From an uncultured Verrucomicrobiota bacterium (GTDB taxonomy: Bacteria > Verrucomicrobiota > Verrucomicrobiia > Limisphaerales > UBA9464): a stretch of 64,000 bases of DNA. The notes under the pieces are model-generated. The model did no database searches and had not been told where the DNA came from. It saw nothing but the letters and a program-made list of their open reading frames with translations. Position numbers and translations under genes: made by a program. Positions 1 through 64,000 of this stretch are shown here, in pieces; position 1 is the first letter of the stretch, and each line of letters begins with the position of its first letter. The stretch spans positions 137,432-201,431 of the forward strand of contig CAIXUG010000072.1 in assembly GCA_903922605.1 (NCBI GenBank). The letters run 5' to 3'.

Positions 1-27
1 CCCCGAGGACGGCGGCGCTAAGACATG

Positions 28-58
28 AAAAAGGCCTCGGCGAATGAGCGCCGAGGCC
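28..58 (-). terminator. Intrinsic terminator of the coiled-coil protein gene
   Basis: A perfect 10-bp stem (33-42 with 49-58) and a 6-nt loop are followed on the minus strand by a run of five T (28-32). It lies just beyond the stop codon of the minus-strand gene ending at 95, so it is read as that gene's rho-independent terminator. Confidence 0.85.
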
Positions 59-94
59 GAAAGGCGAGGGTCCGAGCCGGTTAGGGGAATGGCA

Positions 95-682
95 CTACTT
101 CTTATCTTTTTCGGCAGCCGCCGCAGCAGCGGCGTGCTCCTTTTTCACCTGTTCCACGAGGGTGTTGTAGTCCGTAACGGCCTTGTTGTAGTCCTCGGCC
201 AGTTTGTTGTACTTTGCCGCCAGTTCGGCCCGATCATCGGCCAGCTTCTTGATGGCCTCGTTCTGCTGCTTCACCGACTCGTTTTGCTGGCGGATCGCCT
301 CGTTGGCCTTGTCCAGGGCGTCCTTGTACACCGTGACCGAGTTGGTGGCCCGGCCCAGGTCGAATTCACTGCGCTTGAGGTCGGCCTTGAGGTGGCTGAC
401 CTCGGCCTTGTTGGTCTTGACCGATTCGTCCAGATCCTTGCGGAGGGCTTCGAGGCGGGCGATCTCATCCGCATAGCGCTTATTGGCCTGGTCCTTTTCC
501 GCGAGTTGCACATCCACATCGCGCTTACTCTTGCGCTCGTCCTCCACCATCTTACGAAGGCGGGCGGCATCCCACCACTGGAAGACGCACAGGGCACAGA
601 GGGCGGCGGCGAGCGTGATGAGGATGCCGACGCCGATGCTGGCGTTTTCGCGGCGGCGGGCGGCTACGGCTACGGCTTTCAT
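95..682 (-). CDS. Membrane-anchored coiled-coil protein, function unknown
   Basis: About 195 residues from the chosen ATG at 682. The open frame extends to 790, but the upstream part has no signal or membrane character. The start MKAVAVAARRR gives a short basic N-terminus followed by one transmembrane segment at about residues 14-37. The rest is an almost uninterrupted heptad-like, charged coiled coil rich in K, E, A, N and Q (about 45-180), ending in an Ala-rich KEH-A8-EKDKK tail. No enzymatic motif is visible. The topology suggests a single-pass inner-membrane protein with a long coiled coil on the periplasmic side. It stands alone and has its own terminator. I do not recognise a family. 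Confidence 0.75.
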   Translation of the reverse strand: MKAVAVAARRRENASIGVGILITLAAALCALCVFQWWDAARLRKMVEDERKSKRDVDVQLAEKDQANKRYADEIARLEALRKDLDESVKTNKAEVSHLKADLKRSEFDLGRATNSVTVYKDALDKANEAIRQQNESVKQQNEAIKKLADDRAELAAKYNKLAEDYNKAVTDYNTLVEQVKKEHAAAAAAAEKDKK

Positions 683-872
683 CCAGTATTTGATTGGTAG
701 TCCAGGTCGAGGGTCGCGACCAACGGACTCACGCTGGCAACAGAAGCGCCCTTTGTCAAAATCCCGTTGCGACCAGTCACGTTTTGGCAACGGGCGCCGG
801 GCTTTGCCGAATATACCGGCGAGACAGACAGAAGCAGGAGGGCCACCGGCGACACGGCCCGGGAATGTTGCC

Positions 873-902
873 AGAATGGACAGGATTTACAGAATGCAAA
901 GG
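873..902. repeat. Short fragment resembling a dispersed intergenic repeat
   Basis: The phrase AGAATGGACAGGATTTACAG lies between two minus-strand genes. I recall similar 'gacaggatttacag' wording as a dispersed intergenic repeat in Verrucomicrobia and other bacteria. Only one copy is present here, so assignment to a family is from memory and weak. Confidence 0.25.
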
Positions 903-970
903 TCAGGCGGGCCCGACGCCTCTGCCGGCCGCCCGCCCTCCATCATTCGTAGTTCGAAACTCCCACCTCG

Positions 971-2119
<1,149 letters not shown>

Positions 2120-2358
2120 AAAAGTGTGATGCGGTGAAGCGCCCAAACGGTTTCCAGAACGCAGCGGCGGGGCAAGCGCGAAGTCATCGTATCGGCCGCC
2201 GGATCAGAGAAAGCAGCCGGTGGGATGACGGTCATGCCATCAGCACCTGCAGATGGGGAACCTGGGCAATTGCGTAATTCATCATTCATAATTCCTCCTT
2301 CATCCTTTTCCCCTCGCTTGCCTTCCTTGGTCCGCGTCGGGGAGGCTCGGCTGTCTCT

Positions 2359-3543
2359 GTGAAACCGCTGTCCATCATGGTCGTGGCTGGAGAGCCGAGC
2401 GGCGATCAGCTCGCAGCCGAGCTCGTGCGCGCCCTGCGGGCCGAGGCCGCGCCGTTTGCGCCGGTGTTCTTCGGGGCCGGCGGGGAAAGCATGGCGGCGG
2501 CCGGTGTCGAGCTGGCCCTGGATTTGACCCGTCACGCGGTGATCGGCATTCCGACGCCGGGCCAGTACGCGAAGTTCCGGCGCTTCCGGGATGACCTTGT
2601 GGCGCTGGCGGCGGCGCGCACACCGGACATCGTGGTCTGCGTCGATTTCTTCGCCTTCAACGGCAGTCTGGCCGAGCGCATCCGTGCCGAGTCGGTGAGG
2701 CAGGCGGGGATTTTTCAGAACTGGCGGCCGAAGCTGGTGCAGTACGTCTCGCCGCAGGTGTGGGCCTCCCGCGCCGGCCGGGCGAAGCGGCTGGAAAGCA
2801 CGCACGACTTGCTCCTGAGCATCCTGCCCTTTGAGGCTGCCTGGTACGCTCAGCGTGCGCCCGGGCTGCGTGTGGCGTTTGTGGGGCACCCGCTGGTGGA
2901 ACGGCACGCCAAGGAGAAGGCGTCCGAACCGTCTGATTCGAAGTCAGAAGGAGGTGTGGCGCCGGAAAATTCCCCACCGCCGGAACTGCTGCTGCTGCCC
3001 GGCAGCCGGGCAGGGGAGCTGCGGCGGCATCTGCCCGGGATGCTGCAAGCGGCCAAGCGGATCGAGGCGGAGACCGGTGCGAAGCTGCGCATGGTCCTGC
3101 CCCAGGAATCTCTTTTGGAGCAGACCCGGCCGCTGCTGGCAGATCTGCCCCGCCTTGGCGTGCAGGTGGGTGGGCTGCGGGACGCCCTGACAAAAGCGAC
3201 CGTCGCGCTCGCCTCGACCGGTACCGTGACCCTGGAGTGCGCGTGGTTCGGCGTGCCGACCGTGGCACTCTACAAGACCTCGCCTCTTACCTATGCCATC
3301 GGCAAGCGCATCGTGACGGTGAAATTTCTGGCCATGCCGAACCTGCTCGCGAATGAGGCAGTCATGCCCGAGTTCATCCAGCACGAGGCGACCCCGGAGA
3401 ACCTGGCCAACGCGGTCATCGCCCTCCTGAAAGATGCTCCCCGTCGCGCCGCCGTGCGCGGCCGGCTGGCCTCGGTCGTAGCGTCACTCGGAACCCCTGG
3501 TGCCAGTCACCGTGCCGCCCACGCCATCCTCTCGTTGGCATAG
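2359..3543 (+). CDS. lpxB: Lipid-A-disaccharide synthase
   Basis: 394 residues, typical for LpxB, from a GTG start; GGAGG lies at 2341-2345. The enzyme is a GT19 glycosyltransferase at the inner face of the cytoplasmic membrane. It joins UDP-2,3-diacylglucosamine and lipid X to give lipid A disaccharide. Diagnostic motifs appear in order: VVAGEPSGDQLAAEL near the N-terminus, YVSPQVWASRAGRAKRL, FVGHPLVE, LLLLPGSRAGELRRHLPGM, STGTVTLECAWFGVPTVALY, and the C-terminal NLLANEAVMPEFIQ. Its presence shows an LPS-bearing outer membrane. It converges on tgt with a 47-bp spacer. Confidence 0.95.
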   Translation: MKPLSIMVVAGEPSGDQLAAELVRALRAEAAPFAPVFFGAGGESMAAAGVELALDLTRHAVIGIPTPGQYAKFRRFRDDLVALAAARTPDIVVCVDFFAFNGSLAERIRAESVRQAGIFQNWRPKLVQYVSPQVWASRAGRAKRLESTHDLLLSILPFEAAWYAQRAPGLRVAFVGHPLVERHAKEKASEPSDSKSEGGVAPENSPPPELLLLPGSRAGELRRHLPGMLQAAKRIEAETGAKLRMVLPQESLLEQTRPLLADLPRLGVQVGGLRDALTKATVALASTGTVTLECAWFGVPTVALYKTSPLTYAIGKRIVTVKFLAMPNLLANEAVMPEFIQHEATPENLANAVIALLKDAPRRAAVRGRLASVVASLGTPGASHRAAHAILSLA

Positions 3544-3590
3544 GCGGGGGGCGCCGTTCGAAATTCGCTCTTCGAAATTCGTAATTTGCT

Positions 3591-5052
<1,462 letters not shown>

Positions 5053-5139
5053 ACTTGCGCCGCGCCACCATCCCGCAATCAGCCCCGGGTAATCACGGTG
5101 AAAAGATACGCCCGGTGTGAGCAGCAACGCAGTCTGAGT

Positions 5140-5168
5140 TTGACTCAACTGTATGGCGGAACGATAAC
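5140..5168 (+). promoter_or_regulatory. Sigma-70-type promoter of pseudopilin 1
   Basis: TTGACT (5140-5145), a 17-bp spacer and GATAAC (5163-5168) lie 28 bp before the ATG at 5197. The same arrangement, with the spacer sharing CTGTATGG, precedes the second pseudopilin at 6237-6265. Two independent copies with identical hexamers and spacing make this promoter call unusually well supported. Confidence 0.75.
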
Positions 5169-5196
5169 TGCCCTCGTCCACTCTAACTGACCTTAA

Positions 5197-6042
<846 letters not shown>

Positions 6043-6079
6043 TTGCGCCAACCGACGGAAACACGTCCCCGTTTTCACC

Positions 6080-6108
6080 ACTGCCGCCGGATTCGGCGGC
6101 AGTTTTTT
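6080..6108 (+). terminator. Terminator of pseudopilin 1
   Basis: ACTGCCGCCG (6080-6089) pairs with CGGCGGCAGT (6094-6103) around a 4-nt loop and runs directly into TTTTTT. The stem is nearly identical to that of the terminator after pseudopilin 2. Confidence 0.9.
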
Positions 6109-6236
6109 GCACACCTTCGTCATCGAATCGTTGCGGTCGGCCCTGAGGGGATCGGAAAAGCAGGAAAAGCGCCGAAATCCGGGGCGGGCGGCGAAGCCTC
6201 CTTGTTGTTGGGGATCGGCGGACGAAAACTCTGGGT

Positions 6237-6265
6237 TTGACTGCGCTGTATGGTAAGACGATAAC
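6237..6265 (+). promoter_or_regulatory. Sigma-70-type promoter of pseudopilin 2
   Basis: TTGACT (6237-6242), a 17-bp spacer and GATAAC (6260-6265) lie 23 bp before the ATG at 6289. It is conserved with the promoter at 5140-5168, including the internal CTGTATGG phrase. Confidence 0.75.
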
Positions 6266-6288
6266 TCTTCCGTCCACACGATATACCT

Positions 6289-7146
6289 ATGCAAAAATTG
6301 ATTTCCAAAACCCGCACGCTGACACGGCGCGGCTTTACGTTGATTGAACTGCTGGTCGTGATCGCGATCATCGCGATTCTGGCCGGCATGCTTTTGCCGG
6401 CGCTGGCCAAGGCCAAGACCAAGGCGCAGGGTATCCTGTGCATGAACAACGGGAAGCAGCTCATGCTGGCTTGGAAACTGTACTCCGGTGACTACACTGA
6501 CGTGCTGGTTTCCTCTCTTCCCTTGGGTGTAGGAGCCGCGGTAAATCCGTTGAAGCGGGTTAATTGGATGGACGGCAGCCTCGGTTTTCCGGGTGGCCCG
6601 GACAACACGAACAACAAGTTTATCACCAACGGGCCGCTGTTCAAATACGCGGGCCAGTCATTCGCCATTTACAAATGCCCCGCCGACAAGGCCGCCATGG
6701 GCAGAATCGCGAAACAAACTTACACCCCCCGTATCCGCAGCATTTCCATGAGCCAGGTCTTCGACACGGGCGGCTGGTTGCCCGCGAATACCCCCCCCCA
6801 CTACTATCGCACTTATGGCAAGGACTCTGACATTGTGAGCCCGTCAAAGACCTTTGTCTTTGTCGAGGAGCATTCGGACAGCATCAATGACGGTGCTTAT
6901 GCCGTGCAGTTTGTCGAACCCGACGCCAAATCCGGCAACATCATCGACATGCCGGCCTCCTATCACAATGGGGCCTGCGGTTTCTCCTTTGCCGATGGCC
7001 ATTCGGAAATTCACCGCTGGGTCGGCAGCAAAATCAAGCCGCCGGTGAAGTACGACAATACCCTCGCCCTGAACGTGCCGGCGGGTGATTCACTGAACGA
7101 TGCCAAGTGGCTGTCCGACAACGCCACGGTTTCGGGCAACAAATAG
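6289..7146 (+). CDS. Type II secretion-like pseudopilin 2 (prepilin N-terminal domain)
   Basis: 285 residues. The leader is basic (KTRTLTRRG) with cleavage expected after the Gly before [20 protein letters not shown], then [20 protein letters not shown], very like pseudopilin 1. The C-terminal domain has [18 protein letters not shown], the FxFADGH signature. The middle part diverges from paralogue 1, so the pair has a conserved anchor and a variable exposed domain. It probably acts at the inner membrane or periplasm as a pseudopilin or prepilin-processed exported protein. It is transcribed alone between its own promoter and terminator. Confidence 0.88.
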
Positions 7147-7182
7147 CCGGGCGTTCCTCGACAATCCTCCGTGCACTTGCAG

Positions 7183-7217
7183 ACTGCCGCCGTTTCTGGC
7201 GGCAGTTTTCTTTTTTT
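7183..7217 (+). terminator. Terminator of pseudopilin 2
   Basis: ACTGCCGCC (7183-7191), a 6-nt loop and GGCGGCAGT (7198-7206) are followed by TTTCTTTTTTT. It ends only a few bases before the proposed GTG start of the next gene at 7221. Confidence 0.9.
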
Positions 7218-7220
7218 GGC

Positions 7221-8186
7221 GTGTCCACCGCATACCCTCTTCGTGCCCGGGCGGCGAAAGTCCTGATTTTCTGCTGTTTCTGCTGGGCCTTCAGCTTCCC
7301 GGCGATGAAGGCGCTGGCGCTCGTCGGCGCCCGGAATGCCCCGGAGAGCGGCACCGTGTTCTTTGCGGCCCTTTGCGTGGTGACGCGATTCACCGTGGCG
7401 GCACTGCTGTTGGGCCTGTTTTCCGTGCGGTCATTGGCCGGGCTGACCCGGAACGAGGTGAAACAAGGGGCCGGACTGGGTCTCTTTGGCGGGGTCGGGC
7501 TCGTGCTCCAAATGGACGGCATGAGTTACACCCACGCCACCACCGCCGCGTTCCTGACCCAGGGCTATTGCATCTGGATTCCCCTGTGGTTCGCCCTGCG
7601 CCACGGCCGGATGCCCTCGCTGACCGTCTGGGGCAGCTCGCTGCTGGTGCTGATCGGCGCGGCGCTGCTGGCCGGGGTGGACTGGCACCATTTCGCGCTG
7701 GGACGCGGCGAGTGGGAGAATCTCGCCGGCTCCGTGCTGTTTGCCGGCCAGATTCTCTGGCTGGAACGCAAGGATTTCGCCGGCAACGAGGTGAGGCGCT
7801 TCACCCTGGTGATGTTTGTGGTGATGGTGCTCACCAGCCTGCCGCTGGCCCTGGCCACCGCCGCGAAGCCGTCGGACCTGTTCATGGCCTACGCCTCCGC
7901 TTCGGCGCTGGGATTGCTGGCCCTGCTCGTGGTGGTCTGCACGCTCATCTCGTTCCTGCTGGCCAACCGCTGGCAGCCGGAGGTGCCGGCGACGGAGGCC
8001 AGCCTGCTTTACTGCACCGAACCGGTGTTCACGAGCCTGGTGACGCTGTTCCTGCCGCAGATCATCTCCCGGTTTTCGGGCATTGATTACCCGAACGAGC
8101 GTCTGACCTGGAACCTGCTGGCCGGCGGTGGCGTGATCCTTGCCGCCAATGTCTGGCTGCAATTGCGGACGGCGGCTGAAAAGTAG
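7221..8186 (+). CDS. EamA/DMT family membrane permease
   Basis: 321 residues from GTG 7221. The frame is open back to 7107, but that would overlap the pseudopilin and its terminator. About ten hydrophobic segments alternate with short loops in two EamA-like halves, as in drug/metabolite exporters. The first starts at KVLIFCCFCWAFSFPAMKAL, with later ones around LLVLIGAALLAGV and LLALLVVVCTLISFLL. The EAS-Y-CTEPVFTSL phrase in the second half matches the family's penultimate-helix region. Substrate unknown. The start lies immediately after a terminator with no clear ribosome-binding site, so the start or expression mode is uncertain. The stop codon is embedded in repeat B. Confidence 0.82.
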   Translation: MSTAYPLRARAAKVLIFCCFCWAFSFPAMKALALVGARNAPESGTVFFAALCVVTRFTVAALLLGLFSVRSLAGLTRNEVKQGAGLGLFGGVGLVLQMDGMSYTHATTAAFLTQGYCIWIPLWFALRHGRMPSLTVWGSSLLVLIGAALLAGVDWHHFALGRGEWENLAGSVLFAGQILWLERKDFAGNEVRRFTLVMFVVMVLTSLPLALATAAKPSDLFMAYASASALGLLALLVVVCTLISFLLANRWQPEVPATEASLLYCTEPVFTSLVTLFLPQIISRFSGIDYPNERLTWNLLAGGGVILAANVWLQLRTAAEK

Positions 8187-8210
8187 GACGGAGCGGCTCG
8201 CCCGTCCTCC
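8181..8210. repeat. Inverted repeat family B, left copy of an outer pair
   Basis: AGTAGGACGGAGCGGCTCGC and onward; it overlaps the stop codon of the permease gene. Its inverted partner is at 8594-8626. The same family occurs again as a pair at 16735-16765 and 16836-16869. Four copies in two inverted pairs, each near a gene end, support a genuine dispersed family. Confidence 0.75.
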
Positions 8211-8340
8211 ATCTTTCTCCGGTAAGCCTATGGCATCCGGACCTACTATAGCGGTTCAATAAATTCTGTGGCCGAAAAAACTGAGGTCCGGTGGTGGACT
8301 CTCCTTGGATCCGAGAGCCCCCGGTCCTGTGGATGGCCCC

Positions 8341-8380
8341 TTCCCCCTCACCCCGGCCCTCTCCCTCAGGGAGAGGGAGA
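8341..8380. repeat. Inverted repeat family C, left copy
   Basis: CCCCCTCACCCCGGCCCTCT continues into CCCTCAGGGAGAGGG, itself a hairpin. Its inverted partner is at 8461-8500, and a third copy occurs at 54977-55020. I recall this phrase (peptide reading LTPALSLRERE) as an abundant bacterial intergenic element. Confidence 0.8.
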
Positions 8381-8460
8381 ATCATCGGCCGCCTGCTGGC
8401 GAAACCCCGGCGCTGGCATGGCCGGACGCGCTGCCAAAGCCTCGGCCCGGCTGCCCGGCT

Positions 8461-8500
8461 GCCCCCTCTCCCCAAGGGAGAGGGACGGGGTGAGGGGGAA
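8461..8500. repeat. Inverted repeat family C, right copy
   Basis: CCCTCTCCCCAAGGGAGAGG then GACGGGGTGAGGGGGAA, the reverse complement (with differences) of 8341-8380. Together they bracket about 80 bp and sit inside the family B pair. Confidence 0.8.
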
Positions 8501-8593
8501 GGGAGCTTACGTCCGTCGGTTGCTTCCGATCGTCAGGCAAGCCCTCGCAATTGCGGCTACAGTATTTCCGGAACAGCTCTAAAGGCAGAAATC

Positions 8594-8626
8594 AGAGGAC
8601 GGGCGGGACGCGCCGTTCTACTTTGG
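8594..8626. repeat. Inverted repeat family B, right copy
   Basis: AGAGGACGGGCGGGACGCGC then CGTTCTACTTTGG; the reverse complement of 8181-8210 with a few mismatches. Confidence 0.75.
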
Positions 8627-8653
8627 GGCAGAGGTTGCTCCTGTGTTTTAGCC

Positions 8654-9856
8654 TCAGTTCGCGCCGGGCAGGTTGAACTTCAAAGGATCGATTCCACCGG
8701 CGGGAGTTTCGCCTGCCGGATTCGGGTTCGGGGCCGCGTTTTTATCCACGAGCAACTCGCCGCGCTTCTTCAGCAGGGGATCCAGCGTCCATTTGCCGAC
8801 CGTGAAGGTCCATTTGGAGAGCGCCTGTTCCGCCTTCAGTTTCTCCTGCTGTTTGGCGAGCTTGTCGGCGAATTCCTTGTCGAGTTTGGCCTTGTCCTCC
8901 GGCTTCTCGTCCTTGCCGGGCGTCCGCTCCTTGACCAGCGCAGCGTCCACGCTGACCTGTACGGGATAGCTGTCCTCACCGAGGGGCTTGCCGATGTGGA
9001 GTTTGTAGGCAAATCCAGCGGCCGTCCGGACGAGCGCCTCAACCGGCTGGTCCAGGCCAAGCGCCTTGAGGTCGGGATTCACGAGGACGTCGTTGAAGCT
9101 GGGGCCATTCAGCAGGCTGCTGAAAGGGGAGAGCTTGTTCTTGTCGGCCTCCTCGCCGGCTTTCAGGTCAGCCAGCGTCCAGTCGGCGAACTCGTTGGTG
9201 CGCGAGAGTTGGAAGCTGTTGGTGGCCTCGCTCGCGGTCACCTGCACAAAGACGGGCTGTTCTACCTTGAAGAATTCCTTGGCCACCCATTCCTCGGGTT
9301 TCGGGTTGGCGTTGCTCAGCGGATCGATGACCACGGCGACGGAGGCCAGATCGTTGCCCACCATCACATAACGGCCGTCGGGCATGGCTCCCATGCCGAA
9401 GGGCGAATTGTCCTCCGCGCCGCCCTTGCTGTGCTTTTTGCCCAGCAGGATGGTCTTCAGCGCCTTGCCGTCGCTGCCGAGCAGTTCGACGACGGTCGCG
9501 GTGTCCCGGCTCAGCTCCAGCATACCCAGGCGGGAGGCCCCGACGCGTTGCGGCTGGGCCACCTTGAGCTCGGAGAGCTTGCGGACGAGTTCGGCAATTT
9601 CTCCGAAATTGGCCGGATAGCCGCCCCGTTCCTTCACGACCCAGCCGTCGCCGGATTTGGTGACGTTCAGGACGTTCGTGCCCTGGCTCAGGCGCAGGCC
9701 AGCCACGGCATTGACGTCAAACGTTCCCAGCAGCTTCCCCCCCATGTCGGTGGTGGAGCGGCTGTAATCGGCCTGACGCTTGTTGAGGACCATCAACCCG
9801 CCGCCTCCGAGGACAAGGGCGGCAATAACCAACACCAGCAGTTGCTTCGACTTCAT
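8654..9856 (-). CDS. DUF4340 domain-containing membrane-anchored protein
   Basis: 400 residues. One N-terminal transmembrane segment (about 5-24, LLVLVIAALVLGGGGLMVLN) is followed by a periplasmic region with WVVKERGGYPANFGEIAELV, the DUF4340 signature near the start of the domain. A Lys/Glu-rich stretch (about 320-345) may be coiled. DUF4340 proteins usually sit at the end of Gld-like ABC operons, as here: the gene starts 26 bp after the GldG-like gene. The biochemical role is unknown; a periplasmic component of the ABC complex is the best inference. Confidence 0.85.
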   Translation of the reverse strand: MKSKQLLVLVIAALVLGGGGLMVLNKRQADYSRSTTDMGGKLLGTFDVNAVAGLRLSQGTNVLNVTKSGDGWVVKERGGYPANFGEIAELVRKLSELKVAQPQRVGASRLGMLELSRDTATVVELLGSDGKALKTILLGKKHSKGGAEDNSPFGMGAMPDGRYVMVGNDLASVAVVIDPLSNANPKPEEWVAKEFFKVEQPVFVQVTASEATNSFQLSRTNEFADWTLADLKAGEEADKNKLSPFSSLLNGPSFNDVLVNPDLKALGLDQPVEALVRTAAGFAYKLHIGKPLGEDSYPVQVSVDAALVKERTPGKDEKPEDKAKLDKEFADKLAKQQEKLKAEQALSKWTFTVGKWTLDPLLKKRGELLVDKNAAPNPNPAGETPAGGIDPLKFNLPGAN

Positions 9857-9882
9857 AGGTTCCGGTCAGAAAAGGGTTGGAA

Positions 9883-11751
9883 TCACTTGGCGGCGACCTT
9901 CTTGCGGCGGGCGACGGCCAGCCCGATGCCGGCGACGGTGACGAGCACCGGCATGGCGGCGATGTTGAGCCACTTGAGGCGGTTTTCGAGAGCGTTCACA
10001 TCCTGGCTCAGGTTGCGGCGCTCGATGCGCAGCTCCTTCTTGGTCTGGGTCTGCTGCTCGCTGAACTGCTTCAGGGCGGCCTGCTGTTCGGGGGACAGGA
10101 TCACCTTGGAGACGTTGCCCTCCTTCTTGACCTGCATTTCGCTGAGCTTGGTCTGGAGGTCCGTCAGCTTCTTGTCGAGCCCCTCGATCTTGGCCTGATA
10201 GCGCAGGCGGGCCTCGGTCTCCATTTTCTGCACCACGGTGAAGGGCCGGCGCAGGGAAGCGCGGCCGCGGGCACCGATCAGGTTGGCGTCGCCAGCGGCC
10301 TGTTCGACGAGGTTCTGGATGAGGTTCAGATTGCCGTTGCGCGGGCTGGCGATGCGCAGCATCTGGTTTACTTCGACGCAGTAGGGATCGTAGAGGAAGT
10401 CGGTGTCACCGAAGAGATACACCACGCCTTCGCCCTTGGATTCCTTGAGGTAGCCGCCGGCGGGCGCGTTGGTCTCGCCCGGTTTGCCATCGGGAAAGGC
10501 GGTCTTGAACTTGCCGCTCAGCCGCAGGGCGAGCGTGTAGTTGGTGCCGCTGGCCTTGAAATCATCGACGATCTTCTGCCCGTTGAGCTGGGCCGTGACG
10601 CCGTCCACCAGCTGGGATTTTTCCGTCGTCTTCAGCAGCACATCCTCCTTGAGGCCATCCGCCGGCTTGCCGGTGAAAGCCCCGGCGAACGGCAGCCAAA
10701 TATCGTCGGACTGGGCGGTGACCGCGTCGTCCTTGTTGATGCCCACCGGGGTCATGAAGAGGAACGACGGCACGAGCTGCGGCCGGCCATCACGGCCGCC
10801 GAGCTGCTTCATGTAGTTGAGATCGGCCACGACCTTGGTGGTGTCGAATTCGAGACCCCAGGTCTTGAGCAGCTTCGGCAGCGAGGAGCCACCGCCGAGG
10901 TTGAAGCCCATCGGGTTCGGCTTCTGGTTGTCGGAGAGGCAGAGGGCATCCAGCAGACCGACGAGCTTGCCGCCCCGCAGGACGAACTGGTCGAGCGCGA
11001 ACTGCGCCTTGTCCGTGATGTCCTTCGGGTGCATCACGATCAGCACCTTGATCTTCTCGTCGATGCTGTCGACGTCCATGCCCACCTGCTGGACTTCGAA
11101 GTCCTGCTTCAGCTCGTTGATGAACACCCACGGATCGCTGCCCTGCTGGCGGCCCATCTGCATCATCATCGGGTTCATCGGCTGGCCGAAGACCTGCAAC
11201 GGCGACATCACGCCGATGACGGGTTTGTTGGTGGCCAGCACCTGCGAGAGCGCACGGGCAAGATCGTACTCGAGCAGCTTCTCCCGCTCCGGGCTGAGGA
11301 AGGGAAGGGTGGCCTTTTGCGGCGCGTACTCGATGGCCACGCCGAGATAGACCTGCTCGCCGTTGCGGAGCAGCTGCGGTTCGACGCCGTCCAGCTTGGC
11401 GGAGTCTTCGGCCTCGGAATCCGGCTCGGGATCGAACTTCTTGATCTCCAGGTTGCCCCTGGACTGCGCCTTGAACTCCGCGAGCAGATCCTCGACGGAC
11501 TGCGCGTAGGTCTTGAGCACGGCGGGCATGGTGTCCTTGCCCTGGCTCATGTAGAGGCGCACCTGGATCGGCGCATCGACACGCGCCAGGATGGCCTTCG
11601 TGCCGCTGGAGAGCGTGTGCAGTTTTTCCGCCGTCATGTCCACGCGGGTGCGGACCGGGCTGAAGAGGAGATTGGCCCCGACGATGGCGATGAACACCAG
11701 GCCCACCCCGGCGGCGGAGAACAGGATCGTTTGCAGCTTCGACTGTTTCAT
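9883..11751 (-). CDS. GldG-like ABC-associated subunit
   Basis: 622 residues from ATG 11751; an upstream in-frame start at 11871 would overlap the permease gene and is rejected. It has an N-terminal transmembrane helix (LFSAAGVGLVFIAIVGANLL), then a large extracytoplasmic domain of the GldG/DUF4350-like type with VDMTAEKLHTLSSGTKAIL and VRLYMSQGKD near its start. A long coiled-coil segment (about 515-590) precedes a C-terminal transmembrane helix (LNIAAMPVLVTVAGIGLAVA) and a KKVAAK tail. In Bacteroidetes GldG works with GldA and GldF in gliding and type IX secretion. Outside that phylum the cluster's role is not established. It lies 22 bp after the permease. Confidence 0.85.
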   Translation of the reverse strand: MKQSKLQTILFSAAGVGLVFIAIVGANLLFSPVRTRVDMTAEKLHTLSSGTKAILARVDAPIQVRLYMSQGKDTMPAVLKTYAQSVEDLLAEFKAQSRGNLEIKKFDPEPDSEAEDSAKLDGVEPQLLRNGEQVYLGVAIEYAPQKATLPFLSPEREKLLEYDLARALSQVLATNKPVIGVMSPLQVFGQPMNPMMMQMGRQQGSDPWVFINELKQDFEVQQVGMDVDSIDEKIKVLIVMHPKDITDKAQFALDQFVLRGGKLVGLLDALCLSDNQKPNPMGFNLGGGSSLPKLLKTWGLEFDTTKVVADLNYMKQLGGRDGRPQLVPSFLFMTPVGINKDDAVTAQSDDIWLPFAGAFTGKPADGLKEDVLLKTTEKSQLVDGVTAQLNGQKIVDDFKASGTNYTLALRLSGKFKTAFPDGKPGETNAPAGGYLKESKGEGVVYLFGDTDFLYDPYCVEVNQMLRIASPRNGNLNLIQNLVEQAAGDANLIGARGRASLRRPFTVVQKMETEARLRYQAKIEGLDKKLTDLQTKLSEMQVKKEGNVSKVILSPEQQAALKQFSEQQTQTKKELRIERRNLSQDVNALENRLKWLNIAAMPVLVTVAGIGLAVARRKKVAAK

Positions 11752-11773
11752 GTTCGTGCGAGAAGAAAGGGAA

Positions 11774-12526
11774 TTAGGCGCCGCGCAGGTTGCGCAGGAT
11801 GACGCTGGTGGTGAACAGGCTGAAGACCATGACGCTGATGAAATAAACCAGGTCGCGCAGCTCCACGACACCGCGTTGGAAATTGGTGAAATGAGGCATC
11901 ACGCTGAAGGCCGCGATGGTGTTCACGAGCCAGTCGGGGGCCCAGCGTACCGCCAGGCTGGTCACCTGTTCCCAGCCCGCGAAAATGAGGAAGAAGCAGA
12001 TGACCACGGACATGATGAAGCTGATGACCTGGTTGCGCGTGAGCGCCGAGGTCATCACCGTCACGGCGAGGTAGGCGCCGGCCAGCAGCAGGCTGCCGAG
12101 ATAGCCGGCCGCAGTTGCGCCGACATCCGGCGAGCCCAGATACATCGCGGTGGCCACGACCGGGAAGGTGAGGGCGAGCGCGATGGCCAGGAACAGCCAG
12201 CAGGCGAGGAACTTGCCGACGATGGCCTCCCAGGCCGCGACCGGCATCGTGAGGAGCAGTTCCAGGGTGCCGGTACGGCGCTCTTCCGACCACAGCCGCA
12301 TGCCGGCGGCCGGCACGAGGAAGAGGTAGAGCCACGGGTGCCAGTTGAAGAAGGGCCGCGCCAGTGAGGCCTCACCAATCTCGAAAAACCCGCCCAGCAT
12401 GAACGTGAAGAAGCCGTTCAGGAGCAGGAAGATCACGATGAACACGTACGCGACCGGCGAGTTGAAGTAACCCATCAGCTCGCGCTTGGCGATGGTCCGG
12501 ATGTTGCGAATGGAATCGGAGAGCAT
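11774..12526 (-). CDS. ABC transporter permease, GldF-like (ABC-2 family)
   Basis: 250 residues with about six transmembrane helices in ABC-2 permease layout. The N-terminus IAKRELMGYFNSPVAYVFIV matches the 'inward helix, SPxAYVF' opening of GldF-like permeases, and RLWSEERRTGTLELLLTMPV is the ABC-2 signature loop that couples to the ATPase. It sits between the ATPase and GldG-like genes in the same operon. Substrate unknown; such permeases often export or move lipids or polysaccharides, or act mechanically. Confidence 0.88.
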   Translation of the reverse strand: MLSDSIRNIRTIAKRELMGYFNSPVAYVFIVIFLLLNGFFTFMLGGFFEIGEASLARPFFNWHPWLYLFLVPAAGMRLWSEERRTGTLELLLTMPVAAWEAIVGKFLACWLFLAIALALTFPVVATAMYLGSPDVGATAAGYLGSLLLAGAYLAVTVMTSALTRNQVISFIMSVVICFFLIFAGWEQVTSLAVRWAPDWLVNTIAAFSVMPHFTNFQRGVVELRDLVYFISVMVFSLFTTSVILRNLRGA

Positions 12527-12625
12527 GGTGAGAAAGGGGATGCTGGTTGCTGGGTGCCGGAGGCTGGATCAGGGCGAGCCGTCCGCCTTCTGGCATCCGG
12601 CATTCGCTTCCACCTTCCGAGCTGG

Positions 12626-13588
12626 CTAGTCGTTCCTGGCCTTGACGGTGTCGGGGAGGGTGATCGCGCGGAAGACGTCGTCGAGGCGGCCTTCCTCGGT
12701 GTGGAGTTCATCGAACTTCCAGCCTTCCTTCACGGTGAGTTCGGCGACCGCTTTGGCCAGTTCGCCATTCACGTTTTTGTCGCGCGGGAAGACGCGGGCG
12801 TTGACTGCATTGTTGCCCGAGCTGACCGAAACCTTGCCGGCGACCATCAGGCTGCTGAGCCGGGACTTCACGGTCTCCGCCGCGGTGCCGAACACCCGCA
12901 GCGTGACACTGCCGGCTCCCTCGGCCTTGGCTTTCAGCTCAGACGGTGTGCCGTTGGCGACCACGGTGCCGCGATCAATGATCATGGCCCGCGAACAGAC
13001 CGCCTCGACTTCCTCGAGGATGTGGGTGCTGAAGATGATGGCCTTCTTTTCGCCCATGCGCTTGATGAGCTGCCGCACCTCATGCTTCTGGTTCGGGTCC
13101 AGGCCGTCGGTCGGCTCGTCGAGGACGAGCACCTCGGGATCATGGATGATGGACTGGGCGAAGCAGGTACGATGGCGGTAGCCCTTGGACAGCGTGTCCA
13201 CCGACTGGTGCAGCACGCTTTCCAGAAAGCAGAGGCCGGCGACGCGGTTGACGGCGTCGTCAATGGCCCGGCCGCTCAGGCCGCGCATCTCGGCGCAGAA
13301 GGCGAGGAAGCCCCGCACGGTCATGTCGCTGTAGCAGGGGGCCGCTTCCGGCAGGTAGCCGATGAGTTTCTTGGCGGCGATCGGGTTTTCGGCAATGTCA
13401 TGGCCGCCGATGGTAACCTTGCCGGAGGTGGGCGGGAAGAAGCCCGTGAGCATGCGCATGGTGGTGGATTTTCCCGCGCCGTTCGGCCCGAGGAATCCAA
13501 GGATCTCCCCGCGCTGGACGCTGAACGTCACGTTGTTAACGGCCTTCTTTGGGCCGAATTCCTTCACCAAATTCTCGACAGTAATCAT
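12626..13588 (-). CDS. ABC transporter ATP-binding protein, GldA-like
   Basis: 320 residues from ATG 13588. Walker A is GPNGAGKST (residues 34-42), the Q-loop region is IGYLPE, the signature is LSKGYRHR, Walker B is VLVLDEPTDGLD, and the switch His lies in FSTHILEEV. About 80 extra C-terminal residues follow the nucleotide-binding domain, as in GldA/NatA-type ATPases. First gene of the four-gene operon; it powers the permease at 11774-12526. The upstream region 13589-13780 shows no clear promoter. Confidence 0.92.
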   Translation of the reverse strand: MITVENLVKEFGPKKAVNNVTFSVQRGEILGFLGPNGAGKSTTMRMLTGFFPPTSGKVTIGGHDIAENPIAAKKLIGYLPEAAPCYSDMTVRGFLAFCAEMRGLSGRAIDDAVNRVAGLCFLESVLHQSVDTLSKGYRHRTCFAQSIIHDPEVLVLDEPTDGLDPNQKHEVRQLIKRMGEKKAIIFSTHILEEVEAVCSRAMIIDRGTVVANGTPSELKAKAEGAGSVTLRVFGTAAETVKSRLSSLMVAGKVSVSSGNNAVNARVFPRDKNVNGELAKAVAELTVKEGWKFDELHTEEGRLDDVFRAITLPDTVKARND

Positions 13589-13781
13589 GGTTCTGATGGC
13601 GCTACCGCGTAGCTGCTTCCTCTGGACGGGCCGTGAGAGAAGCCAGAAACCTGCCACCCCGTCAAGGGGTGCAGGCCCCGGCTTCGCCCGCCACAGGGGA
13701 AGTTGTTCGAATGACATCCGCCCCGTGGGGCATGTTCAAAAAATTGTTCAACCGCGGTCCGCAGGATTCGGGCCAGCAAAG

Positions 13782-13811
13782 AAAAGGGCGGCAACATTCG
13801 GTTGCCGCCCT
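13782..13811 (-). terminator. Terminator of the Tat-exported oxidoreductase gene
   Basis: GGGCGGCAAC (13786-13795) pairs with GTTGCCGCCC (13801-13810) around a 5-nt loop, followed on the minus strand by TTTTC. It lies 29 bp beyond the stop at 13840. Confidence 0.85.
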
Positions 13812-13839
13812 GCAACTGGAGCCGGTGGATGAGCCGGAA

Positions 13840-15270
13840 TCAGTATTCGTGCTTCTGTTTCAGTCCGGGCATCGGGACCGGGTAAATCCCGTTGGCATCC
13901 GCCAGGAGCGGGGGCGGCGAGTCCATCGTGAACTTGTCCGTGTTCGGGCTGAATTCCTGCTCGGAGTTCAGCATGTCGTCCCAGGTGATCTCCTGTCCGG
14001 TGTGTGCGGCCATCCGGCCCATGGAGGTGGCGACACTGGCATCGACACCGCGTTTGACCTCGTTCCAGGGCTTGTCTCCGCGGATCGCGGCGATGAGTCC
14101 GTCCCATTCATTCTGGTAGGGACTGGACGTGTCGGTGCTCTGCCAGAGCATCTTGTCCCGGTCGGGAGCCTGCCCGCTGTAGATGCTGGACGGAGGGTCG
14201 CAATCATTGCGCTTCGCGATGATGGCCGAACCCTTGGTGCCGTGCGCATAGCTGTGGTACATCGGCGCCGCGCCGACCATGCAGCGCCCATCCAGCAGGA
14301 GTTTGGTGTTGTCGGGGAAGGTGTATTCGACGCTGTAGCTGTCGAAATTCTGGTCCACATTGCCGCCGCGATAGTGCCGGCCGCCGAGCGCCTGGGCCTT
14401 GACCGGCCAGGCATTTTTCATCCAGCAGCAATGGTCGATGTGATGGATGTAGAAGTCGCTGAAGCAGCCGCCGCTCGCCCAGATGAAGCTGTGGAAACGG
14501 CGGATCTGCCAGAGCAGTTCGGTCTCCGTGCCCGGCCATTTTTCGGAAAAGGCGGACCCCAGCGGACCGGCCATGCGGTAGCCACGCATGAGGATGATGT
14601 CGCCGATCTCGCCATTCTGGACGCGGTCGTGCAGTTCGATGAGCGCCTTGCTGTGCCGCGACATGAGGCCGACGCCGACCTTGAGGTTCTTCGCCGCGGC
14701 CTGCTCGGCGAGCGCATACATTTTCTTGGCGCTCGGCCCGTCGGCAATCAGCGGCTTCTCCATGAACACGTTCAGCCCCTTCTCGATGGCGTAGGTGAAG
14801 TGGACCCAGCGGAAGGCGAGCGGCGTGGTCAGGATGACGACGTCGCCCGGCTTGAGGGCGTCCATCGCGTGCTTGTAGGCGTCGAAGCCGATGAACTTGC
14901 GCTCGGGCGGCACATCCATCGTGGCGGCGTACTCGCCGCTGAGGCCCTCGAAGGTGGCCTTGAGGCGGTCCTCCAGGACATCGGCCATGGCGACGAGCTT
15001 CACGGGTCCGTTCTTGACGCTCATCGCGTTGCCGGCGGCGCCGCCACCCCGGCCGCCGCAGCCGACGAGGGCGACCTGGATGAGCTCGGTGTGCTCCGCA
15101 TGGGCCGCATTGGCGGCGGTGAGGGCGGTGGCGGTGGCGGCGACCGTCTTGGTCTGGGCGTTGATGACGGTGCGGCCGCTCAGGATGCCGGCGATGCCGC
15201 CCGTGCCGGCGGCAGCGGTCTTGAGAAAGCCGCGCCGTGACGTGACGAGGATACGAGACTTGGAGGACAT
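13840..15270 (-). CDS. Tat-exported Gfo/Idh/MocA family oxidoreductase
   Basis: 476 residues from ATG 15270. The N-terminus carries a twin-arginine signal (SRRGFLKTAAAGTGGIAGIL), so the folded, cofactor-loaded protein is exported to the periplasm. After a low-complexity Ala/Thr linker comes a Rossmann motif (VALVGCGGRGGGAAGNA), then the family's EKP motif (VFMEKPLIADG), then the C-terminal GFO_IDH_MocA domain (GGCFSDFYIHHIDHCCWM). Length and layout match the large 'Gfo/Idh/MocA with Tat signal' group common in Planctomycetes and Verrucomicrobia. Substrate unknown, probably a sugar or glycoside. It has its own terminator. Confidence 0.9.
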   Translation of the reverse strand: MSSKSRILVTSRRGFLKTAAAGTGGIAGILSGRTVINAQTKTVAATATALTAANAAHAEHTELIQVALVGCGGRGGGAAGNAMSVKNGPVKLVAMADVLEDRLKATFEGLSGEYAATMDVPPERKFIGFDAYKHAMDALKPGDVVILTTPLAFRWVHFTYAIEKGLNVFMEKPLIADGPSAKKMYALAEQAAAKNLKVGVGLMSRHSKALIELHDRVQNGEIGDIILMRGYRMAGPLGSAFSEKWPGTETELLWQIRRFHSFIWASGGCFSDFYIHHIDHCCWMKNAWPVKAQALGGRHYRGGNVDQNFDSYSVEYTFPDNTKLLLDGRCMVGAAPMYHSYAHGTKGSAIIAKRNDCDPPSSIYSGQAPDRDKMLWQSTDTSSPYQNEWDGLIAAIRGDKPWNEVKRGVDASVATSMGRMAAHTGQEITWDDMLNSEQEFSPNTDKFTMDSPPPLLADANGIYPVPMPGLKQKHEY

Positions 15271-15556
15271 GCTTGAAGCGTCTGCCCACGCGGAAAGCAC
15301 TGTCAACCATGCAGTCGGCTACTTTGCGAAAAATATTTTGAATGCGAGGGATGAAAGCACCAAGCGGAGAAGTCGAACAACACAGACAGCAAGGAACGAA
15401 CCCAAACGAATGCATCCTCCATGAACGGCGAATTTCGAGCCCGGTGTCTTCAGCCACTCAGCCCACATTCAGTCCGATGCGCAAGGAGTACGGACGCCAT
15501 TGTAACATCCGGAGTTGCCGTCTATCTGAGGCGGAGTAAAATTTACCTCTCGAACC

Positions 15557-15901
15557 ATGAAAGTCGCCAAAACGGGAAGCATTTGCGCAGTAGCTTCCCT
15601 GACTTTGGTGGTGACGCTCCTTGTTGAATGATTGCAGCCTCAGGCATATGCGGTTGGCATGGTACTTCCGCCCGCCATGTTGAATCGGGCAGGGATTCAC
15701 GTTGAACAATATGGGGTGGACCTTGAGGGGCTCCCTGAAAAGGAAATCGGATCAACGGCAGTCGCCGGGATTTATGACAGCGATTGCGGCCTCTACCTGG
15801 AAGTAAACACTTCGAATCGCCTCCTGAAGGTCCAGAGATGGAAGTGGATTGGCATCGATTTCCTTACGCTGATTGGGCGACTCAAACAGACCCTTGAGTG
15901 A
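15557..15901 (+). pseudogene. Small exported protein interrupted by an in-frame TGA
   Basis: ATG 15557 opens MKVAKTGSICAVASLTLVVT, a good signal-peptide start, but a TGA stops it at 15629-15631. The same frame then continues without interruption for 89 codons (LQPQAYAVGMVLPPAM...) to a TGA at 15899. Read through, it would be a ~114-residue exported protein with cleavage near QAYA. Either the gene is broken by one nonsense change, the base call is wrong, or the downstream part is translated from an internal start. I do not recognise the mature part. Confidence 0.5.
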
Positions 15902-15941
15902 TCAGGAAATTCCAATCGGAGCTACGGCAAAGCATTTTACA

Positions 15942-16403
15942 ATGGCAATTCGAACTTTGATCCTGGTGACGGTGCTGTTTCTGGCCGGGTGCTCGGGTGC
16001 GGATGAACCTTCCGATCCTGCCAAACTGGAGGGGGCATTCCGGGGCGAGTTTCATTTCAGACCGCCGCCCGGAACCCAGATCAAAGTAAGGTATGTCTGG
16101 GTTGGAGATGCGTGGATCCTCTGGATGCGATTCACCTATGGTGAAGAAACTTTCAAACAAGTCATCGGCACCAATCTGACCGCTGTCGAAATAAACCAGC
16201 CAGATGCCCGAGCATCTGCGACCTCGAGTGTGTTTGGAAATCCGAATGCCCCGGCTTGGTGGCCAAGGAGCTTTCCGAAAACAAATCAGACTGTCTTTTC
16301 CAATTCGGATGCCCACCGAATCGGTGGCGTGGTGGGGCGGGCATACTGCTGGAAGGACGAGGAGAGCGGTTGGATATACTGGCAGCGCGGGGATTCCCAA
16401 TAA
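15942..16403 (+). CDS. Small putative lipoprotein, function unknown
   Basis: 153 residues from ATG 15942; the frame is open back to 15873 but the upstream residues are not signal-like. MAIRTLILVTVLFLAGCSGA is a clear lipoprotein signal with lipobox LAGC, so Cys would be lipidated. The mature part has a beta-strand-rich, aromatic sequence (IKVRYVWVGDAWILWMRF; SGWIYWQRGD) and no known motif. It is less GC-rich than its neighbours and follows the broken small gene by 40 bp, so the two could once have formed a pair. Confidence 0.65.
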   Translation: MAIRTLILVTVLFLAGCSGADEPSDPAKLEGAFRGEFHFRPPPGTQIKVRYVWVGDAWILWMRFTYGEETFKQVIGTNLTAVEINQPDARASATSSVFGNPNAPAWWPRSFPKTNQTVFSNSDAHRIGGVVGRAYCWKDEESGWIYWQRGDSQ

Positions 16404-16485
16404 GCCCCAGCATCCGCACCTTGGTCGGCATTTTTCAGCGCGACTGCAATCGTGACGTGGTGGGCTGCAACCCGTTGAAGGAGAA

Positions 16486-16575
16486 TGGCGGAAGGGGAGG
16501 GATTTGAACCCCCGGTAGGCTTGCACCTACGCCTGATTTCGAGTCAGGTGCCTTCAACCACTCAGCCACCCTTCC
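16486..16575 (-). tRNA. tRNA-Ser (anticodon CGA)
   Basis: Read on the minus strand: acceptor arm GGAAGGG with CCCTTCC, D-arm GGCTGAGTGGTTGAAGGC, anticodon stem CCTGA/TCAGG around CTCGAAA (anticodon CGA), long variable arm (GTAGG..CCTAC) typical of class II tRNA-Ser, and T-arm GGGGG-TTCAAAT-CCCTC. It ends with discriminator G and an encoded CCA at 16488-16486. It reads UCG codons. Confidence 0.95.
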
Positions 16576-16734
16576 GCCCGAAGCGCAGTGAGTATCCGAG
16601 GGCGGCGGCTCATGGCAAGTGCGCGCTTACGTTTTGAGACGGAACGATGAGCGCGACAACCGCGTGACTGCAACGAAGTGACAGCAAATCTGTATGGTTG
16701 GCCGGATTTGCAATTCAGCCGGCATTGGCCCTCC

Positions 16735-16765
16735 GAAGTAGGACGGGGCGTCTCGCCCGTCCTCC
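16735..16765. repeat. Inverted repeat family B, second locus, left copy
   Basis: GAAGTAGGACGGGGCGTCTC then GCCCGTCCTCC; nearly the same as 8181-8210. Inverted partner at 16836-16869. Confidence 0.75.
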
Positions 16766-16835
16766 AATTGTTGCTGTCGAAGCCAAAGTGTGATCTGAGT
16801 CCTTCGCGAGCGAGCGCATCGTGAGGAGAAAAAGT

Positions 16836-16869
16836 CAGAAGACGGGCGGGACGCTCCGTCCTACTTTGG
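16836..16869. repeat. Inverted repeat family B, second locus, right copy
   Basis: CAGAAGACGGGCGGGACGCT then CCGTCCTACTTTGG, closely matching the right copy at 8594-8626. The conserved ...CTACTTTGG end shows a defined outer boundary. Confidence 0.75.
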
Positions 16870-16876
16870 AAGCCTG

Positions 16877-18304
16877 CTACCCCGCATTCCCGTGGCGCGG
16901 GCGCAGGCCGAGTTGGGTGAGTTTCTCGCGCAGGGTAAGTCGCGAGATGCCCAGCCAGCGGGCCGCCTGGGCCTGATTGCCCCGGGCCAGTTCGATGGCC
17001 TGGGTGATGACTTCCTTTTCCGCCTCTTCCAGCAGGCGGGCGTGGGCGTCCGTGAGTTCGCCCCGCTGCGCACGGGCCAACAGATCCGCCGCCAACGCGT
17101 GGAGTGACCCGGACTGGCCGGCTTCCTCGCCCTTGGGGTTTTGCAGGGATTGGCGTACCTGTTCGGGCTGGATCGGCAGGCCGCGCGCCTGCAGCAGCAG
17201 CCGGCGGATCACGTTTTCCAACTGGCGGATGTTGCCGGGCCACGGATCGGCCTCCAGCAGCCGGATCGCCTCGGTGCTCAGGCCAGGCTCGGGCACCTCG
17301 TATTCGGCGGCGTATTTGCGGAGGAAATGGCGCGCCAGCACGGCCACGTCTTCGCGGCGGTGGCGCAGCGGGGGCAGGTGGATGGTCACGACGCTCAGCC
17401 GGTAGAAGAGGTCCGCGCGGAATTTGCCCTCGGCCATCATCGCCTCCAGATCGCGATGGGTGGCGGCGATGACGCGCACATCCACGGAGAGGGTCTCGTT
17501 CCCGCCGACCCGCTGGATGGTCCGCTCCTGCAGCACGCGAAGGAGTTTCACCTGGATGCCGGGGCTGAGGTCGCCGATCTCGTCGAGAAACAGCGTGCCC
17601 CGGTCGGCCTGCTCGAAGCGGCCGATGCGCCGGTGATCGGCCCCGGTGAAGGCGCCGCGTTCGTGGCCGAACAGCTCGCTCTCCAGCAGGTTTTCCGGAA
17701 TCGCCGCGCAGTTGATCGCGATGAAGGGCGCGCCGGAGCGCCCGCTGTGCTGGTAGATGGCGCGGGCGATCAGTTCCTTGCCCGTGCCGGTCTCGCCGCG
17801 CAATAGCACCGTCACCGGTTTGGCCGCCACGCGGCCGATCTCCTTGCAGACCTCCTGCATCACGCTGCTGATGCCCACCAGCGCGGTGCCGGGACGCGAC
17901 GTCTCGGCCAGCGCCACCGGCTCGGACATGAGCGTCCCGGCGGCCACCGAGTGATGGAGGAGCTCCAGCAGGCGCTCCATTTCGAACGGCTTTTGCAGGT
18001 ATTCGTAGGCTCCGAGCTTCGTCGCCTCGATCGCCGTCTCGATGGTCCCGTGGGCGGTCATCAGGATCACGGGCAGGCGGGGCTTGGAGAGATGGAGCCG
18101 GCGGACCAGTTCCAATCCGCCCAGGCCGGGCAGCCGAAGGTCAGTCACGACGACTTCGAATTCCTCGGATTCCGCCCGGCGCAGGCCGTCATCACCCCGG
18201 GGGCTGTGGGTGACCTTGTAATCCTCATCCTCGAGCACCTGGCGCAGATTCGCGGCGAGGCTGATGTCATCCTCAATGAGCAGGATACGGGCGGCAGGCG
18301 GCAT
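16877..18304 (-). CDS. Sigma-54-dependent response regulator, NtrC/ZraR type
   Basis: 475 residues from ATG 18304. The receiver domain (about 5-118) has the acidic pocket E11/D12/D13, phospho-acceptor D55 (VVVTDLRLPGLGG), T83 and K105. The AAA+ domain has Walker A GETGTGKE (170-177) and GAFTGA (217-222), the loop that contacts sigma-54. A C-terminal Fis-type helix-turn-helix (QAARWLGISRLTLREKL) binds DNA. Once phosphorylated it should activate sigma-54 promoters. It is divergent from the efflux operon; the shared upstream region holds a perfect palindrome (18363-18381). No kinase gene is adjacent; the nearest is at 28403-29800, beyond the operon. ZraR/HydG and CzcR-like roles are plausible but unproven. 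Confidence 0.93.
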   Translation of the reverse strand: MPPAARILLIEDDISLAANLRQVLEDEDYKVTHSPRGDDGLRRAESEEFEVVVTDLRLPGLGGLELVRRLHLSKPRLPVILMTAHGTIETAIEATKLGAYEYLQKPFEMERLLELLHHSVAAGTLMSEPVALAETSRPGTALVGISSVMQEVCKEIGRVAAKPVTVLLRGETGTGKELIARAIYQHSGRSGAPFIAINCAAIPENLLESELFGHERGAFTGADHRRIGRFEQADRGTLFLDEIGDLSPGIQVKLLRVLQERTIQRVGGNETLSVDVRVIAATHRDLEAMMAEGKFRADLFYRLSVVTIHLPPLRHRREDVAVLARHFLRKYAAEYEVPEPGLSTEAIRLLEADPWPGNIRQLENVIRRLLLQARGLPIQPEQVRQSLQNPKGEEAGQSGSLHALAADLLARAQRGELTDAHARLLEEAEKEVITQAIELARGNQAQAARWLGISRLTLREKLTQLGLRPRHGNAG

Positions 18305-18362
18305 GATGGGAAACGGTAGCGTGGAAGGACGGCAATGGCAGCCCGGAATTGTTTTTCGTAAC

Positions 18363-18381
18363 CACCACCCATTGGGTGGTG
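18363..18381. promoter_or_regulatory. Perfect palindrome, probable response-regulator binding site
   Basis: CACCACCCA-T-TGGGTGGTG is a 9+1+9 perfect inverted repeat in the divergent region. It lies 58 bp upstream of the regulator start and about 120 bp upstream of the possible sigma-54 element of the efflux operon, a normal distance for an NtrC-family enhancer site. Assignment to this regulator is inference. Confidence 0.55.
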
Positions 18382-18483
18382 TGGTGCGATTGCTTACCAT
18401 CGGCTGGTCAGTCACTTACCACTCTCGCCGGTTGAGCGGTTCGATTTCTGAGCATTTTTCGAAAAACCGTCCCTAACGGCCGC

Positions 18484-18499
18484 TGGCATACCGGTAGCT
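18484..18499 (+). promoter_or_regulatory. Possible sigma-54 (-24/-12) promoter of the efflux operon
   Basis: TGGCATACCGGTAGCT has GG (18485-18486) and GC (18497-18498) separated by exactly 10 nt, as in sigma-54 promoters. The -12 element is TAGC rather than TTGC. Transcription would start only a few bases from the proposed ATG at 18511, so either the mRNA is almost leaderless or this is coincidence. Confidence 0.35.
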
Positions 18500-18510
18500 C
18501 TTAGGTGCGC

Positions 18511-18873
18511 ATGGTTTGTCATCTCAATCGCGCCGTCCGAAAGGGCAGTGGATTGTTCGGCCTTCTGTTGCTCGCCCTGGGCGCCTCGTCGGCGCAGGCG
18601 GCCCCGCGTCCTCTTCCGGAGTGGTTCGCCGGTCAATTTGAATTTGTCTACGCAAAGGTCGGGGGCAGCGAACTGGTCCTGCGCGATCCGGCCGCTTCAG
18701 CGGAGCTGCATTTCAGATGGGACAAACACACTGCGGTGTTCTTTCACCCGGGCCAGAAGAAGCCCGCCCGGTTTGATGCCAAGGCCGCCGAACGGCTGCA
18801 GCCGGGCGCGCCATTACGGGTGCTGTATGTGAAGCACGGCAACTCTCTGCTGGCCCGCCGGGTGGTTGAATGA
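18511..18873 (+). CDS. Small exported protein at the head of the efflux operon
   Basis: 120 residues from ATG 18511. A signal peptide with core LFGLLLLALGASS ends at AQA before APRPLPEW. The mature ~90 residues (EFVYAKVGGSELVLRDP; LHFRWDKHTAVFFHP; LRVLYVKHGNSLLARRV) look like a small beta-rich periplasmic protein. It is followed by tolC with an ATGA overlap, so the two are translationally coupled. A role as a periplasmic accessory or metal-binding protein of the pump is inference; there is no Cys- or Met-rich cluster, and I do not recognise a family. Confidence 0.7.
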   Translation: MVCHLNRAVRKGSGLFGLLLLALGASSAQAAPRPLPEWFAGQFEFVYAKVGGSELVLRDPAASAELHFRWDKHTAVFFHPGQKKPARFDAKAAERLQPGAPLRVLYVKHGNSLLARRVVE

Positions 18874-20222
18874 GAACGTCCCCGATGACCTTCTATCAAT
18901 TTGAGCGTCGGCTGGTCCAGCTGGCCCGGGTTATTCTGGGCCTGGGTTCGGTGATTGTGCGTCTGGCCTTTGCCGAGGACGCATCCACCAATGCGCCGGG
19001 CCCACGGTTGCAACTGGCCGACGCCAAACGGCTCGCCTTCGAGCGGAACTGGGACCTGCTGGCGGCGAAGGCCGACGTGGACATCGCCACGGCGCAGGGG
19101 CTGGTCTCCAAGGAATTTCCGAACCCGGTGGTCGGCCTGACGGTGATGAAAATCCCCACGGACGGCCAGCCGTCGTCCACGGTGCTGGGCAACAGTTTCT
19201 TCCACCGCAGCTACGACACGATCGCGTCGTTCAACCAGCTGGTCGAGATCGGCGGCAAGCGCACCGCCCGCAAGACTTCGGCGAAGGCGGGTGTGGAAGG
19301 GGCCACCGCCCGTTTCGCGGATGCCCGCCGTCTGCTGGATCTGGCCGTGACCAGGGCCTATGTGGCCTCGCTGCTTGCCGACGAGCAGGCGCACGTGCTG
19401 CACGCCTCGGCGGAATCCCTGCGGCGCGAGGCCGGGATTGCCGAGACCCGCTACAAGGCGGGTGACATTTCCCGGGCGGACCGGGATCAGATTGTGATTT
19501 CTGCCGACCGCCTTGAGCTGGATGCCAGCCGGGCGGAGTCGGATGCGCACGCGGCGCGCATCCAGCTGGAGGTCCTATTGGGAACTCCGGAGGCAAAAGG
19601 TGATTTGGCGCTGGGCGGTTCTCTCACGGAGTTGACGAGGGAAACGATGGCAAGGGTTAGGGGGCCGTCCAGCGCCTCCGTTGATATTGCCGAACGCCCG
19701 GATGTCCGGGCGGCGGCCGCGGCAGTGAAAAAGGCGGATGCCGATCTGCGCCTGCAAAAGGCCCAGCGCGTGCCCGACCCGACCTTCCTGGTGCAGTACG
19801 AGCGGGAACCGCCGGACAAGAACGACACCGTGGGTTTCGGCGTTTCCTTCCCGCTTCCGCTGTGGAACTGGAACCGGGGCAACATCGCCGCCGCCGCCGC
19901 CACGCGCACGCAGGCCGAAGGGCACGTGCTTCAGGCCCGGGCCAATGCGTTCGCCGAGATCGCGACCGCCCAGCACGAGCTAAATACCGCGACGGAGCGG
20001 AGCCAGCGCTACTCGACCCAGATTGTGCCGCATTCGGCGGCCATCACCGAGACCGTGCGCTTTGCCTACCAGAAGGGCGGGGCTTCGCTGCTCGACCTGC
20101 TCACCGCCGAGCGCAACGACAACGACGTGCGGCTCGCCGCCGCGACCGCCGAGGCGGACGCCGCGAATGCGGCCGCCTCCTTGCAGACGGCCTTGGGCGA
20201 CAGCCCGGCGGCCAAACCCTGA
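18870..20222 (+). CDS. TolC family outer-membrane efflux protein (CusC/CzcC-like)
   Basis: 450 residues. The N-terminus is hydrophobic with a probable signal peptide ending near AFAEDAS. Two TolC-type repeats follow: the first runs from LQLADAKRLAFERNWDLLAA to LLGTPEAKG, the second from DIAERPDVRAAAAAVKKADA to SLQTALGD. Long Ala/Glu-rich helices would form the periplasmic tunnel. The GVSFPLPLWNWNRGNIAAAA phrase is the typical beta-barrel strand of metal-efflux TolC proteins. It starts inside the stop codon of the preceding gene and is followed 10 bp later by the adaptor gene. Confidence 0.9.
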   Translation: MRTSPMTFYQFERRLVQLARVILGLGSVIVRLAFAEDASTNAPGPRLQLADAKRLAFERNWDLLAAKADVDIATAQGLVSKEFPNPVVGLTVMKIPTDGQPSSTVLGNSFFHRSYDTIASFNQLVEIGGKRTARKTSAKAGVEGATARFADARRLLDLAVTRAYVASLLADEQAHVLHASAESLRREAGIAETRYKAGDISRADRDQIVISADRLELDASRAESDAHAARIQLEVLLGTPEAKGDLALGGSLTELTRETMARVRGPSSASVDIAERPDVRAAAAAVKKADADLRLQKAQRVPDPTFLVQYEREPPDKNDTVGFGVSFPLPLWNWNRGNIAAAAATRTQAEGHVLQARANAFAEIATAQHELNTATERSQRYSTQIVPHSAAITETVRFAYQKGGASLLDLLTAERNDNDVRLAAATAEADAANAAASLQTALGDSPAAKP

Positions 20223-20232
20223 TCATTTTTCC

Positions 20233-21384
20233 ATGAAGACGTTCCTCTCCCTGACCCTGCTGGCCGCACTCGCGGCCGCCGGCTGCAAACCGCAAAAAGC
20301 CGTCGAAGAGCCCGAAGCCACGGCCAAGGTCTCCGGTGACAAAGTCACCCTGCCGCCCCATAGCCCGCAACTGAACACGCTCGGGGTCGAGCCGGCGGAA
20401 GCGGGCCACAGCCCGACGCTTCATCTGAACGGTCGGCTCGTCTGGGACGACACGGTGACCGTACGCGTTTTCACCGCGTTTGCCGGCCGGGTGACGAAGA
20501 TCCTGGTGGAACCGGGTCAGACCGTGAAGAAGGGTGATCCGCTGGCCATCGTGGCCTCGTCCGACTATGGCCAGGCCAAGGCCGATGCCCGCAAGGCCGA
20601 CGCCGATTTTGCCCTTGCCGAGCGCACGCAGAACCGGGTGCGGGAGCTGGCCGAGCACGGGGCGGCGGCACAAAAGGATGTCGAGGCCGCGCAGGCCGAC
20701 TACGCGCGCACGCAGTCGGAGATGCAGCGGGCGCGGGCCCGGCTGGAATTCTACGGCGGCAGCGCCGATAGCGCCGACCAGAGCTACGAACTGAAGAGCC
20801 CGCTGGACGGGGTGGTCGTCGAGAAGAACCTGAATCCGGGACAGGAGATCCGCCCCGACCAGATGCTGGCCGGCACCGATCGCCAGGCCGCACCGCTCTT
20901 CACCATCACCGACCCGGCCCGGCTCTGGATTCAGCTCGATGCCAGCGAGGTGGAGCTGCCGCTGCTCCGGGCCGGTCAGCCGTTTGAACTGCACACCCGT
21001 TCACTGCCAGGGCAGAAGTTCACCGGTCAGATCGAGGCGGTTTCCGAATTCCTTGATCCCGCCACCCGGACGATCCGGGTTCGCGGCAGCGTGGACAATT
21101 CCCAGCGGCGCCTGAAGGCCGAGATGTTCATGACCGCAGAAGTGGGTTCCGGTCTTCCCACTTCAGGCACGGACGTTCCGTCCAAGGCCGTCTTCCTCGT
21201 GGGCGAAAAGCATTTCCTCTTCGTGGAGGAGAAGCGCGGTGAATTCGTGCGCCACGAGATCAAGGCGGGGCCGGAGCATGATGGCAAGGTGCTCGTGCTC
21301 GACGGCCTCCTGCCTGGCCAAAATGTGGTGACCGAAGGTTCGCTGCTCCTGCAGCAGATGCTGCAGACCCCCCAGGGCAGCTGA
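20233..21384 (+). CDS. RND efflux periplasmic adaptor (membrane fusion protein)
   Basis: 383 residues from ATG 20233. MKTFLSLTLLAALAAAGC is a lipoprotein signal, so it would be anchored by lipid. A barrel-sandwich/lipoyl half-motif (GRVTKILVEPGQTVKKGDPL) is followed by an alpha-hairpin (about 115-170), the second lipoyl half (SPLDGVVVEKNLNPGQEI) and a beta-barrel domain (LWIQLDASEVELPLLRAGQP). The LDPATRTIRVRG motif is typical of HlyD/CusB-type adaptors. It would link the inner-membrane pumps to TolC. No N-terminal Met or His metal-binding cluster is seen, so the substrate cannot be set. Confidence 0.92.
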   Translation: MKTFLSLTLLAALAAAGCKPQKAVEEPEATAKVSGDKVTLPPHSPQLNTLGVEPAEAGHSPTLHLNGRLVWDDTVTVRVFTAFAGRVTKILVEPGQTVKKGDPLAIVASSDYGQAKADARKADADFALAERTQNRVRELAEHGAAAQKDVEAAQADYARTQSEMQRARARLEFYGGSADSADQSYELKSPLDGVVVEKNLNPGQEIRPDQMLAGTDRQAAPLFTITDPARLWIQLDASEVELPLLRAGQPFELHTRSLPGQKFTGQIEAVSEFLDPATRTIRVRGSVDNSQRRLKAEMFMTAEVGSGLPTSGTDVPSKAVFLVGEKHFLFVEEKRGEFVRHEIKAGPEHDGKVLVLDGLLPGQNVVTEGSLLLQQMLQTPQGS

Positions 21385-21575
21385 ACCAGAACCCCCTGAA
21401 GCAGTCGGCAGCACCCCTGTTTCAGGGGCTGAAGACTGGAACGGCGTAGGCCTCCATGCCTCATGCATAGACCGTTCGTGCACCACACCTCACACGGGTT
21501 GTGACTTTGACCGCGCCAGTTTGTCCCAAGGCCCCAAGTGAAGCCCCTCTGAATCGAGCCAACCAGTTTTGACGT

Positions 21576-24500
21576 ATGATCGGATCGCTGACCAAGTATT
21601 CGTTGCGGCATCGCGCCATCGTGATGGTGCTCCTGCTGATTTTTGTCTTCGCCGGACTGAACGCCTTCCAGCGGCTGCCCGTCGAGGCCTATCCCGACGT
21701 GACCAATGTGCAGGTGCAGATCATCACGCTCTTTCCGGGTCACGCGGCCGAGGAGGTGGAGAAGCTGGTCACGGTGCCGGTCGAGAACGAGATGAACGGC
21801 ATTCCGAAGCGGGTTTCGATGCGTTCGGTTTCCCTCTTCGGGCTTTCGGTCGTGACCATCGTCTTTCAGGACGACGCGCAGAGCGACTTCGTGCGCAACC
21901 AGGCCTTCCAGCATCTCTCCGCGGTCAGCCTGCCAACCGGCGCGCAGGCCAGCCTTTCCCCGGATGCGACGCCCGTCGGTGAAATCTACCGCTACACCCT
22001 GCGTGGCCCGAAAGGAATGGCCCCGGTGGAGCTGAAGTCGCTGGAGGACTGGGTAGTGGAACGCCGTCTGCGTACGGTGCCCGGTGTCGTGGACATTGTC
22101 GGTTTCGGCGGCCCCACGAAACAATATCAGGTCCAGGTGGATCCGGTGAAACTGCGGTCCTACAACCTCAGCCTCGCCCAGGTCTTCGCCGCCCTGGCCA
22201 ACGGCAACAAAAATGCCGGCGGTTCCTACATCGAGCACGGCTCCGAGATGTATGTGGTGCGCGGCCTGGGCTTCGTGCATGACATCGAGGACATCGCCGC
22301 CATTGCCGTGGACACGCGCAACGGCACGCCGATCCGCATCGGCGATGTCGGTGAGGTCGTCATCGGGACCGCCACCCGCCTCGGCCGGGTCGGCATGAAC
22401 GTGCCGGGCGAGTTTGACCACGATGATGTGGTGCAGGGGATCGTGCTGCTGCGGAAGGGTGAGAATGCGCTCGCCGTCCTCCAGAACGTCATCGCAAAAG
22501 TGGAGGAGATCAACGCCCACGATCTGCCGCCGGGCGTGAAGGTCGTCCCCCATTACAACCGCACCGAGCTGATCGACCGGACCCTCCACACCGTCCGCCA
22601 CAACATGGTCGAGGGCATCACCCTGGTGCTGGTCGTCCTTATCCTCTTCCTCGGCCTCGGCAACTGGCGTTCCGCGCTCGTCGTCGCCGCCGTGGTGCCG
22701 CTGTCGCTGCTCGGCGCCTTCCTCCTCCTCGACCTGCGCGGCATCCCGGCGAACCTCATCTCGATGGGGGCGATCGACTTCGGCATCATCGTGGATTCGG
22801 CGGTGGTGATCATCGAGAACCTGCTGCATCTCCTTGAGAAGCGGAAGGACCGGACGAGACCGGCCGCCTCGTACATCGTCGAGGCCGTCACGCAGATGGG
22901 CCGGCCGATTCTCTTCTCCAAGGCCATCCTGCTCACCGCCTTCATCCCGCTCTACACGCTGCAGCGGGTGGAGGGGAAAATTTTCCGCCCGATGGCGCTC
23001 ACGCTCACCTTCGCGCTTATCATGGGCACACTGCTCGCGCTCACCATGGTGCCGGTGCTGGCGAGTTTTGCCGTGAAGAACCGGATCGCCGAGAAAGAGT
23101 CCTGGCTCGTGCGCTGGTTGCTGCGGCTCTACCGCCCCCTGCTGGCGCTGGCGCTGCGCTGGCGCCTGGCCGTGCTGGCCGGCGCCGTGGCCAGCCTGGC
23201 GGCGGCGGGAGTGCTGCTCGCCTTCATCGGCTCGGAATTTCTGCCCAAACTCGACGAGGGCTCGCTCTGGGTGCGCGTCCATTATCCGCAGTCCATCTCG
23301 CCGGCCGAGGCGGCCCGTCTCACCACCCAGGTGCGCGTCATTCTTTCCTCTTTCGCGGAGGTCAAGACGATCGTGAACCAGATCGGCCGCCCGGACGATG
23401 GCACCGACGTCAACGGTTTCGACACCGCGGAGCTTTTCGTGGATCTCAAGCCGCGCGACACTTGGCGGGTCCAGCGCAGCCGGGAGGCGCTGGTGGACGC
23501 GATGAACGAACAGTTGGCCATCATCCCCGGGCTCGAAGTGCAGTTCAGCCAGGTCATCGAGGACAACGTCAACGAGGCCGTCTCGGGCATCAAGGGCGAG
23601 CTGGGAATCAAGATCTTCGGGGAAAATCCCGACACGCTCCAGCAGCTGGCCAACCAGATCGTGGAGGTGCTCAAGAAGGTGCCGGGCACCGCCGACGTCG
23701 GCAGCGAACAGCTGCTGGGCCAGCCCCAGGTGCAGATCGCGATCGAACGCGCCGCCATCGCGCGGTATGGCCTCAGCATTTCCGACGTGCAGTCAGTCAT
23801 CGAGACCGCGCTGGGCGGCTCGGTCGCCTCGCAGGTGCTCGAGGGGGAGCGCACGTTTGATCTCGCTGTCAAACTGGCACCGCAGTTTGTCACGGACCTC
23901 GACGCGATCCGCCACATCCCGGTTTTCGGCGGCAACGGCGAGCGGCTGACGCTCGGGGCGGTGGCGACCGTCGAGGTGAAGCCGGGCTTCGCCCGCATCT
24001 ACCGTGAGGAAAACGCGCGCCGCATCGCGGTGAAACTCTCGGTGCGCGGTCGCGACCTCGGCTCGCTGGTGGCCGAGGCGCGCGGCAAGGTGGACGCCAG
24101 TGTCAAGCTTCCGGCCGGCTATCATCTGGAATGGACGGGCTCCTTTGAGAACCAGCAGCGGGCCGTGAAGCGGTTGGCGCTCATCGTGCCGATCACGCTG
24201 GTGGCCATTTTCTTCCTGCTGTTCACCGCCTTCGATTCGGCGCGGCTCTCCACCCTGATCCTGCTCAACGTGCCCTTCGCCGCCGTCGGCGGGCTGGTGG
24301 TGCTGCCGCTGGCGGGACTCAGCCTGTCGGTCTCCGCGCTGGTCGGCTTCATCGCGCTCTTCGGTGTGTCGGTCCAGAACGGGGTGCTGCTGGTGGAACG
24401 CATCCGCGAGCTTCGTCGCGAGGGCGCGGCGCTGGCGGATGCCATCCGTGAAGGGGCGATGTCCCGCGTGCGGCCGGTGGTGATGACTGCCACCATGGCG

Positions 24501-24707
24501 GCCATCGGCCTGCTTCCCGCGGGGCTCTCCCACGCGGTCGGCGCGGAGACATCCCGGCCCTTCGCTGTGGTCATCATCGGGGGGTTGGTCACGGCCACGC
24601 TGCTTACCCTCTTCATCCTGCCCATCCTGTACCCTTGGTTTGAGGAGCGGGATGACCAGCTGACGGCCGATCGTGTCGGTGCTGTTCTGCACCGCCCCGC
24701 TGCCTGA
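21576..24707 (+). CDS. CusA/CzcA-family heavy-metal RND efflux pump
   Basis: 1043 residues, full length for HME-RND pumps. It starts MIGSLTKYSLRHRAIVMVLL and keeps YPDVTNVQVQIITLFPGHAA, GSLWVRVHYPQSIS and, in the fourth helix, AIDFGIIVDSAVVIIEN, where charged residues carry the proton relay of metal exporters. Twelve transmembrane helices and two large periplasmic loops are evident. It is a proton-driven exporter of metal cations (Cu/Ag or Zn/Co/Cd class undetermined) working with the adaptor and TolC upstream. The 191-bp gap before it contains a small hairpin (21414-21428) but no gene. Confidence 0.93.
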   Translation: MIGSLTKYSLRHRAIVMVLLLIFVFAGLNAFQRLPVEAYPDVTNVQVQIITLFPGHAAEEVEKLVTVPVENEMNGIPKRVSMRSVSLFGLSVVTIVFQDDAQSDFVRNQAFQHLSAVSLPTGAQASLSPDATPVGEIYRYTLRGPKGMAPVELKSLEDWVVERRLRTVPGVVDIVGFGGPTKQYQVQVDPVKLRSYNLSLAQVFAALANGNKNAGGSYIEHGSEMYVVRGLGFVHDIEDIAAIAVDTRNGTPIRIGDVGEVVIGTATRLGRVGMNVPGEFDHDDVVQGIVLLRKGENALAVLQNVIAKVEEINAHDLPPGVKVVPHYNRTELIDRTLHTVRHNMVEGITLVLVVLILFLGLGNWRSALVVAAVVPLSLLGAFLLLDLRGIPANLISMGAIDFGIIVDSAVVIIENLLHLLEKRKDRTRPAASYIVEAVTQMGRPILFSKAILLTAFIPLYTLQRVEGKIFRPMALTLTFALIMGTLLALTMVPVLASFAVKNRIAEKESWLVRWLLRLYRPLLALALRWRLAVLAGAVASLAAAGVLLAFIGSEFLPKLDEGSLWVRVHYPQSISPAEAARLTTQVRVILSSFAEVKTIVNQIGRPDDGTDVNGFDTAELFVDLKPRDTWRVQRSREALVDAMNEQLAIIPGLEVQFSQVIEDNVNEAVSGIKGELGIKIFGENPDTLQQLANQIVEVLKKVPGTADVGSEQLLGQPQVQIAIERAAIARYGLSISDVQSVIETALGGSVASQVLEGERTFDLAVKLAPQFVTDLDAIRHIPVFGGNGERLTLGAVATVEVKPGFARIYREENARRIAVKLSVRGRDLGSLVAEARGKVDASVKLPAGYHLEWTGSFENQQRAVKRLALIVPITLVAIFFLLFTAFDSARLSTLILLNVPFAAVGGLVVLPLAGLSLSVSALVGFIALFGVSVQNGVLLVERIRELRREGAALADAIREGAMSRVRPVVMTATMAAIGLLPAGLSHAVGAETSRPFAVVIIGGLVTATLLTLFILPILYPWFEERDDQLTADRVGAVLHRPAA

Positions 24708-24937
24708 GGCGCTGCGGCCCTCGCCCGCAACGGGCACTTTGGCTGTCCCCTCGCTGGCAGCGAGCCGTGACCATTCAGTGCCGTTGATCCATGTTTTCGG
24801 TGGATTTGTGAGCATCAGCAGGAGGGCTAATCCAGTGACAGGTCCGTCTGAGCGCTGAAATGCGTTGAACCCTTCTGCCACGGGCCTCAATTTGCGGCTG
24901 TTCAAGCCCAACACCGCCCCAGGGGCGGCAGAATTAA

Positions 24938-27900
24938 ATGATCCGAAGACTCATCGCATTCGCCCTGCACCAGCCGATGTTCACGCTGCTGCTCACGCTC
25001 CTGTTCATCGGCGGTGGCGTGGCGGCGTTCAAAGGGCTGCCCATTGAGGCCTTTCCCGATGTGTCGGACATCCAGGTCAACGTGGTCGCGCTCTATCCCG
25101 GCCGCGCCGCCGAGGAGGTGGAGAAGCAGGTGACCATCCCGCTGGAGATCGCCCTGAGCGGTCTGCCGCATCAGGTCCGGCTCTTTTCGCACACGCAGTT
25201 CGGCCTGTGCTTCATGATGCTGACCTTCGACGAGAAGGTGACGGATTACTTCGCGCGGCAGCAGGTTTTGGAGCGTTTGCAGCAGGCGGAACTGCCGCCC
25301 GGGGTCCAGCCCCAGCTCGGGCCGCTCTCCACCGCCATCGGCGAGATTTTCCGTTTCCGCCTCAAGGGCGACGGGCTTTCCTCCCGCGACCTGCGGTCCA
25401 TCGAGGATTGGACCGTGGAGCGGCAGCTCCGGATGGTTCCGGGCGTGGCCGACATCGTGACGCTGGGTGGCCAAATCAAGACGTACGAGGTGAACCCCGA
25501 CCTGGCGAAGCTGCGTTACTACGACCTCACGCTGGCGCAAGTGTACGGTGCGCTGGGCCGTGGCAATGCCAACGTCGGCGGCAGCAAGGTCGAGCAGGGC
25601 GTCTAGCAGTACCTGATCCGCGGCATTGGCCTGCTGCGTTCCAAGGATGACATCGGGAGCATTGTTGTCGCGTCGCACAATGGCACGCCCGTGTTCGTGA
25701 AGGACGTGGCCGAGGTGACGATTGGCTCGGTGCCGCGCGAGGGCGTCGTGGGGCAGGACGACGATGACGACATCGTTTCCGGGATTGTGCTGATGCGGAA
25801 GGGCGAGAACCCCTCCGATGTGCTCACGGCGCTGAAGGTGAAGGTCGACCTGCTCAACAAGTCAGTGCTGCCGAAGGGTGTCCAGGTAGTGCCGTATTAC
25901 GACCGCACCTGGCTGATCGGCACCACTCTGCACACCGTCTTCCACAATCTGCTGGAAGGCGCGCTGCTGGTGACCGCGGTGCTGCTGCTCTTCCTCGGCA
26001 ACCTGCGCGCGGCCCTGATCGTGGCACTCATGATCCCGCTGTCGCTGCTGGCCACCTTCGTCGGCCTGACCTGGCGCGGCATCCCGGCGAATCTGCTTTC
26101 ACTGGGCGCGATCGACTTCGGCATCATCGTGGATGGTGCGGTCATCGTGGTGGAGAACATCTTCCGGCATCTCAGCGAGGGGCAGACCGATTACAAGTCG
26201 TCGCCGGTGAAGTTCCGCGAGGCCATCCAGCGCGCCGCGGCCGAGGTCGGAAAGCCGACCTTCTTCTCGATGCTCATCATCATCGCGGCGCACGTGCCGA
26301 TCTTCACGCTGCAGCGGCATGAGGGCCGCATCTTTGCGCCGATGGCGTGGACGGTCACCAGCGCGCTGGTCGGTTCGCTGATCTTCTCCCTCACGATCGT
26401 GCCGCTCCTTTGCTACTTCCTGCTGCGGAAGAAGCTCCCGCACGAGGACAACTTCATCGTCCGCTGGGCCAAGCGCGCCTACCTGCCGGTGCTGGAGTGG
26501 AGCCTCGCCCGGTGGAAGACGGTGCTCGCCCTGGCGGTCACGGCGCTGGTGCTGGCCTGTGGCGTCGCGACGCGGTTGGGAACTGAATTCTTGCCGGAAT
26601 TAAACGAGGGCACGATCTGGGTGAACACCACTTTGCCGGCGGGCGTTTCCATCGCGGAGGCCCAGAAGCGCTGCGCGCAGATGCGCAAGCTGATCCGTTC
26701 CGTGCCGGAGGTGAACACCGTCATCTCCAAGGCGGGACGCCCGGAAGACGGCACCGACCCGAAGCCGATCAACATGCTCGAATGCTTTGTCGATCTGAAG
26801 CCGGTGGACCAGTGGCGCAAGGGCATCACGAAGGAGAAGATTCTGGACGAGATGGACCATGCGCTGGATGCGCTGCCCGGCCTGGAGACGAGTTTTTCGC
26901 AGCCGATCCGCGACAACGTGCTGGAGAGCATCTCCCAGATTGACGGCCAGGTGGTCATCAAGGTCTTCGGCGAGGATGCGCCCACGTTGCAGAAGCAGGT
27001 GGACCTGATCATCCGCAAGGTCACCGGAATACCGGGTGTCGCCCGGGCGTTCGTGGACCGCGCGGGCGAGGTGCCTCAGTCGGTCATCGAGGTGGACCGC
27101 GCCGCCGCCGCCCGCCACGGCCTGAACGTGCAGGATGTCGAGGATGTCATCGAAACCGCACTGGGCGGCAAGGCGGCGACCGAGCTTTGGGAAGGGGAGA
27201 AGCACTTCAGCGTGGTCCTCCGCCTGCCGGAGCCCGAGCGCGCGCTCAGCAAAATGGAAGGCATTCTCGTGGATACGCCGGCCGGGGCCCGGGTGCCGCT
27301 GAGCGAGCTGGCCAACTTCAAGCTCACCAGCGGCGCGATGAACATCAGCCGTGAGAACGGCACCCGCGTGAAGGCGGTCGGGGTGTTCATCCAGGGGCGC
27401 GACATGGGCAGCGTCGTGAGCGACATGCAGGCCAAGGTCAAGGAGCTGACCCTGCCGCCGGGCTACCTGGTGACGTGGAGCGGTGAGTTCGAGAACCAGC
27501 AGCGCGCCATGAAGCGGCTGAGCATGATCGTGCCGATCAGCGTGTTCATGATCTTCCTGCTCCTCTTCAACACCTTCCAGTCGGTGAAGAACGCGCTGCT
27601 GATCCTTCTGAATGTGCCGTTCGCGATCATCGGCGGCATCCTGGCGCTTTGGCTGACCGGCATTCCGCTGAGCGTGAGCGCGGCCATCGGTTTCATCGCG
27701 CTCTTCGGCCAGGCCGTGCTGAACGGCGTGGTGATGGTGAGCTGCTTCAACCAGCTGGTTGAGAGCGGCAAGTCGCCGCTGGAAGCCGTGCGTGAAGGCG
27801 CGAGCATCCGGCTGCGGACCGTGCTGATGACCGCGATGCTGGCGATGCTCGGCCTGTTGCCGATGGCGCTTTCGCACGGCATCGGCTCGGAGACGCAGCG

Positions 27901-28045
27901 TCCGCTGGCGCTGGTCATCATCGGCGGCCTCGTCAGCGCGACGCCGCTGACCCTGCTGGTGCTGCCAACGCTGTACCTGCTTTTCGCGCGGGAAAAGCCG
28001 GCGGCTCCGACGACCATACCGACAGCCACGCCGGTGCATGCCTGA
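24938..28045 (+). pseudogene. Second CusA/CzcA-family RND pump, interrupted by an in-frame TAG
   Basis: The frame runs 24938-28045 (about 1035 codons) but contains one TAG at 25604-25606. Both sides are intact and in the same phase: before it VGGSKVEQGV, after it QYLIRGIGLLRSKDDIGSIV. Aligned to the first pump (GSYIEHGSEMYVVRGLGF) the stop replaces a Glu-equivalent codon, with no indel. The remainder keeps AIDFGIIVDGAVIVVEN and the rest of the RND fold. It is distinct in sequence from the upstream pump, so this is an ancient tandem pair, not a recent copy. Without readthrough only a 222-residue fragment is made. Fresh nonsense mutation, suppression or a base-call error are all possible. Confidence 0.75.
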
Positions 28046-28130
28046 TCAGGCCTGTGGTCGAAATCAGTTTTGCCGGAGCAGGGGCCGTAAAAATTGTGCG
28101 GCATTTTGAAGCGGGGACCGCTGCGCTTTT

Positions 28131-28158
28131 TGAATCCCAACGGGATTCCATCATTCAG
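28131..28158. repeat. Inverted repeat family D, left arm
   Basis: TGAATCCCAACGGGATTCCA then TCATTCAG. The right arm at 28328-28352 is its reverse complement with one mismatch over 25 bases; the arms enclose about 170 bp. Confidence 0.8.
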
Positions 28159-28327
28159 CTCGGGGTTGGACCGCATCGCGGGGCTACCCCGGGTCATCCG
28201 ACAAAATGATCTTCAACCCCAACGTGGGTTGCATCGTCCGGCTCGCGGGCTTTGATTCATCTCCTTCAGAGATGGCCACAATTTCCGCCGATTACCCAGC
28301 GTAGCCGATCAGCTCGGCAACACTGGT

Positions 28328-28352
28328 CTGAATGATGAAATCCCGTTGGGAT
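28328..28352. repeat. Inverted repeat family D, right arm
   Basis: CTGAATGATGAAATCCCGTT then GGGAT, the reverse complement of the left arm. The near-perfect arms mark a bounded element lying between two converging genes. Confidence 0.8.
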
Positions 28353-28402
28353 ATTGTCGGCTCCTAAGCACGCGAACGGCCCGCCCATAAGCCAGGAAAC
28401 GA

Positions 28403-29800
28403 CTATTGACCCGTCGGCGGCGCCACCAGCGGCAGCACGATGCCGAACGTGGTGCCGCGCCCGATGCGGGTCTGGTAGAGCAGCGCACCGCCGTGCTTTT
28501 CCACGATGCGCGCCGCGATGGGCAGGCCCAGGCCGGTGCCGGATTCCTTGGTGCTGAAGAACGGGTCGAACAGGCGTTCCTGAACTTCCGTGGTCATTCC
28601 CTGGCCGTTGTCCGTGACTTCCAGAATGGCCACGTCGGCGGGTCGCCCGGCGAGATTGACCCGGTCACGCCGGGCACGCAGGGTGATGAGTCCGTCCGAC
28701 CCGATGGCGTCGGCGGCATTGCGGACGAGGTTGATGAGCACCTGCTTGATCAGGGCGGCGTCCACCGACACATGCAGTTCGGGCGAATTTTCCAGCACGA
28801 GGCGTACCCGCTGTTTTTCCAGCGCTGGCGCCATCAGCACCTGCACATCACGCAGCGGCGCGGAGGCGGGAACGACCTCGGACTGCGGCTCCGCCGGCTT
28901 TGCGAACTGCAGCACGTCCTGGACGATGCGTTCAAGGCGGTCGATTTCCGCGCTGATCAGCCCGGCATCGGCGGACCCCGCCTGGTTGCCCCGGATATGT
29001 TTCCCGAGCGTGTACAGGCGGGCCTTGATCGAGGTGAGCGGATTCCGGATCTCATGGGCGATGCCGGCGGCGAGCATGCCGAGGGAGGCGAGCTTTTCCT
29101 GGCGCTCCAGCAACACGGCGCTGTGCACCAGCTTGACCTGCAACGGGGCGATGAAATCTCGGTGCAGCACGATTGCGAGGCCGGCGGCCAGCGCGAGCAG
29201 CAGGCCGACGCCGACGTAAAGCATCACCCGCAGGTGGTCGAGGGAGGTGTTCGCCCGTTCGAGGAAGGATTCCTGCGCCTCACGGTGGGCATCGGCGAGC
29301 TGGATGCCGAGCTGCAGGAGCCGCTGCGCCTGCCGCTCAAACTCGGCGAGCTGGGAGAACGACGAGGCGGAAACGGTGGGCGGCTGCTGGTTGGAATGCA
29401 CGCCCCTGGCCGCACGCAGGTAATCGTCATAGGCGTCGTTCAGCTGCTGCATCAGCACGCGCTCGCGGTCGGTGTTCAGTTTGGGGTTCTGCTCGTCGAT
29501 CCAGCTGTCGAGCTTTTTGCCGGCCCGCTCGAATTCATCCCAGGTGCTGTTTTCCCGCAGCGCGGTGAAGCGGAGGATCGAGGCGTTGAGGCTGAGCACG
29601 CTCTGCTGGAAGTGGTCGGCCAGCCGGAAGGTTTCCAGATGCCCCTCGGTGAGCCGGCCTTCCAATTCGGAAATCTGCCGCCAGGCGGTGGTGACACCCC
29701 AGGCGGTCAGGGCGGCCATCAGGGCCAGCGCGGCGAGCAGCAGCAGCAGGCGCAGGCGGACGCCGAGATTGAACAACGTGGCTGGCTGTTTATCAGGCAT
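28403..29800 (-). CDS. Membrane sensor histidine kinase
   Basis: 465 residues. Two transmembrane helices (about 15-36 and 192-212) enclose a ~155-residue, helix-rich periplasmic sensor of four-helix-bundle character. The HisKA H-box is LAAGIAHEIRNPLTSIKARL with phospho-acceptor H249; the ATPase domain follows with N-box (LVRNAADAIGSDG), G1 (VTDNGQGM), F-box (LFDPFFSTK) and G2 (GTGLGLPIAARI). HEIRNPL kinases of this type usually partner NtrC-family regulators. It is the only kinase in the window, and together with the regulator at 16877-18304 it flanks the efflux genes, so they are probably partners although not adjacent. Confidence 0.93.
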   Translation of the reverse strand: MPDKQPATLFNLGVRLRLLLLLAALALMAALTAWGVTTAWRQISELEGRLTEGHLETFRLADHFQQSVLSLNASILRFTALRENSTWDEFERAGKKLDSWIDEQNPKLNTDRERVLMQQLNDAYDDYLRAARGVHSNQQPPTVSASSFSQLAEFERQAQRLLQLGIQLADAHREAQESFLERANTSLDHLRVMLYVGVGLLLALAAGLAIVLHRDFIAPLQVKLVHSAVLLERQEKLASLGMLAAGIAHEIRNPLTSIKARLYTLGKHIRGNQAGSADAGLISAEIDRLERIVQDVLQFAKPAEPQSEVVPASAPLRDVQVLMAPALEKQRVRLVLENSPELHVSVDAALIKQVLINLVRNAADAIGSDGLITLRARRDRVNLAGRPADVAILEVTDNGQGMTTEVQERLFDPFFSTKESGTGLGLPIAARIVEKHGGALLYQTRIGRGTTFGIVLPLVAPPTGQ

Positions 29801-30084
29801 GCGGTAAGTGCTTGACCAGAGTTTCCATCAGACTAGCCCGGATGCCGCTCCAGGTCTTCGCAAAAGCGCTCGGTTATGCGGTGGAAGCCGGAACGGCTTG
29901 GCGAGTTTGCCGCAGCGTAGCGGAACCCGTGCCGGGTGGACAGACGGTCCTTGTTGCGCGGAAAATCGCGGGTGTTCGCCAACCCGCGGGGTCCGTTCGT
30001 GTGTTCTGGCGATGCTTGCATTATGGCGGCCAAGCGCCACTTTCACGGTCTGCCTTGTTACCCGTTGGTCTGCACCGCACCTCC
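29801..30084. other. Gene-free divergent spacer
   Basis: 284 bp between the sensor kinase and the duplicated hydrolase. Frames crossing it have no conserved character. It must hold promoters for both neighbours, but none stands out; no RNA fold or repeat pair is obvious. Confidence 0.5.
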
Positions 30085-31647
30085 ATGACTATGAGACACT
30101 TTGCCCGGAGATTCACTGGCTGTTTGGGGCGCTGGAAAGCAGCGACCTTGGCGATTGCAATGATGCTGGGGACGCCGGCTTTGTTGCTGGCCGCCGAGGC
30201 TTATGTGCCTTTTGAAGGCGAGAAGTCTGCATGGCACGATGGCTTCGATCGCTACGACTACGTGATGGACGAGGCGACGCTGGCGATCAAGCCGTTCAAT
30301 GCGCCGGAGGGTGAGCGCTTCGGCGTGCGTGATCCGGAGAAGGGCCAGCGGCGGTGCCTCGTGATCGTTCCCAAGCAGGCGGCGCCCGGCAATCCGTGGT
30401 CGTGGCAGGGCTGTTATTGGGATCATCAGCCGCAGACCGAGGTGGAACTCCTCCGGCGCGGCTTTCACATCGCCTACATTTCCGCCAATGCCACGCTCCG
30501 GCCGGGCCGCGAGTGGGATGCGTGGTATGCCTTCCTCACGGAACAGCACGGCTTGTCGAAGAAGCCGGCCTTCATCGGCATGAGCCGGGGCGGCGAGTAT
30601 TCGTACACCTGGGCCACGGCGCATCCGCAGCAGGTGTCCTGCATCTACGCCGACAATCCCGGCGGCAATCGCGAGATGCTGGCACGCCTCGGCGACCTGG
30701 CCACCAATGACGTGCCGCTGCTGCATGTCGTCGGCAGCATTGATCCGCTGCTGGGCCGCTTCTCCTCGACCATCGAGAACATCTACCAGCAATACGGCGG
30801 CCGTATCTCGGTGATGATGAAGGACGGCGCGGCCCATCATCCCCACAGCCTCCACGATCCCACGCCCATCGCGGACTTCATCGAGCAGAGCGTGCGGGCA
30901 ACCCCGAATGCAGCGCCGGAGTATCTTGCGGGACGGATCACTCACACCTCGTTTTACAGCACGGAGAATTTTTACCGCGACTTCCCGAAGGAAGGGACCG
31001 ACATCACCTGTCGCGGCGCGATCTTCTCCGAATGCTACGACCGCTATTCGTTCGAACTGACGGGCGTAGAAGGAGCCATCACGGTCACGATTCCGAAGAC
31101 GGCGGCACCGGGCAAGCCATGGGTGTTCGGCTCGGAATTCGTCGGGCGCGACGCCGTGGTGGATCTGGCGCTGCTGGCCAGGGGCTTTCACATCGTCACC
31201 GGGCCGGTCTCCTACAACATGGACGGGCCCTCGCTGGCGCATTGGAACGCGACGTACCAGCACCTGGTCGCGCATGGCTTCTCGCCGAAGCCAGTGCTGG
31301 AAGGCGCAGGCCGCGCGGCGGGTGATGCCTACGCCTGGGCCGTGGAGAATCCGGGCAAGGTGTCCTGCATCTACGCGGAAAATCCCGTCCTGCGCAGCTT
31401 CATGTCCAAGACGCCGCTGATCGACCGGCTCACCTCCTTGGCCAGTGCCAAAGTGCCGCTGCTCCACGTATGTGGTCAGCTCGATCCGGCCTTCAACGCC
31501 CAAACCTCCGTGGTGGAAAAGCGCTACCGTGAACTCGGCGGGCAGATCCGGGTCATCGTGCAGGAAGGGCAGGGGCACTATCCGCTCGCGCCGCGCGACC
31601 CGAAGCCGGTAGTGGATTTCATCACGGGTACGGTCGCCTCCAAGTGA
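30085..31647 (+). CDS. Exported tandem-duplicated alpha/beta-hydrolase-like protein
   Basis: 520 residues from ATG 30085, with a signal peptide (core ATLAIAMMLGTPALLLA, cleavage after about residue 37). Two homologous halves follow, about 40-275 and 280-520. Half 1 has nucleophile motif GMSRGG (S167), Asp in VVGSIDPLLGR and a His-rich loop GAAHHPH, giving a plausible Ser-Asp-His triad. Half 2 aligns throughout (AWAVENPGKVSCIYAENP versus TWATAHPQQVSCIYADNP) and keeps GQLDPAF and GQGHYP. Its nucleophile site is GAGRAA, with Gly409 in place of Ser, so half 2 is probably non-catalytic. It may be a periplasmic esterase or peptidase; substrate unknown. Confidence 0.8.
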   Translation: MTMRHFARRFTGCLGRWKAATLAIAMMLGTPALLLAAEAYVPFEGEKSAWHDGFDRYDYVMDEATLAIKPFNAPEGERFGVRDPEKGQRRCLVIVPKQAAPGNPWSWQGCYWDHQPQTEVELLRRGFHIAYISANATLRPGREWDAWYAFLTEQHGLSKKPAFIGMSRGGEYSYTWATAHPQQVSCIYADNPGGNREMLARLGDLATNDVPLLHVVGSIDPLLGRFSSTIENIYQQYGGRISVMMKDGAAHHPHSLHDPTPIADFIEQSVRATPNAAPEYLAGRITHTSFYSTENFYRDFPKEGTDITCRGAIFSECYDRYSFELTGVEGAITVTIPKTAAPGKPWVFGSEFVGRDAVVDLALLARGFHIVTGPVSYNMDGPSLAHWNATYQHLVAHGFSPKPVLEGAGRAAGDAYAWAVENPGKVSCIYAENPVLRSFMSKTPLIDRLTSLASAKVPLLHVCGQLDPAFNAQTSVVEKRYRELGGQIRVIVQEGQGHYPLAPRDPKPVVDFITGTVASK

Positions 31648-31687
31648 TAGCGTAATTTGCCAGTATGGGCCGAAAGTCTGACGAGCT

Positions 31688-32101
31688 TCATGCTTTTGCG
31701 ACCGGCTCCATTCCCAGCCACGCGCGTGTGTCCTTTTCCCACTTCAGCCCCCAGTCACGCATTTCTTTCAGGAGGGGGCCGAGGGCCTTTCCCTTCGGAG
31801 TAAGCTGATAGGCGCGGTGTTTGGTGCCGTCGGCGGCGGGGATTTGCGTAATGATTTCGTGCTGCTGGAGCCGGACGAGGCGTTCGCTCAGGATGTTCGT
31901 GGGAATGCCCTCGGGCGAGGCGCTGAAATCCTTGAAGCGCGTGCGGCCCAGCAGCAGGTCACGAATGACCAGCAGCGACCAGCGGTCGCCGAGGATGTCG
32001 AGCGAGCAGGCCACGGGGCAGGGGGAGCGCCGTTCGGCACTGTCCGGCCTGCGTGAACGGGTTGGCTTGGTCTTGGCCACGCGGTGAAGGTGGCAGGTCA
32101 T
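31688..32101 (-). CDS. HxlR family transcriptional regulator
   Basis: 137 residues with a winged helix-turn-helix of the HxlR type: CPVACSLDILGDRWSLLVIR, then LLLGRTRFKDF and the wing region GTKHRAYQLTPKGKAL. The conserved N-terminal Cys of this family (here two, CPVAC) is redox- or electrophile-sensitive in several members. It is divergent from a DinB-like gene with only 33 bp between start codons, and two copies of an ACTTG-N7-CAAGT palindrome overlap that gap. Autorepression plus control of the divergent gene is the likely mode. A shorter start at GTG 32080 would leave more room for promoters. Confidence 0.9.
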   Translation of the reverse strand: MTCHLHRVAKTKPTRSRRPDSAERRSPCPVACSLDILGDRWSLLVIRDLLLGRTRFKDFSASPEGIPTNILSERLVRLQQHEIITQIPAADGTKHRAYQLTPKGKALGPLLKEMRDWGLKWEKDTRAWLGMEPVAKA

Positions 32102-32103
32102 CT

Positions 32104-32142
32104 ACTTGCAATCCACAAGTAAAATGCTTGCTGAATGCAAGT
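32104..32142. promoter_or_regulatory. Two tandem HxlR-type operators
   Basis: ACTTG-N7-CAAGT (32104-32120) and GCTTG-N7-CAAGT (32126-32142) are 17-bp inverted repeats spaced 22 bp centre to centre, about two helical turns. They occupy the whole gap between the divergent HxlR and DinB-like genes and overlap the latter's annotated ATG. Confidence 0.65.
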
Positions 32143-32758
32143 GACTCGGCATTCTCACCGCGTGCGAACGGAAACCGAAAACAACGAACCCCGTTTGGGC
32201 CCGCCGGGGGCCGGCCTGCCCAAACCCGAACTGCTCATCGCCCGGCTGCTGATGGCGTGGCAGCGACGCACGGGCGACCGCGAATCGTTCAGCCGCCGGT
32301 TCCAGCAGGAGCGCGAGGCCATCCGGCAACTGAGCCGGTCATGCGATGAAGCGACAGCGGCAAAACGTGTCCTTATCCGGCGACCGCCCGGTTTGGAGGA
32401 CAGCAGCCGCTACTGGTCCGTGTGGATGACCCTGGAACACCTGCGCATCGTGAATGCTCAGATCGCGGGGGTGATCCGGTCGCTGGCGCGGGGCGTTGTT
32501 CCTCCCGGCGTGGCCAGCACGGCGGCGGTGAAACCGGGTGCGGAACTGACGGCGGATGTCGTCACCGCCTACGAAAAGGCCTGCGATCTTCTGGAGGCCA
32601 CCGTGGTGGCGGCGGCCGACCTGAAGACCGGCGTCCGCTTCCCTCATCCGTGGTTTGGACCGTTAGATGCCCTGGGGTGGTACGCGATGGCCGGCACGCA
32701 CATGGGGCTCCACCGGGGACAGATCGAGCGGATCCTGCAGGGGCTACCGGGAAAGTGA
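32135..32758 (+). CDS. DinB/DUF1569-like superfamily protein
   Basis: 207 residues as opened at ATG 32135, but this start lies inside the second operator; GTG 32162 or a later start is possible because the first ~35 residues are not conserved-looking. The fold is a four-helix bundle with a DinB-type ending: DALGWYAMAGTHMGLHRGQI, where H residues usually bind a divalent metal. An earlier WMTLEHLRIVN supplies another candidate His. Many DinB-fold enzymes are thiol-dependent transferases or hydrolases for detoxification; that fits control by an HxlR regulator but is inference. Confidence 0.7.
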   Translation: MQVTRHSHRVRTETENNEPRLGPPGAGLPKPELLIARLLMAWQRRTGDRESFSRRFQQEREAIRQLSRSCDEATAAKRVLIRRPPGLEDSSRYWSVWMTLEHLRIVNAQIAGVIRSLARGVVPPGVASTAAVKPGAELTADVVTAYEKACDLLEATVVAAADLKTGVRFPHPWFGPLDALGWYAMAGTHMGLHRGQIERILQGLPGK

Positions 32759-32782
32759 GGGCCAGCTCATTGATCCTTTCTA

Positions 32783-32938
32783 TTAGCACCCGGCTTCAGC
32801 CGGGTGGGGAAGCAATGGGCGAGCGCAACGGTTTCAACCGTTTTCACCACCACCGTGTGGATTCAGATTCGGACAAGCCGTTGAAACGGCTGGGCTGCAC
32901 AGCAGGCCGGACACCGGGCTGAAGCCCGGTGCTAATGA
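32783..32938. repeat. Nested inverted repeat element, family E
   Basis: Outer arms TTAGCACCCGGCTTCAGCCG (from 32783) and CCGGGCTGAAGCCCGGTGCT (from 32914) are mutual reverse complements with a few changes. Inner palindromic phrases CGGTTTCAACCG and AGCCGTTGAAACGGCT (about 32829 and 32877) form a second, nested level. The element fills the spacer between the converging DinB-like and cupin genes. Confidence 0.8.
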
Positions 32939-33019
32939 AAAGTAGCCCGAAACAGAGACTCTCTTCCTGGGCCTGGCTGTCACTCTGGATTGAGCACCTG
33001 CTCGCCCGCGGCGCCGTGT

Positions 33020-33481
33020 TCAACCTTTCGGCGGCCATTCGACGCCGGCCAGCTCCGGTGGCAACTGCTTTGGGTCAGTGGGATAGATGAGGGACATGTC
33101 GGGCTTCGTCGAGGCTCCGGGCAGAAATTCGGTTTCCTCCGGGGCGCCGAGGATGAGCCAGAGCACCTCGGAATCGGTGTCGTTGAACACCTGGCGCAAT
33201 TCACCGGGGCCGACCAGCAGGCCGCCATGCTTGGGCACGGTCAGAGTCTGCTCGCCCACGCGGATGCGTCCGGTGCCTTCCAGCACGAAGTAAAACTCCT
33301 CCTGCCGGATGTGCTTGTGGAGCGTGTTGGCGCTCCGGGGCGGCATCCGCCAGAGCCGGGCGCTGAGGTTTTCGCTGCCGGTGCGCTCCAGAAAATCCGC
33401 GTTGGGAATTCTCATCAGGTTGGAGAGCCGCCAGGTGAGGTCTTCCGGACGGATCAGAAAGTGGCCTGTGATCGGTTTCAT
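33020..33481 (-). CDS. Cupin domain protein
   Basis: 153 residues, single cupin. Motif 1 is TLHKHIRQEEFYFVLEGTGR with two His and a Glu as expected metal ligands; motif 2 is GPGELRQVFNDTDSEVLWL. In motif 2 the usual metal-binding His is replaced (GELRQVFN instead of PxxxHxxxN), so metal binding may be altered or lost. No signal peptide; cytoplasmic. It may be a small-molecule binding or isomerase-like protein. Divergent from the M20 peptidase gene with a 119-bp gap. Confidence 0.82.
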   Translation of the reverse strand: MKPITGHFLIRPEDLTWRLSNLMRIPNADFLERTGSENLSARLWRMPPRSANTLHKHIRQEEFYFVLEGTGRIRVGEQTLTVPKHGGLLVGPGELRQVFNDTDSEVLWLILGAPEETEFLPGASTKPDMSLIYPTDPKQLPPELAGVEWPPKG

Positions 33482-33600
33482 CTCGGCCCGATTTCAAACC
33501 CGTGGAAACCGGCGGACAAGCGCGATCGGAAGGGTGCGATTCCAAGGTTAATGTCGCAAAGGGATTGCCGGCGAACCGGGAAGGGCGAGAGTCGGCGGCC

Positions 33601-34827
33601 ATGGATGTCCGTGAACTCGTTCCTTCGCTCGAAACCCGGCTGCCGGCCACGCTGGATCTGCTGAAGCAGATGGTGGACCTGAACAGCTGGACGGAAAACC
33701 GCGACGGCGTGAACCGGCTCGGCCGGCTCACGGCGGACGCGTTCGCCAATCTGGGCTTCACCGCCGAATTCGTGCCGTCCGTAAATCCGGCCTACGGCGA
33801 CCACCTGTTTCTGTGGCGCCCGGGCAATTCCGCCAAGTCCGTGGCGCTGGTGGCGCATCTCGACACGGTGTTCCCACCCGATGAGGAGGTGCGGAATGAT
33901 TTTCGCTGGCGACCGGAGGGCGACCGCATCTACGGGCCGGGCACCGAGGATATCAAGGGCGGCACGGCGCTGATGTGGCTGGTGCTGCATGGACTGCGGG
34001 AGCGCGATCCGGTGGCCTTTGACGACGTGAACTGGCGGCTGTGCTGGAATTCGTCGGAGGAAGTGCTGTCGGCGGATTTTGGCGCATTATGCCGCCAGCG
34101 CTTCGGAGCGGAAACCTTGGCCGCGCTCGTCTTCGAGGCGGAGGGAAGGGCCGGTGTGGAACGGCGGGTGGTCGTGGCCCGCAAAGGCCGGGGGACGTGG
34201 AAGCTGGAAGTGGCCGGTCGCGGCGCCCACGCGGGCGGGCGGCATGCGACCGGAGCCAACGCCATCGTGCAGCTCGGGGCCACCGTCCAAAAGGTGGCCG
34301 CACTGACGGATTACGCCCGGCAGCTTACCTTCAATGTCGCGGCCGTATCCGGTGGCGGCGGGCTGAATCGCGTGCCGCACGCGGCGGCGGCGGCGGGTGA
34401 GTTTCGCGCGTTCGATCCCGAAGTCTATGCATCGGCCAAGACGGCATTGCTGGCCTTGGCGGGCCCGGGCGAGGTGCGGAGCGCGGAGGGCGGCCACGCC
34501 TGTGAAGTGACCGTCGAAGTCACCGACGAAAGTTCGCCGTGGCCGCGCAATGCCGCCACCGACCGTCTGCTTGCACTCTGGCAAAAGGCTGGTGAGCTGG
34601 TTGGCGTGCCGGTGGGCAGCGAGTCGCGAGGCGGCCTGAGTGATGGCAACCAGCTCTGGGACTTCGTGCCCACGCTCGATGGGCTCGGGCCCACCGGCGA
34701 CAACGCGCACTGCTCCGAACGGAGCGCGGACGGCTCCAAGGTGCCGGAATACGTGGAGGTCAGCTCCTTCGTGCCCAAGGCCGCGATCAACGTGGCGGCG
34801 CTGCAACGGCTCATTGCCGGCGGCTGA
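33601..34827 (+). CDS. M20 family metallopeptidase (carboxypeptidase G2/ArgE-like)
   Basis: 408 residues from ATG 33601; the frame opens at 33502, but MDVRELVPSLETRLPATLDL is a more natural start. The zinc ligands are in order: VALVAHLDTVFP (His and Asp), GPGTEDIKGGTALM (bridging Asp), WNSSEEVLSADF (general-base Glu plus ligand Glu), and the final His in GDNAHCSERS near the C-terminus. A dimerisation/lid domain with GRGAHAGGRHATGANAI lies in between. Cytoplasmic, likely cleaving a peptide or acyl-amino acid; substrate not determined. Confidence 0.88.
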   Translation: MDVRELVPSLETRLPATLDLLKQMVDLNSWTENRDGVNRLGRLTADAFANLGFTAEFVPSVNPAYGDHLFLWRPGNSAKSVALVAHLDTVFPPDEEVRNDFRWRPEGDRIYGPGTEDIKGGTALMWLVLHGLRERDPVAFDDVNWRLCWNSSEEVLSADFGALCRQRFGAETLAALVFEAEGRAGVERRVVVARKGRGTWKLEVAGRGAHAGGRHATGANAIVQLGATVQKVAALTDYARQLTFNVAAVSGGGGLNRVPHAAAAAGEFRAFDPEVYASAKTALLALAGPGEVRSAEGGHACEVTVEVTDESSPWPRNAATDRLLALWQKAGELVGVPVGSESRGGLSDGNQLWDFVPTLDGLGPTGDNAHCSERSADGSKVPEYVEVSSFVPKAAINVAALQRLIAGG

Positions 34828-34973
34828 GACATCCTTTCGGTCCGGGTGAGGACAGTACGCTGTACGCGATACCCACCCGGCGGGGATTCGCCAAGCTAAA
34901 CGCCTACCGCTCGGAAGCGGTGGCATCTGGAGTGCGCCTTGCCAGCGGCGGATTCATCCGTAGCCTGCTTCCC

Positions 34974-35477
34974 ATGGAAGTCCTGCACGCGCCCTGGCGC
35001 ATCGACTACATTCTCGCGCCGAAGCGGCCCGCGCCGCCGGGCGAGCCGTCGCTGTTCACCCGCATCGGGCAGAGCAACGACGATGAGGCCAACTACGTGG
35101 TGGCCCGCTCGCGCTCGTGCTACGCGGTGCTGAACACCTATCCCTACAATGGCGGCCACATCATGGTGGTGCCCTACAAGCAGACGGCGAATTTCGACGA
35201 CCTGACGGACGAGGAAATGCTCGATCTCATGAAGCTGTTGCGCCGTTGCCAGCACGCCCTCACGGCGGTGATGAAGCCGCAGGGCTTCAATATCGGCGTC
35301 AACCTGGGCAAGGTGGCCGGCGCGGGCATCGTCGAGCACCTGCACATCCACATTGTCCCGCGCTGGGAAGGGGATGTGAACTTCATGGCCGTCATCGCCG
35401 GGACCAGTGTGGTGCCCGAGGCGTTGAAGGACATTGCCGCGAAGCTGCGGGCGGAATTGGCGACGCAGACCGCGTAA
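34974..35477 (+). CDS. HIT family nucleotide hydrolase/transferase
   Basis: 167 residues from ATG 34974. Starts MEVLHAPWRIDYI, typical of Ap4A-phosphorylase-like bacterial HIT proteins. The histidine triad is EHLHIHIVPRW, preceded by NTYPYNGGHIMVVPYKQ. It hydrolyses or phosphorolyses dinucleoside polyphosphates or adenylylated metabolites. It is followed 20 bp later by phoH, and the next genes overlap by start-stop coupling, so it leads a translation-quality operon with phoH and ybeY. Confidence 0.9.
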   Translation: MEVLHAPWRIDYILAPKRPAPPGEPSLFTRIGQSNDDEANYVVARSRSCYAVLNTYPYNGGHIMVVPYKQTANFDDLTDEEMLDLMKLLRRCQHALTAVMKPQGFNIGVNLGKVAGAGIVEHLHIHIVPRWEGDVNFMAVIAGTSVVPEALKDIAAKLRAELATQTA

Positions 35478-35496
35478 AACTTTTAGCCGTCATTTT

Positions 35497-36462
35497 GTGA
35501 TCACCGAGACTCTTCACTACGAATCCGCCCGGGCCGCGCAGCAGCTGTACGCGGGCGATGAAAAGAACCTGCGCTCCCTCGAGACCGAGCTGGGCGTCAA
35601 GGCGACCGCCCGCGACGGCTGGATCCGGATCGAGGGCGAGGCCGATGCCGTCGGACGCGCCAAGCAGCTCTTCCAGACGCTGGAGCGCGGCCAGCAGGAA
35701 GGCGCGGCCACGAAGCCCCGGGATTTCCAATTCGCGCTCAATGTCGTGAAGCAGGACGGCGTCGCGGCGCTGGAGAATCTCTTCTCCAGCCGCATCAATA
35801 CCTCGACCAAGAAGTCCAGCATCACGCCGAAGACCCTCGGCCAGCAGAAGTATGTCGAGGCGATCCGCGACCACGACATCACGTTCGGCATCGGCCCGGC
35901 CGGCACGGGCAAGACCTATCTCGCAATGGCGATGGCGGTGGCAGCGCTCAAGGAGGGCAAGGTAGGCCGGATCATTTTAACCCGGCCGGCGGTCGAGGCG
36001 GGCGAGGCGCTGGGGTTCCTGCCGGGCGATTTGCAGCAGAAGCTCGATCCGTATCTGCGCCCATTGCATGACGCGCTGCAGGACATGATGCCGGCGGATG
36101 AGATCGAGCGGAACATGGAGCGCCGCATCATCGAGATCGCGCCGCTGGCCTACATGCGTGGGCGCACGCTGAACCAGGCGTTCATCGTCCTCGACGAATC
36201 GCAGAACACGACGACCGAGCAGATGCTGATGTTCCTGACCCGGCTCGGCTACGGCTCGAAGATCGTGGTTACGGGCGACCCGACCCAGATCGACCTGCCC
36301 GCCAGCAAGAAGTCGGGCGTGCTCGAGGCGCAGCGGGCGCTGCAGGGGGTCGAGGGGGTGGCGATCGTGCAGTTCGAGAAGCGCGACATCGTGCGCCATC
36401 CGCTTGTGCAACGGATCGTTCACGCGTACGAGCGGCATCGCGGGACCGGTCAACCGGCGTGA
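35497..36462 (+). CDS. phoH: PhoH family ATPase
   Basis: 321 residues from GTG 35497 (the frame opens at 35434 inside the HIT gene). An N-terminal KH-like region (about 15-75) precedes the PhoH ATPase domain: Walker A GPAGTGKTYLAMA, LTRPAVEAGEALGFLPGD, YMRGRTLNQAFIVLDESQN (Walker B) and TGDPTQIDLP. It is a cytoplasmic ATPase or RNA-helicase-like protein that is usually found with ybeY, as here, and linked to rRNA and translation quality control. The ybeY start overlaps its stop as GTGA. Confidence 0.93.
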   Translation: MITETLHYESARAAQQLYAGDEKNLRSLETELGVKATARDGWIRIEGEADAVGRAKQLFQTLERGQQEGAATKPRDFQFALNVVKQDGVAALENLFSSRINTSTKKSSITPKTLGQQKYVEAIRDHDITFGIGPAGTGKTYLAMAMAVAALKEGKVGRIILTRPAVEAGEALGFLPGDLQQKLDPYLRPLHDALQDMMPADEIERNMERRIIEIAPLAYMRGRTLNQAFIVLDESQNTTTEQMLMFLTRLGYGSKIVVTGDPTQIDLPASKKSGVLEAQRALQGVEGVAIVQFEKRDIVRHPLVQRIVHAYERHRGTGQPA

Positions 36463-36977
36463 GGCGGTGGAAGGTATTTATCGTGGCAGGCAAAAAAAAG
36501 GGCAGGAGGGCAGGGGAGCAGGAGGGCAGGGGGCCGGCTTCCCAGATCGTCATTGCCAACCGTCAGCGCACGCGGCGAGTGAATGTCCGGGAGATTCGGG
36601 CGCTGACCGAGGCGGTGCTCGCGGACCTGGGTGTGATGGCGGAACTCGGCATCCACCTCGTCTCCGCGCGGGAGATGGCCCAGGTGAACTGGGATTTCCT
36701 GCGTCACGAAGGCTCGACCGATGTCATCACCTTCGATCACGGCAGCACTCCGGAGCGCCTGTACGGGGAACTGTTCATCTCGGTCGCGGATACGGTGAAG
36801 CAGGCCGGTGAGTTTGGAACTGCCTGGACTGAGGAATTGGCCCGCTACGTCATCCACGGCCTCCTGCACCTGCATGGCTATGACGATCTAGAACCCGCGA
36901 AGCGCCGCGTGATGAAGCGGGAGGAGAACCGGCTCGTGCGGCGGCTAGGAAGGCTGATGAAAGACCCCACGGCATGA
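36459..36977 (+). CDS. ybeY: Endoribonuclease YbeY (rRNA maturation factor)
   Basis: 172 residues from GTG 36459, which overlaps the phoH stop (GTGA). The first ~28 residues (KKKGRRAGEQEGRG...) are an extra basic stretch. The core has STDVITFDHG and the metal-binding motif HGLLHLHGYDD: the first two His are present, but the third position, His in the usual GYDH, is Asp here. It processes the 16S rRNA 3' end and supports 70S quality control with PhoH-associated genes. The ATGA overlap with the next gene continues the operon. Confidence 0.9.
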   Translation: MRRWKVFIVAGKKKGRRAGEQEGRGPASQIVIANRQRTRRVNVREIRALTEAVLADLGVMAELGIHLVSAREMAQVNWDFLRHEGSTDVITFDHGSTPERLYGELFISVADTVKQAGEFGTAWTEELARYVIHGLLHLHGYDDLEPAKRRVMKREENRLVRRLGRLMKDPTA

Positions 36978-37579
36978 AACGGCTGAGGCGATGGCAGTGG
37001 GGCTTGGTCGTGGCTCTCGGATGCCTCGTCCTGCCCGATGCACTGCTCAAACTCTTCTTCTGGAATCTGGGCAGGAGCCATCAGCACTGCATCAAGGTTT
37101 CGGGCTCAATGCTGGAGGCGTATGCCACCGACCACGAGGGGCGGTTTCCCTTCCACACGAATGGCTTTGGGGATGCGCTCGCGCTGCTCGTGGCCGAGGA
37201 TGATTACAATGCACGGTACTTCGTTGGAGTGGATGATGACGGTGCCTGGTTGCGCGCCGCCGCCACCAATCACGCGCACGTCACTGAAGACCAATGCACC
37301 CGCATCTATGTCCAAGGATTGACCGAAACTAATAACCCCATGGTTGCCATTCTATTCGACCGCTATGCCGTACGTGGCGGGGATCATTTCCGAGGGGTAC
37401 CAGGGCAGCCCTATCTGCGTGAGGTCTGCCTGTTGGACGGCTCGATGCAAACCGTATCGCTGTCCCATTGGCCCTCCTATGCGAGCAATCAGGTTGAGCT
37501 TCTGGTCCGCGAAGGGATTCCACGGACGGCGGCCGAAGCCTACTACCGGCCAACCCTGGACCCGAATGCCAAGCGGTAG
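36974..37579 (+). CDS. Pseudopilin-related protein without a prepilin cleavage site
   Basis: 201 residues; ATG overlaps the ybeY stop (ATGA). It has an N-terminal membrane helix (WGLVVALGCLVLPDALLKLF) but no G-FTLIE prepilin motif. The ectodomain, SMLEAYATDHEGRFPFHTNG and later VCLLDGSMQTVSLSHW, resembles the globular part of large pseudopilins (YATDxxGRFP; FxDGH). This suggests a pseudopilin-like ectodomain on an ordinary signal anchor. Why it follows ybeY is unclear. Function unknown. Confidence 0.65.
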   Translation: MKRLRRWQWGLVVALGCLVLPDALLKLFFWNLGRSHQHCIKVSGSMLEAYATDHEGRFPFHTNGFGDALALLVAEDDYNARYFVGVDDDGAWLRAAATNHAHVTEDQCTRIYVQGLTETNNPMVAILFDRYAVRGGDHFRGVPGQPYLREVCLLDGSMQTVSLSHWPSYASNQVELLVREGIPRTAAEAYYRPTLDPNAKR

Positions 37580-37678
37580 GCAGAGGCGCGAGGCAATTTT
37601 CGGAGGCATTCCAGCCAACCTGCTTTTGCGAGAAAGCGCGTGCTGCCGGCTCCGGCTTCGGCTTCCGTTGGCCCGGCA

Positions 37679-38383
37679 ATGACGGATCTGCTGCACAGCC
37701 TGCGCGAACTGCCGCCCGAGCTTTGGCTGTCCCTGAGGGTGACGCTGAAGCTGGCGGCGGTCGTGACGCTGCTGCTGCTCGTGCTCGCCACGCCGCTCGC
37801 CTGGTGGCTGGCCCGGACGCGTCACTGGCTGGCGGTGGTGGTCGAGGCCCTGGTAGGTCTGCCCATCGTGCTGCCGCCGACCGTGCTGGGTTTCTATCTG
37901 CTGGCGCTGTTCTCGCCTGATTCCGGGGCCGGTCGGCTATGGTTCCGGGTCACCGGCGGCACGCTGGCGTTCAGCTTCAGCGGGTTGGTGCTCGGCTCCA
38001 TGCTTTACAGCCTGCCGTTTGCGGTGCAGCCGATATTGGCCGCGTTCCGCTCAGTACGCCGCAGCTACCTGGATGCCTCGGTCAGTCTGGGCGGCACCAG
38101 TGTCACGACCTTCCGCCGGATCGCGCTGCCGCTGGCGCGGCGTGGATTGCTCGTGGCGGCGGCGCTGAGCTTTGCCCATACGTTAGGCGAATTCGGCATC
38201 GTGATGATGCTGGGGGGCAGCATCCCGGGCAAAACGAGGGTCGCCTCAATCGCGCTTTACGACGAAGTGCAGCGGCTGGATTACCCATCCGCTCACGCCT
38301 TTGCCGCCGTGCTGCTGCTGCTGTCGTTTGCGCTGCTGTTGCCGCTCACGATCCTGCAACGCCGCACACCGACCGAGGTGTGA
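37679..38383 (+). CDS. modB: Molybdate ABC transporter permease (solitary)
   Basis: 234 residues from ATG 37679. Five to six transmembrane helices with MetI-type permease signatures: LVGLPIVLPPTVLGFYLL and the cytoplasmic coupling loop DASVSLGGTSVTTFRRIALP, followed by LSFAHTLGEFGIVMMLGGSI and IPGKTRVASIALYDEVQ, all typical of ModB. The usual partners modA (binding protein) and modC (ATPase) are not next to it on either side, so the transporter must be assembled from genes elsewhere or the gene is a relic. Tungstate or sulfate permeases are less likely given the GEFG/IPGKT phrases. Confidence 0.88.
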   Translation: MTDLLHSLRELPPELWLSLRVTLKLAAVVTLLLLVLATPLAWWLARTRHWLAVVVEALVGLPIVLPPTVLGFYLLALFSPDSGAGRLWFRVTGGTLAFSFSGLVLGSMLYSLPFAVQPILAAFRSVRRSYLDASVSLGGTSVTTFRRIALPLARRGLLVAAALSFAHTLGEFGIVMMLGGSIPGKTRVASIALYDEVQRLDYPSAHAFAAVLLLLSFALLLPLTILQRRTPTEV

Positions 38384-38405
38384 ACCGGCAAACAGTTCCA
38401 CCAAG

Positions 38406-38442
38406 GAAAACGCCGCATCCCGTGACTGCAACGAGATGCGGC
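38406..38442 (-). terminator. Probable terminator of the sigma factor gene
   Basis: GCCGCATC (38412-38419) and GATGCGGC (38435-38442) form an 8-bp stem with a 15-nt loop; on the minus strand it runs into GTTTTCC. It lies 27 bp past the rpoD-like stop. Confidence 0.55.
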
Positions 38443-38468
38443 CGTAAAACAGGCACCGAGGTCAGGCC

Positions 38469-39647
38469 TTAGGCGGCCATCTTCTCGCGTGAATCAATGC
38501 GGTCGCGGAGCTTCTTCAGCGCCGCCGCTTCCAACTGGCGGATGCGTTCGCGGGTGAGGCCGAAGTCGATGCCGATCTCTTCCAGCGTCACCGGTTCGCC
38601 GCCATCCAGCGCAAAACGGCGCCGCAGAATGGTCTGCTCACGGGCGTTCAGGGAGGAGACGAGATCGCGGATCAGTTCTGCGTTGGTCTCCTCGCTGATC
38701 GCGGCCCACGGCATGGCGGCCGCTTCGTCGGCGATGACATCCGCAACCTTGCCCGAATCGGCGTCGGAGCCGAGCGGCGCATCCAGCGAGCTGGTGCCTA
38801 CCACCGCGCTCTCGCGCCAGTGGGCGATGTCGTCCTCGGACACCTCCAGAATGATCGCGAGTTCCGAATCCTTGCCCGGACGGCCGTGCTTGGCCTCGAA
38901 CTGGTTCTCGGCCCGGCGCAACTGGGCGATTTGCTGCACGAGATGGATCGGCAGGCGGATGGACTTCGCCTGGTTCGAGAGGGCGCGCTTGATGGACTGC
39001 TTGATCCACCAGGCGGCGTAGGTGGAGAGCTTCGCGCCCTTGGTCGGGTCGAAGCGTTCCACGGCGCGCATGAGGCCCATGTTGCCCTCGTTGATGAGGT
39101 CGAGCAGGGGCAGGCCGTAGTCCTCGTATTCGCGGGCGATTTTCACGACCAGCCGGAGGTTGGCCTTGATCATGTGCTCGCGGGCGGCTTCGTCGCCGGC
39201 CTGGATGCGATGGGCCAGCACAATCTCCTCCTGCGGGGTGAGCAACGGCGTTTCCACCGCCTCGCGCAGATAGATCCGCAGGGAGGTGTTTTCGTCCCAC
39301 GGGCCGCGCGCTTCACGGGCGGGGGCGGCGGGAACGGTCGCGAAATTGGCGACGCCGGGACCGACTGCCGGTTCGGGAATGAACACCACCTTGTCGGCGG
39401 CGGACTTGGTCGGAGGCAGCACGAGCTTGGTGGCCGGAGCCGCTTCCGGCAAACGGTTGGCACGGGCCGGCTGATACACGGACGTCTGACGGGTGCGCTT
39501 GGACGCTTCGGCCTTGAGGCGGGAATTGGTGGTGACGCGATGGCGCGGCGCGATCTTGGGGGCGGCGGCGCGCGGGGCGCGCACGGTGGTGGAGCGGTGA
39601 GGCTTCACGGCGGACGCAGTTACGGCGAGAGGAAGGTTCGCTTTCAT
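38469..39647 (-). CDS. Primary-type sigma-70 factor (RpoD/SigA-like) with basic N-terminal extension
   Basis: 392 residues. Region 1.2 (DENTSLRIYLREAVETPLLT, about 118-137) precedes regions 2.1-2.4 (ANLRLVVKIAREYEDYGLPL, NEGNMGLMRAVERFDPTKGA, STYAAWWIKQSIKRALSNQA), region 3 and region 4 (EPVTLEEIGIDFGLTRERIR). The first ~115 residues are unusual: Ala, Pro, Thr and strongly basic (RAPRAAAPKIAPRHRVTTNS) with no acidic region 1.1. It may be the main sigma or a second group 1/2 factor. It is preceded by a 523-bp spacer with two palindromes. Confidence 0.9.
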   Translation of the reverse strand: MKANLPLAVTASAVKPHRSTTVRAPRAAAPKIAPRHRVTTNSRLKAEASKRTRQTSVYQPARANRLPEAAPATKLVLPPTKSAADKVVFIPEPAVGPGVANFATVPAAPAREARGPWDENTSLRIYLREAVETPLLTPQEEIVLAHRIQAGDEAAREHMIKANLRLVVKIAREYEDYGLPLLDLINEGNMGLMRAVERFDPTKGAKLSTYAAWWIKQSIKRALSNQAKSIRLPIHLVQQIAQLRRAENQFEAKHGRPGKDSELAIILEVSEDDIAHWRESAVVGTSSLDAPLGSDADSGKVADVIADEAAAMPWAAISEETNAELIRDLVSSLNAREQTILRRRFALDGGEPVTLEEIGIDFGLTRERIRQLEAAALKKLRDRIDSREKMAA

Positions 39648-39828
39648 GGTTTCCTAAGTTCTTGAGGTGAGACGAGAAAAAGAGCGGGCCGTTCAATCAT
39701 CAAGCCGGCCAAGGCCAGCGCTCGCGGATGATTTTGGTGTGCCAAACCAGGCATGTTAAACTCACTACCAGCGGAAGCCGTGCCACAAATGTCGGTGACG
39801 GAATTGGCCCCAATCAGGCAGTTCCGGC

Positions 39829-39844
39829 GTGACACACGTGTCAC
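39829..39844. promoter_or_regulatory. Palindrome GTGACAC-AC-GTGTCAC
   Basis: Perfect 7-bp inverted repeat with a 2-nt centre in the spacer upstream of the sigma factor gene. The shape fits a dimeric regulator's operator; the regulator is unknown. Confidence 0.4.
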
Positions 39845-40078
39845 AGAACGGGCTCGGCCCATGCCGAAGTGTGCCAAAGCGGCACTCTTAGGGAGGCTGG
39901 CGGCATCATTAACCCATGCATTTTTGTCGGAATGACCTTCGGGATCGCCCGAAACCGGTAAATTGACCGTCGCGCGCATTCGGCGTGTCGTTGCCATACC
40001 TCCCGATTTTCCAGTCCAGAAGGCATCGGCAGAGCAGCGGATGCACCTAAGTTTCATTGCGACCAAACACTGCCATAA

Positions 40079-40094
40079 TTGACCGGTTGGTCAA
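40079..40094. promoter_or_regulatory. Palindrome TTGACC-GGTT-GGTCAA
   Basis: Perfect 6-bp arms with a 4-nt centre, resembling TetR-family operators. It sits between the dxs terminator and the sigma gene's upstream region; its target is not known. Confidence 0.4.
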
Positions 40095-40120
40095 GAATGG
40101 ATTTCGTGAGCCTTCCGAAT

Positions 40121-40149
40121 AGAAAAGGACGCGTCAGAGACGCGTCCTT
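40121..40149 (-). terminator. Terminator of dxs
   Basis: An 11-bp stem (40125-40135 with 40139-40149) and a 3-nt loop run into TTCT on the minus strand, 22 bp past the dxs stop. Confidence 0.85.
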
Positions 40150-40170
40150 GTTGGGCAAACTTGGGTGCGC

Positions 40171-42162
40171 TTAAGCGGCCACGACCTCGGGGAGGGAACG
40201 CATGGTGGTGCCAGTTCCGAGCTTTTCTCCGACCAGCTTGACCAGGTTTTGCACCGTCAGGCCGTGCTTGTTGCGGAGGTAATCCACGGAGCTGGCGTGC
40301 TCGATGAACTGGTCGGGCCAGGCGATGCGGATGACGGGGGTCTTGATGCCGGCCTCGTTGAAGCATTCCAGCACGGCACTGCCGTACCCGCCCATGGCCA
40401 CATGGTCTTCCAACGTGGCCACGACCTCGGCCGCGCCGCCGAAGAACTCGTGGACCGACTGGTCGAGCGGCTTGAAGAAGCGCGGGTTGATGACGGCCAC
40501 GTCATGACCGGCGGCGACGAGCTGCTCGGCGGCCTGCTTGGCCAGGGTGAGCATGGGTCCCAGACCGAACAGCGCGACTTTCTTCCCGCCGCTGTTGGCG
40601 AAATGGCGGACCACTTCGGCCTTGCCGATCTCGACCACGGCCGGCTGCTCCTTGATGGGCACCCCTTCCGCGTTACCGCGCGGGTAGCGGATGGCCACCG
40701 GATGCGACTGCAGCGTGGCCGTGAACATCATGTCCTGCAGTTCGTCCTCGTTGGCGGGGGCCATGCCGATGATGTTGGGCAGGCAGCGCAGGTAGGAGAT
40801 GTCGAAGAGGCCGTGATGGGTCGGGCCGTCGTTGGCGCTCAGGCTCGCGCGGTCCATGCAGAAGATCACCGGCAGATCCTGCAGGCAGACATCGTGATGG
40901 ATGCAGTCGTAGGCGCGCTGGAGGAAGGTGCTGTAGATGGCGACGACCGGCTTGAAGCCCATCGTGGCCATGCCGGCGGCGAAAATGACCGCGTGCTCCT
41001 CGGCGATGCCCACGTCGTAGTACTGGCCGGGCACGGCGTTCTCCAACAGCTTGAGGCTGGTGCCCGTGGGCATGGCGGCGGTGATGCCGACCACGTTTTT
41101 GTTCTGCTTCGCCAGCTTCACCATCGTCTGGCCGAAGACCTCCTGCCACATCGGCGCGGCACCGGGCTTGGGCGTGGGAGTCTGGCCGGTGGTGACGTCG
41201 TAAGGCCCGAGACCGTGGAACTTTTCCGGAAACTTGAGCGCCGCCTCAAAGCCACGGCCCTTCTTGGTCAGGATGTGGATGACCACCGGCTCGGTGCAGG
41301 TCTTGGCGAACTCGAGCGTGCTGATGAGCAGGGGCAGGTCGTGCCCGTCGATGGGGCCGAGATAGCGCAGGCCGAATTCCTCGAACAGCAGCGCGGACCC
41401 GTGGCCGCCTTTGCCGTCGGCATCCAGGCCCGAAGGCGTGTGCTCGAGACCGACGGAACTGATGATGCCCTTCAGTGCCTCCTCGGTCTTCTGGCCGACC
41501 ATGGAGACGAGCTGGCCCTTGGGCAGCTTCTTGAGCCAGTTGCCGAAGTCCTTCGACAGCTTGTTGTAGCGCGGATTGGTCGTGAGCTTTCCCAGGTAGG
41601 TCGCGATGGCGCCGACGTTCTTGGCAATGGAGAACTCGTTGTCGTTGAGGATGCCAATGAACTTCTTCGTCGTGCCGGCGATGTTGTTCAGGCCCTCGAA
41701 AGAGACGCCATTGGTCAGGGCGGCGTCGCCGAAGATGCAGACCACGTTCTCATCGCCGCCCCGCTGGTCGCGGGCGGCGCACATGCCGAGCGCGGCGGAG
41801 AGCGCCGTGCCTGCGTGGCCGGCCCCGTAGCAGTCGTGCTCACTCTCGGTGCGGAGCGCGAAGCCGTTCAGGCCATCGGTGGTGCGGATGGTGTGAAAAC
41901 GGTCCTTGCGGCCGGTGAGCAGCTTGTGGACGTAGACCTGGTGGCTGACGTCCCAGACGAACTTGTCGTGGGGCGTGCTGAAGCAGCGGTGCAGCGCGAT
42001 GGTGAGCTCGACGACGCCCAGATTGGGGCCGAGATGGCCGCCATTTTTGGCCAGCTTGGTGATCAGTTCGTGACGGATGTCGGCAGCGAGTTCAATCAGC
42101 TGCTCGGGGGTGAGCTTCTTAACGTGCGACGGATGATCCACCATATCTAGGTAACGACTCAT
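40171..42162 (-). CDS. dxs: 1-deoxy-D-xylulose-5-phosphate synthase
   Basis: 663 residues from ATG 42162. First enzyme of the MEP isoprenoid pathway: thiamine-PP-dependent condensation of pyruvate and glyceraldehyde-3-P. Visible motifs: GGHLGPNLGVVELTIALH, VWDVSHQVYVHKLLTGRKDR, GHAGTALSAALGMCAARD, the TPP/Mg2+ site CIFGDAALTNG (GDA instead of the usual GDG), ...IGILNDNEFSIAKNVG, and the catalytic Glu in GIAEEHAVIFAAGMA. The transketolase C-terminal domain ends RSLPEVVAA. xseB lies 48 bp upstream, a common arrangement. It supplies precursors for the polyprenyl synthase at 48333-49385. Confidence 0.95.
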   Translation of the reverse strand: MSRYLDMVDHPSHVKKLTPEQLIELAADIRHELITKLAKNGGHLGPNLGVVELTIALHRCFSTPHDKFVWDVSHQVYVHKLLTGRKDRFHTIRTTDGLNGFALRTESEHDCYGAGHAGTALSAALGMCAARDQRGGDENVVCIFGDAALTNGVSFEGLNNIAGTTKKFIGILNDNEFSIAKNVGAIATYLGKLTTNPRYNKLSKDFGNWLKKLPKGQLVSMVGQKTEEALKGIISSVGLEHTPSGLDADGKGGHGSALLFEEFGLRYLGPIDGHDLPLLISTLEFAKTCTEPVVIHILTKKGRGFEAALKFPEKFHGLGPYDVTTGQTPTPKPGAAPMWQEVFGQTMVKLAKQNKNVVGITAAMPTGTSLKLLENAVPGQYYDVGIAEEHAVIFAAGMATMGFKPVVAIYSTFLQRAYDCIHHDVCLQDLPVIFCMDRASLSANDGPTHHGLFDISYLRCLPNIIGMAPANEDELQDMMFTATLQSHPVAIRYPRGNAEGVPIKEQPAVVEIGKAEVVRHFANSGGKKVALFGLGPMLTLAKQAAEQLVAAGHDVAVINPRFFKPLDQSVHEFFGGAAEVVATLEDHVAMGGYGSAVLECFNEAGIKTPVIRIAWPDQFIEHASSVDYLRNKHGLTVQNLVKLVGEKLGTGTTMRSLPEVVAA

Positions 42163-42210
42163 AAAGGACGGGTAACGGGTAACGAACCGCTGCGCGGACG
42201 GCAAAATATC

Positions 42211-42480
42211 TCACGCGAGGCTGCCAACCGGCGCTTCGGGAGGCATCGTGCGGGCGACCAGCTGGCCATCGAAAGTGAGTTCCAGCTTCTGGACTTTGAC
42301 CTCGGCCTCATCGAGCCGGGACTGACAGACCTGCACCAGCTTCGTGCCCTCTTCAAACCGGGCGAGGAGCTGCTCCAGCGGCAGGTCATCGGACTCCATC
42401 GCTTCCACGACGGATTCCAATTTTTTCAACGCCTCCTCGAACGGCAGGTCGTCGGAGGGCGTTTTGACTGCTTTTGACAC
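42211..42480 (-). CDS. xseB: Exodeoxyribonuclease VII small subunit
   Basis: 89 residues, typical size. The LPFEEALKKLESVVEAMESD core is the XseB signature, followed by LPLEQLLARFEEGTKLVQVC. Binds XseA, which is not in the window. It sits just upstream of dxs on the same strand, the widespread xseB-dxs linkage. Confidence 0.93.
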   Translation of the reverse strand: MSKAVKTPSDDLPFEEALKKLESVVEAMESDDLPLEQLLARFEEGTKLVQVCQSRLDEAEVKVQKLELTFDGQLVARTMPPEAPVGSLA

Positions 42481-42567
42481 GCGGCTGAAATTTGGGGGAA
42501 AAAGTGGGCGTTGACTAGCGGTATTTCGGGGGTATCCGGCTGCCCGCCGGGTAGTGCCAAGCAGTGT

Positions 42568-43851
42568 TTAGCGAAGTTTCCAGGCGACCAGTTCGCGGCT
42601 GTCGCGGACGTAAAGCACGCCGTCGGCCAAGGCCGGATGGCTGAAGGATTTGCCGCAGGCCTGAAAACGCCCGATTTCGTCGTATTTCTCGGGATTGGCA
42701 TGGAGCAGCAATGCCTCGCCCCGGTCGGATAGGGCCAGCAGCAGCTTGCCCGAGGCAATGGTCGAGGTGACCTCGCCGAAGCCGGGCTGGCTCCAGGCGA
42801 GCTTGCCGGTGGCCCGGTCCACGCAGATGAAGTTACGGTTTTCCCCCTGGCCGTAAAGGTGGCCGCCGACGGCCACCGGGGTCGCCAAATTGATCTTTAG
42901 CTGACGGTTGTACCACGCCTCCACGGGTTTGAGCGCGGAGCTGTCCACTCCTGCCGGGACAATCCGCTGGCACTGCATCCCGGTGGTGAAGCTGGCAAAG
43001 GTGACCGTGTCCTCGCCGAGAATAGGCGTGAGCGCGTTACGGTTCGCCCCGGTTTTGAACGGCACCCGCCAGAGCAGGGCGCCGTCCTCGGGTGCGACGG
43101 CCAGCAGGCCGTCGCAGGTGGCGCTGATGACTTGCCGCCGCCCGGCCAGCGTGCCGATCACGAGCGAGGAATAGGTGGTGAGGTCGTTCTGCGACTTCCA
43201 GATCAGCTTGCCGGAGCGTTTGTCGAAGGCACCGAGACAGGCACCCTCCGCACTGCCGATCTGCACAATGATATGGTCCCCGTCGATCACCGGCGAACCG
43301 GCGTTGCCACGACGGCTGGCGGCCCCGGATCCGCCGCCCTTGTCGGGAATCCAGACGGTGCCGTAGTCCGAAAAGTGAAACCGCCAGCGGGTCGCTCCAT
43401 CCACCATGGCCAGGCAATGGAATTCGCCCCGGCAGGTCTGCACATAAACGCGGTCGCCATCGATCAGCGGCGTGCAGCGCGGACCGGGCTCGAATTCGTC
43501 GGTGTAGTTTTCGCCGACGGCCACCGACCATAGCTCATGGCCGCTGGCGGCATCCAGACAGCGGGCGGTCTCCAATCCGCCGGAATCATCCAGGAACACC
43601 AGTTTGCCACCGGCCACCACGGGTGCGGCATAGCCGTGCCCAATGGCCTTGCGCCAGACGACTACCGGGGTATCGGGCAACTTTTCGGGTAGCGGTTCGA
43701 GTGCAACCCCGTCACGGCCCGGGCCGCGCCACTGGGGCCAGTCGGCGGCGGGGAGCGAGCCGGCAAGATTCAGCAGGGAGAGGGCGGAAAGCACTCCGAA
43801 CCAGGCGCGGGAGCGGTAGCCAGATTTCCTGCCGCACTTAGCCATTTTCAT
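42568..43851 (-). CDS. Secreted PQQ-binding-like beta-propeller protein
   Basis: 427 residues from ATG 43851 (a start two codons later is equally possible). A signal peptide (WFGVLSALSLLNLAGSLPAA) is followed by ADWPQWRGPGRDG, the opening phrase of this family in Planctomycetes and Verrucomicrobia. Propeller blades of the 'G+V...LDA..G...W' type recur, e.g. YAAPVVAGGKLVFLDDSGG, RCLDAASGHELWSVAVG, GNAGSPVIDGDHIIVQIG, FDKRSGKLIWKSQNDL. There is no catalytic dehydrogenase Asp pair that I can define, so the role may be scaffold or binding rather than a PQQ enzyme. Confidence 0.85.
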   Translation of the reverse strand: MKMAKCGRKSGYRSRAWFGVLSALSLLNLAGSLPAADWPQWRGPGRDGVALEPLPEKLPDTPVVVWRKAIGHGYAAPVVAGGKLVFLDDSGGLETARCLDAASGHELWSVAVGENYTDEFEPGPRCTPLIDGDRVYVQTCRGEFHCLAMVDGATRWRFHFSDYGTVWIPDKGGGSGAASRRGNAGSPVIDGDHIIVQIGSAEGACLGAFDKRSGKLIWKSQNDLTTYSSLVIGTLAGRRQVISATCDGLLAVAPEDGALLWRVPFKTGANRNALTPILGEDTVTFASFTTGMQCQRIVPAGVDSSALKPVEAWYNRQLKINLATPVAVGGHLYGQGENRNFICVDRATGKLAWSQPGFGEVTSTIASGKLLLALSDRGEALLLHANPEKYDEIGRFQACGKSFSHPALADGVLYVRDSRELVAWKLR

Positions 43852-43864
43852 AAGCAGGATTTTC

Positions 43865-44380
43865 TTACCAGGTGCCGTCGGCGAGCAGATCGGTGACCTG
43901 GCGCGCGATGCTCTCGGCCACGAGCGGGGCGGCCTGGCGTTCGGCACTGGCCAGATCGGGGTTGCTCTCGATCGTGCTGCGGCCTACGACATCGCGCTCG
44001 ACGAGCACCTTGCCGGAGCCGCGCTCGGTCGCCTTCACGTGCACGGTGACCTTCACGTCGTAATCGCGGGTGGTGATGATGTCGGTGCGCTGGAAGCTGA
44101 GCGGGTCACGGACAAAGGACTTGATGTCACCGGTGACGATCACATCGGCATTGCCCTGGGTATCGAGATGGAAAGTGCCATCTTGCTGGAGTTGCTTGCG
44201 CAGGGCCTGGGCGATGGGCTCGCTCAGGCGGGGTTCCAGCGTGTGGTTGGCAAACAGCCGGACCTCCACGGAACGGCTGCCGGCGGCGGTGCCGTTCGTC
44301 GGACCCAGCTGATAGCCGGCACAGCCGGCGAGCAGGCCTGCGAGTGCGCAGGCCGCGATGATGCGCAAAAAGGCGCTCAT
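43865..44380 (-). CDS. LptE-like LPS-assembly lipoprotein
   Basis: 171 residues. MSAFLRIIAACALAGLLAGC is a lipoprotein signal; the mature part begins AGYQLG and continues VEVRLFANHTLEPRLSEPIA and QALRKQLQQDG, as in the LptE/RlpB family. LptE plugs LptD, the outer-membrane LPS translocon. Its ATG overlaps the stop of the bamD-like gene by ATGA, giving an outer-membrane biogenesis pair. LptD itself is not in the window. Confidence 0.82.
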   Translation of the reverse strand: MSAFLRIIAACALAGLLAGCAGYQLGPTNGTAAGSRSVEVRLFANHTLEPRLSEPIAQALRKQLQQDGTFHLDTQGNADVIVTGDIKSFVRDPLSFQRTDIITTRDYDVKVTVHVKATERGSGKVLVERDVVGRSTIESNPDLASAERQAAPLVAESIARQVTDLLADGTW

Positions 44381-45468
44381 TTCCTGGCGGGCCGGTCGCC
44401 CCGGTCGGGCCGATCCGGCGGGGCGTTGGTGGCGGCAGCCTTGGTGGCCGCGCGCAGCTTCTTCTCGTACTCCGCCATCTGCTGGCGCTGCTTTTCGGCG
44501 CGCGGCTTCAGTTTCTCAATGCGCTCCCGGGCAAACTGGGCGAAAGGCGATTTCGGGTCTTTCAGGAGGACCTCGTTGTAATAAACCAGCGCGCCCTGCC
44601 AGCGCTTGTAGTGCTCGTAGAAGCGGGCCGTCTCGTAGGCGCCGCGCGCCTGCTCCACCCGGAGCGAGGCGATGATCTCCTGGGTATGCGGCACCCGGGG
44701 ATCGGTCGGATACAGGGCGGAAAAGTCCTGGAAATCCTCGATCGAGGCCTTGGCAATGGACTGGTCGTACTCGGCGCGCTTGGCCTGCTTGTCCCAGGCC
44801 ATGCCGGCGCGGAACAGCGCCTCGGCGGCCACGTCGGGCCGGTCGTGATAACGGTCGGCGGCCTTCTCGTAGGCTTTGACGGCTTGCGGGTAGTCCTTCT
44901 GCTTTTCCCGGGCGGTGCCGATGTCCATCTGGGCCTTCGGACCGGTCTCGTTGTAGGGACCGTTGTGGGCCACCTGTTCGAACAGCTTCGCGGTCTTCTC
45001 CATGGAGGGGAAGAACGGGATGTAGCCCCAGAGCTTGAACCACTGGCCACCCAGGTAGCGGGAGGCGATGGCGTACTGCCGCTTCAGCAGGTCGTCGTAA
45101 TTGGGCAGCTTGGGATAGCGGAGGAGGGCGGTCTGGTATTCCTTGAAGGCGCGCTCATCCATCTTGCGCTCCTCATAACAGCGGCCAACCAGGTACTGCG
45201 CCGGGCCCGCATAATCGGAAAGCGGCCAGACCTTGACGACGCGGCGGGCGGCTTTCAGGGAGAGCTTGAATTCCTTGTGGTCAAAGGCGTCCTGGGCGAC
45301 CTGCAACTGGTCCTTGGCGCGTTTGCGCACCCACTTGGCGCCTTCACTGCCAACGGGTTCGTAGGTCCAGCCTTCGCCGGGCCGGAAAATGATGGGAGCC
45401 GGGCAACGCTCGGCGATGGCCAGCATGACGGCCAGGGTGAGCGCACCACGAAGGAGCCTGCGATTCAT
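44377..45468 (-). CDS. BamD-like TPR outer-membrane assembly protein
   Basis: 363 residues, longer than E. coli BamD (~245). After a signal peptide (LLRGALTLAVMLAIAERC) come about five TPR-like helix pairs, including KEFKLSLKAARRVVKVWPLS, CYEERKMDERAFKEYQTALL and YPKLPNYDDLLKRQYAIASR. The family motif YETARFYEHYKRWQGALVYY and the ending SPFAQFARERIEKLKPRAEK match BamD/ComL. An extra ~45-residue C-terminal Lys/Ala-rich tail follows. The N-terminal Cys of the RCPAP context could be lipidated, but the lipobox is weak. It is coupled to the LptE-like gene. Confidence 0.85.
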   Translation of the reverse strand: MNRRLLRGALTLAVMLAIAERCPAPIIFRPGEGWTYEPVGSEGAKWVRKRAKDQLQVAQDAFDHKEFKLSLKAARRVVKVWPLSDYAGPAQYLVGRCYEERKMDERAFKEYQTALLRYPKLPNYDDLLKRQYAIASRYLGGQWFKLWGYIPFFPSMEKTAKLFEQVAHNGPYNETGPKAQMDIGTAREKQKDYPQAVKAYEKAADRYHDRPDVAAEALFRAGMAWDKQAKRAEYDQSIAKASIEDFQDFSALYPTDPRVPHTQEIIASLRVEQARGAYETARFYEHYKRWQGALVYYNEVLLKDPKSPFAQFARERIEKLKPRAEKQRQQMAEYEKKLRAATKAAATNAPPDRPDRGDRPARK

Positions 45469-45729
45469 GTCGCGCCAGCCTAGGGATGGGACTTTTCAAG
45501 TCAAGAAAGGCGGCGGCGGAGGATGGATTCAAATTTGGAAAACAGGAAAACAGGAAAAGGAAAGTGCCATTAGGCGTGGCCGATATTCGGCAGCGACGAT
45601 CAGCGACTCAGGCAATCCGGCTTTCCGGTTTTCCTGCTTTTCAAATTCCTTCCGCCTCCTTCCGGCAGCCTCACAAGAAGATGAATTTTTCCGCGTGCGT
45701 TGGCATGGCGCGGGCTATAGCGTGCCCGC
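45469..45729. repeat. Spacer with imperfect inverted repeat, family G
   Basis: Left arm around 45530-45564 (AAATTTGGAAAACAGGAAAA, then a repeated CAGGAAAA unit) and right arm 45621-45649 (CTTTCCGGTTTTCCTGCTTT then TCAAATTCC) are approximate reverse complements enclosing about 55 bp. It lies in the divergent gap between the bamD-like and CvpA-like genes, so promoters for both must be near. Confidence 0.6.
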
Positions 45730-47097
45730 ATGTTCATCTGGTTGCTCTTGCTTGTGCTGGTCGGCGGCTTTGCGGCCATCGGTTTCCAGACGGGATCCAT
45801 TCGCGCGTCCGTCTCCCTCGTCGGGGTGATCCTGGGGCTGGCGTTGGCATCGTTGCTGGGCGGCCTGATCGCTCCGGCCTTCCATTCGGCCAGCGTGATC
45901 TGGCAGCAGGCGCTGCCGCCGGTCATCGGCTTTCTGGTGGTGTGGCTGATCTTCTTCGGCGTCGGATTTGCCGCCCACAAGCCGGTGGAACTCCACTTCA
46001 AGTACAAGGAGGATGATGCCACCCGTAACGCCTTTGAGCGGATGAACAGGGCGCTGGGCCTGTTTGTGGGCCTGGTCGCGGGAGTCATCGTGTTTCTCGG
46101 CGTGGGCCGGCCGCTCTATGCGCAGGGCTATATCACGACGCAGATGGCGAATGACTCGGGAGAGCCGAGCCCCGTCAACTATCTGAATCAGATCCGCACC
46201 GACATGTCGCAGAGCGGCTGGGACAAGACCTTTGCGGCCCTCGACAAGACTCCGGCGCAGGATTATGCAATTGCCGACATCCTCGGGCTGATCCATGCGA
46301 ATCCCCTGATCGAGGGCCGGGTGCAAAGCTATCCGCCCTTCCTCGCGCTGGCTGAGCGGCCGGAATTCACGGACATCGGCGGCGATGCGGACTACCAGAA
46401 GCTCCTGCAGGATCGTGCGGGATTCACGGCGATCTACCTCAATCCGAAGACCCAGGGCATCCTCAAGAACGACGAGCTGCGGCAGCTCCTGCTCCAGACG
46501 GACTTGCATGACTTCCGCACGTATCTGGAGACGGGCAAGTCGCCGAAGTTCGATGACGAAAAGATTCTCGGCCACTGGCGCACCGATGTGAATTCGATCA
46601 TCACCGACGCCCGCCGCAAGCGCACCACCTTGCAGCCGATGGAGCTCAAGGCGCTCCGCTATGCGCTCAACACGCTGCTCAAGCAGGCCACGCTTACCGC
46701 TTACACCGACGGTCGTTACGTAGTGAAGGTTCCGCCGCCGCCGGCTGCCCCTGCTCCGGTGGCTGCCGCCGATGCCGCTCCGGCCGTCCCGGCCATCGCT
46801 GATCCGGTTCTGGCCGCCCGCTACGGGCGGCGTGGAGGTGCCGCACCGCAGGTGATGGCACGTCCGGCTGCCGCTCCTCAGAATCCGATGGCGGTGGCGA
46901 ACAAGTTGTTTGCTGGCAGAAGCCTGAATGATCTTTCCGTGGACGGAAGCTGGGTCCGCTCAGCGGACAAATACATCCTGTCGAGCAAGAAGGATGGCAA
47001 GGACGACGTCCACGAAGGGAGCATCACCGACGCCGGCCGGCTGGTCATTCCCATCCCCGAGCTGAAGCTGACGCTTTATTTCGTCCGCGTCATCTGA
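45730..47097 (+). CDS. CvpA-like membrane protein with large C-terminal domain
   Basis: 455 residues. The N-terminal ~130 residues form about four helices of CvpA/colicin-V-production type: FIWLLLLVLVGGFAAIGFQT, RASVSLVGVILGLALASLLG, LPPVIGFLVVWLIFFGVGFA and FVGLVAGVIVFLGVGRPL. The rest is extra: an alpha-helical region (about 150-325), a low-complexity Pro/Ala linker (PPPPAAPAPVAAADAAPAVP) and a C-terminal beta-rich segment (SVDGSWVRSADKYILSSKKD). Standard CvpA is ~170 residues, so this is an extended form. Possibly extracytoplasmic C-terminal part; function unknown. Confidence 0.72.
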   Translation: MFIWLLLLVLVGGFAAIGFQTGSIRASVSLVGVILGLALASLLGGLIAPAFHSASVIWQQALPPVIGFLVVWLIFFGVGFAAHKPVELHFKYKEDDATRNAFERMNRALGLFVGLVAGVIVFLGVGRPLYAQGYITTQMANDSGEPSPVNYLNQIRTDMSQSGWDKTFAALDKTPAQDYAIADILGLIHANPLIEGRVQSYPPFLALAERPEFTDIGGDADYQKLLQDRAGFTAIYLNPKTQGILKNDELRQLLLQTDLHDFRTYLETGKSPKFDDEKILGHWRTDVNSIITDARRKRTTLQPMELKALRYALNTLLKQATLTAYTDGRYVVKVPPPPAAPAPVAAADAAPAVPAIADPVLAARYGRRGGAAPQVMARPAAAPQNPMAVANKLFAGRSLNDLSVDGSWVRSADKYILSSKKDGKDDVHEGSITDAGRLVIPIPELKLTLYFVRVI

Positions 47098-47118
47098 GCC
47101 CAAAGGCCATCCCAAAGA

Positions 47119-47149
47119 AAAACGCCCGCGGTTACCGCGGGCGTTTTTC
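47119..47149. terminator. Bidirectional terminator
   Basis: AAAACGCCCGCGG (47119-47131) pairs with CCGCGGGCGTTTT (47135-47147) around TTA; T-runs follow on both strands. It serves the converging CvpA-like (plus) and anti-sigma (minus) genes. Confidence 0.92.
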
Positions 47150-47174
47150 TTTTGAGGTGAATGGCGGGCAGCGG

Positions 47175-47693
47175 TCAATGCGTCGGCATGACGAAGCGGG
47201 GCTGCAAGTCGTTCATGCCCGGCAGGCTGAACAAACCGGCCGGAGCCGTGTGATCGTTCGTTCCCTGATAGGTGGCACCCGGCACGGTGCCGCCAAAGCT
47301 GGCCAGTCCCAAAGCCCCTTCGGTTGCACTGCCGGTCGGCACAAAGCTGGCGCGCAAGCCGGCCCGGCTTTCCGGATAAAGCATGGAGGTCGGTGTCTCG
47401 GTCAAGGCGACGCCATCGTCACCAGCCACCGGACGGGCGGCATTGTAAGCGGCGACGCCCACGATGCCGGCTCCCGCGCAGATCAGGATGTTCGCTCCCA
47501 AAAGCCCGCGCTGCCAGTTGAGCGGGGCGAGCAGATGCTCCCACCACGCCGGTTGGGCCGCCAACTGCTCGGATTCGATCCGCGCGATGATCTTGGCGGA
47601 GAAGCTGTTGAAGTAACCCGGTGGCGGCGTTTCGTGACGCTTCCATGCCAGCACCCGGCGAATCTCTGAAAAGTCTTCTGATGGCTGACTCAT
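47175..47693 (-). CDS. Putative anti-sigma factor (small membrane protein)
   Basis: 172 residues from ATG 47693, which overlaps the ECF sigma stop as ATGA; the frame is open to 47777 but that lies inside the sigma gene. The N-terminal ~60 residues (FSEIRRVLAWKRHETPPPGY) are cytosolic, followed by one membrane helix (about 80-100, GLLGANILICAGAGIVGVAA) and a Gly/Thr-rich periplasmic tail. It has no HxxxCxxC zinc motif, so it is not a classical ZAS anti-sigma; the assignment rests on position, coupling and topology. Confidence 0.65.
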   Translation of the reverse strand: MSQPSEDFSEIRRVLAWKRHETPPPGYFNSFSAKIIARIESEQLAAQPAWWEHLLAPLNWQRGLLGANILICAGAGIVGVAAYNAARPVAGDDGVALTETPTSMLYPESRAGLRASFVPTGSATEGALGLASFGGTVPGATYQGTNDHTAPAGLFSLPGMNDLQPRFVMPTH

Positions 47694-48322
47694 GACTGTT
47701 TTTTGAAATCGGAAAGCCACGCCTGCAATTGCTGACGGGCGTAAAAAAGTCGTGACCGAACTGTGCCCTGGTTGCAACCCATGATTTTGGCAATTTCTTC
47801 GTGGGGGAGGCCCTGCACATCGTGCAATACCACCACTGTTCTGTGCTCTTCCGACAAGCGGAGCAGGGCGGCGTTCAAACTTTTCTGCAGTTCGCCCAGT
47901 CCGGCGGCGCGCCGCGGGGTGTTGTGGGAGACGAGGGCCACCATTTCCGGGTCATGCTCGGCGTTGAAGTCCATGTCATCCAGGCTCAGGTGCGGGGTGC
48001 GGTTGCGCCGGGTCTTGAGGTGGTTGAGGCAGTGGTTGTAGGCGATGCGATACAACCAGGTGTAGAAATTGGCATCCCCCTTGAATCCCTTGAGCGCCTT
48101 CCAGGCCTTCATGAAGGTGTCCTGGGCCAGATCGTTGGCATCCTCATGGTTGGAGGTCAGATGGTAACACAGCCCATAGATGCGCTGCTGATGACGGCGG
48201 ACGAGCTCGTCGTAGGCGGCCAAATCTCCCTCCTTGGCACGGGCCACCAACGGCCGGTCGTCCGGCAGTTCCGGGGACGGCGTCTGATCGGGACGGTCGG
48301 ACGGGGCGGAGGGTTCCTTCAC
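47690..48322 (-). CDS. ECF-type RNA polymerase sigma factor (RpoE-like)
   Basis: 210 residues with sigma regions 2 and 4 only. Region 2: AYDELVRRHQQRIYGLCYHL, then DANDLAQDTFMKAWKALKGF, with the -10 recognition helix FYTWLYRIAYNHCLNHLKTR. Region 4: VVVLHDVQGLPHEEIAKIMG then GTVRSRLFYARQQLQAWL. Regulated by the co-translated membrane protein downstream. It should drive an envelope-type stress regulon. The gene begins close to the polyprenyl synthase stop, so they may be co-transcribed. Confidence 0.92.
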   Translation of the reverse strand: MKEPSAPSDRPDQTPSPELPDDRPLVARAKEGDLAAYDELVRRHQQRIYGLCYHLTSNHEDANDLAQDTFMKAWKALKGFKGDANFYTWLYRIAYNHCLNHLKTRRNRTPHLSLDDMDFNAEHDPEMVALVSHNTPRRAAGLGELQKSLNAALLRLSEEHRTVVVLHDVQGLPHEEIAKIMGCNQGTVRSRLFYARQQLQAWLSDFKKQS

Positions 48323-48332
48323 AGGACAAGGA

Positions 48333-49385
48333 TCACCCGCCCAGAGCGGCAGTTTGATGGGAGAGGAAGCTGGCCACCCCGGCCAGCGCCTCGGTGGCGG
48401 GGCCGGAAGGCACTTCCCGCAGCGCCTCCTGGGCCTGGTTCAGATAGCCATCGATGACGGCGGCGCATTCCTCCAGGGCGTCGTGCTCGTCCAGCAGCGA
48501 GCGCACGCTGGCAAAATGCTCGGGCTGCCAGTGATCCAGCCAATCAATGAGCTGCCGGCGGCCCGCTTCGCTGGAACGCTCCAGCACGACGAGCACGGGC
48601 AGGGTCAGCTTGCCGGTGGCCAGATCGGTGCCCAGCGACTTGCCGGCATTGACCTCGGTGCCGAAGAGGTCGAGGCAGTCGTCGTAAATCTGGTAGGCCG
48701 TCCCGAGGGCCAGGCCATGCCGGCGGAGCGCGGCCTGCTGGGCCGGGGTTCCCCCCGCCAGCTTGGCTCCCAGCTCACAGGCGAGCGCGAAGAGCTCGGC
48801 GGTCTTCATCTCCAGCACCCGAAAATACTCCGCCCGGGACTGGGACCAGCGACGGCGGCGATGGGTCTGCAGGATTTCTCCGGTGCAGACGATCCCGGTG
48901 GAATTCGAAACCGCGAGGCTCACATCGGCCGTGGCGAAGCGGGCGGCCAGATTGAGCGCGTGGGCGAACAGGCAGTCCCCCAGCAGCACGGAAATCTGGT
49001 TGCCCCAGCGGGTGGCCAGGGTGGGGCGGCTGCGGCGGACGGTCGCCTCGTCCATGATGTCATCGTGCACGAGCGTCGCCAGGTGGATCATCTCGATGAT
49101 GATGGCGATGTTGACGAGGTTGTCGTTGACCGTGCCGACGGCCTCGCCGCAGAGCGCCACGAGGGCGGGGCGGAGCTGCTTGCCCTGGTTGTCGAGGGCA
49201 TAGCGCGCGTACTCCGCGATTTCCGGTTCGAAATCGTTGACCTGTTCGGCGAGCCGTTGCGTGACGCGGGCGAGGAAGGGGCGTGCCGGTGCCACCACCT
49301 GATCCCACGCTGCGGGAGAGGCCAACCCATTCTGGGCGTGCGGATTCAATGCTGGAGCGGGTACCGCCATTGTGCGCGTGGACAC
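48333..49385 (-). CDS. Polyprenyl diphosphate synthase (long-chain E-type)
   Basis: 350 residues. First Asp-rich motif is LVHDDIMDEA, second is YQIYDDCLDLFG, with the GKQLRPALVALCGEA opening and GNQISVLLGDCLFAHALNLA in between. It extends isoprenyl diphosphates for quinone side chains or undecaprenyl carriers; chain length depends on residues near the first motif and is not assigned. The N-terminus is about 20 residues longer than typical, and ATG 49370 is an alternative start. It uses the MEP-pathway products that dxs begins. Confidence 0.92.
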   Translation of the reverse strand: MSTRTMAVPAPALNPHAQNGLASPAAWDQVVAPARPFLARVTQRLAEQVNDFEPEIAEYARYALDNQGKQLRPALVALCGEAVGTVNDNLVNIAIIIEMIHLATLVHDDIMDEATVRRSRPTLATRWGNQISVLLGDCLFAHALNLAARFATADVSLAVSNSTGIVCTGEILQTHRRRRWSQSRAEYFRVLEMKTAELFALACELGAKLAGGTPAQQAALRRHGLALGTAYQIYDDCLDLFGTEVNAGKSLGTDLATGKLTLPVLVVLERSSEAGRRQLIDWLDHWQPEHFASVRSLLDEHDALEECAAVIDGYLNQAQEALREVPSGPATEALAGVASFLSHQTAALGG

Positions 49386-49495
49386 TAGGAGCCGTACAAA
49401 TTAGGGTCAACGCAAGTAAATGACCGTTTACGCACCGGCTCCGTTCCGGTTTTCGTGATTCGACATGGCCAGAGCCGCCCTTTAGTTTGCCCACG

Positions 49496-50317
49496 GTGTC
49501 CGTTTTTACCGATCGCTTCTGCTTCCTGCTCGCCGTGGTCCTCTACGGCGTGAGCGCGGTTTATTCCGTGCTCCTGTGGCGGCGCGGCTTCCGGGAGGAC
49601 AACCGCCTGCTATATGCGCTGCTGGCGACCGGCGCCGCCCTGCACACCGTGGCGATGTTTCTGCGCGGTTTTTCCCTGGCCCGCTGCCCGATCAACAACC
49701 TGTTTGAGGCCACGGTCTTCATCTCCTGGACGATTGTGGCCAGCTATCTGGTGCTGGGCGTGTTTCGCCGGCTGCGCTTTCTGGGCGCCTTTGCGTCGCC
49801 GCTGCTGTTTGCGGCCGGCGTCTTCGCCCTGTTTCCCGTGCTCGATCACAAGGGGCCGAAACCGGAGTTCGTCCACGGCTGGGAGAGCCTGCATGCCGCG
49901 CTGATCCTGCTGGCCTATGGTGCCTTCGGTCTGAGCTCGGTGGCGGCCCTGATGTATCTGGCGCAGGAGCACGACCTGAAGTTTGACAAGGCCCGCGCCA
50001 TGTTCGCGCTCATGCCTCCTATCCAACGGCTGGAACGGGTCACCTCGGGCCTGCTGATGGCCGGCTTTGGCCTGCTGACGGCGGGCCTCGCCGTCGGGGC
50101 TTGGTGGCTGAACCGAGAACGCGGCTATTTCATCAGCGACGATCCCAAGATCGTCTGGAGCGCGTTGGTCTGGGGGGCGTATCTCACCTTGCTGCTGCTG
50201 CGCGGGCGCTTTGGCTCGCACGGGCGGCGCTTTGCCTGGGGCGTGATCGGCACCTTTGCGTTTGTGGTCCTCACCTTCTGGGGCACCAACCTGCCTTCGC
50301 CCATCCATCACCCCTGA
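49496..50317 (+). CDS. Cytochrome c biogenesis/HemX-like membrane protein
   Basis: 273 residues from GTG 49496; TTG 49487 is an alternative. It has eight or so transmembrane helices and the CcsA/CcmC-type loop WESLHAALILLAYGAFGLSS, with a SFLAR/MFLRGFSLARCPINNLFE motif of the CcsA family. It is 6 bp upstream of hemA, as HemX is in many bacteria, where it regulates or stabilises HemA. The WWD heme-handling motif of CcsA/CcmC is not evident, favouring a HemX role. Confidence 0.82.
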   Translation: MSVFTDRFCFLLAVVLYGVSAVYSVLLWRRGFREDNRLLYALLATGAALHTVAMFLRGFSLARCPINNLFEATVFISWTIVASYLVLGVFRRLRFLGAFASPLLFAAGVFALFPVLDHKGPKPEFVHGWESLHAALILLAYGAFGLSSVAALMYLAQEHDLKFDKARAMFALMPPIQRLERVTSGLLMAGFGLLTAGLAVGAWWLNRERGYFISDDPKIVWSALVWGAYLTLLLLRGRFGSHGRRFAWGVIGTFAFVVLTFWGTNLPSPIHHP

Positions 50318-50323
50318 CACCCG

Positions 50324-51379
50324 ATGAGCCTCGTCGTCCTCGGTGTCAGCCACCATTCCGCCTCCGTCGAAATCCGCGAACGCTTCGCCTACGCCGAGTC
50401 GCAGGTCGTGCCGACCCTGACCAAACTGCGCGAGGCAGGACTCGCCCGGGAAGCCGTGCTGCTCTCGACCTGCAATCGCGTTGAACTCTATGTGGCGACG
50501 GATCTGGTTCCCCGTGAGGCCGCCGAGGCGCTCCGCAGTTTTCTGGTCGCCGACCGTGCCTTTGGCACCGCCCTGACGAACGAGTTGTACGCCCACGTGG
50601 AACGGGGCGGGGTGGAGCACCTCTTCCGGGTCGCCTGCGGACTCGACTCGCTGGTGTTGGGCGAAACCGAAATCCTCGGCCAGCTCAAGAAGGCCTACGA
50701 CGTCGCCCTGGCGGCCGGACACACCGGCAAAGTGCTGAACAAGTCCTTTCAGAGCGCCTTCAGCGTCGCCAAGAAGGTCCGCAGCGAAACCCAGATCCAG
50801 CGCGGCAACACCAGCGTGGCCTCGGTCGCGGTCGATCTGGCCGAGCGCATCTTTGACGACCTGGGCAAGCGCGACGTGATGGTCATCGGGGCCGGCGACA
50901 CCAGCGAGAAGACCGCGCGAGCGCTCCTGAGCCGGGGGGCGCGAAGCCTGTTCGTGAGCAACCGGTCCTTCGAGCGCGCCGAAGCGCTGGCGACCGAACT
51001 CGGTGGCCGGGCGATCCACTTCGACGACTGGGAGAAGGAGTTCGGTCGCATTGACATCATCATCAGCAGCACGAGCGCACCGCATTACGTGCTCGACCGC
51101 CCCAAGCTGGAGAAGCTGCTGCGTCAGCGCGGGCCCCGGGCGCTGCTCATCATCGATATCGCCGTGCCGCGCGACATTGATCCGGAGGTGAAACTGCTGG
51201 AGGACGTGTTTCTCGCCAATGTGGACGACCTTCAGGCCGTGGCCGATGAGCACGTCCGCAACCGGCGGGAGGAAATCGTCCGCTGTGAAGCCATCATTCG
51301 CGGCAAGGCGGAAAGCCTGCTCGCCTCGCTGCCGCAGACGGGGGCGGGGACACACAAGCTCGCCTACGGCCACGAATGA
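50324..51379 (+). CDS. hemA: Glutamyl-tRNA reductase, short form
   Basis: 351 residues. The N-terminal domain has the catalytic Cys in LLSTCNRVELY (C50), then LDSLVLGETEILGQLKKAYD, an NADP-binding segment (DVMVIGAGDTSEKTARALLS) and FVSNRSFERAEALATEL. It makes glutamate-1-semialdehyde, the first step of C5 heme synthesis. E. coli HemA is 418 residues; this one stops right after the spinal helix (EIVRCEAIIRGKAESLLASL), so most of the C-terminal dimerisation domain is missing. I recall that chlamydial HemA is also short, so this may be a PVC form. The stop is followed within ~70 bp by inverted repeat F. Confidence 0.9.
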   Translation: MSLVVLGVSHHSASVEIRERFAYAESQVVPTLTKLREAGLAREAVLLSTCNRVELYVATDLVPREAAEALRSFLVADRAFGTALTNELYAHVERGGVEHLFRVACGLDSLVLGETEILGQLKKAYDVALAAGHTGKVLNKSFQSAFSVAKKVRSETQIQRGNTSVASVAVDLAERIFDDLGKRDVMVIGAGDTSEKTARALLSRGARSLFVSNRSFERAEALATELGGRAIHFDDWEKEFGRIDIIISSTSAPHYVLDRPKLEKLLRQRGPRALLIIDIAVPRDIDPEVKLLEDVFLANVDDLQAVADEHVRNRREEIVRCEAIIRGKAESLLASLPQTGAGTHKLAYGHE

Positions 51380-51446
51380 GTGCCTTGGCTTCCCGCCGCC
51401 CGCGACGGATCGTTTCCTCGGGGGCAAACGTTGAACACCCGGCGCG

Positions 51447-51524
51447 TGGTGACGCGAGCGCCCCCGCGAGCTGTCGCAGCCCGGGTCTAAGGCCGCCCGG
51501 CTCGCGGGGACGCTCGCCCCACCA
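51447..51524. repeat. Inverted repeat element, family F
   Basis: Left arm 51447-51471 (TGGTGACGCGAGCGCCCCCG then CGAGC) and right arm 51500-51524 (GCTCGCGGGGACGCTCGCCC then CACCA) are reverse complements with four mismatches in 25 and enclose 28 bp. The element lies between hemA and hemC and generates a spurious frame. No promoter or gene is seen in the rest of the 240-bp gap. Confidence 0.75.
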
Positions 51525-51619
51525 ACTCTTTCCCGGTTCGCCCGTGACAGGTTTCACCCGCCGGTACCGCATCCTTTGCGTGTAACGCCTCCTCCGTCGC
51601 CGTTAGAATTTTTACCACC

Positions 51620-52678
51620 GTGAGTTCCGACAAACCGATTATCATCTGCACGCGCGGCTCCGCGCTGGCACTGGCCCAGTCGCGCCGTGTGCTGGCCGAC
51701 TGTGAAGTGCTGTTTCCCGACCGGCGCTTCGAGCTGAAGATCATCCGGACCACCGGGGACAAGCTGCAGACGGCGTCGCTGGCGAACCCAAACGAGTCGT
51801 TGCCGAAGGGACTTTTCACGAAGGAGCTGGAAGTCGCGCTGCTGGACAAGGAGGCGGACATCGCCGTCCACAGTCTCAAAGATTTGCCGACCGAACTGCC
51901 CGAAGGGCTCGTGCTCGGGGCGGTCGGTCCCCGGGCCGATGTGCGGGACGTGCTGGTGTTCCGGAATGCGGCGCATCCGCTGAACCAGGAGCGGTTGAAT
52001 GCACCCAAGGAGTGGTCTCCGGGTGGACGGGATCCCTATTTCGGCAAGCCCCGGGCTTCGCTCGCAAAGCTGCCCAACGGGGCGGTCGTGGCCACCAGCA
52101 GCACGCGTCGCGCAGCGCAGGTGTTGTCCCTGCGCCCGGATCTCAAAGTGGTGCCGATTCGCGGCAATGTGGGCACGCGTCTCCAGAAGGTAATGGACCC
52201 GCTCGACCTCGACGCGACGATCCTCGCGGCAGCCGGATTGTCCCGGCTCAGCTTTGAGCTCGGGCCGAAGGGTGAACTCCGCGTCGATCCGCGCCTGCCC
52301 GCCGCCGAGCGCGCGGCGATCGCCGCCCCGCCGGCGGGCTTGCTGGCGACGATTCTGGAGCCCGAGGAAATGCTGCCGGCGGTGGGGCAGGGGGCCGTGG
52401 CGCTGGAAACCCGGTCCGGTGACCCGGAAATCGCGCGGATCTGCGCGGTGCTGAATCACACCAATACGTTCCAGGCCGTCACTGCCGAACGTGCGTTTTT
52501 GCGCGCGATGGGCGGCGGCTGCCAGAGCCCGGTGGCGGGCTATGCCCGGGTGCTGGGGCACCAGCTGTACCTGCGGGCGGCCAGCTACCGGGAAGGCGCA
52601 GGCAAGTTTGCCGAGGGCAAGCGGCCGGTGCGCGAGGCGGAGAAGCTGGGCGAGGAAATCGCCGCGCAGTTGAAGTGA
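51620..52678 (+). CDS. hemC: Hydroxymethylbilane synthase (porphobilinogen deaminase)
   Basis: 352 residues from GTG 51620, about 40 longer than typical. Recognisable: IICTRGSALALAQSRRV, KIIRTTGDKLQ, FTKELEVALLDKEADIAVHS with the LKDLPTELPEGL motif, VVATSSTRRAAQVLSLRPDL, VVPIRGNVGTRLQKV, and the dipyrromethane-cofactor Cys in MGGGCQSPVAGYARV. Condenses four porphobilinogens. The extra length is an insertion around LNQERLNAPKEWSPGGRDPY. Third gene of the heme operon. Confidence 0.94.
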   Translation: MSSDKPIIICTRGSALALAQSRRVLADCEVLFPDRRFELKIIRTTGDKLQTASLANPNESLPKGLFTKELEVALLDKEADIAVHSLKDLPTELPEGLVLGAVGPRADVRDVLVFRNAAHPLNQERLNAPKEWSPGGRDPYFGKPRASLAKLPNGAVVATSSTRRAAQVLSLRPDLKVVPIRGNVGTRLQKVMDPLDLDATILAAAGLSRLSFELGPKGELRVDPRLPAAERAAIAAPPAGLLATILEPEEMLPAVGQGAVALETRSGDPEIARICAVLNHTNTFQAVTAERAFLRAMGGGCQSPVAGYARVLGHQLYLRAASYREGAGKFAEGKRPVREAEKLGEEIAAQLK

Positions 52679-52709
52679 AATGTGCTTGTCAGCACTGGGT
52701 GCAGAGCCT

Positions 52710-53351
52710 TCAAAGCAGCAGCCGCTCGATCTCCGCATAGCTGCTTACCACCGCGTCCGCGTCACGCAGTTTGTTCGCCGGCAAAGTGTTCGTGATGGCG
52801 ATGACCCGCATGTTGGCGGCGCGGGCGGCAGCGACACCGGCGGCAGAATCTTCGATCACGACACACTCCTGCGGCGGCACTCCGAGACGCTTCGCTGCGT
52901 GCAGAAAGATGTCTGGGGCGGGCTTGGGGTGCGCCACATCCTGAACACTCACGACGACCGGGAAATGCCGTTTGAGATCCCGCATGCCGAGCACGGTCTC
53001 GATCACGACATGGAGAGAGCCGGACGCCACCGCCAGCCGGGTCGTCGGCGAGAGTTTTGCCACCAGCTCCGGGATGCCGGGAAAGATCGGTTGGACGGCG
53101 CGGATGTTGTCGAGGAAGCGGCTTTGCTTCAGCTCGGTCAGCGCTTCCAGCGTCTGCGTCGGACGATGCATGGCAATGAAGTCATCCCACAGGGCGCGGT
53201 CGGAGCGTCCGATGTAGTCGTGGAACTGGATGCCATGCCGGTCGCCGTAACCGAGTTCGTGGAAGATTTCGCGGAACGTCTGCTCGTGCCGTGGCTCGCT
53301 GTCCACGATCACACCGTCCATGTCGAAGATGACTGCCGAGTAAGGTCGCAT
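52710..53351 (-). CDS. HAD superfamily phosphatase, beta-phosphoglucomutase-like
   Basis: 213 residues from ATG 53351; the frame is open to 53438 but the upstream part is not conserved-looking. HAD motif I is VIFDMDGVIVDSEP, motif II is AVASGS, motif III/IV is HPKPAPDIFLHAAKRLGVPP then CVVIEDSAAGVAAARAAN. A helical cap (about 20-85) of the beta-PGM kind lies after motif I. It acts as a sugar-phosphate phosphatase or mutase; substrate not determined. It converges with hemC. Confidence 0.9.
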   Translation of the reverse strand: MRPYSAVIFDMDGVIVDSEPRHEQTFREIFHELGYGDRHGIQFHDYIGRSDRALWDDFIAMHRPTQTLEALTELKQSRFLDNIRAVQPIFPGIPELVAKLSPTTRLAVASGSLHVVIETVLGMRDLKRHFPVVVSVQDVAHPKPAPDIFLHAAKRLGVPPQECVVIEDSAAGVAAARAANMRVIAITNTLPANKLRDADAVVSSYAEIERLLL

Positions 53352-53434
53352 CGAAAGGCGCGGATTGACGGGGGCCGCGCTTCCGGAGGCAAGCGACAAG
53401 TCAGCAACGCGGCGTCTCCCGTCCCGCCGCCGGC

Positions 53435-54862
53435 TCAATAGTTGGTGGAAACGCCGACCCGGAAGTATTCCTGCTCCAAGGTGTTGGTCAGCACAAAGAC
53501 GGTCTGGCCGCGCTCACCGGTTGCCAGCAGATCCCAGGTCATTCCGGCGGACAGCGTGGGCGTCCGGTAAAGCTGGTAGGTGAGCAAGTTCAACGAGTTG
53601 CCGATGCTGAGCTGGAGGGTGTTGTTCGCGGCCGGGCTGAGAGTGACGACCGGCTCGGGTGGTTGCAGAAGGAAAGGCAGGATGCAGACGGGGGCGGAGG
53701 AGGACAGTTTTTTGCCCGTGTCGGACAGCTGACCGGTCTCGGGATTGATGGAATAGAGCCGGATGTCGTTGGAGGTCTGCCCGGCCACGAGGCAAAAGGC
53801 TCCGGTCGGATCAATGGCGAAGTTCCGCGGGGTAGCCCCCGTTTTTTGCTGCTGAACCGGCGTCAGGACACCGCTCGCCGGATCGATGGAATACACCACG
53901 ACGGTGTTGTAGCCCCGGTTGGAACCGTAGAGGAAGCGGCCCGAAGGGTGCACGGCGATTTCGGCCGTGATATTCCCGGCAAACCCCGCCGGCGGCAGGG
54001 TGCTGATCGTTTGAAACGGAGTGAGCACGCCGTTCACCGGGTCGTAGTCGAAGCCGATGACGGTGGAGACGGTTTCGCAGATGACATAGGCCCGCCGGTA
54101 TTGCGGCTCAAACACCAGGTGGCGGGGACCGGACCCGGCCGCCACGGCGGTGATCAGCGTGGTGTTGGTCGTCAGGGAGCCGGCCGCCGCATCGAAGATG
54201 TAAGACCGGATCTGATCCAGGCCCTTGTCACAGACGAAGGCGAAATGGTTGCTGGAATCCAGCGTGACGCAATGGGCGTGCGGAGCCAGCCCCGGATGTT
54301 GCACGTGGGCGGAGGCGTCGCCCAGGGTGCCGTCCGCCTGGAGGGGGAACACCGAGACGCTGCCGCCATCGTAATTGGCCACGAGGACATTTCGGCCGCT
54401 CCCATCCACGACAATGAACGCGGGAGCCCCGCCGCCCGAGGGTTTTTGATTCAGTAGTTTCAAGGTTCCGTTGGTCGCGTTGACGGCGAAGGCGGACACC
54501 GCGTTGGCACCTTCGTTAACGGAATACAAAAACGCGCGGCTGGGCGGCATGGCGACGAAGGAAGGATCCGTCGTCGTCACCGCCTGAGTGATCGTCCCGA
54601 ACGTTCCCGTTCCCAAATCCAGGCTGGATACGGATATCTTGCCCGCGTAGGAGCCGACGTAGAACCGCTCCAATCCCGGCGCGGGCGGCGCGGCGGCGAC
54701 CGGAATGGCGAGGGCCAGAAGGAAGGCCAGCCAGACCGCTGCCGGAGGGCGGACTGAGCGGGGAGCGGGGAGCGGGGAGTGCGGAGAAGGCTCATCGCCA
54801 ATGCTCAGGTTGGCAGACGCGTGCGCTAGGTGTTCTCCCCGTTGATGGGAGAGGAAGGTCAC
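53435..54862 (-). CDS. Exported lactonase-family beta-propeller protein
   Basis: 475 residues if read from GTG 54862, but this start is doubtful. Just before the signal-peptide core (AVWLAFLLALAIPVAAAPPA) a 7-bp unit is repeated three times (54758-54778). An ATG at 54795 giving MSLLRTPRSPLPAPRSV is out of frame with three units and in frame with four (or one), so the true start may depend on repeat number. The body is a seven-bladed propeller of the 6-phosphogluconolactonase (PF10282-like) type: FYVGSYAGKISVSSLDLGTG, YSVNEGANAVSAFAVNATNG, HPSGRFLYGSNRGYNTVVVY. A ~70-residue C-terminal module ends in EYFRVGVSTNY. Confidence 0.8.
   Translation of the reverse strand: MTFLSHQRGEHLAHASANLSIGDEPSPHSPLPAPRSVRPPAAVWLAFLLALAIPVAAAPPAPGLERFYVGSYAGKISVSSLDLGTGTFGTITQAVTTTDPSFVAMPPSRAFLYSVNEGANAVSAFAVNATNGTLKLLNQKPSGGGAPAFIVVDGSGRNVLVANYDGGSVSVFPLQADGTLGDASAHVQHPGLAPHAHCVTLDSSNHFAFVCDKGLDQIRSYIFDAAAGSLTTNTTLITAVAAGSGPRHLVFEPQYRRAYVICETVSTVIGFDYDPVNGVLTPFQTISTLPPAGFAGNITAEIAVHPSGRFLYGSNRGYNTVVVYSIDPASGVLTPVQQQKTGATPRNFAIDPTGAFCLVAGQTSNDIRLYSINPETGQLSDTGKKLSSSAPVCILPFLLQPPEPVVTLSPAANNTLQLSIGNSLNLLTYQLYRTPTLSAGMTWDLLATGERGQTVFVLTNTLEQEYFRVGVSTNY
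54758..54778. repeat. Three tandem copies of a 7-bp unit (GCGGGGA)
   Basis: Perfect units at 54758-54764, 54765-54771 and 54772-54778. They lie inside the 5' end of the lactonase gene, between a good ATG (54795) and the signal peptide; the unit length is not a multiple of three, so copy number sets the reading frame. Confidence 0.85.
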
Positions 54863-54976
54863 GCCTCGGACAAATGAAAATTCCCCACGTTGCGGACGCC
54901 CTCGATGGTTTTCGTGGACGCCATGAAGCCAAGGCAGCCGTCTTGTGACCAGGCCGCACAGAATGGCCCAAGTCGA

Positions 54977-55020
54977 GTCCCCTCTTCCCTCAACGGGGAG
55001 AGGGTTAGGGTGAGGGGTGG
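54977..55020. repeat. Repeat family C, third copy
   Basis: CCCCTCTTCCCTCAACGGGG then AGAGGGTTAGGGTGAGGGG, an imperfect hairpin with the same wording as 8341-8380 and 8461-8500. It lies in the gap between the lactonase and the 944-aa gene and has no local partner. Confidence 0.75.
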
Positions 55021-55090
55021 GGGTCGTCATAAAGCCTGGGTGGCGCCTTTTCTTTCCACTCCGTCGTCTTCCTTTTTCCTTCGCTCGCCA

Positions 55091-57925
55091 TCATTTGGCC
55101 ACGCGGAAAAATCCTCCTGCCTGATCGAAGGGAACGGTCACCGGACTGGTGCCGCCTCCGGTCACGGGCGAGTAAGTCCCGGCCACAACACTGGCCGACT
55201 GCAAGGCACCGCCGCCTGTCCACGACAGTTTCAGGGCGCCTCCGGTCAGGCTGTACGTCAGCACCGGTGCGGTGGAGGCCGTCTCGGCGGGTCCGAAACC
55301 AGTGGGCACATAGGCGTTGTTGGTCGTGAGCAGCAGCTTGTCGAAGAGGAAGCCGTCCTCGCGCATCCAGACATTGATGACATGGGGCCCGGTGGTGGGC
55401 ACCGCCAGCGTCGCCGGGGTGGCGTCCACCTTCGTCCGGGACCAGACGTAACCGCCGGGAGGAAAGCCGGTGATCTTGGAGCTCGAACCGGAGGCGGGGA
55501 GCACACCATCAATCCCGACATTCACCGAATCATTCTGACTGATCCCCGGGGCGCTGTCGGCCAGGGCGCGTACCCAGACATAGTAGGTTCCCGCGATGGA
55601 GAAATCCAGGTCGTAGTCCAGCCGCGGCTCCACGGCGGTGTTGACGTTCTGATTATAGTTGATGTTCGGGTCCGCGAGCATGACGCCGTCGCCGGAAAAC
55701 CCGGCGGTGTTGGTCAGGACCCAGCGGTGCTTGTTGATGCCATCAAGGTCGAAGGACTCAAAGTTTCCCGAGAAATGCTCCGCTTCCACGGTGAGCAATC
55801 CGGGAATGGCCAGGTTGCCCGCCACGGCGAATGTCCACTGCTGATCGTAGGAAGCCCCGGCGCTGTCGCCGAACACAATGCGCACGGTGTTGGTCGAGCC
55901 GGCTGGCAAAGCAGTCGGGGGCTGATACTGGACCTGGGTGAGCCCCGGGCTGGCGGGGTCGGTGCCCAGCGTGGCTGCGACCACCGTGCCATTCAGGCGC
56001 AGTTGAATCGTGTTGGTCTTCACCGTCGCGCTGCCATCGACCAGCGTCAGGGCGATGGGGGTATTGGCCGGAACGCCGGCCTCGTCCGGCTTGGGAGTGG
56101 TGATGTACTGCACGTACGGGTGGGTGACCGTCGCCTGGCTATAGGCGGCCGGTCCCCCTGAGGCGGTATCTCCGATCAGAATCCGGCTGCCATCCGCCTT
56201 GATCTGGTACCATTCCAAACTGCTGGCACCCACGCCGGAAAACCAGAGCAGCCGGAAGGGATAGAGCCCGGCCTGCTGCACGACGAAGGAGAAGACCTTT
56301 TCCCCCTCCGGCCGGTCCTTGTCAAAGCGGGCGATCTCCGGTGCAAACAGGTCCTTGGGGTTGGCTCCGGCCGTCAGCCGGAAACCAGATTCCCGGAAGG
56401 AGCCGGGCGCGGTCGTGTTGTAATTCCGGACGGCATCCACGCCGAAGGTGTAGGCCCCGGGAGCCAGGTCCAGAAAGGTGGTGATCTCCAGGGCATATTG
56501 ATCTGTGCCGACCACGCCGGGGAAGAGTTCGTCGGAGAGGAAGAATCCTTGGCCGTCGGCAGCCGAGCTGAAATCGATGGAATTGGGCGCGGCGAAGGTC
56601 CCATCCGGATCGGCGCCACTCAGGTCCGCCACATTGGGCAGGACCGTGTTGTCCAAGGGATTCAGAAGTTTGTTGGCAAACTGCAACTCGGCCCGTTCCA
56701 CGGAGGTGCCGACGTCCACGGAAACCTGATGGGTCCGCACCTTGAAGCCGGTGAGGCCCTTGTCCACCACGGCTGCATCCACTGCGTCACTGGCTGGGAG
56801 GGTGGCATAAGGATAGACCGTGAAGGAGTAGCTGACCGAGCTTGTTTTCGCCGGGGTGGCGTCGTCGGCATAGGTCAGGGCCACCTGATGGGTGGAACCG
56901 GCGACCAGCAGTCCTGGCGGGTCGAACGTGATCGTGGTGACGCCATCCAAGCTGATCACCTTGGGGATGACGGTCGTCCCATCCAGCTTGAGCCCCAGCG
57001 AATCCGTCTTCACATGCGTGGCCGCGTCCTGCAATTGGATCGCGATGACCGCATCCGGGGAAACACTGCTCCCCCGAGGCTGGGCCGACTGGATGAACGC
57101 GGACTGGGACACCTTGGTGGCGATGGCGAGGTTGTCCACCCAGTACAGGTCAATGGGATCACCGACGAACCGTTCCGCCCCGGCATTGGCTGCCAGCGAA
57201 AAGCGCCCGGCCACGGGAGCATAACAGAGCACGTTGGTGAACACGGCATTGGTGCCGTAGAACACATCCAGCGTGCCTTCCGGGTGGACCTCGATTTTTA
57301 CGGCGGCGTAACCGGTCCCGGTCGAAAGGAAATCGACCAGCTTGGAAGCGATCAGCTGGTTGCCAAAGGTGACTTTGACCGCCGGGGCTTCGTTGGCCGG
57401 TCCCGCATTGTTGAACGTGTCGAACGACACGCGCAAACCGCTGCCGATCCCCTCCTCGGGAAACGCGAAGGTGTCATCGGGAATGTCCGGACCAAAACTG
57501 AAGCTCAGGCCGTCGCCATGCAGCACCGTGCTGGTATCGCTGCCGGTCCGCAGATTGAAGGTGGCGACGAAACTTCCGACGGGCTGGCCCCCATCCAGAT
57601 CATCGAGGATCAGGAACCCCGCCTGCCCGTTCGCCGTGTTCATCTTCAGACATCCTGATCCGCCGATGCCTCCGCTCCCATCCACCGCCGCCGTGCCGTA
57701 GAGGGTTCCCGGGACTGTATCCGCCGGCTCAAATCCGAGGGAAATGTTGCCCGCCCTAACATCATTCGGCAGACCGGCCAGGATGGCGGCAAGGATCGCT
57801 CCGCGAAGTAGCAGCAAACGGGCGGGAAGCAGCAATGTCGTGGAACCGCTGTGGTGGCAGGACGCGTCCGGAGAAACGGCGGGTGACAGCCGTGCCAGAG
57901 CCGATGATAGGGGTGACTGATTCAT
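55091..57925 (-). CDS. Secreted 944-residue multi-domain exoprotein
   Basis: 944 residues from ATG 57925. After a long signal region (core LLLRGAILAAILAGLPNDVR) comes an L-type-lectin/concanavalin-like domain (about 55-270, HGDGLSFSFGPDIPDDTFAF). Two Ig-like repeats of the same type follow (PRGSSVSPDAVIAIQLQDAA and DEAGVPANTPIALTLVDGSA), with a PA14-like segment between them (VVQQAGLYPFRLLWFSGVGA). A CBM-like stretch (LTVEAEHFSGNFESFDLDGI) precedes the C-terminal module ending GGFFRVAK. The architecture suggests glycan binding at the cell surface or outside. No catalytic motif is recognised. Confidence 0.78.
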   Translation of the reverse strand: MNQSPLSSALARLSPAVSPDASCHHSGSTTLLLPARLLLLRGAILAAILAGLPNDVRAGNISLGFEPADTVPGTLYGTAAVDGSGGIGGSGCLKMNTANGQAGFLILDDLDGGQPVGSFVATFNLRTGSDTSTVLHGDGLSFSFGPDIPDDTFAFPEEGIGSGLRVSFDTFNNAGPANEAPAVKVTFGNQLIASKLVDFLSTGTGYAAVKIEVHPEGTLDVFYGTNAVFTNVLCYAPVAGRFSLAANAGAERFVGDPIDLYWVDNLAIATKVSQSAFIQSAQPRGSSVSPDAVIAIQLQDAATHVKTDSLGLKLDGTTVIPKVISLDGVTTITFDPPGLLVAGSTHQVALTYADDATPAKTSSVSYSFTVYPYATLPASDAVDAAVVDKGLTGFKVRTHQVSVDVGTSVERAELQFANKLLNPLDNTVLPNVADLSGADPDGTFAAPNSIDFSSAADGQGFFLSDELFPGVVGTDQYALEITTFLDLAPGAYTFGVDAVRNYNTTAPGSFRESGFRLTAGANPKDLFAPEIARFDKDRPEGEKVFSFVVQQAGLYPFRLLWFSGVGASSLEWYQIKADGSRILIGDTASGGPAAYSQATVTHPYVQYITTPKPDEAGVPANTPIALTLVDGSATVKTNTIQLRLNGTVVAATLGTDPASPGLTQVQYQPPTALPAGSTNTVRIVFGDSAGASYDQQWTFAVAGNLAIPGLLTVEAEHFSGNFESFDLDGINKHRWVLTNTAGFSGDGVMLADPNINYNQNVNTAVEPRLDYDLDFSIAGTYYVWVRALADSAPGISQNDSVNVGIDGVLPASGSSSKITGFPPGGYVWSRTKVDATPATLAVPTTGPHVINVWMREDGFLFDKLLLTTNNAYVPTGFGPAETASTAPVLTYSLTGGALKLSWTGGGALQSASVVAGTYSPVTGGGTSPVTVPFDQAGGFFRVAK

Positions 57926-58133
57926 TGTGGGCTGGGGTTTCGGGTTTGGATTTCCGGGCGGCTGACGCACGCAGACGATGGCCGTGCGTCAAAGGAGTGA
58001 AGCCGCCAGGCTCTCGGACATGAGGGGAATTCCCAAGATGCTGTCGGGAAGGACCGGTTGAGGCAAGCCCCGAAACCGGGGAAGGCACGCCCAGACCGGT
58101 CCGCTTTCCGACCCCAGACTTTCTCAAACCGCT

Positions 58134-59648
58134 TCAGTTCCGCTCCACCACGAAGGAGTCCACGGTCAGCTTGCCCAGATAGGGGCCGATCCCCGCGAAG
58201 CCTTGCGCCTTGCCATAGTTTTTCCGGTTTTGATACCGGAGCTGTCCATCCACGGAGATTTTCATGCCGGTTTCCGTCACCTCCCAGACGAGGTCATGCC
58301 ATTCGTTGGCCAGAACCCTGCCCATGTTGGGGACCGGCGTGATCTGGTTGGTGAGGGGATCGTGAACCCGCAATTCTCCGGGATTGTCCTGCCAGTTGAA
58401 GATCACCAGGCCCAGAGCGTAGTAGAGCCGGATGTCGATCGAGTCGGTTTTGGCGCGGACGCGGATGGTGAAGGGCGGACGGAGCTGTTCAGCGCATTTC
58501 AGCATCGGAGCGGGTGCCGTGCCGGAGGCCAGAGTCATGCCTTCCGGTTCGTTTATCACCCGCACGTCGTTCACGGGAACCATGGAGGCCAGCAAATTGC
58601 CCGGGAAGGGTGGCGTGGGTTTCAGCGCCAGCAGCTCGGCGTTGGTGGTGGGCTGCCCCTCCAGCTCGACGCTCCGAATGGTGAGCGGTCCATCGCGCGA
58701 ACCGATGGCCGGGTAGGCATCGAGCCGGGTGTAGTTGCCCGCAGCTTCATAGCGGATCTGCCCATCCACCACCACCCGCATGGCGTTGGTGGTCACCTGC
58801 CAGACCAGCTCATGCCAGTCGCCGTGGGAAAGTGAACCCTGTCCCGGCGCGCCTGCGGACAATCCGGTGAGCGGATCATGCACGCGCAGCTCGTCGGCGT
58901 TGGCAGTCCAGTTGAAGACCACGATTCCCAGCGCGTAGTAGAGGCGCACATCACCCGAATCGGTCAGTACCTGCGCCCGCAGTGTGAAGGGCGGACGAAT
59001 GGGCTGCGGCGTGCGGAGGTAATCCCGGGTACCGGGGGCGTCCAGATGGACGCCGTCGGCACTCGGGCTCGCCGTGGCACTGTTCGCGGGAATCAGCCGG
59101 CCCAGGATGTTCTTTGGGTTCGTGGGGACGGTGGAGGAAGCCGGTGGCGGCGGTGTCACCGGAGAAGCCGGACGGGGCTTGACGATGGGCACGTCTGCCA
59201 TCGTTTTGCGCGTACCGGACCGGTCTGAATCCTTCGAGCTAGGCCAGACGTAATAGATCAGGGTGCCTCCAAGCACGGCGACAACCACAAACATGATGGC
59301 CTGCCAGAATCCTCCATGCTCGGACGCCACCGGTTCGGAAGCTGGCGGAGTCCGCTCGGGTGCCGTCTTTTCTGGCTCCGGTTGAGGGGGCTCCGGTTCC
59401 GTTTCTGAGGCAGTCGCCTCGTGGTTTTCGGCCGGCTCCGCTGCGGTGAAAACGTGGGTCTCCAGATAATCGTACGCCCAGTTGGCTTCCTTGAGCCGCT
59501 CTTGCAACTCGTGCTGCTGGATCGGGTCGTGGCTGAACTGGTCGGGGTGCCAGGCCTTGACCAGATTACGGTAAGCCCACTTCACAGTCTCCCGGGAAGA
59601 CCCCGGCTCGACGCCCAAGATGATCCAACAGCGGTCCAGGTCGCCCAT
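58134..59648 (-). CDS. J-domain / transmembrane / tandem lectin-like chimera
   Basis: 504 residues. The N-terminus is a J domain: CWIILGVEPGSSRETVKWAY then HPD at residues 34-36 (KAWHPDQFSH), helix IV following. An acidic Pro/Glu-rich linker (about 72-105) leads to one membrane helix (about 113-135, FWQAIMFVVVAVLGGTLIYY). Outside lie two homologous ~150-residue domains: RPPFTLRAQVLTDSGDVRLY and RPPFTIRVRAKTDSIDIRLY, each with DWHELVWQVTTN or EWHDLVWEVTET and VDGQ(I/L)RY, a LamG/concanavalin-like pattern. J domain in the cytosol, lectin-like domains in the periplasm. It should recruit a DnaK; function unknown. I know no standard family with this order. Confidence 0.82.
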   Translation of the reverse strand: MGDLDRCWIILGVEPGSSRETVKWAYRNLVKAWHPDQFSHDPIQQHELQERLKEANWAYDYLETHVFTAAEPAENHEATASETEPEPPQPEPEKTAPERTPPASEPVASEHGGFWQAIMFVVVAVLGGTLIYYVWPSSKDSDRSGTRKTMADVPIVKPRPASPVTPPPPASSTVPTNPKNILGRLIPANSATASPSADGVHLDAPGTRDYLRTPQPIRPPFTLRAQVLTDSGDVRLYYALGIVVFNWTANADELRVHDPLTGLSAGAPGQGSLSHGDWHELVWQVTTNAMRVVVDGQIRYEAAGNYTRLDAYPAIGSRDGPLTIRSVELEGQPTTNAELLALKPTPPFPGNLLASMVPVNDVRVINEPEGMTLASGTAPAPMLKCAEQLRPPFTIRVRAKTDSIDIRLYYALGLVIFNWQDNPGELRVHDPLTNQITPVPNMGRVLANEWHDLVWEVTETGMKISVDGQLRYQNRKNYGKAQGFAGIGPYLGKLTVDSFVVERN

Positions 59649-59838
59649 AGCCCGATCACCTTGGCGACGAAATCGTTAACATGGGCTGGCTTGTAGGAAG
59701 GTCTGCTGCCGCCGTCAATGGCGATGACAGATGTTTTCAGACCGTTTTAACCACCGCACGATGGCCGGAGGAGCGGTGACGAGTCTCACGTCGCCAAGGG
59801 CATGGGAGCAGGCCGGCTTGCGGCGCGACGGGGACAAA

Positions 59839-59867
59839 GAAAAAGGCCGCACCGAAGTGCGGCCTTT
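59839..59867 (-). terminator. Terminator of the PEP-CTERM gene
   Basis: AAAGGCCGCAC (59842-59852) pairs with GTGCGGCCTTT (59857-59867) around CGAA; on the minus strand it continues TTTTTC. It lies 18 bp past the stop at 59885. Confidence 0.88.
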
Positions 59868-59884
59868 GCGGAAGCGATGTCGGA

Positions 59885-60523
59885 TTAGCGACGGACCCGG
59901 CGCCAGGTGCCGAAGGCGAGGAGCAGTCCACCGGCGGCCACGGCCCAGAAGCCGGGTTCGGGAACCGCCGTCACCGTCACCGGGATGTCGGTGCCGGAGG
60001 CCGTGGCGAAGGTGGGGGAAGCACCGTTGATTGTGATGGTGAACAGCGAGTTATCCGACGCCGTCGTGGGGATGTTGAACAGGCTGCTGTCGAGGATGCC
60101 GAAGGTGAAGACATCCGGAGTCACGCCGGCGTCGGCGTTGAGGGTGAGCGAGACATGGAACTTCAGCGTCGAGCCTGGGGTGAACCCCTGATAGAGCTCG
60201 TTAAAGGCCGACGTCTCGGTCAGCTGCACGCCGCTGACCAGGTCGCCGGAGGCGCCGCCGCTCAGGGTGGCCCCGCCGGTGGCGGAGCCGCCGAAGTAGA
60301 AGAAGCCGCCGATGGTGGCCGTGTTGTTGGCGTCGGCGCTGCCGCTGCCGTCATTGAGCTGGAAGTCCAGCGAGAAGGGCCCCGAGGCCTGGCCGATCAG
60401 GGGGGCCGTGTTGATGGTGATGTCGTATGCGCCGGGCGTGGCGCAGGCGAGCGGGGCGAGCAGAAGCGCGCCCGTCGCGGCGACGAGGCCGGTGACCGAG
60501 GTGGAACTGAGCATGTTCTTCAT
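59885..60523 (-). CDS. PEP-CTERM sorting-domain protein
   Basis: 212 residues. A signal peptide (core LVAATGALLLAPLACATP) is followed by a Gly/Thr/Ser-rich secreted domain. The C-terminus is a PEP-CTERM signal: VPEPGFWAVAAGGLLLAFGT then WRRVRR, i.e. the PEP motif, a membrane helix and basic residues. Such proteins are processed by exosortase and usually sent to the surface or extracellular matrix; no exosortase gene is in this window. It lies 48 bp after the phosphoesterase fusion on the same strand and has its own terminator. Confidence 0.9.
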   Translation of the reverse strand: MKNMLSSTSVTGLVAATGALLLAPLACATPGAYDITINTAPLIGQASGPFSLDFQLNDGSGSADANNTATIGGFFYFGGSATGGATLSGGASGDLVSGVQLTETSAFNELYQGFTPGSTLKFHVSLTLNADAGVTPDVFTFGILDSSLFNIPTTASDNSLFTITINGASPTFATASGTDIPVTVTAVPEPGFWAVAAGGLLLAFGTWRRVRR

Positions 60524-60571
60524 ATTATTTTAGCAAGCTTGGTTGAACTTTCTGTCGTTTGCGGATTGCGC

Positions 60572-63500
60572 TCAGGGCGTGGAAGCGCCGGTGATGGTCC
60601 GGGCGACGTAGTTGATGCCACCCGAGGCGGGCTTGACGAACTGGAGCGCGACGCTGGCGGAGGCGCCCGGGGCAAGATTGCCCGAGGTGATGGTGATGTA
60701 AGGGCTGCCGGTGGGCGCGTTGTTGGCCGTGGTGCCGGCCGCGTTCGCCAGCGAGGTGCCGGCCGTGAGACCGTCGAGCGCGAGGCTGATCGGACCGGCA
60801 ATCGTGACCGAGCCGATGTTTCGGACGGTGACTGTCTGGACCAGCTTGTTCAGGCGACGGTCGAGGACGTAGCCGCCGCGGCTGATCTGGAGCGAGGTGA
60901 ACACATCGGCGAAGCTGGCGCCGTTCGCGTCCCGCTGGTTGAGCGACGGGAGGCCGAAGCGCTGCTCGATGGTGGTGAGGATGCCCGAGGTGTCACGCTG
61001 GCGGTGATCCACCACGCCCTGCTTGGCGTAGGGCGAGATGACGATGGCCGGGACGCGCACGCCGGGGCCCCAGAGATCGCGCACCGGAGGCGTCACGTGG
61101 TCCCAACGGCCGCCATGCTCATCATAGGTGATGATGATCGCGGTGTGCGCCCAGAGGGCGGGATTCGCCTGCACGGCGGCCACGAGATCGGCGACATGCT
61201 GCTGGCCCTGCGCGAGCGAGGCATAGCCGGGGTGCTCGTTGTCGGGCCCGAGGAACTTCACAAACGACACGGAAGGCAGCGTGTTGTTGGCGATGTCGCC
61301 GTAGATGCCCGTGCCGGCGCCCTGCGAGCCTTCATCCCGCAGGTGCAGGGTCGCATACGGGTTGCGGCCGTCGGCGTGCGTGCCGGTGTAGTCGAACGGC
61401 GCCGATTTCGCGAAGAACGCGAACGCCTGGTGGTGCCACTGGAAGAGCGGATCGACCGTGTTCGGGCCGGCGCTGCCGTAGTGCAGGGGGTTCGAGGGCG
61501 AGCTGTCGAGCGCGTTGTTCCACCCGCCGGAATACCAGGCCCAGCTCACGCCCGCGTGGTCGAGCAGGTCACCGATGTTGAGCGTCGTCGCGGTGTTGTC
61601 CTGCAGCGGGATCAGGCTGAGCGGGAAGCCGGTGAAGGCCAGGCTCACGCCGGTCTGCGTGACCGTCGGCTTCTTTGACAGGCCGATCGTGCTGCCGCTG
61701 ACGGAGGTGATCACCGTGCCGGCCTGGATGCCGGTGCCGCTGACGGTCATGCCCACATTGTTGGCGCCCAGACGCGTGCCGGACGCGCCCGTGACGTTGA
61801 AGCTCGTGGAATCGAGGTTGCCGGTGGCGTTGGTGGCAAACGTCGTCGTGCTCGTCGCGAGGGAGCGCGAGAACGAGGTGTTCACGACATAGTGCTTGTC
61901 GAAGTGCGAACCGTCCTGGAAGGACACGTCACTCGGTGACGCCGACCCGCTGACCGTCGCGCTTTGATTCGCCACGCCGTTGATGCGGAGGCCGATCATC
62001 GTGTCGCCCGCCACCGGCGTGATGCTGCCGTCGCGGATGAGCTTGCCGACCGCCGGATTGCCGCCCGTGTCCGTCCCCGAGGTGTTGGCCTGCACCAGGC
62101 CCGTCGGGTCGAGGTAGGCGAGTGCGGCCGTGTTGCCCGCCCAACCGGAGACGGGATCATAACCCGGCATGTTGCTGTACACCGGCGCCGCCGCCGCGAT
62201 GAAGAACTGGTGGTTCAGGAACGAGCCGCCGAAGGACGAGTGGAAGTAGTTGTCGCACATCACGTACTGCTGGGCGAGCAGGCCTTCCGGCAGGTAGCTG
62301 GCGTCAAAGTAGCTCATGACCAGGCCCGGGTTGTCGGACCAGGTGGCGAACCCGCTGTTGTTGCGGTGGTCCGTGCCGAGCACATCCGCGCCGGCGATCT
62401 GGAACATTTCCTGCCAGTACCGATGGACGATGTCGCCGGAATTGCCGGTGGTCGCGACGTACGGCGCAACGTTATACGGGAGCAGGGTGTTGACCTTCAG
62501 CGCGCTGGTGGCGTCAGCGGGGTTCGTGCTGAAGCTGGTGTCGATGAATGCGGTCGAGCCATTCGCCGGATTGAAGCGGATCGGTTGCGGCGGGATGTTC
62601 AGGTAGCCCGGGGTGCCGACGGTGTTGCCGGCCGTCTCGAGGCCGCTGCCGCTGTAACGGTTGTAGCCGTTGCTGGCGGCGAGGCCGCTGAGCGGATTGC
62701 CGGTGACACGGTCAATCTGGTTCAGGGAGCCGGCGCTCGCGTTGGCCCGGCCATTGGCGCCCGGGAAGCTGCCGTAAAGGGCGTCAAAGCTCCAGTTTTC
62801 CTGATAGACCACGATGATGTGGTCGATGTTGTTGATCGGGCTGGCCGCATCCACCTGGAAGCTGAAGAGCACCTGCTCGGGATTGGCTGCCGCATTGTAT
62901 TCCAGGAAGCTGTTCTGCGCCGTGGAATTGATGCCGTAGCTCTTCACAGTGAGCGTCTTGCCGTCCGGACTCACGTCCAGCGTGTTGTAGTTGAACGTGT
63001 CCGGGCTGTAGAAGTCCACCGGCTGCCGAAGCGTGTCCGCGTCGGGATCGTTCAGGCGCGTGACATTGTGCAGGCCGGGGTAGCCGGCGAGGCCGAGCGG
63101 ATCAACGCCGGCGGCGACCTGGGCCGCCGCGATGCTGTCGGCCAGCGGCTTGGCCATGCCCGCGAAGCTGTGGTTGGTGATGAGGTCGGGACCGGTCGCG
63201 CCCAGCGGGCCGCAGACGATCTCGAAGCAGTAGGGCACCCTGACGTAGCTCGACTGGACTCCCGTCTGACCGGTGGGCGAGTAGGTGAGTTCGTTGACGC
63301 GGTTCTGATGGTCGTCCGTCGCCAGGAAGACGACGTTCTTGATCTGGTGATCGGCGATGAACTTGAGCAGCGCATTGCGCTCGGCGCGGTAACCGCCGAT
63401 CCAGGACTTGCCACCGTCGCTCGACACCGGGGCGTAGGTGCTGCCCGCGCCGAAGCTGGGGACGTTGTTGAGCGTCAGCGCCCCGCCGATCGGGCCGAGC

Positions 63501-64000
63501 TGGTCAATGGGGTCGGAGATGTTGACGAATTTCCACGTCGTGCCGGCCTGCTCGGCGGCGAGGAGGGTGCTCTCCAGCCAGGCGAGCTGCGTGACACCCA
63601 GATAGGTGCGGCCCGCATTGTCCGCGCGCGAACCGGTTTCGTCCGCGTTCGCGGAAGTCTTCATGCGGATGTCGCGGTAGCTGCGGCAATCCGTGTTGAC
63701 GAAGAGCGCGTTCCGGCCCCACTGCTGCGCAAAATAGAGCTGCTTGGTGCCGTCGACGTTCGGGTCGCTGGGCGCGCTGATCGTGCCGCGGTTCTTCATC
63801 GGCTGATAGTTCAGGAACACCTGCTGCAGCGTCTGGAAGCCGCCCGACTTGTTCATGTAGGTGCCGCTGGTGTTGACGTCGTTTGCGCTGACGCGGGCAT
63901 CGGCACCGGCGCCGGTCGTGAAATCACCGACCGCGCCACCGGCGGGCGCGCCACCGTTGATATACTGCTTGTTGCCCAGCTCGTGGTTGTCGTAGGTCGT
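60572..64000 (-). CDS. Secreted PhoD-like/phospholipase C-like phosphatase fusion (partial)
   Basis: 1142 residues are visible; the N-terminus lies beyond the right edge, since the frame is still open at 64000. The first visible part is PhoD-like: TTYDNHELGNKQYINGG, LNYQPMKNRGTISAPSDPNV, VTQLAWLESTLLAAEQAGTT, VVFLATDDHQNRVNEL. After about residue 390 comes a second enzyme of the phospholipase C/acid phosphatase type (PF04185): HIIVVYQENWSFDALYGSFP, YVMCDNYFHSSFGGSFLNHQ, then ITYDEHGGRWDHVTPPV and GVRVPAIVISPYAKQGVVDH. A C-terminal ~90-residue beta module follows. It is one polypeptide with two phosphatase domains, presumably exported. Confidence 0.85.
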   Translation of the reverse strand, partial: TTYDNHELGNKQYINGGAPAGGAVGDFTTGAGADARVSANDVNTSGTYMNKSGGFQTLQQVFLNYQPMKNRGTISAPSDPNVDGTKQLYFAQQWGRNALFVNTDCRSYRDIRMKTSANADETGSRADNAGRTYLGVTQLAWLESTLLAAEQAGTTWKFVNISDPIDQLGPIGGALTLNNVPSFGAGSTYAPVSSDGGKSWIGGYRAERNALLKFIADHQIKNVVFLATDDHQNRVNELTYSPTGQTGVQSSYVRVPYCFEIVCGPLGATGPDLITNHSFAGMAKPLADSIAAAQVAAGVDPLGLAGYPGLHNVTRLNDPDADTLRQPVDFYSPDTFNYNTLDVSPDGKTLTVKSYGINSTAQNSFLEYNAAANPEQVLFSFQVDAASPINNIDHIIVVYQENWSFDALYGSFPGANGRANASAGSLNQIDRVTGNPLSGLAASNGYNRYSGSGLETAGNTVGTPGYLNIPPQPIRFNPANGSTAFIDTSFSTNPADATSALKVNTLLPYNVAPYVATTGNSGDIVHRYWQEMFQIAGADVLGTDHRNNSGFATWSDNPGLVMSYFDASYLPEGLLAQQYVMCDNYFHSSFGGSFLNHQFFIAAAAPVYSNMPGYDPVSGWAGNTAALAYLDPTGLVQANTSGTDTGGNPAVGKLIRDGSITPVAGDTMIGLRINGVANQSATVSGSASPSDVSFQDGSHFDKHYVVNTSFSRSLATSTTTFATNATGNLDSTSFNVTGASGTRLGANNVGMTVSGTGIQAGTVITSVSGSTIGLSKKPTVTQTGVSLAFTGFPLSLIPLQDNTATTLNIGDLLDHAGVSWAWYSGGWNNALDSSPSNPLHYGSAGPNTVDPLFQWHHQAFAFFAKSAPFDYTGTHADGRNPYATLHLRDEGSQGAGTGIYGDIANNTLPSVSFVKFLGPDNEHPGYASLAQGQQHVADLVAAVQANPALWAHTAIIITYDEHGGRWDHVTPPVRDLWGPGVRVPAIVISPYAKQGVVDHRQRDTSGILTTIEQRFGLPSLNQRDANGASFADVFTSLQISRGGYVLDRRLNKLVQTVTVRNIGSVTIAGPISLALDGLTAGTSLANAAGTTANNAPTGSPYITITSGNLAPGASASVALQFVKPASGGINYVARTITGASTP

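Follow-up and report, generated by a model that had tools for sequence, protein, structure and literature searches.

J domains act together with cytosolic Hsp70. The locus examined here raises the question of what such a domain might do when it is joined, through a single predicted membrane helix, to a pair of lectin-like domains. The gene lies in a stretch of 64,000 nucleotides from an uncultured Verrucomicrobiota bacterium (contig CAIXUG010000072.1 of assembly GCA_903922605.1), the whole of which is referred to as the window, and the parts of the gene are set out in Table 1. A preliminary description had proposed that the encoded protein combines a cytoplasmic HPD-containing J domain, an acidic linker, one membrane helix and two homologous LamG-like domains in a layout for which it knew no named family.

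Table 1. Parts of the J-LamG gene and their positions in the window
Feature	Residues	Window coordinates	Strand	Basis
Whole coding sequence	504 aa plus stop, ATG start	58134..59648	minus	ORF list; dN/dS 0.22
J domain	1-68, HPD at 34-36	59445..59648	minus	Pfam DnaJ above cut-off; invariant HPD; modelled helices
Acidic, proline-rich linker	69-116	59301..59444	minus	11 D/E, 2 K/R and 10 P in 48 residues
Single hydrophobic (membrane) helix	117-135	59244..59300	minus	Hydropathy over 19 residues
Proline-rich, basic linker	136-179	59112..59243	minus	10 P, 7 K/R and 3 D/E (residues 137-179)
First LamG/ConA-like domain	180-335	58644..59111	minus	43% identity to second copy; dN/dS 0.14
Second LamG/ConA-like domain	351-504	58137..58598	minus	Pfam GH59_C; model pLDDT 72, CBM66 Z 16.7

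The gene and its J domain

The open reading frame is a real gene under purifying selection. We draw this conclusion because a protein comparison among the genomes of the order found an orthologue in G004 that is 90% identical across the full length, because dN/dS against this relative is 0.22, because the GC content of the gene reaches 77% at the third codon position as against 47.5% at the second, and because relatives at 40-42% identity occur in two other families, covering residues 1-503 in G047 and residues 1-475, with an internal stop, in G055. A protein identical to the G004 orthologue is carried by L022 (record CAIVQH010000052.1, uncultured Verrucomicrobia bacterium), and a protein search in the contigs of close relatives matched one relative, the 90% identical one. 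Measured against that relative, dN/dS is 0.14 in the first LamG domain, 0.19 in the second and 0.20 in the J domain, rising to 0.26 in the acidic linker, 0.53 in the helix (24 codons only) and 0.68 in the proline linker, the fastest evolving part of the protein. The linkers are weakly conserved among orthologues and evolve faster than the domains.

The J domain proposed earlier was recovered by the Pfam DnaJ family at 34.7 bits (cut-off 27.8), and in an alignment of 13 J domains H34, P35 and D36 are invariant and R27 nearly so. The full-length structure model is poor (pLDDT 45.5, pTM 0.30) and its only credible part is the set of J-domain helices at residues 3-11, 19-32 and 42-67, the last two of which flank the HPD; the protein has, in other words, the HPD between helices II and III by which a J-domain protein is recognised. 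DnaJ C-terminal and zinc-finger families are absent from its Pfam matches up to E 1, and the models for whole proteins score far under their cut-offs (30.7 against the 377.2 needed for full-length DnaJ, TIGR02349; 20.3 bits against 162 for the NCBIfam DjlA model). An identity as a class A or class B DnaJ was rejected, the protein having neither the DnaJ C-terminal client-binding domains nor the class A zinc finger. The J domain is the sole part that it has in common with DnaJ, and it is accompanied by a helix and other domains, as in membrane-anchored class C proteins. By definition it is a class C J-domain protein, its other parts being unrelated to DnaJ.

The composition of the acidic linker (Table 1) agrees with the preliminary description, as does the presence of one membrane helix, since residues 117-135, with a mean hydropathy of 2.15, form the sole hydrophobic stretch, the next best reaching 1.1. 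The five other proteins in which a J domain is joined to LamG each have a single helix in the equivalent position.

In E. coli, three membrane J proteins (DjlA, DjlB and DjlC) hold Hsp70 at the membrane's inner face. The J domain of DjlB and DjlC is N-terminal to the membrane helix, whereas DjlA has its helix N-terminal and its J domain C-terminal and is not known to have a lectin-fold domain. DjlB and DjlC are described as tail-anchored class C J proteins in a published account (PMC8215388). The window protein resembles them in having its J domain at the N terminus, ahead of a membrane helix, so that the J domain would likewise be tied to the membrane, but they end at the anchor, whereas 369 residues with two lectin-fold domains remain beyond the 19-residue helix window of the protein described here. 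It was not assigned to the tail-anchored type, its helix not being at the extreme C terminus. With DjlA it shares the status of a membrane-anchored class C J protein, and identity with DjlA was rejected on the reversed order, the J domain at residues 1-68 preceding the helix at 117-135. The J-helix-LamG layout was not found in the literature searched, a set lying outside the two surveys likeliest to hold it (Barriot 2020; Malinverni 2023), and passages of PMC7016017 are unrelated to it. Judged by this literature, the protein varies a known kind: its layout is close to that of DjlB and DjlC, with a lectin-fold pair, probably outer, added.

Fold, duplication and distribution of the tandem domains

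The two C-terminal halves of the protein are 43% identical to each other (155 columns, E 1e-45), in line with the proposal that they arose by duplication. The duplication probably predates the divergence of the genera concerned, because a tree built from 18 repeats places the second copies from G000 (the window's genome), G047, G055 and G068 in one group, with the first copies outside; the support for this grouping, 92/94, sits just below the program's mark of 95.

When the whole protein was scanned, the Pfam lectin domain family Glyco_hydro_59_C (35.5, cut-off 27) and Laminin_G_2 (23.8, cut-off 22.9) both passed, and Laminin_G_3 scored 24.0, under its cut-off of 27.6. With the repeats scanned one at a time, only 3 of the 16 LamG domains reach Glyco_hydro_59_C with an E value of at most 0.01, among them the second repeat of the window protein with 21.4 bits, under the cut-off of 27. 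A profile of the 16 LamG domains found, as sequence relatives in the PDB, only Ankyrin-3 at a chance-level E of 0.16.

Modelled alone, the second repeat is all beta, with a pLDDT of 72.3 and a pTM of 0.76. Since the five models span pLDDT 45 to 72 and were built from a four-sequence alignment of both copies from two close genomes (the window and L022), we regard the quality as fair, not strong. The best PDB match of this model in Foldseek is the CBM66 structure 4azz (E 3.1e-7, TM 0.71 by query length). VIA-align places it close to CBM66 (Z 16.7, rmsd 2.8 Å over 147 residues), to an engineered beta-glucanase (Z 16.0) and to the mouse galactocerebrosidase lectin domain (Z 15.8, rmsd 2.5 Å over 150 residues), and, going by title, most of the best 50 VIA-align rows belong to the ConA-like fold, as glucanases, alginate lyases or lectin-like proteins. 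On this model the second copy is a ConA-like beta-sandwich which, within the ConA/LamG fold, appears to lie nearest to CBM66 and to the galactocerebrosidase lectin domain (PF21708). The likeness to these two lies in the fold of the second repeat and in the Glyco_hydro_59_C match of the whole protein, but identity in the structural alignments is 12-13% and the window protein has no glycosidase domain. The preliminary description had asked for a structure prediction of the C-terminal halves, and the copy that was modelled proved lectin-like; its term LamG-like stands as regards the lectin fold, although by structure CBM66 and the galactocerebrosidase lectin domain are nearer. GH16-type glucanases carry the catalytic motif ExDx(x)E. 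This motif is absent from the window protein, and an identity as a glucanase of that type was discarded.

A profile of the LamG copies matches 16 of the 320 genomes of the order, a count which, like every genome count given here, is a lower bound, only part of the first-pass candidates having been scored (for the window's genome, 11 of 16 with the LamG profile in the order, 19 of 42 with the J profile in the order and 15 of 42 with the J profile in the phylum). A J domain and LamG are joined in six of the 320 genomes (G000, G004, G047, G055, G068 and G155), so that the join is rare in the order. Two whole LamG copies follow the J domain in G000, G004, G047 and G068; the second copy is shortened by a stop in G055, and the first is cut at the contig end in G155. 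In 9 of the 16 matching genomes the ORF that carries LamG has no J domain, the match in G071 is a 43-residue piece only, and G068 holds two further LamG pieces, one of them at a contig end. In the phylum sample LamG matches occur in 5 of 387 genomes, including that of the window, and the LamG ORFs of the other four have no J domain. At L071:3242-3904 the LamG domain is preceded by a helix and, before that, by a zinc-ribbon-like N terminus, which would be a further join of an inner domain to an outer LamG.

Modules joined to the same J-domain subfamily

Searching the order with a profile of 13 related J domains gathered a subfamily whose 51 proteins are spread over 46 of 313 genomes. The E-value cut of about 1e-20 is our own choice, weaker matches from 1.5e-18 down grading into ordinary DnaJ. 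Across the phylum only two further genomes of 387 match at 1e-17. The HPD motif, which is needed for Hsp70 stimulation, is present in 49 of the 51 members and is replaced in the other two (L120:587-925 and L125:595-2064) by SPD and QPD. Exactly one hydrophobic helix is predicted in 39 members, several in two and none in ten; of these ten, a contig end truncates one, and another two are short, with 100 and 118 aa. Among the 39 single-helix members, five of which are cut at the end of the sequence stretch examined, 33 continue for 96 or more residues past the helix window and six end within 15. Thus, with 10 of 51 members lacking the helix and 6 of 39 stopping just beyond it, the outer module is not constant in the subfamily. 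The six short members resemble DjlB and DjlC. Start codons and neighbouring genes were assigned by simple scripts, and in 13 of the 51 proteins the open frame extends more than 25 codons upstream of the chosen start.

Pfam analysis of 48 members, from which L010 (cut), L093 (short) and L081 (the G004 near-copy) were left out, gave DnaJ in all 48, Sel1 in 14, Laminin_G_3 in five, FGE-sulfatase in four, Golvesin_C and Glyco_hydro_59_C in two each, and single cases of a 3-keto-disaccharide hydrolase, of a cyclophilin and of NHL with Ig. On a J-domain tree of only 76 columns, with module labels assigned by hand and bootstrap unsettled, the well-supported branches call for at least three changes for Sel1 and at least two for another module, which has no name. 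On the tree as drawn, two changes account for the six J-LamG proteins, and one origin is still compatible with it. This small tree fits a history in which the J domain was kept and the modules behind it were exchanged. As for the statement that no named family has this layout, no single Pfam or NCBIfam family spans it; the protein is, however, not a lone oddity, several modules being joined to the same J domain.

The window's genome encodes a paralogue (G000:C55, L036:13357-14343, minus strand) that consists of a J domain, one helix and a domain without a Pfam match, and by eye the same kind of domain also follows the J domain in L090, L105, L106 and L117. Membrane helices are absent from L121:1537-2298 (minus strand), which joins the J domain of this subfamily to a cyclophilin-type prolyl isomerase, and from L035:6705-7727, L111:654-1676 and L116:499-1521, which join it to an FGE-sulfatase domain. 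The C-terminal parts of L012, L082, L085 and L135 share a 'vGsT..eV..iqG.P'-like motif, which we take to resemble BamE/SmpA; a family of that type is not among the Pfam matches of L012, L082 and L085 in the 48-member scan, which did not include L135.

Orientation, function and gene neighbourhood

The window protein is likely to be oriented with its J domain inside and its LamG pair outside. This orientation is supported because all nine stand-alone LamG relatives carry an N-terminal export or anchor segment (four lipoboxes and five other hydrophobic segments, one of the five lying behind a zinc-ribbon-like stretch, all called by a simple motif and hydropathy script), because the N-side of the helix is the more positive in 20 of the 39 single-helix subfamily members and the C-side in eight, with 11 ties (p 0.036, too generous a value for related sequences), and because J domains work with cytosolic Hsp70. 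By the positive-inside rule, the flanking charges of the window protein itself (no K/R on the N-side, three on the C-side) and of its 90% identical relative (one versus three) predict the opposite orientation. The topology put forward in the preliminary description thus has indirect support, from the LamG relatives and from 20 of the 28 untied members, and the protein's own charges disagree with it.

The reading that we prefer, and to which we give an even chance of being right, is that of a single-pass inner-membrane class C J protein whose J domain recruits Hsp70 at the inner face and whose periplasmic LamG pair sets the place. With the acidic linker as a flexible tether, the J domain would reach into the cytosol and stimulate an Hsp70 at the inner membrane face, either DnaK or the second Hsp70 of the genome. 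The concanavalin-fold pair would lie in the periplasm and bind an envelope glycan or a glycosylated partner, and the binding of this ligand would decide the envelope site at which the chaperone acts, the J domain firing Hsp70 on whatever lies there. A tether is favoured over a signal-transmitting rod because the linkers are long and fast-evolving. For the window protein we infer the orientation, the Hsp70 partner, the glycan ligand and a purpose of placing as opposed to signalling. That a J domain is linked through a predicted membrane helix to a lectin fold, and within its family to varied other modules, suggests that some bacteria may steer Hsp70 by the contents of the envelope. Envelope polymers and cytosolic chaperones would then be connected in a concrete way that can be tested; the family of 51 proteins offers a pool from which a well-behaved member could be chosen for biochemistry.

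In the window's genome a full-length DnaK-type Hsp70 is accompanied by a second, divergent Hsp70 and a weak third match. The second Hsp70 is present in all six genomes that join J and LamG, and a DnaK-type match in five of them, partial in G068 at a contig end and missing in G155, which is 75% complete. The second Hsp70 was rejected as a dedicated partner, and neither Hsp70 is singled out, because it also occurs in relatives without a J-LamG gene, for example G002, G005 and G007.

Bacterial membrane Ser/Thr kinases with swappable outer domains offer an analogy: they too combine an output domain that is conserved and cytosolic with one helix and a variable outer module, although the output domain of the window protein would be an Hsp70 co-chaperone and not an enzyme. 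A bolder and unlikely reading at the level of the family is that of transmembrane chaperone receptors centred on this Verrucomicrobia order, with a conserved cytosolic J domain, a helix and interchangeable envelope-sensing modules; were it true, binding outside, here of a glycan by two lectin domains, would set local Hsp70 activity inside, making these proteins an Hsp70 equivalent of receptor kinases. For the window protein itself the corresponding alternative, in which a ligand on the outer LamG pair alters the state of the J domain, by dimerisation or by release from the acidic linker, and Hsp70 activity is the output of an envelope sensor, the part that the kinase plays in receptor kinases, seems to us unlikely. 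One conserved inner domain followed by many different modules is the pattern expected of receptors, the LamG domain of L071 also stands behind another inner stretch and a helix, and the acidic linker is long. Set against this, there is no conserved coupling segment, the acidic and proline linkers having a higher dN/dS (0.26 and 0.68) than the domains; long disordered linkers would transmit a conformational change poorly; no partner gene is conserved; and the six short single-helix members have almost nothing past the helix.

We also think it unlikely, and rank it next, that the protein is mainly an anchored envelope lectin or adhesin whose J domain only aids its own insertion or keeps a chaperone near the translocon. 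The J-free LamG relatives do resemble ordinary secreted proteins and lipoproteins, and the 6 of 39 single-helix members that have at most 15 residues past the helix window amount to a J domain and a helix. A role in insertion, however, predicts J domains on many exported proteins, and what is seen is 51 proteins in 46 of 313 genomes; the J domain itself, moreover, is under purifying selection (dN/dS 0.20).

Decidedly improbable is a protein that is reversed or does not span the membrane, with the LamG pair in the cytosol or a degenerate, non-chaperone J domain outside. It draws on the charges flanking the helix in the window protein and its 90% identical relative, and on the ten members without a helix (of which a contig end truncates one), such as those joining J to cyclophilin or to FGE-sulfatase. 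Against it stand the invariant HPD and nearly invariant R27 of the 13 aligned J domains, the export or anchor segments of all nine stand-alone LamG relatives, and the Golvesin_C, LamG and 3-keto-disaccharide hydrolase modules of the subfamily, which are usually found on exported proteins.

Class A and class B DnaJ proteins, as presented in two accounts, have two client-binding beta-sandwich domains C-terminal to the J domain (PMC8215388; PMC13254874), and it is very improbable that the two homologous tandem beta-sandwiches of the window protein, likewise C-terminal to J, are a convergent replacement that binds unfolded clients, given the hydrophobic helix between the J domain and the LamG pair, the ConA-like fold, and the stand-alone LamG relatives with export or anchor segments.

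The surroundings of the gene vary. A fabG-acpP-fabF cluster lies just upstream of the J-LamG gene in G047 and upstream of it in G055, where a further ORF separates fabF from the gene, and fabF was not seen in the other stretches examined around LamG genes. It was found in all ten genomes searched, on a different contig from the LamG gene in G000, G004, G068 and G155. A conserved fab operon as a general functional link was rejected, fabF being near the gene in G047 and G055 only.

Within the window, two genes (53435-57970) separate the J gene from a HAD-family gene (52710-53438), and in G004 the HAD reading frame starts about 24 bases after the J gene, the difference pointing to an insertion or a loss at this place. 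Just upstream of the J gene, a small protein is encoded on the minus strand at 59885-60523, whose tail of VPEPG, a helix and RRVRR is presumably PEP-CTERM-like.
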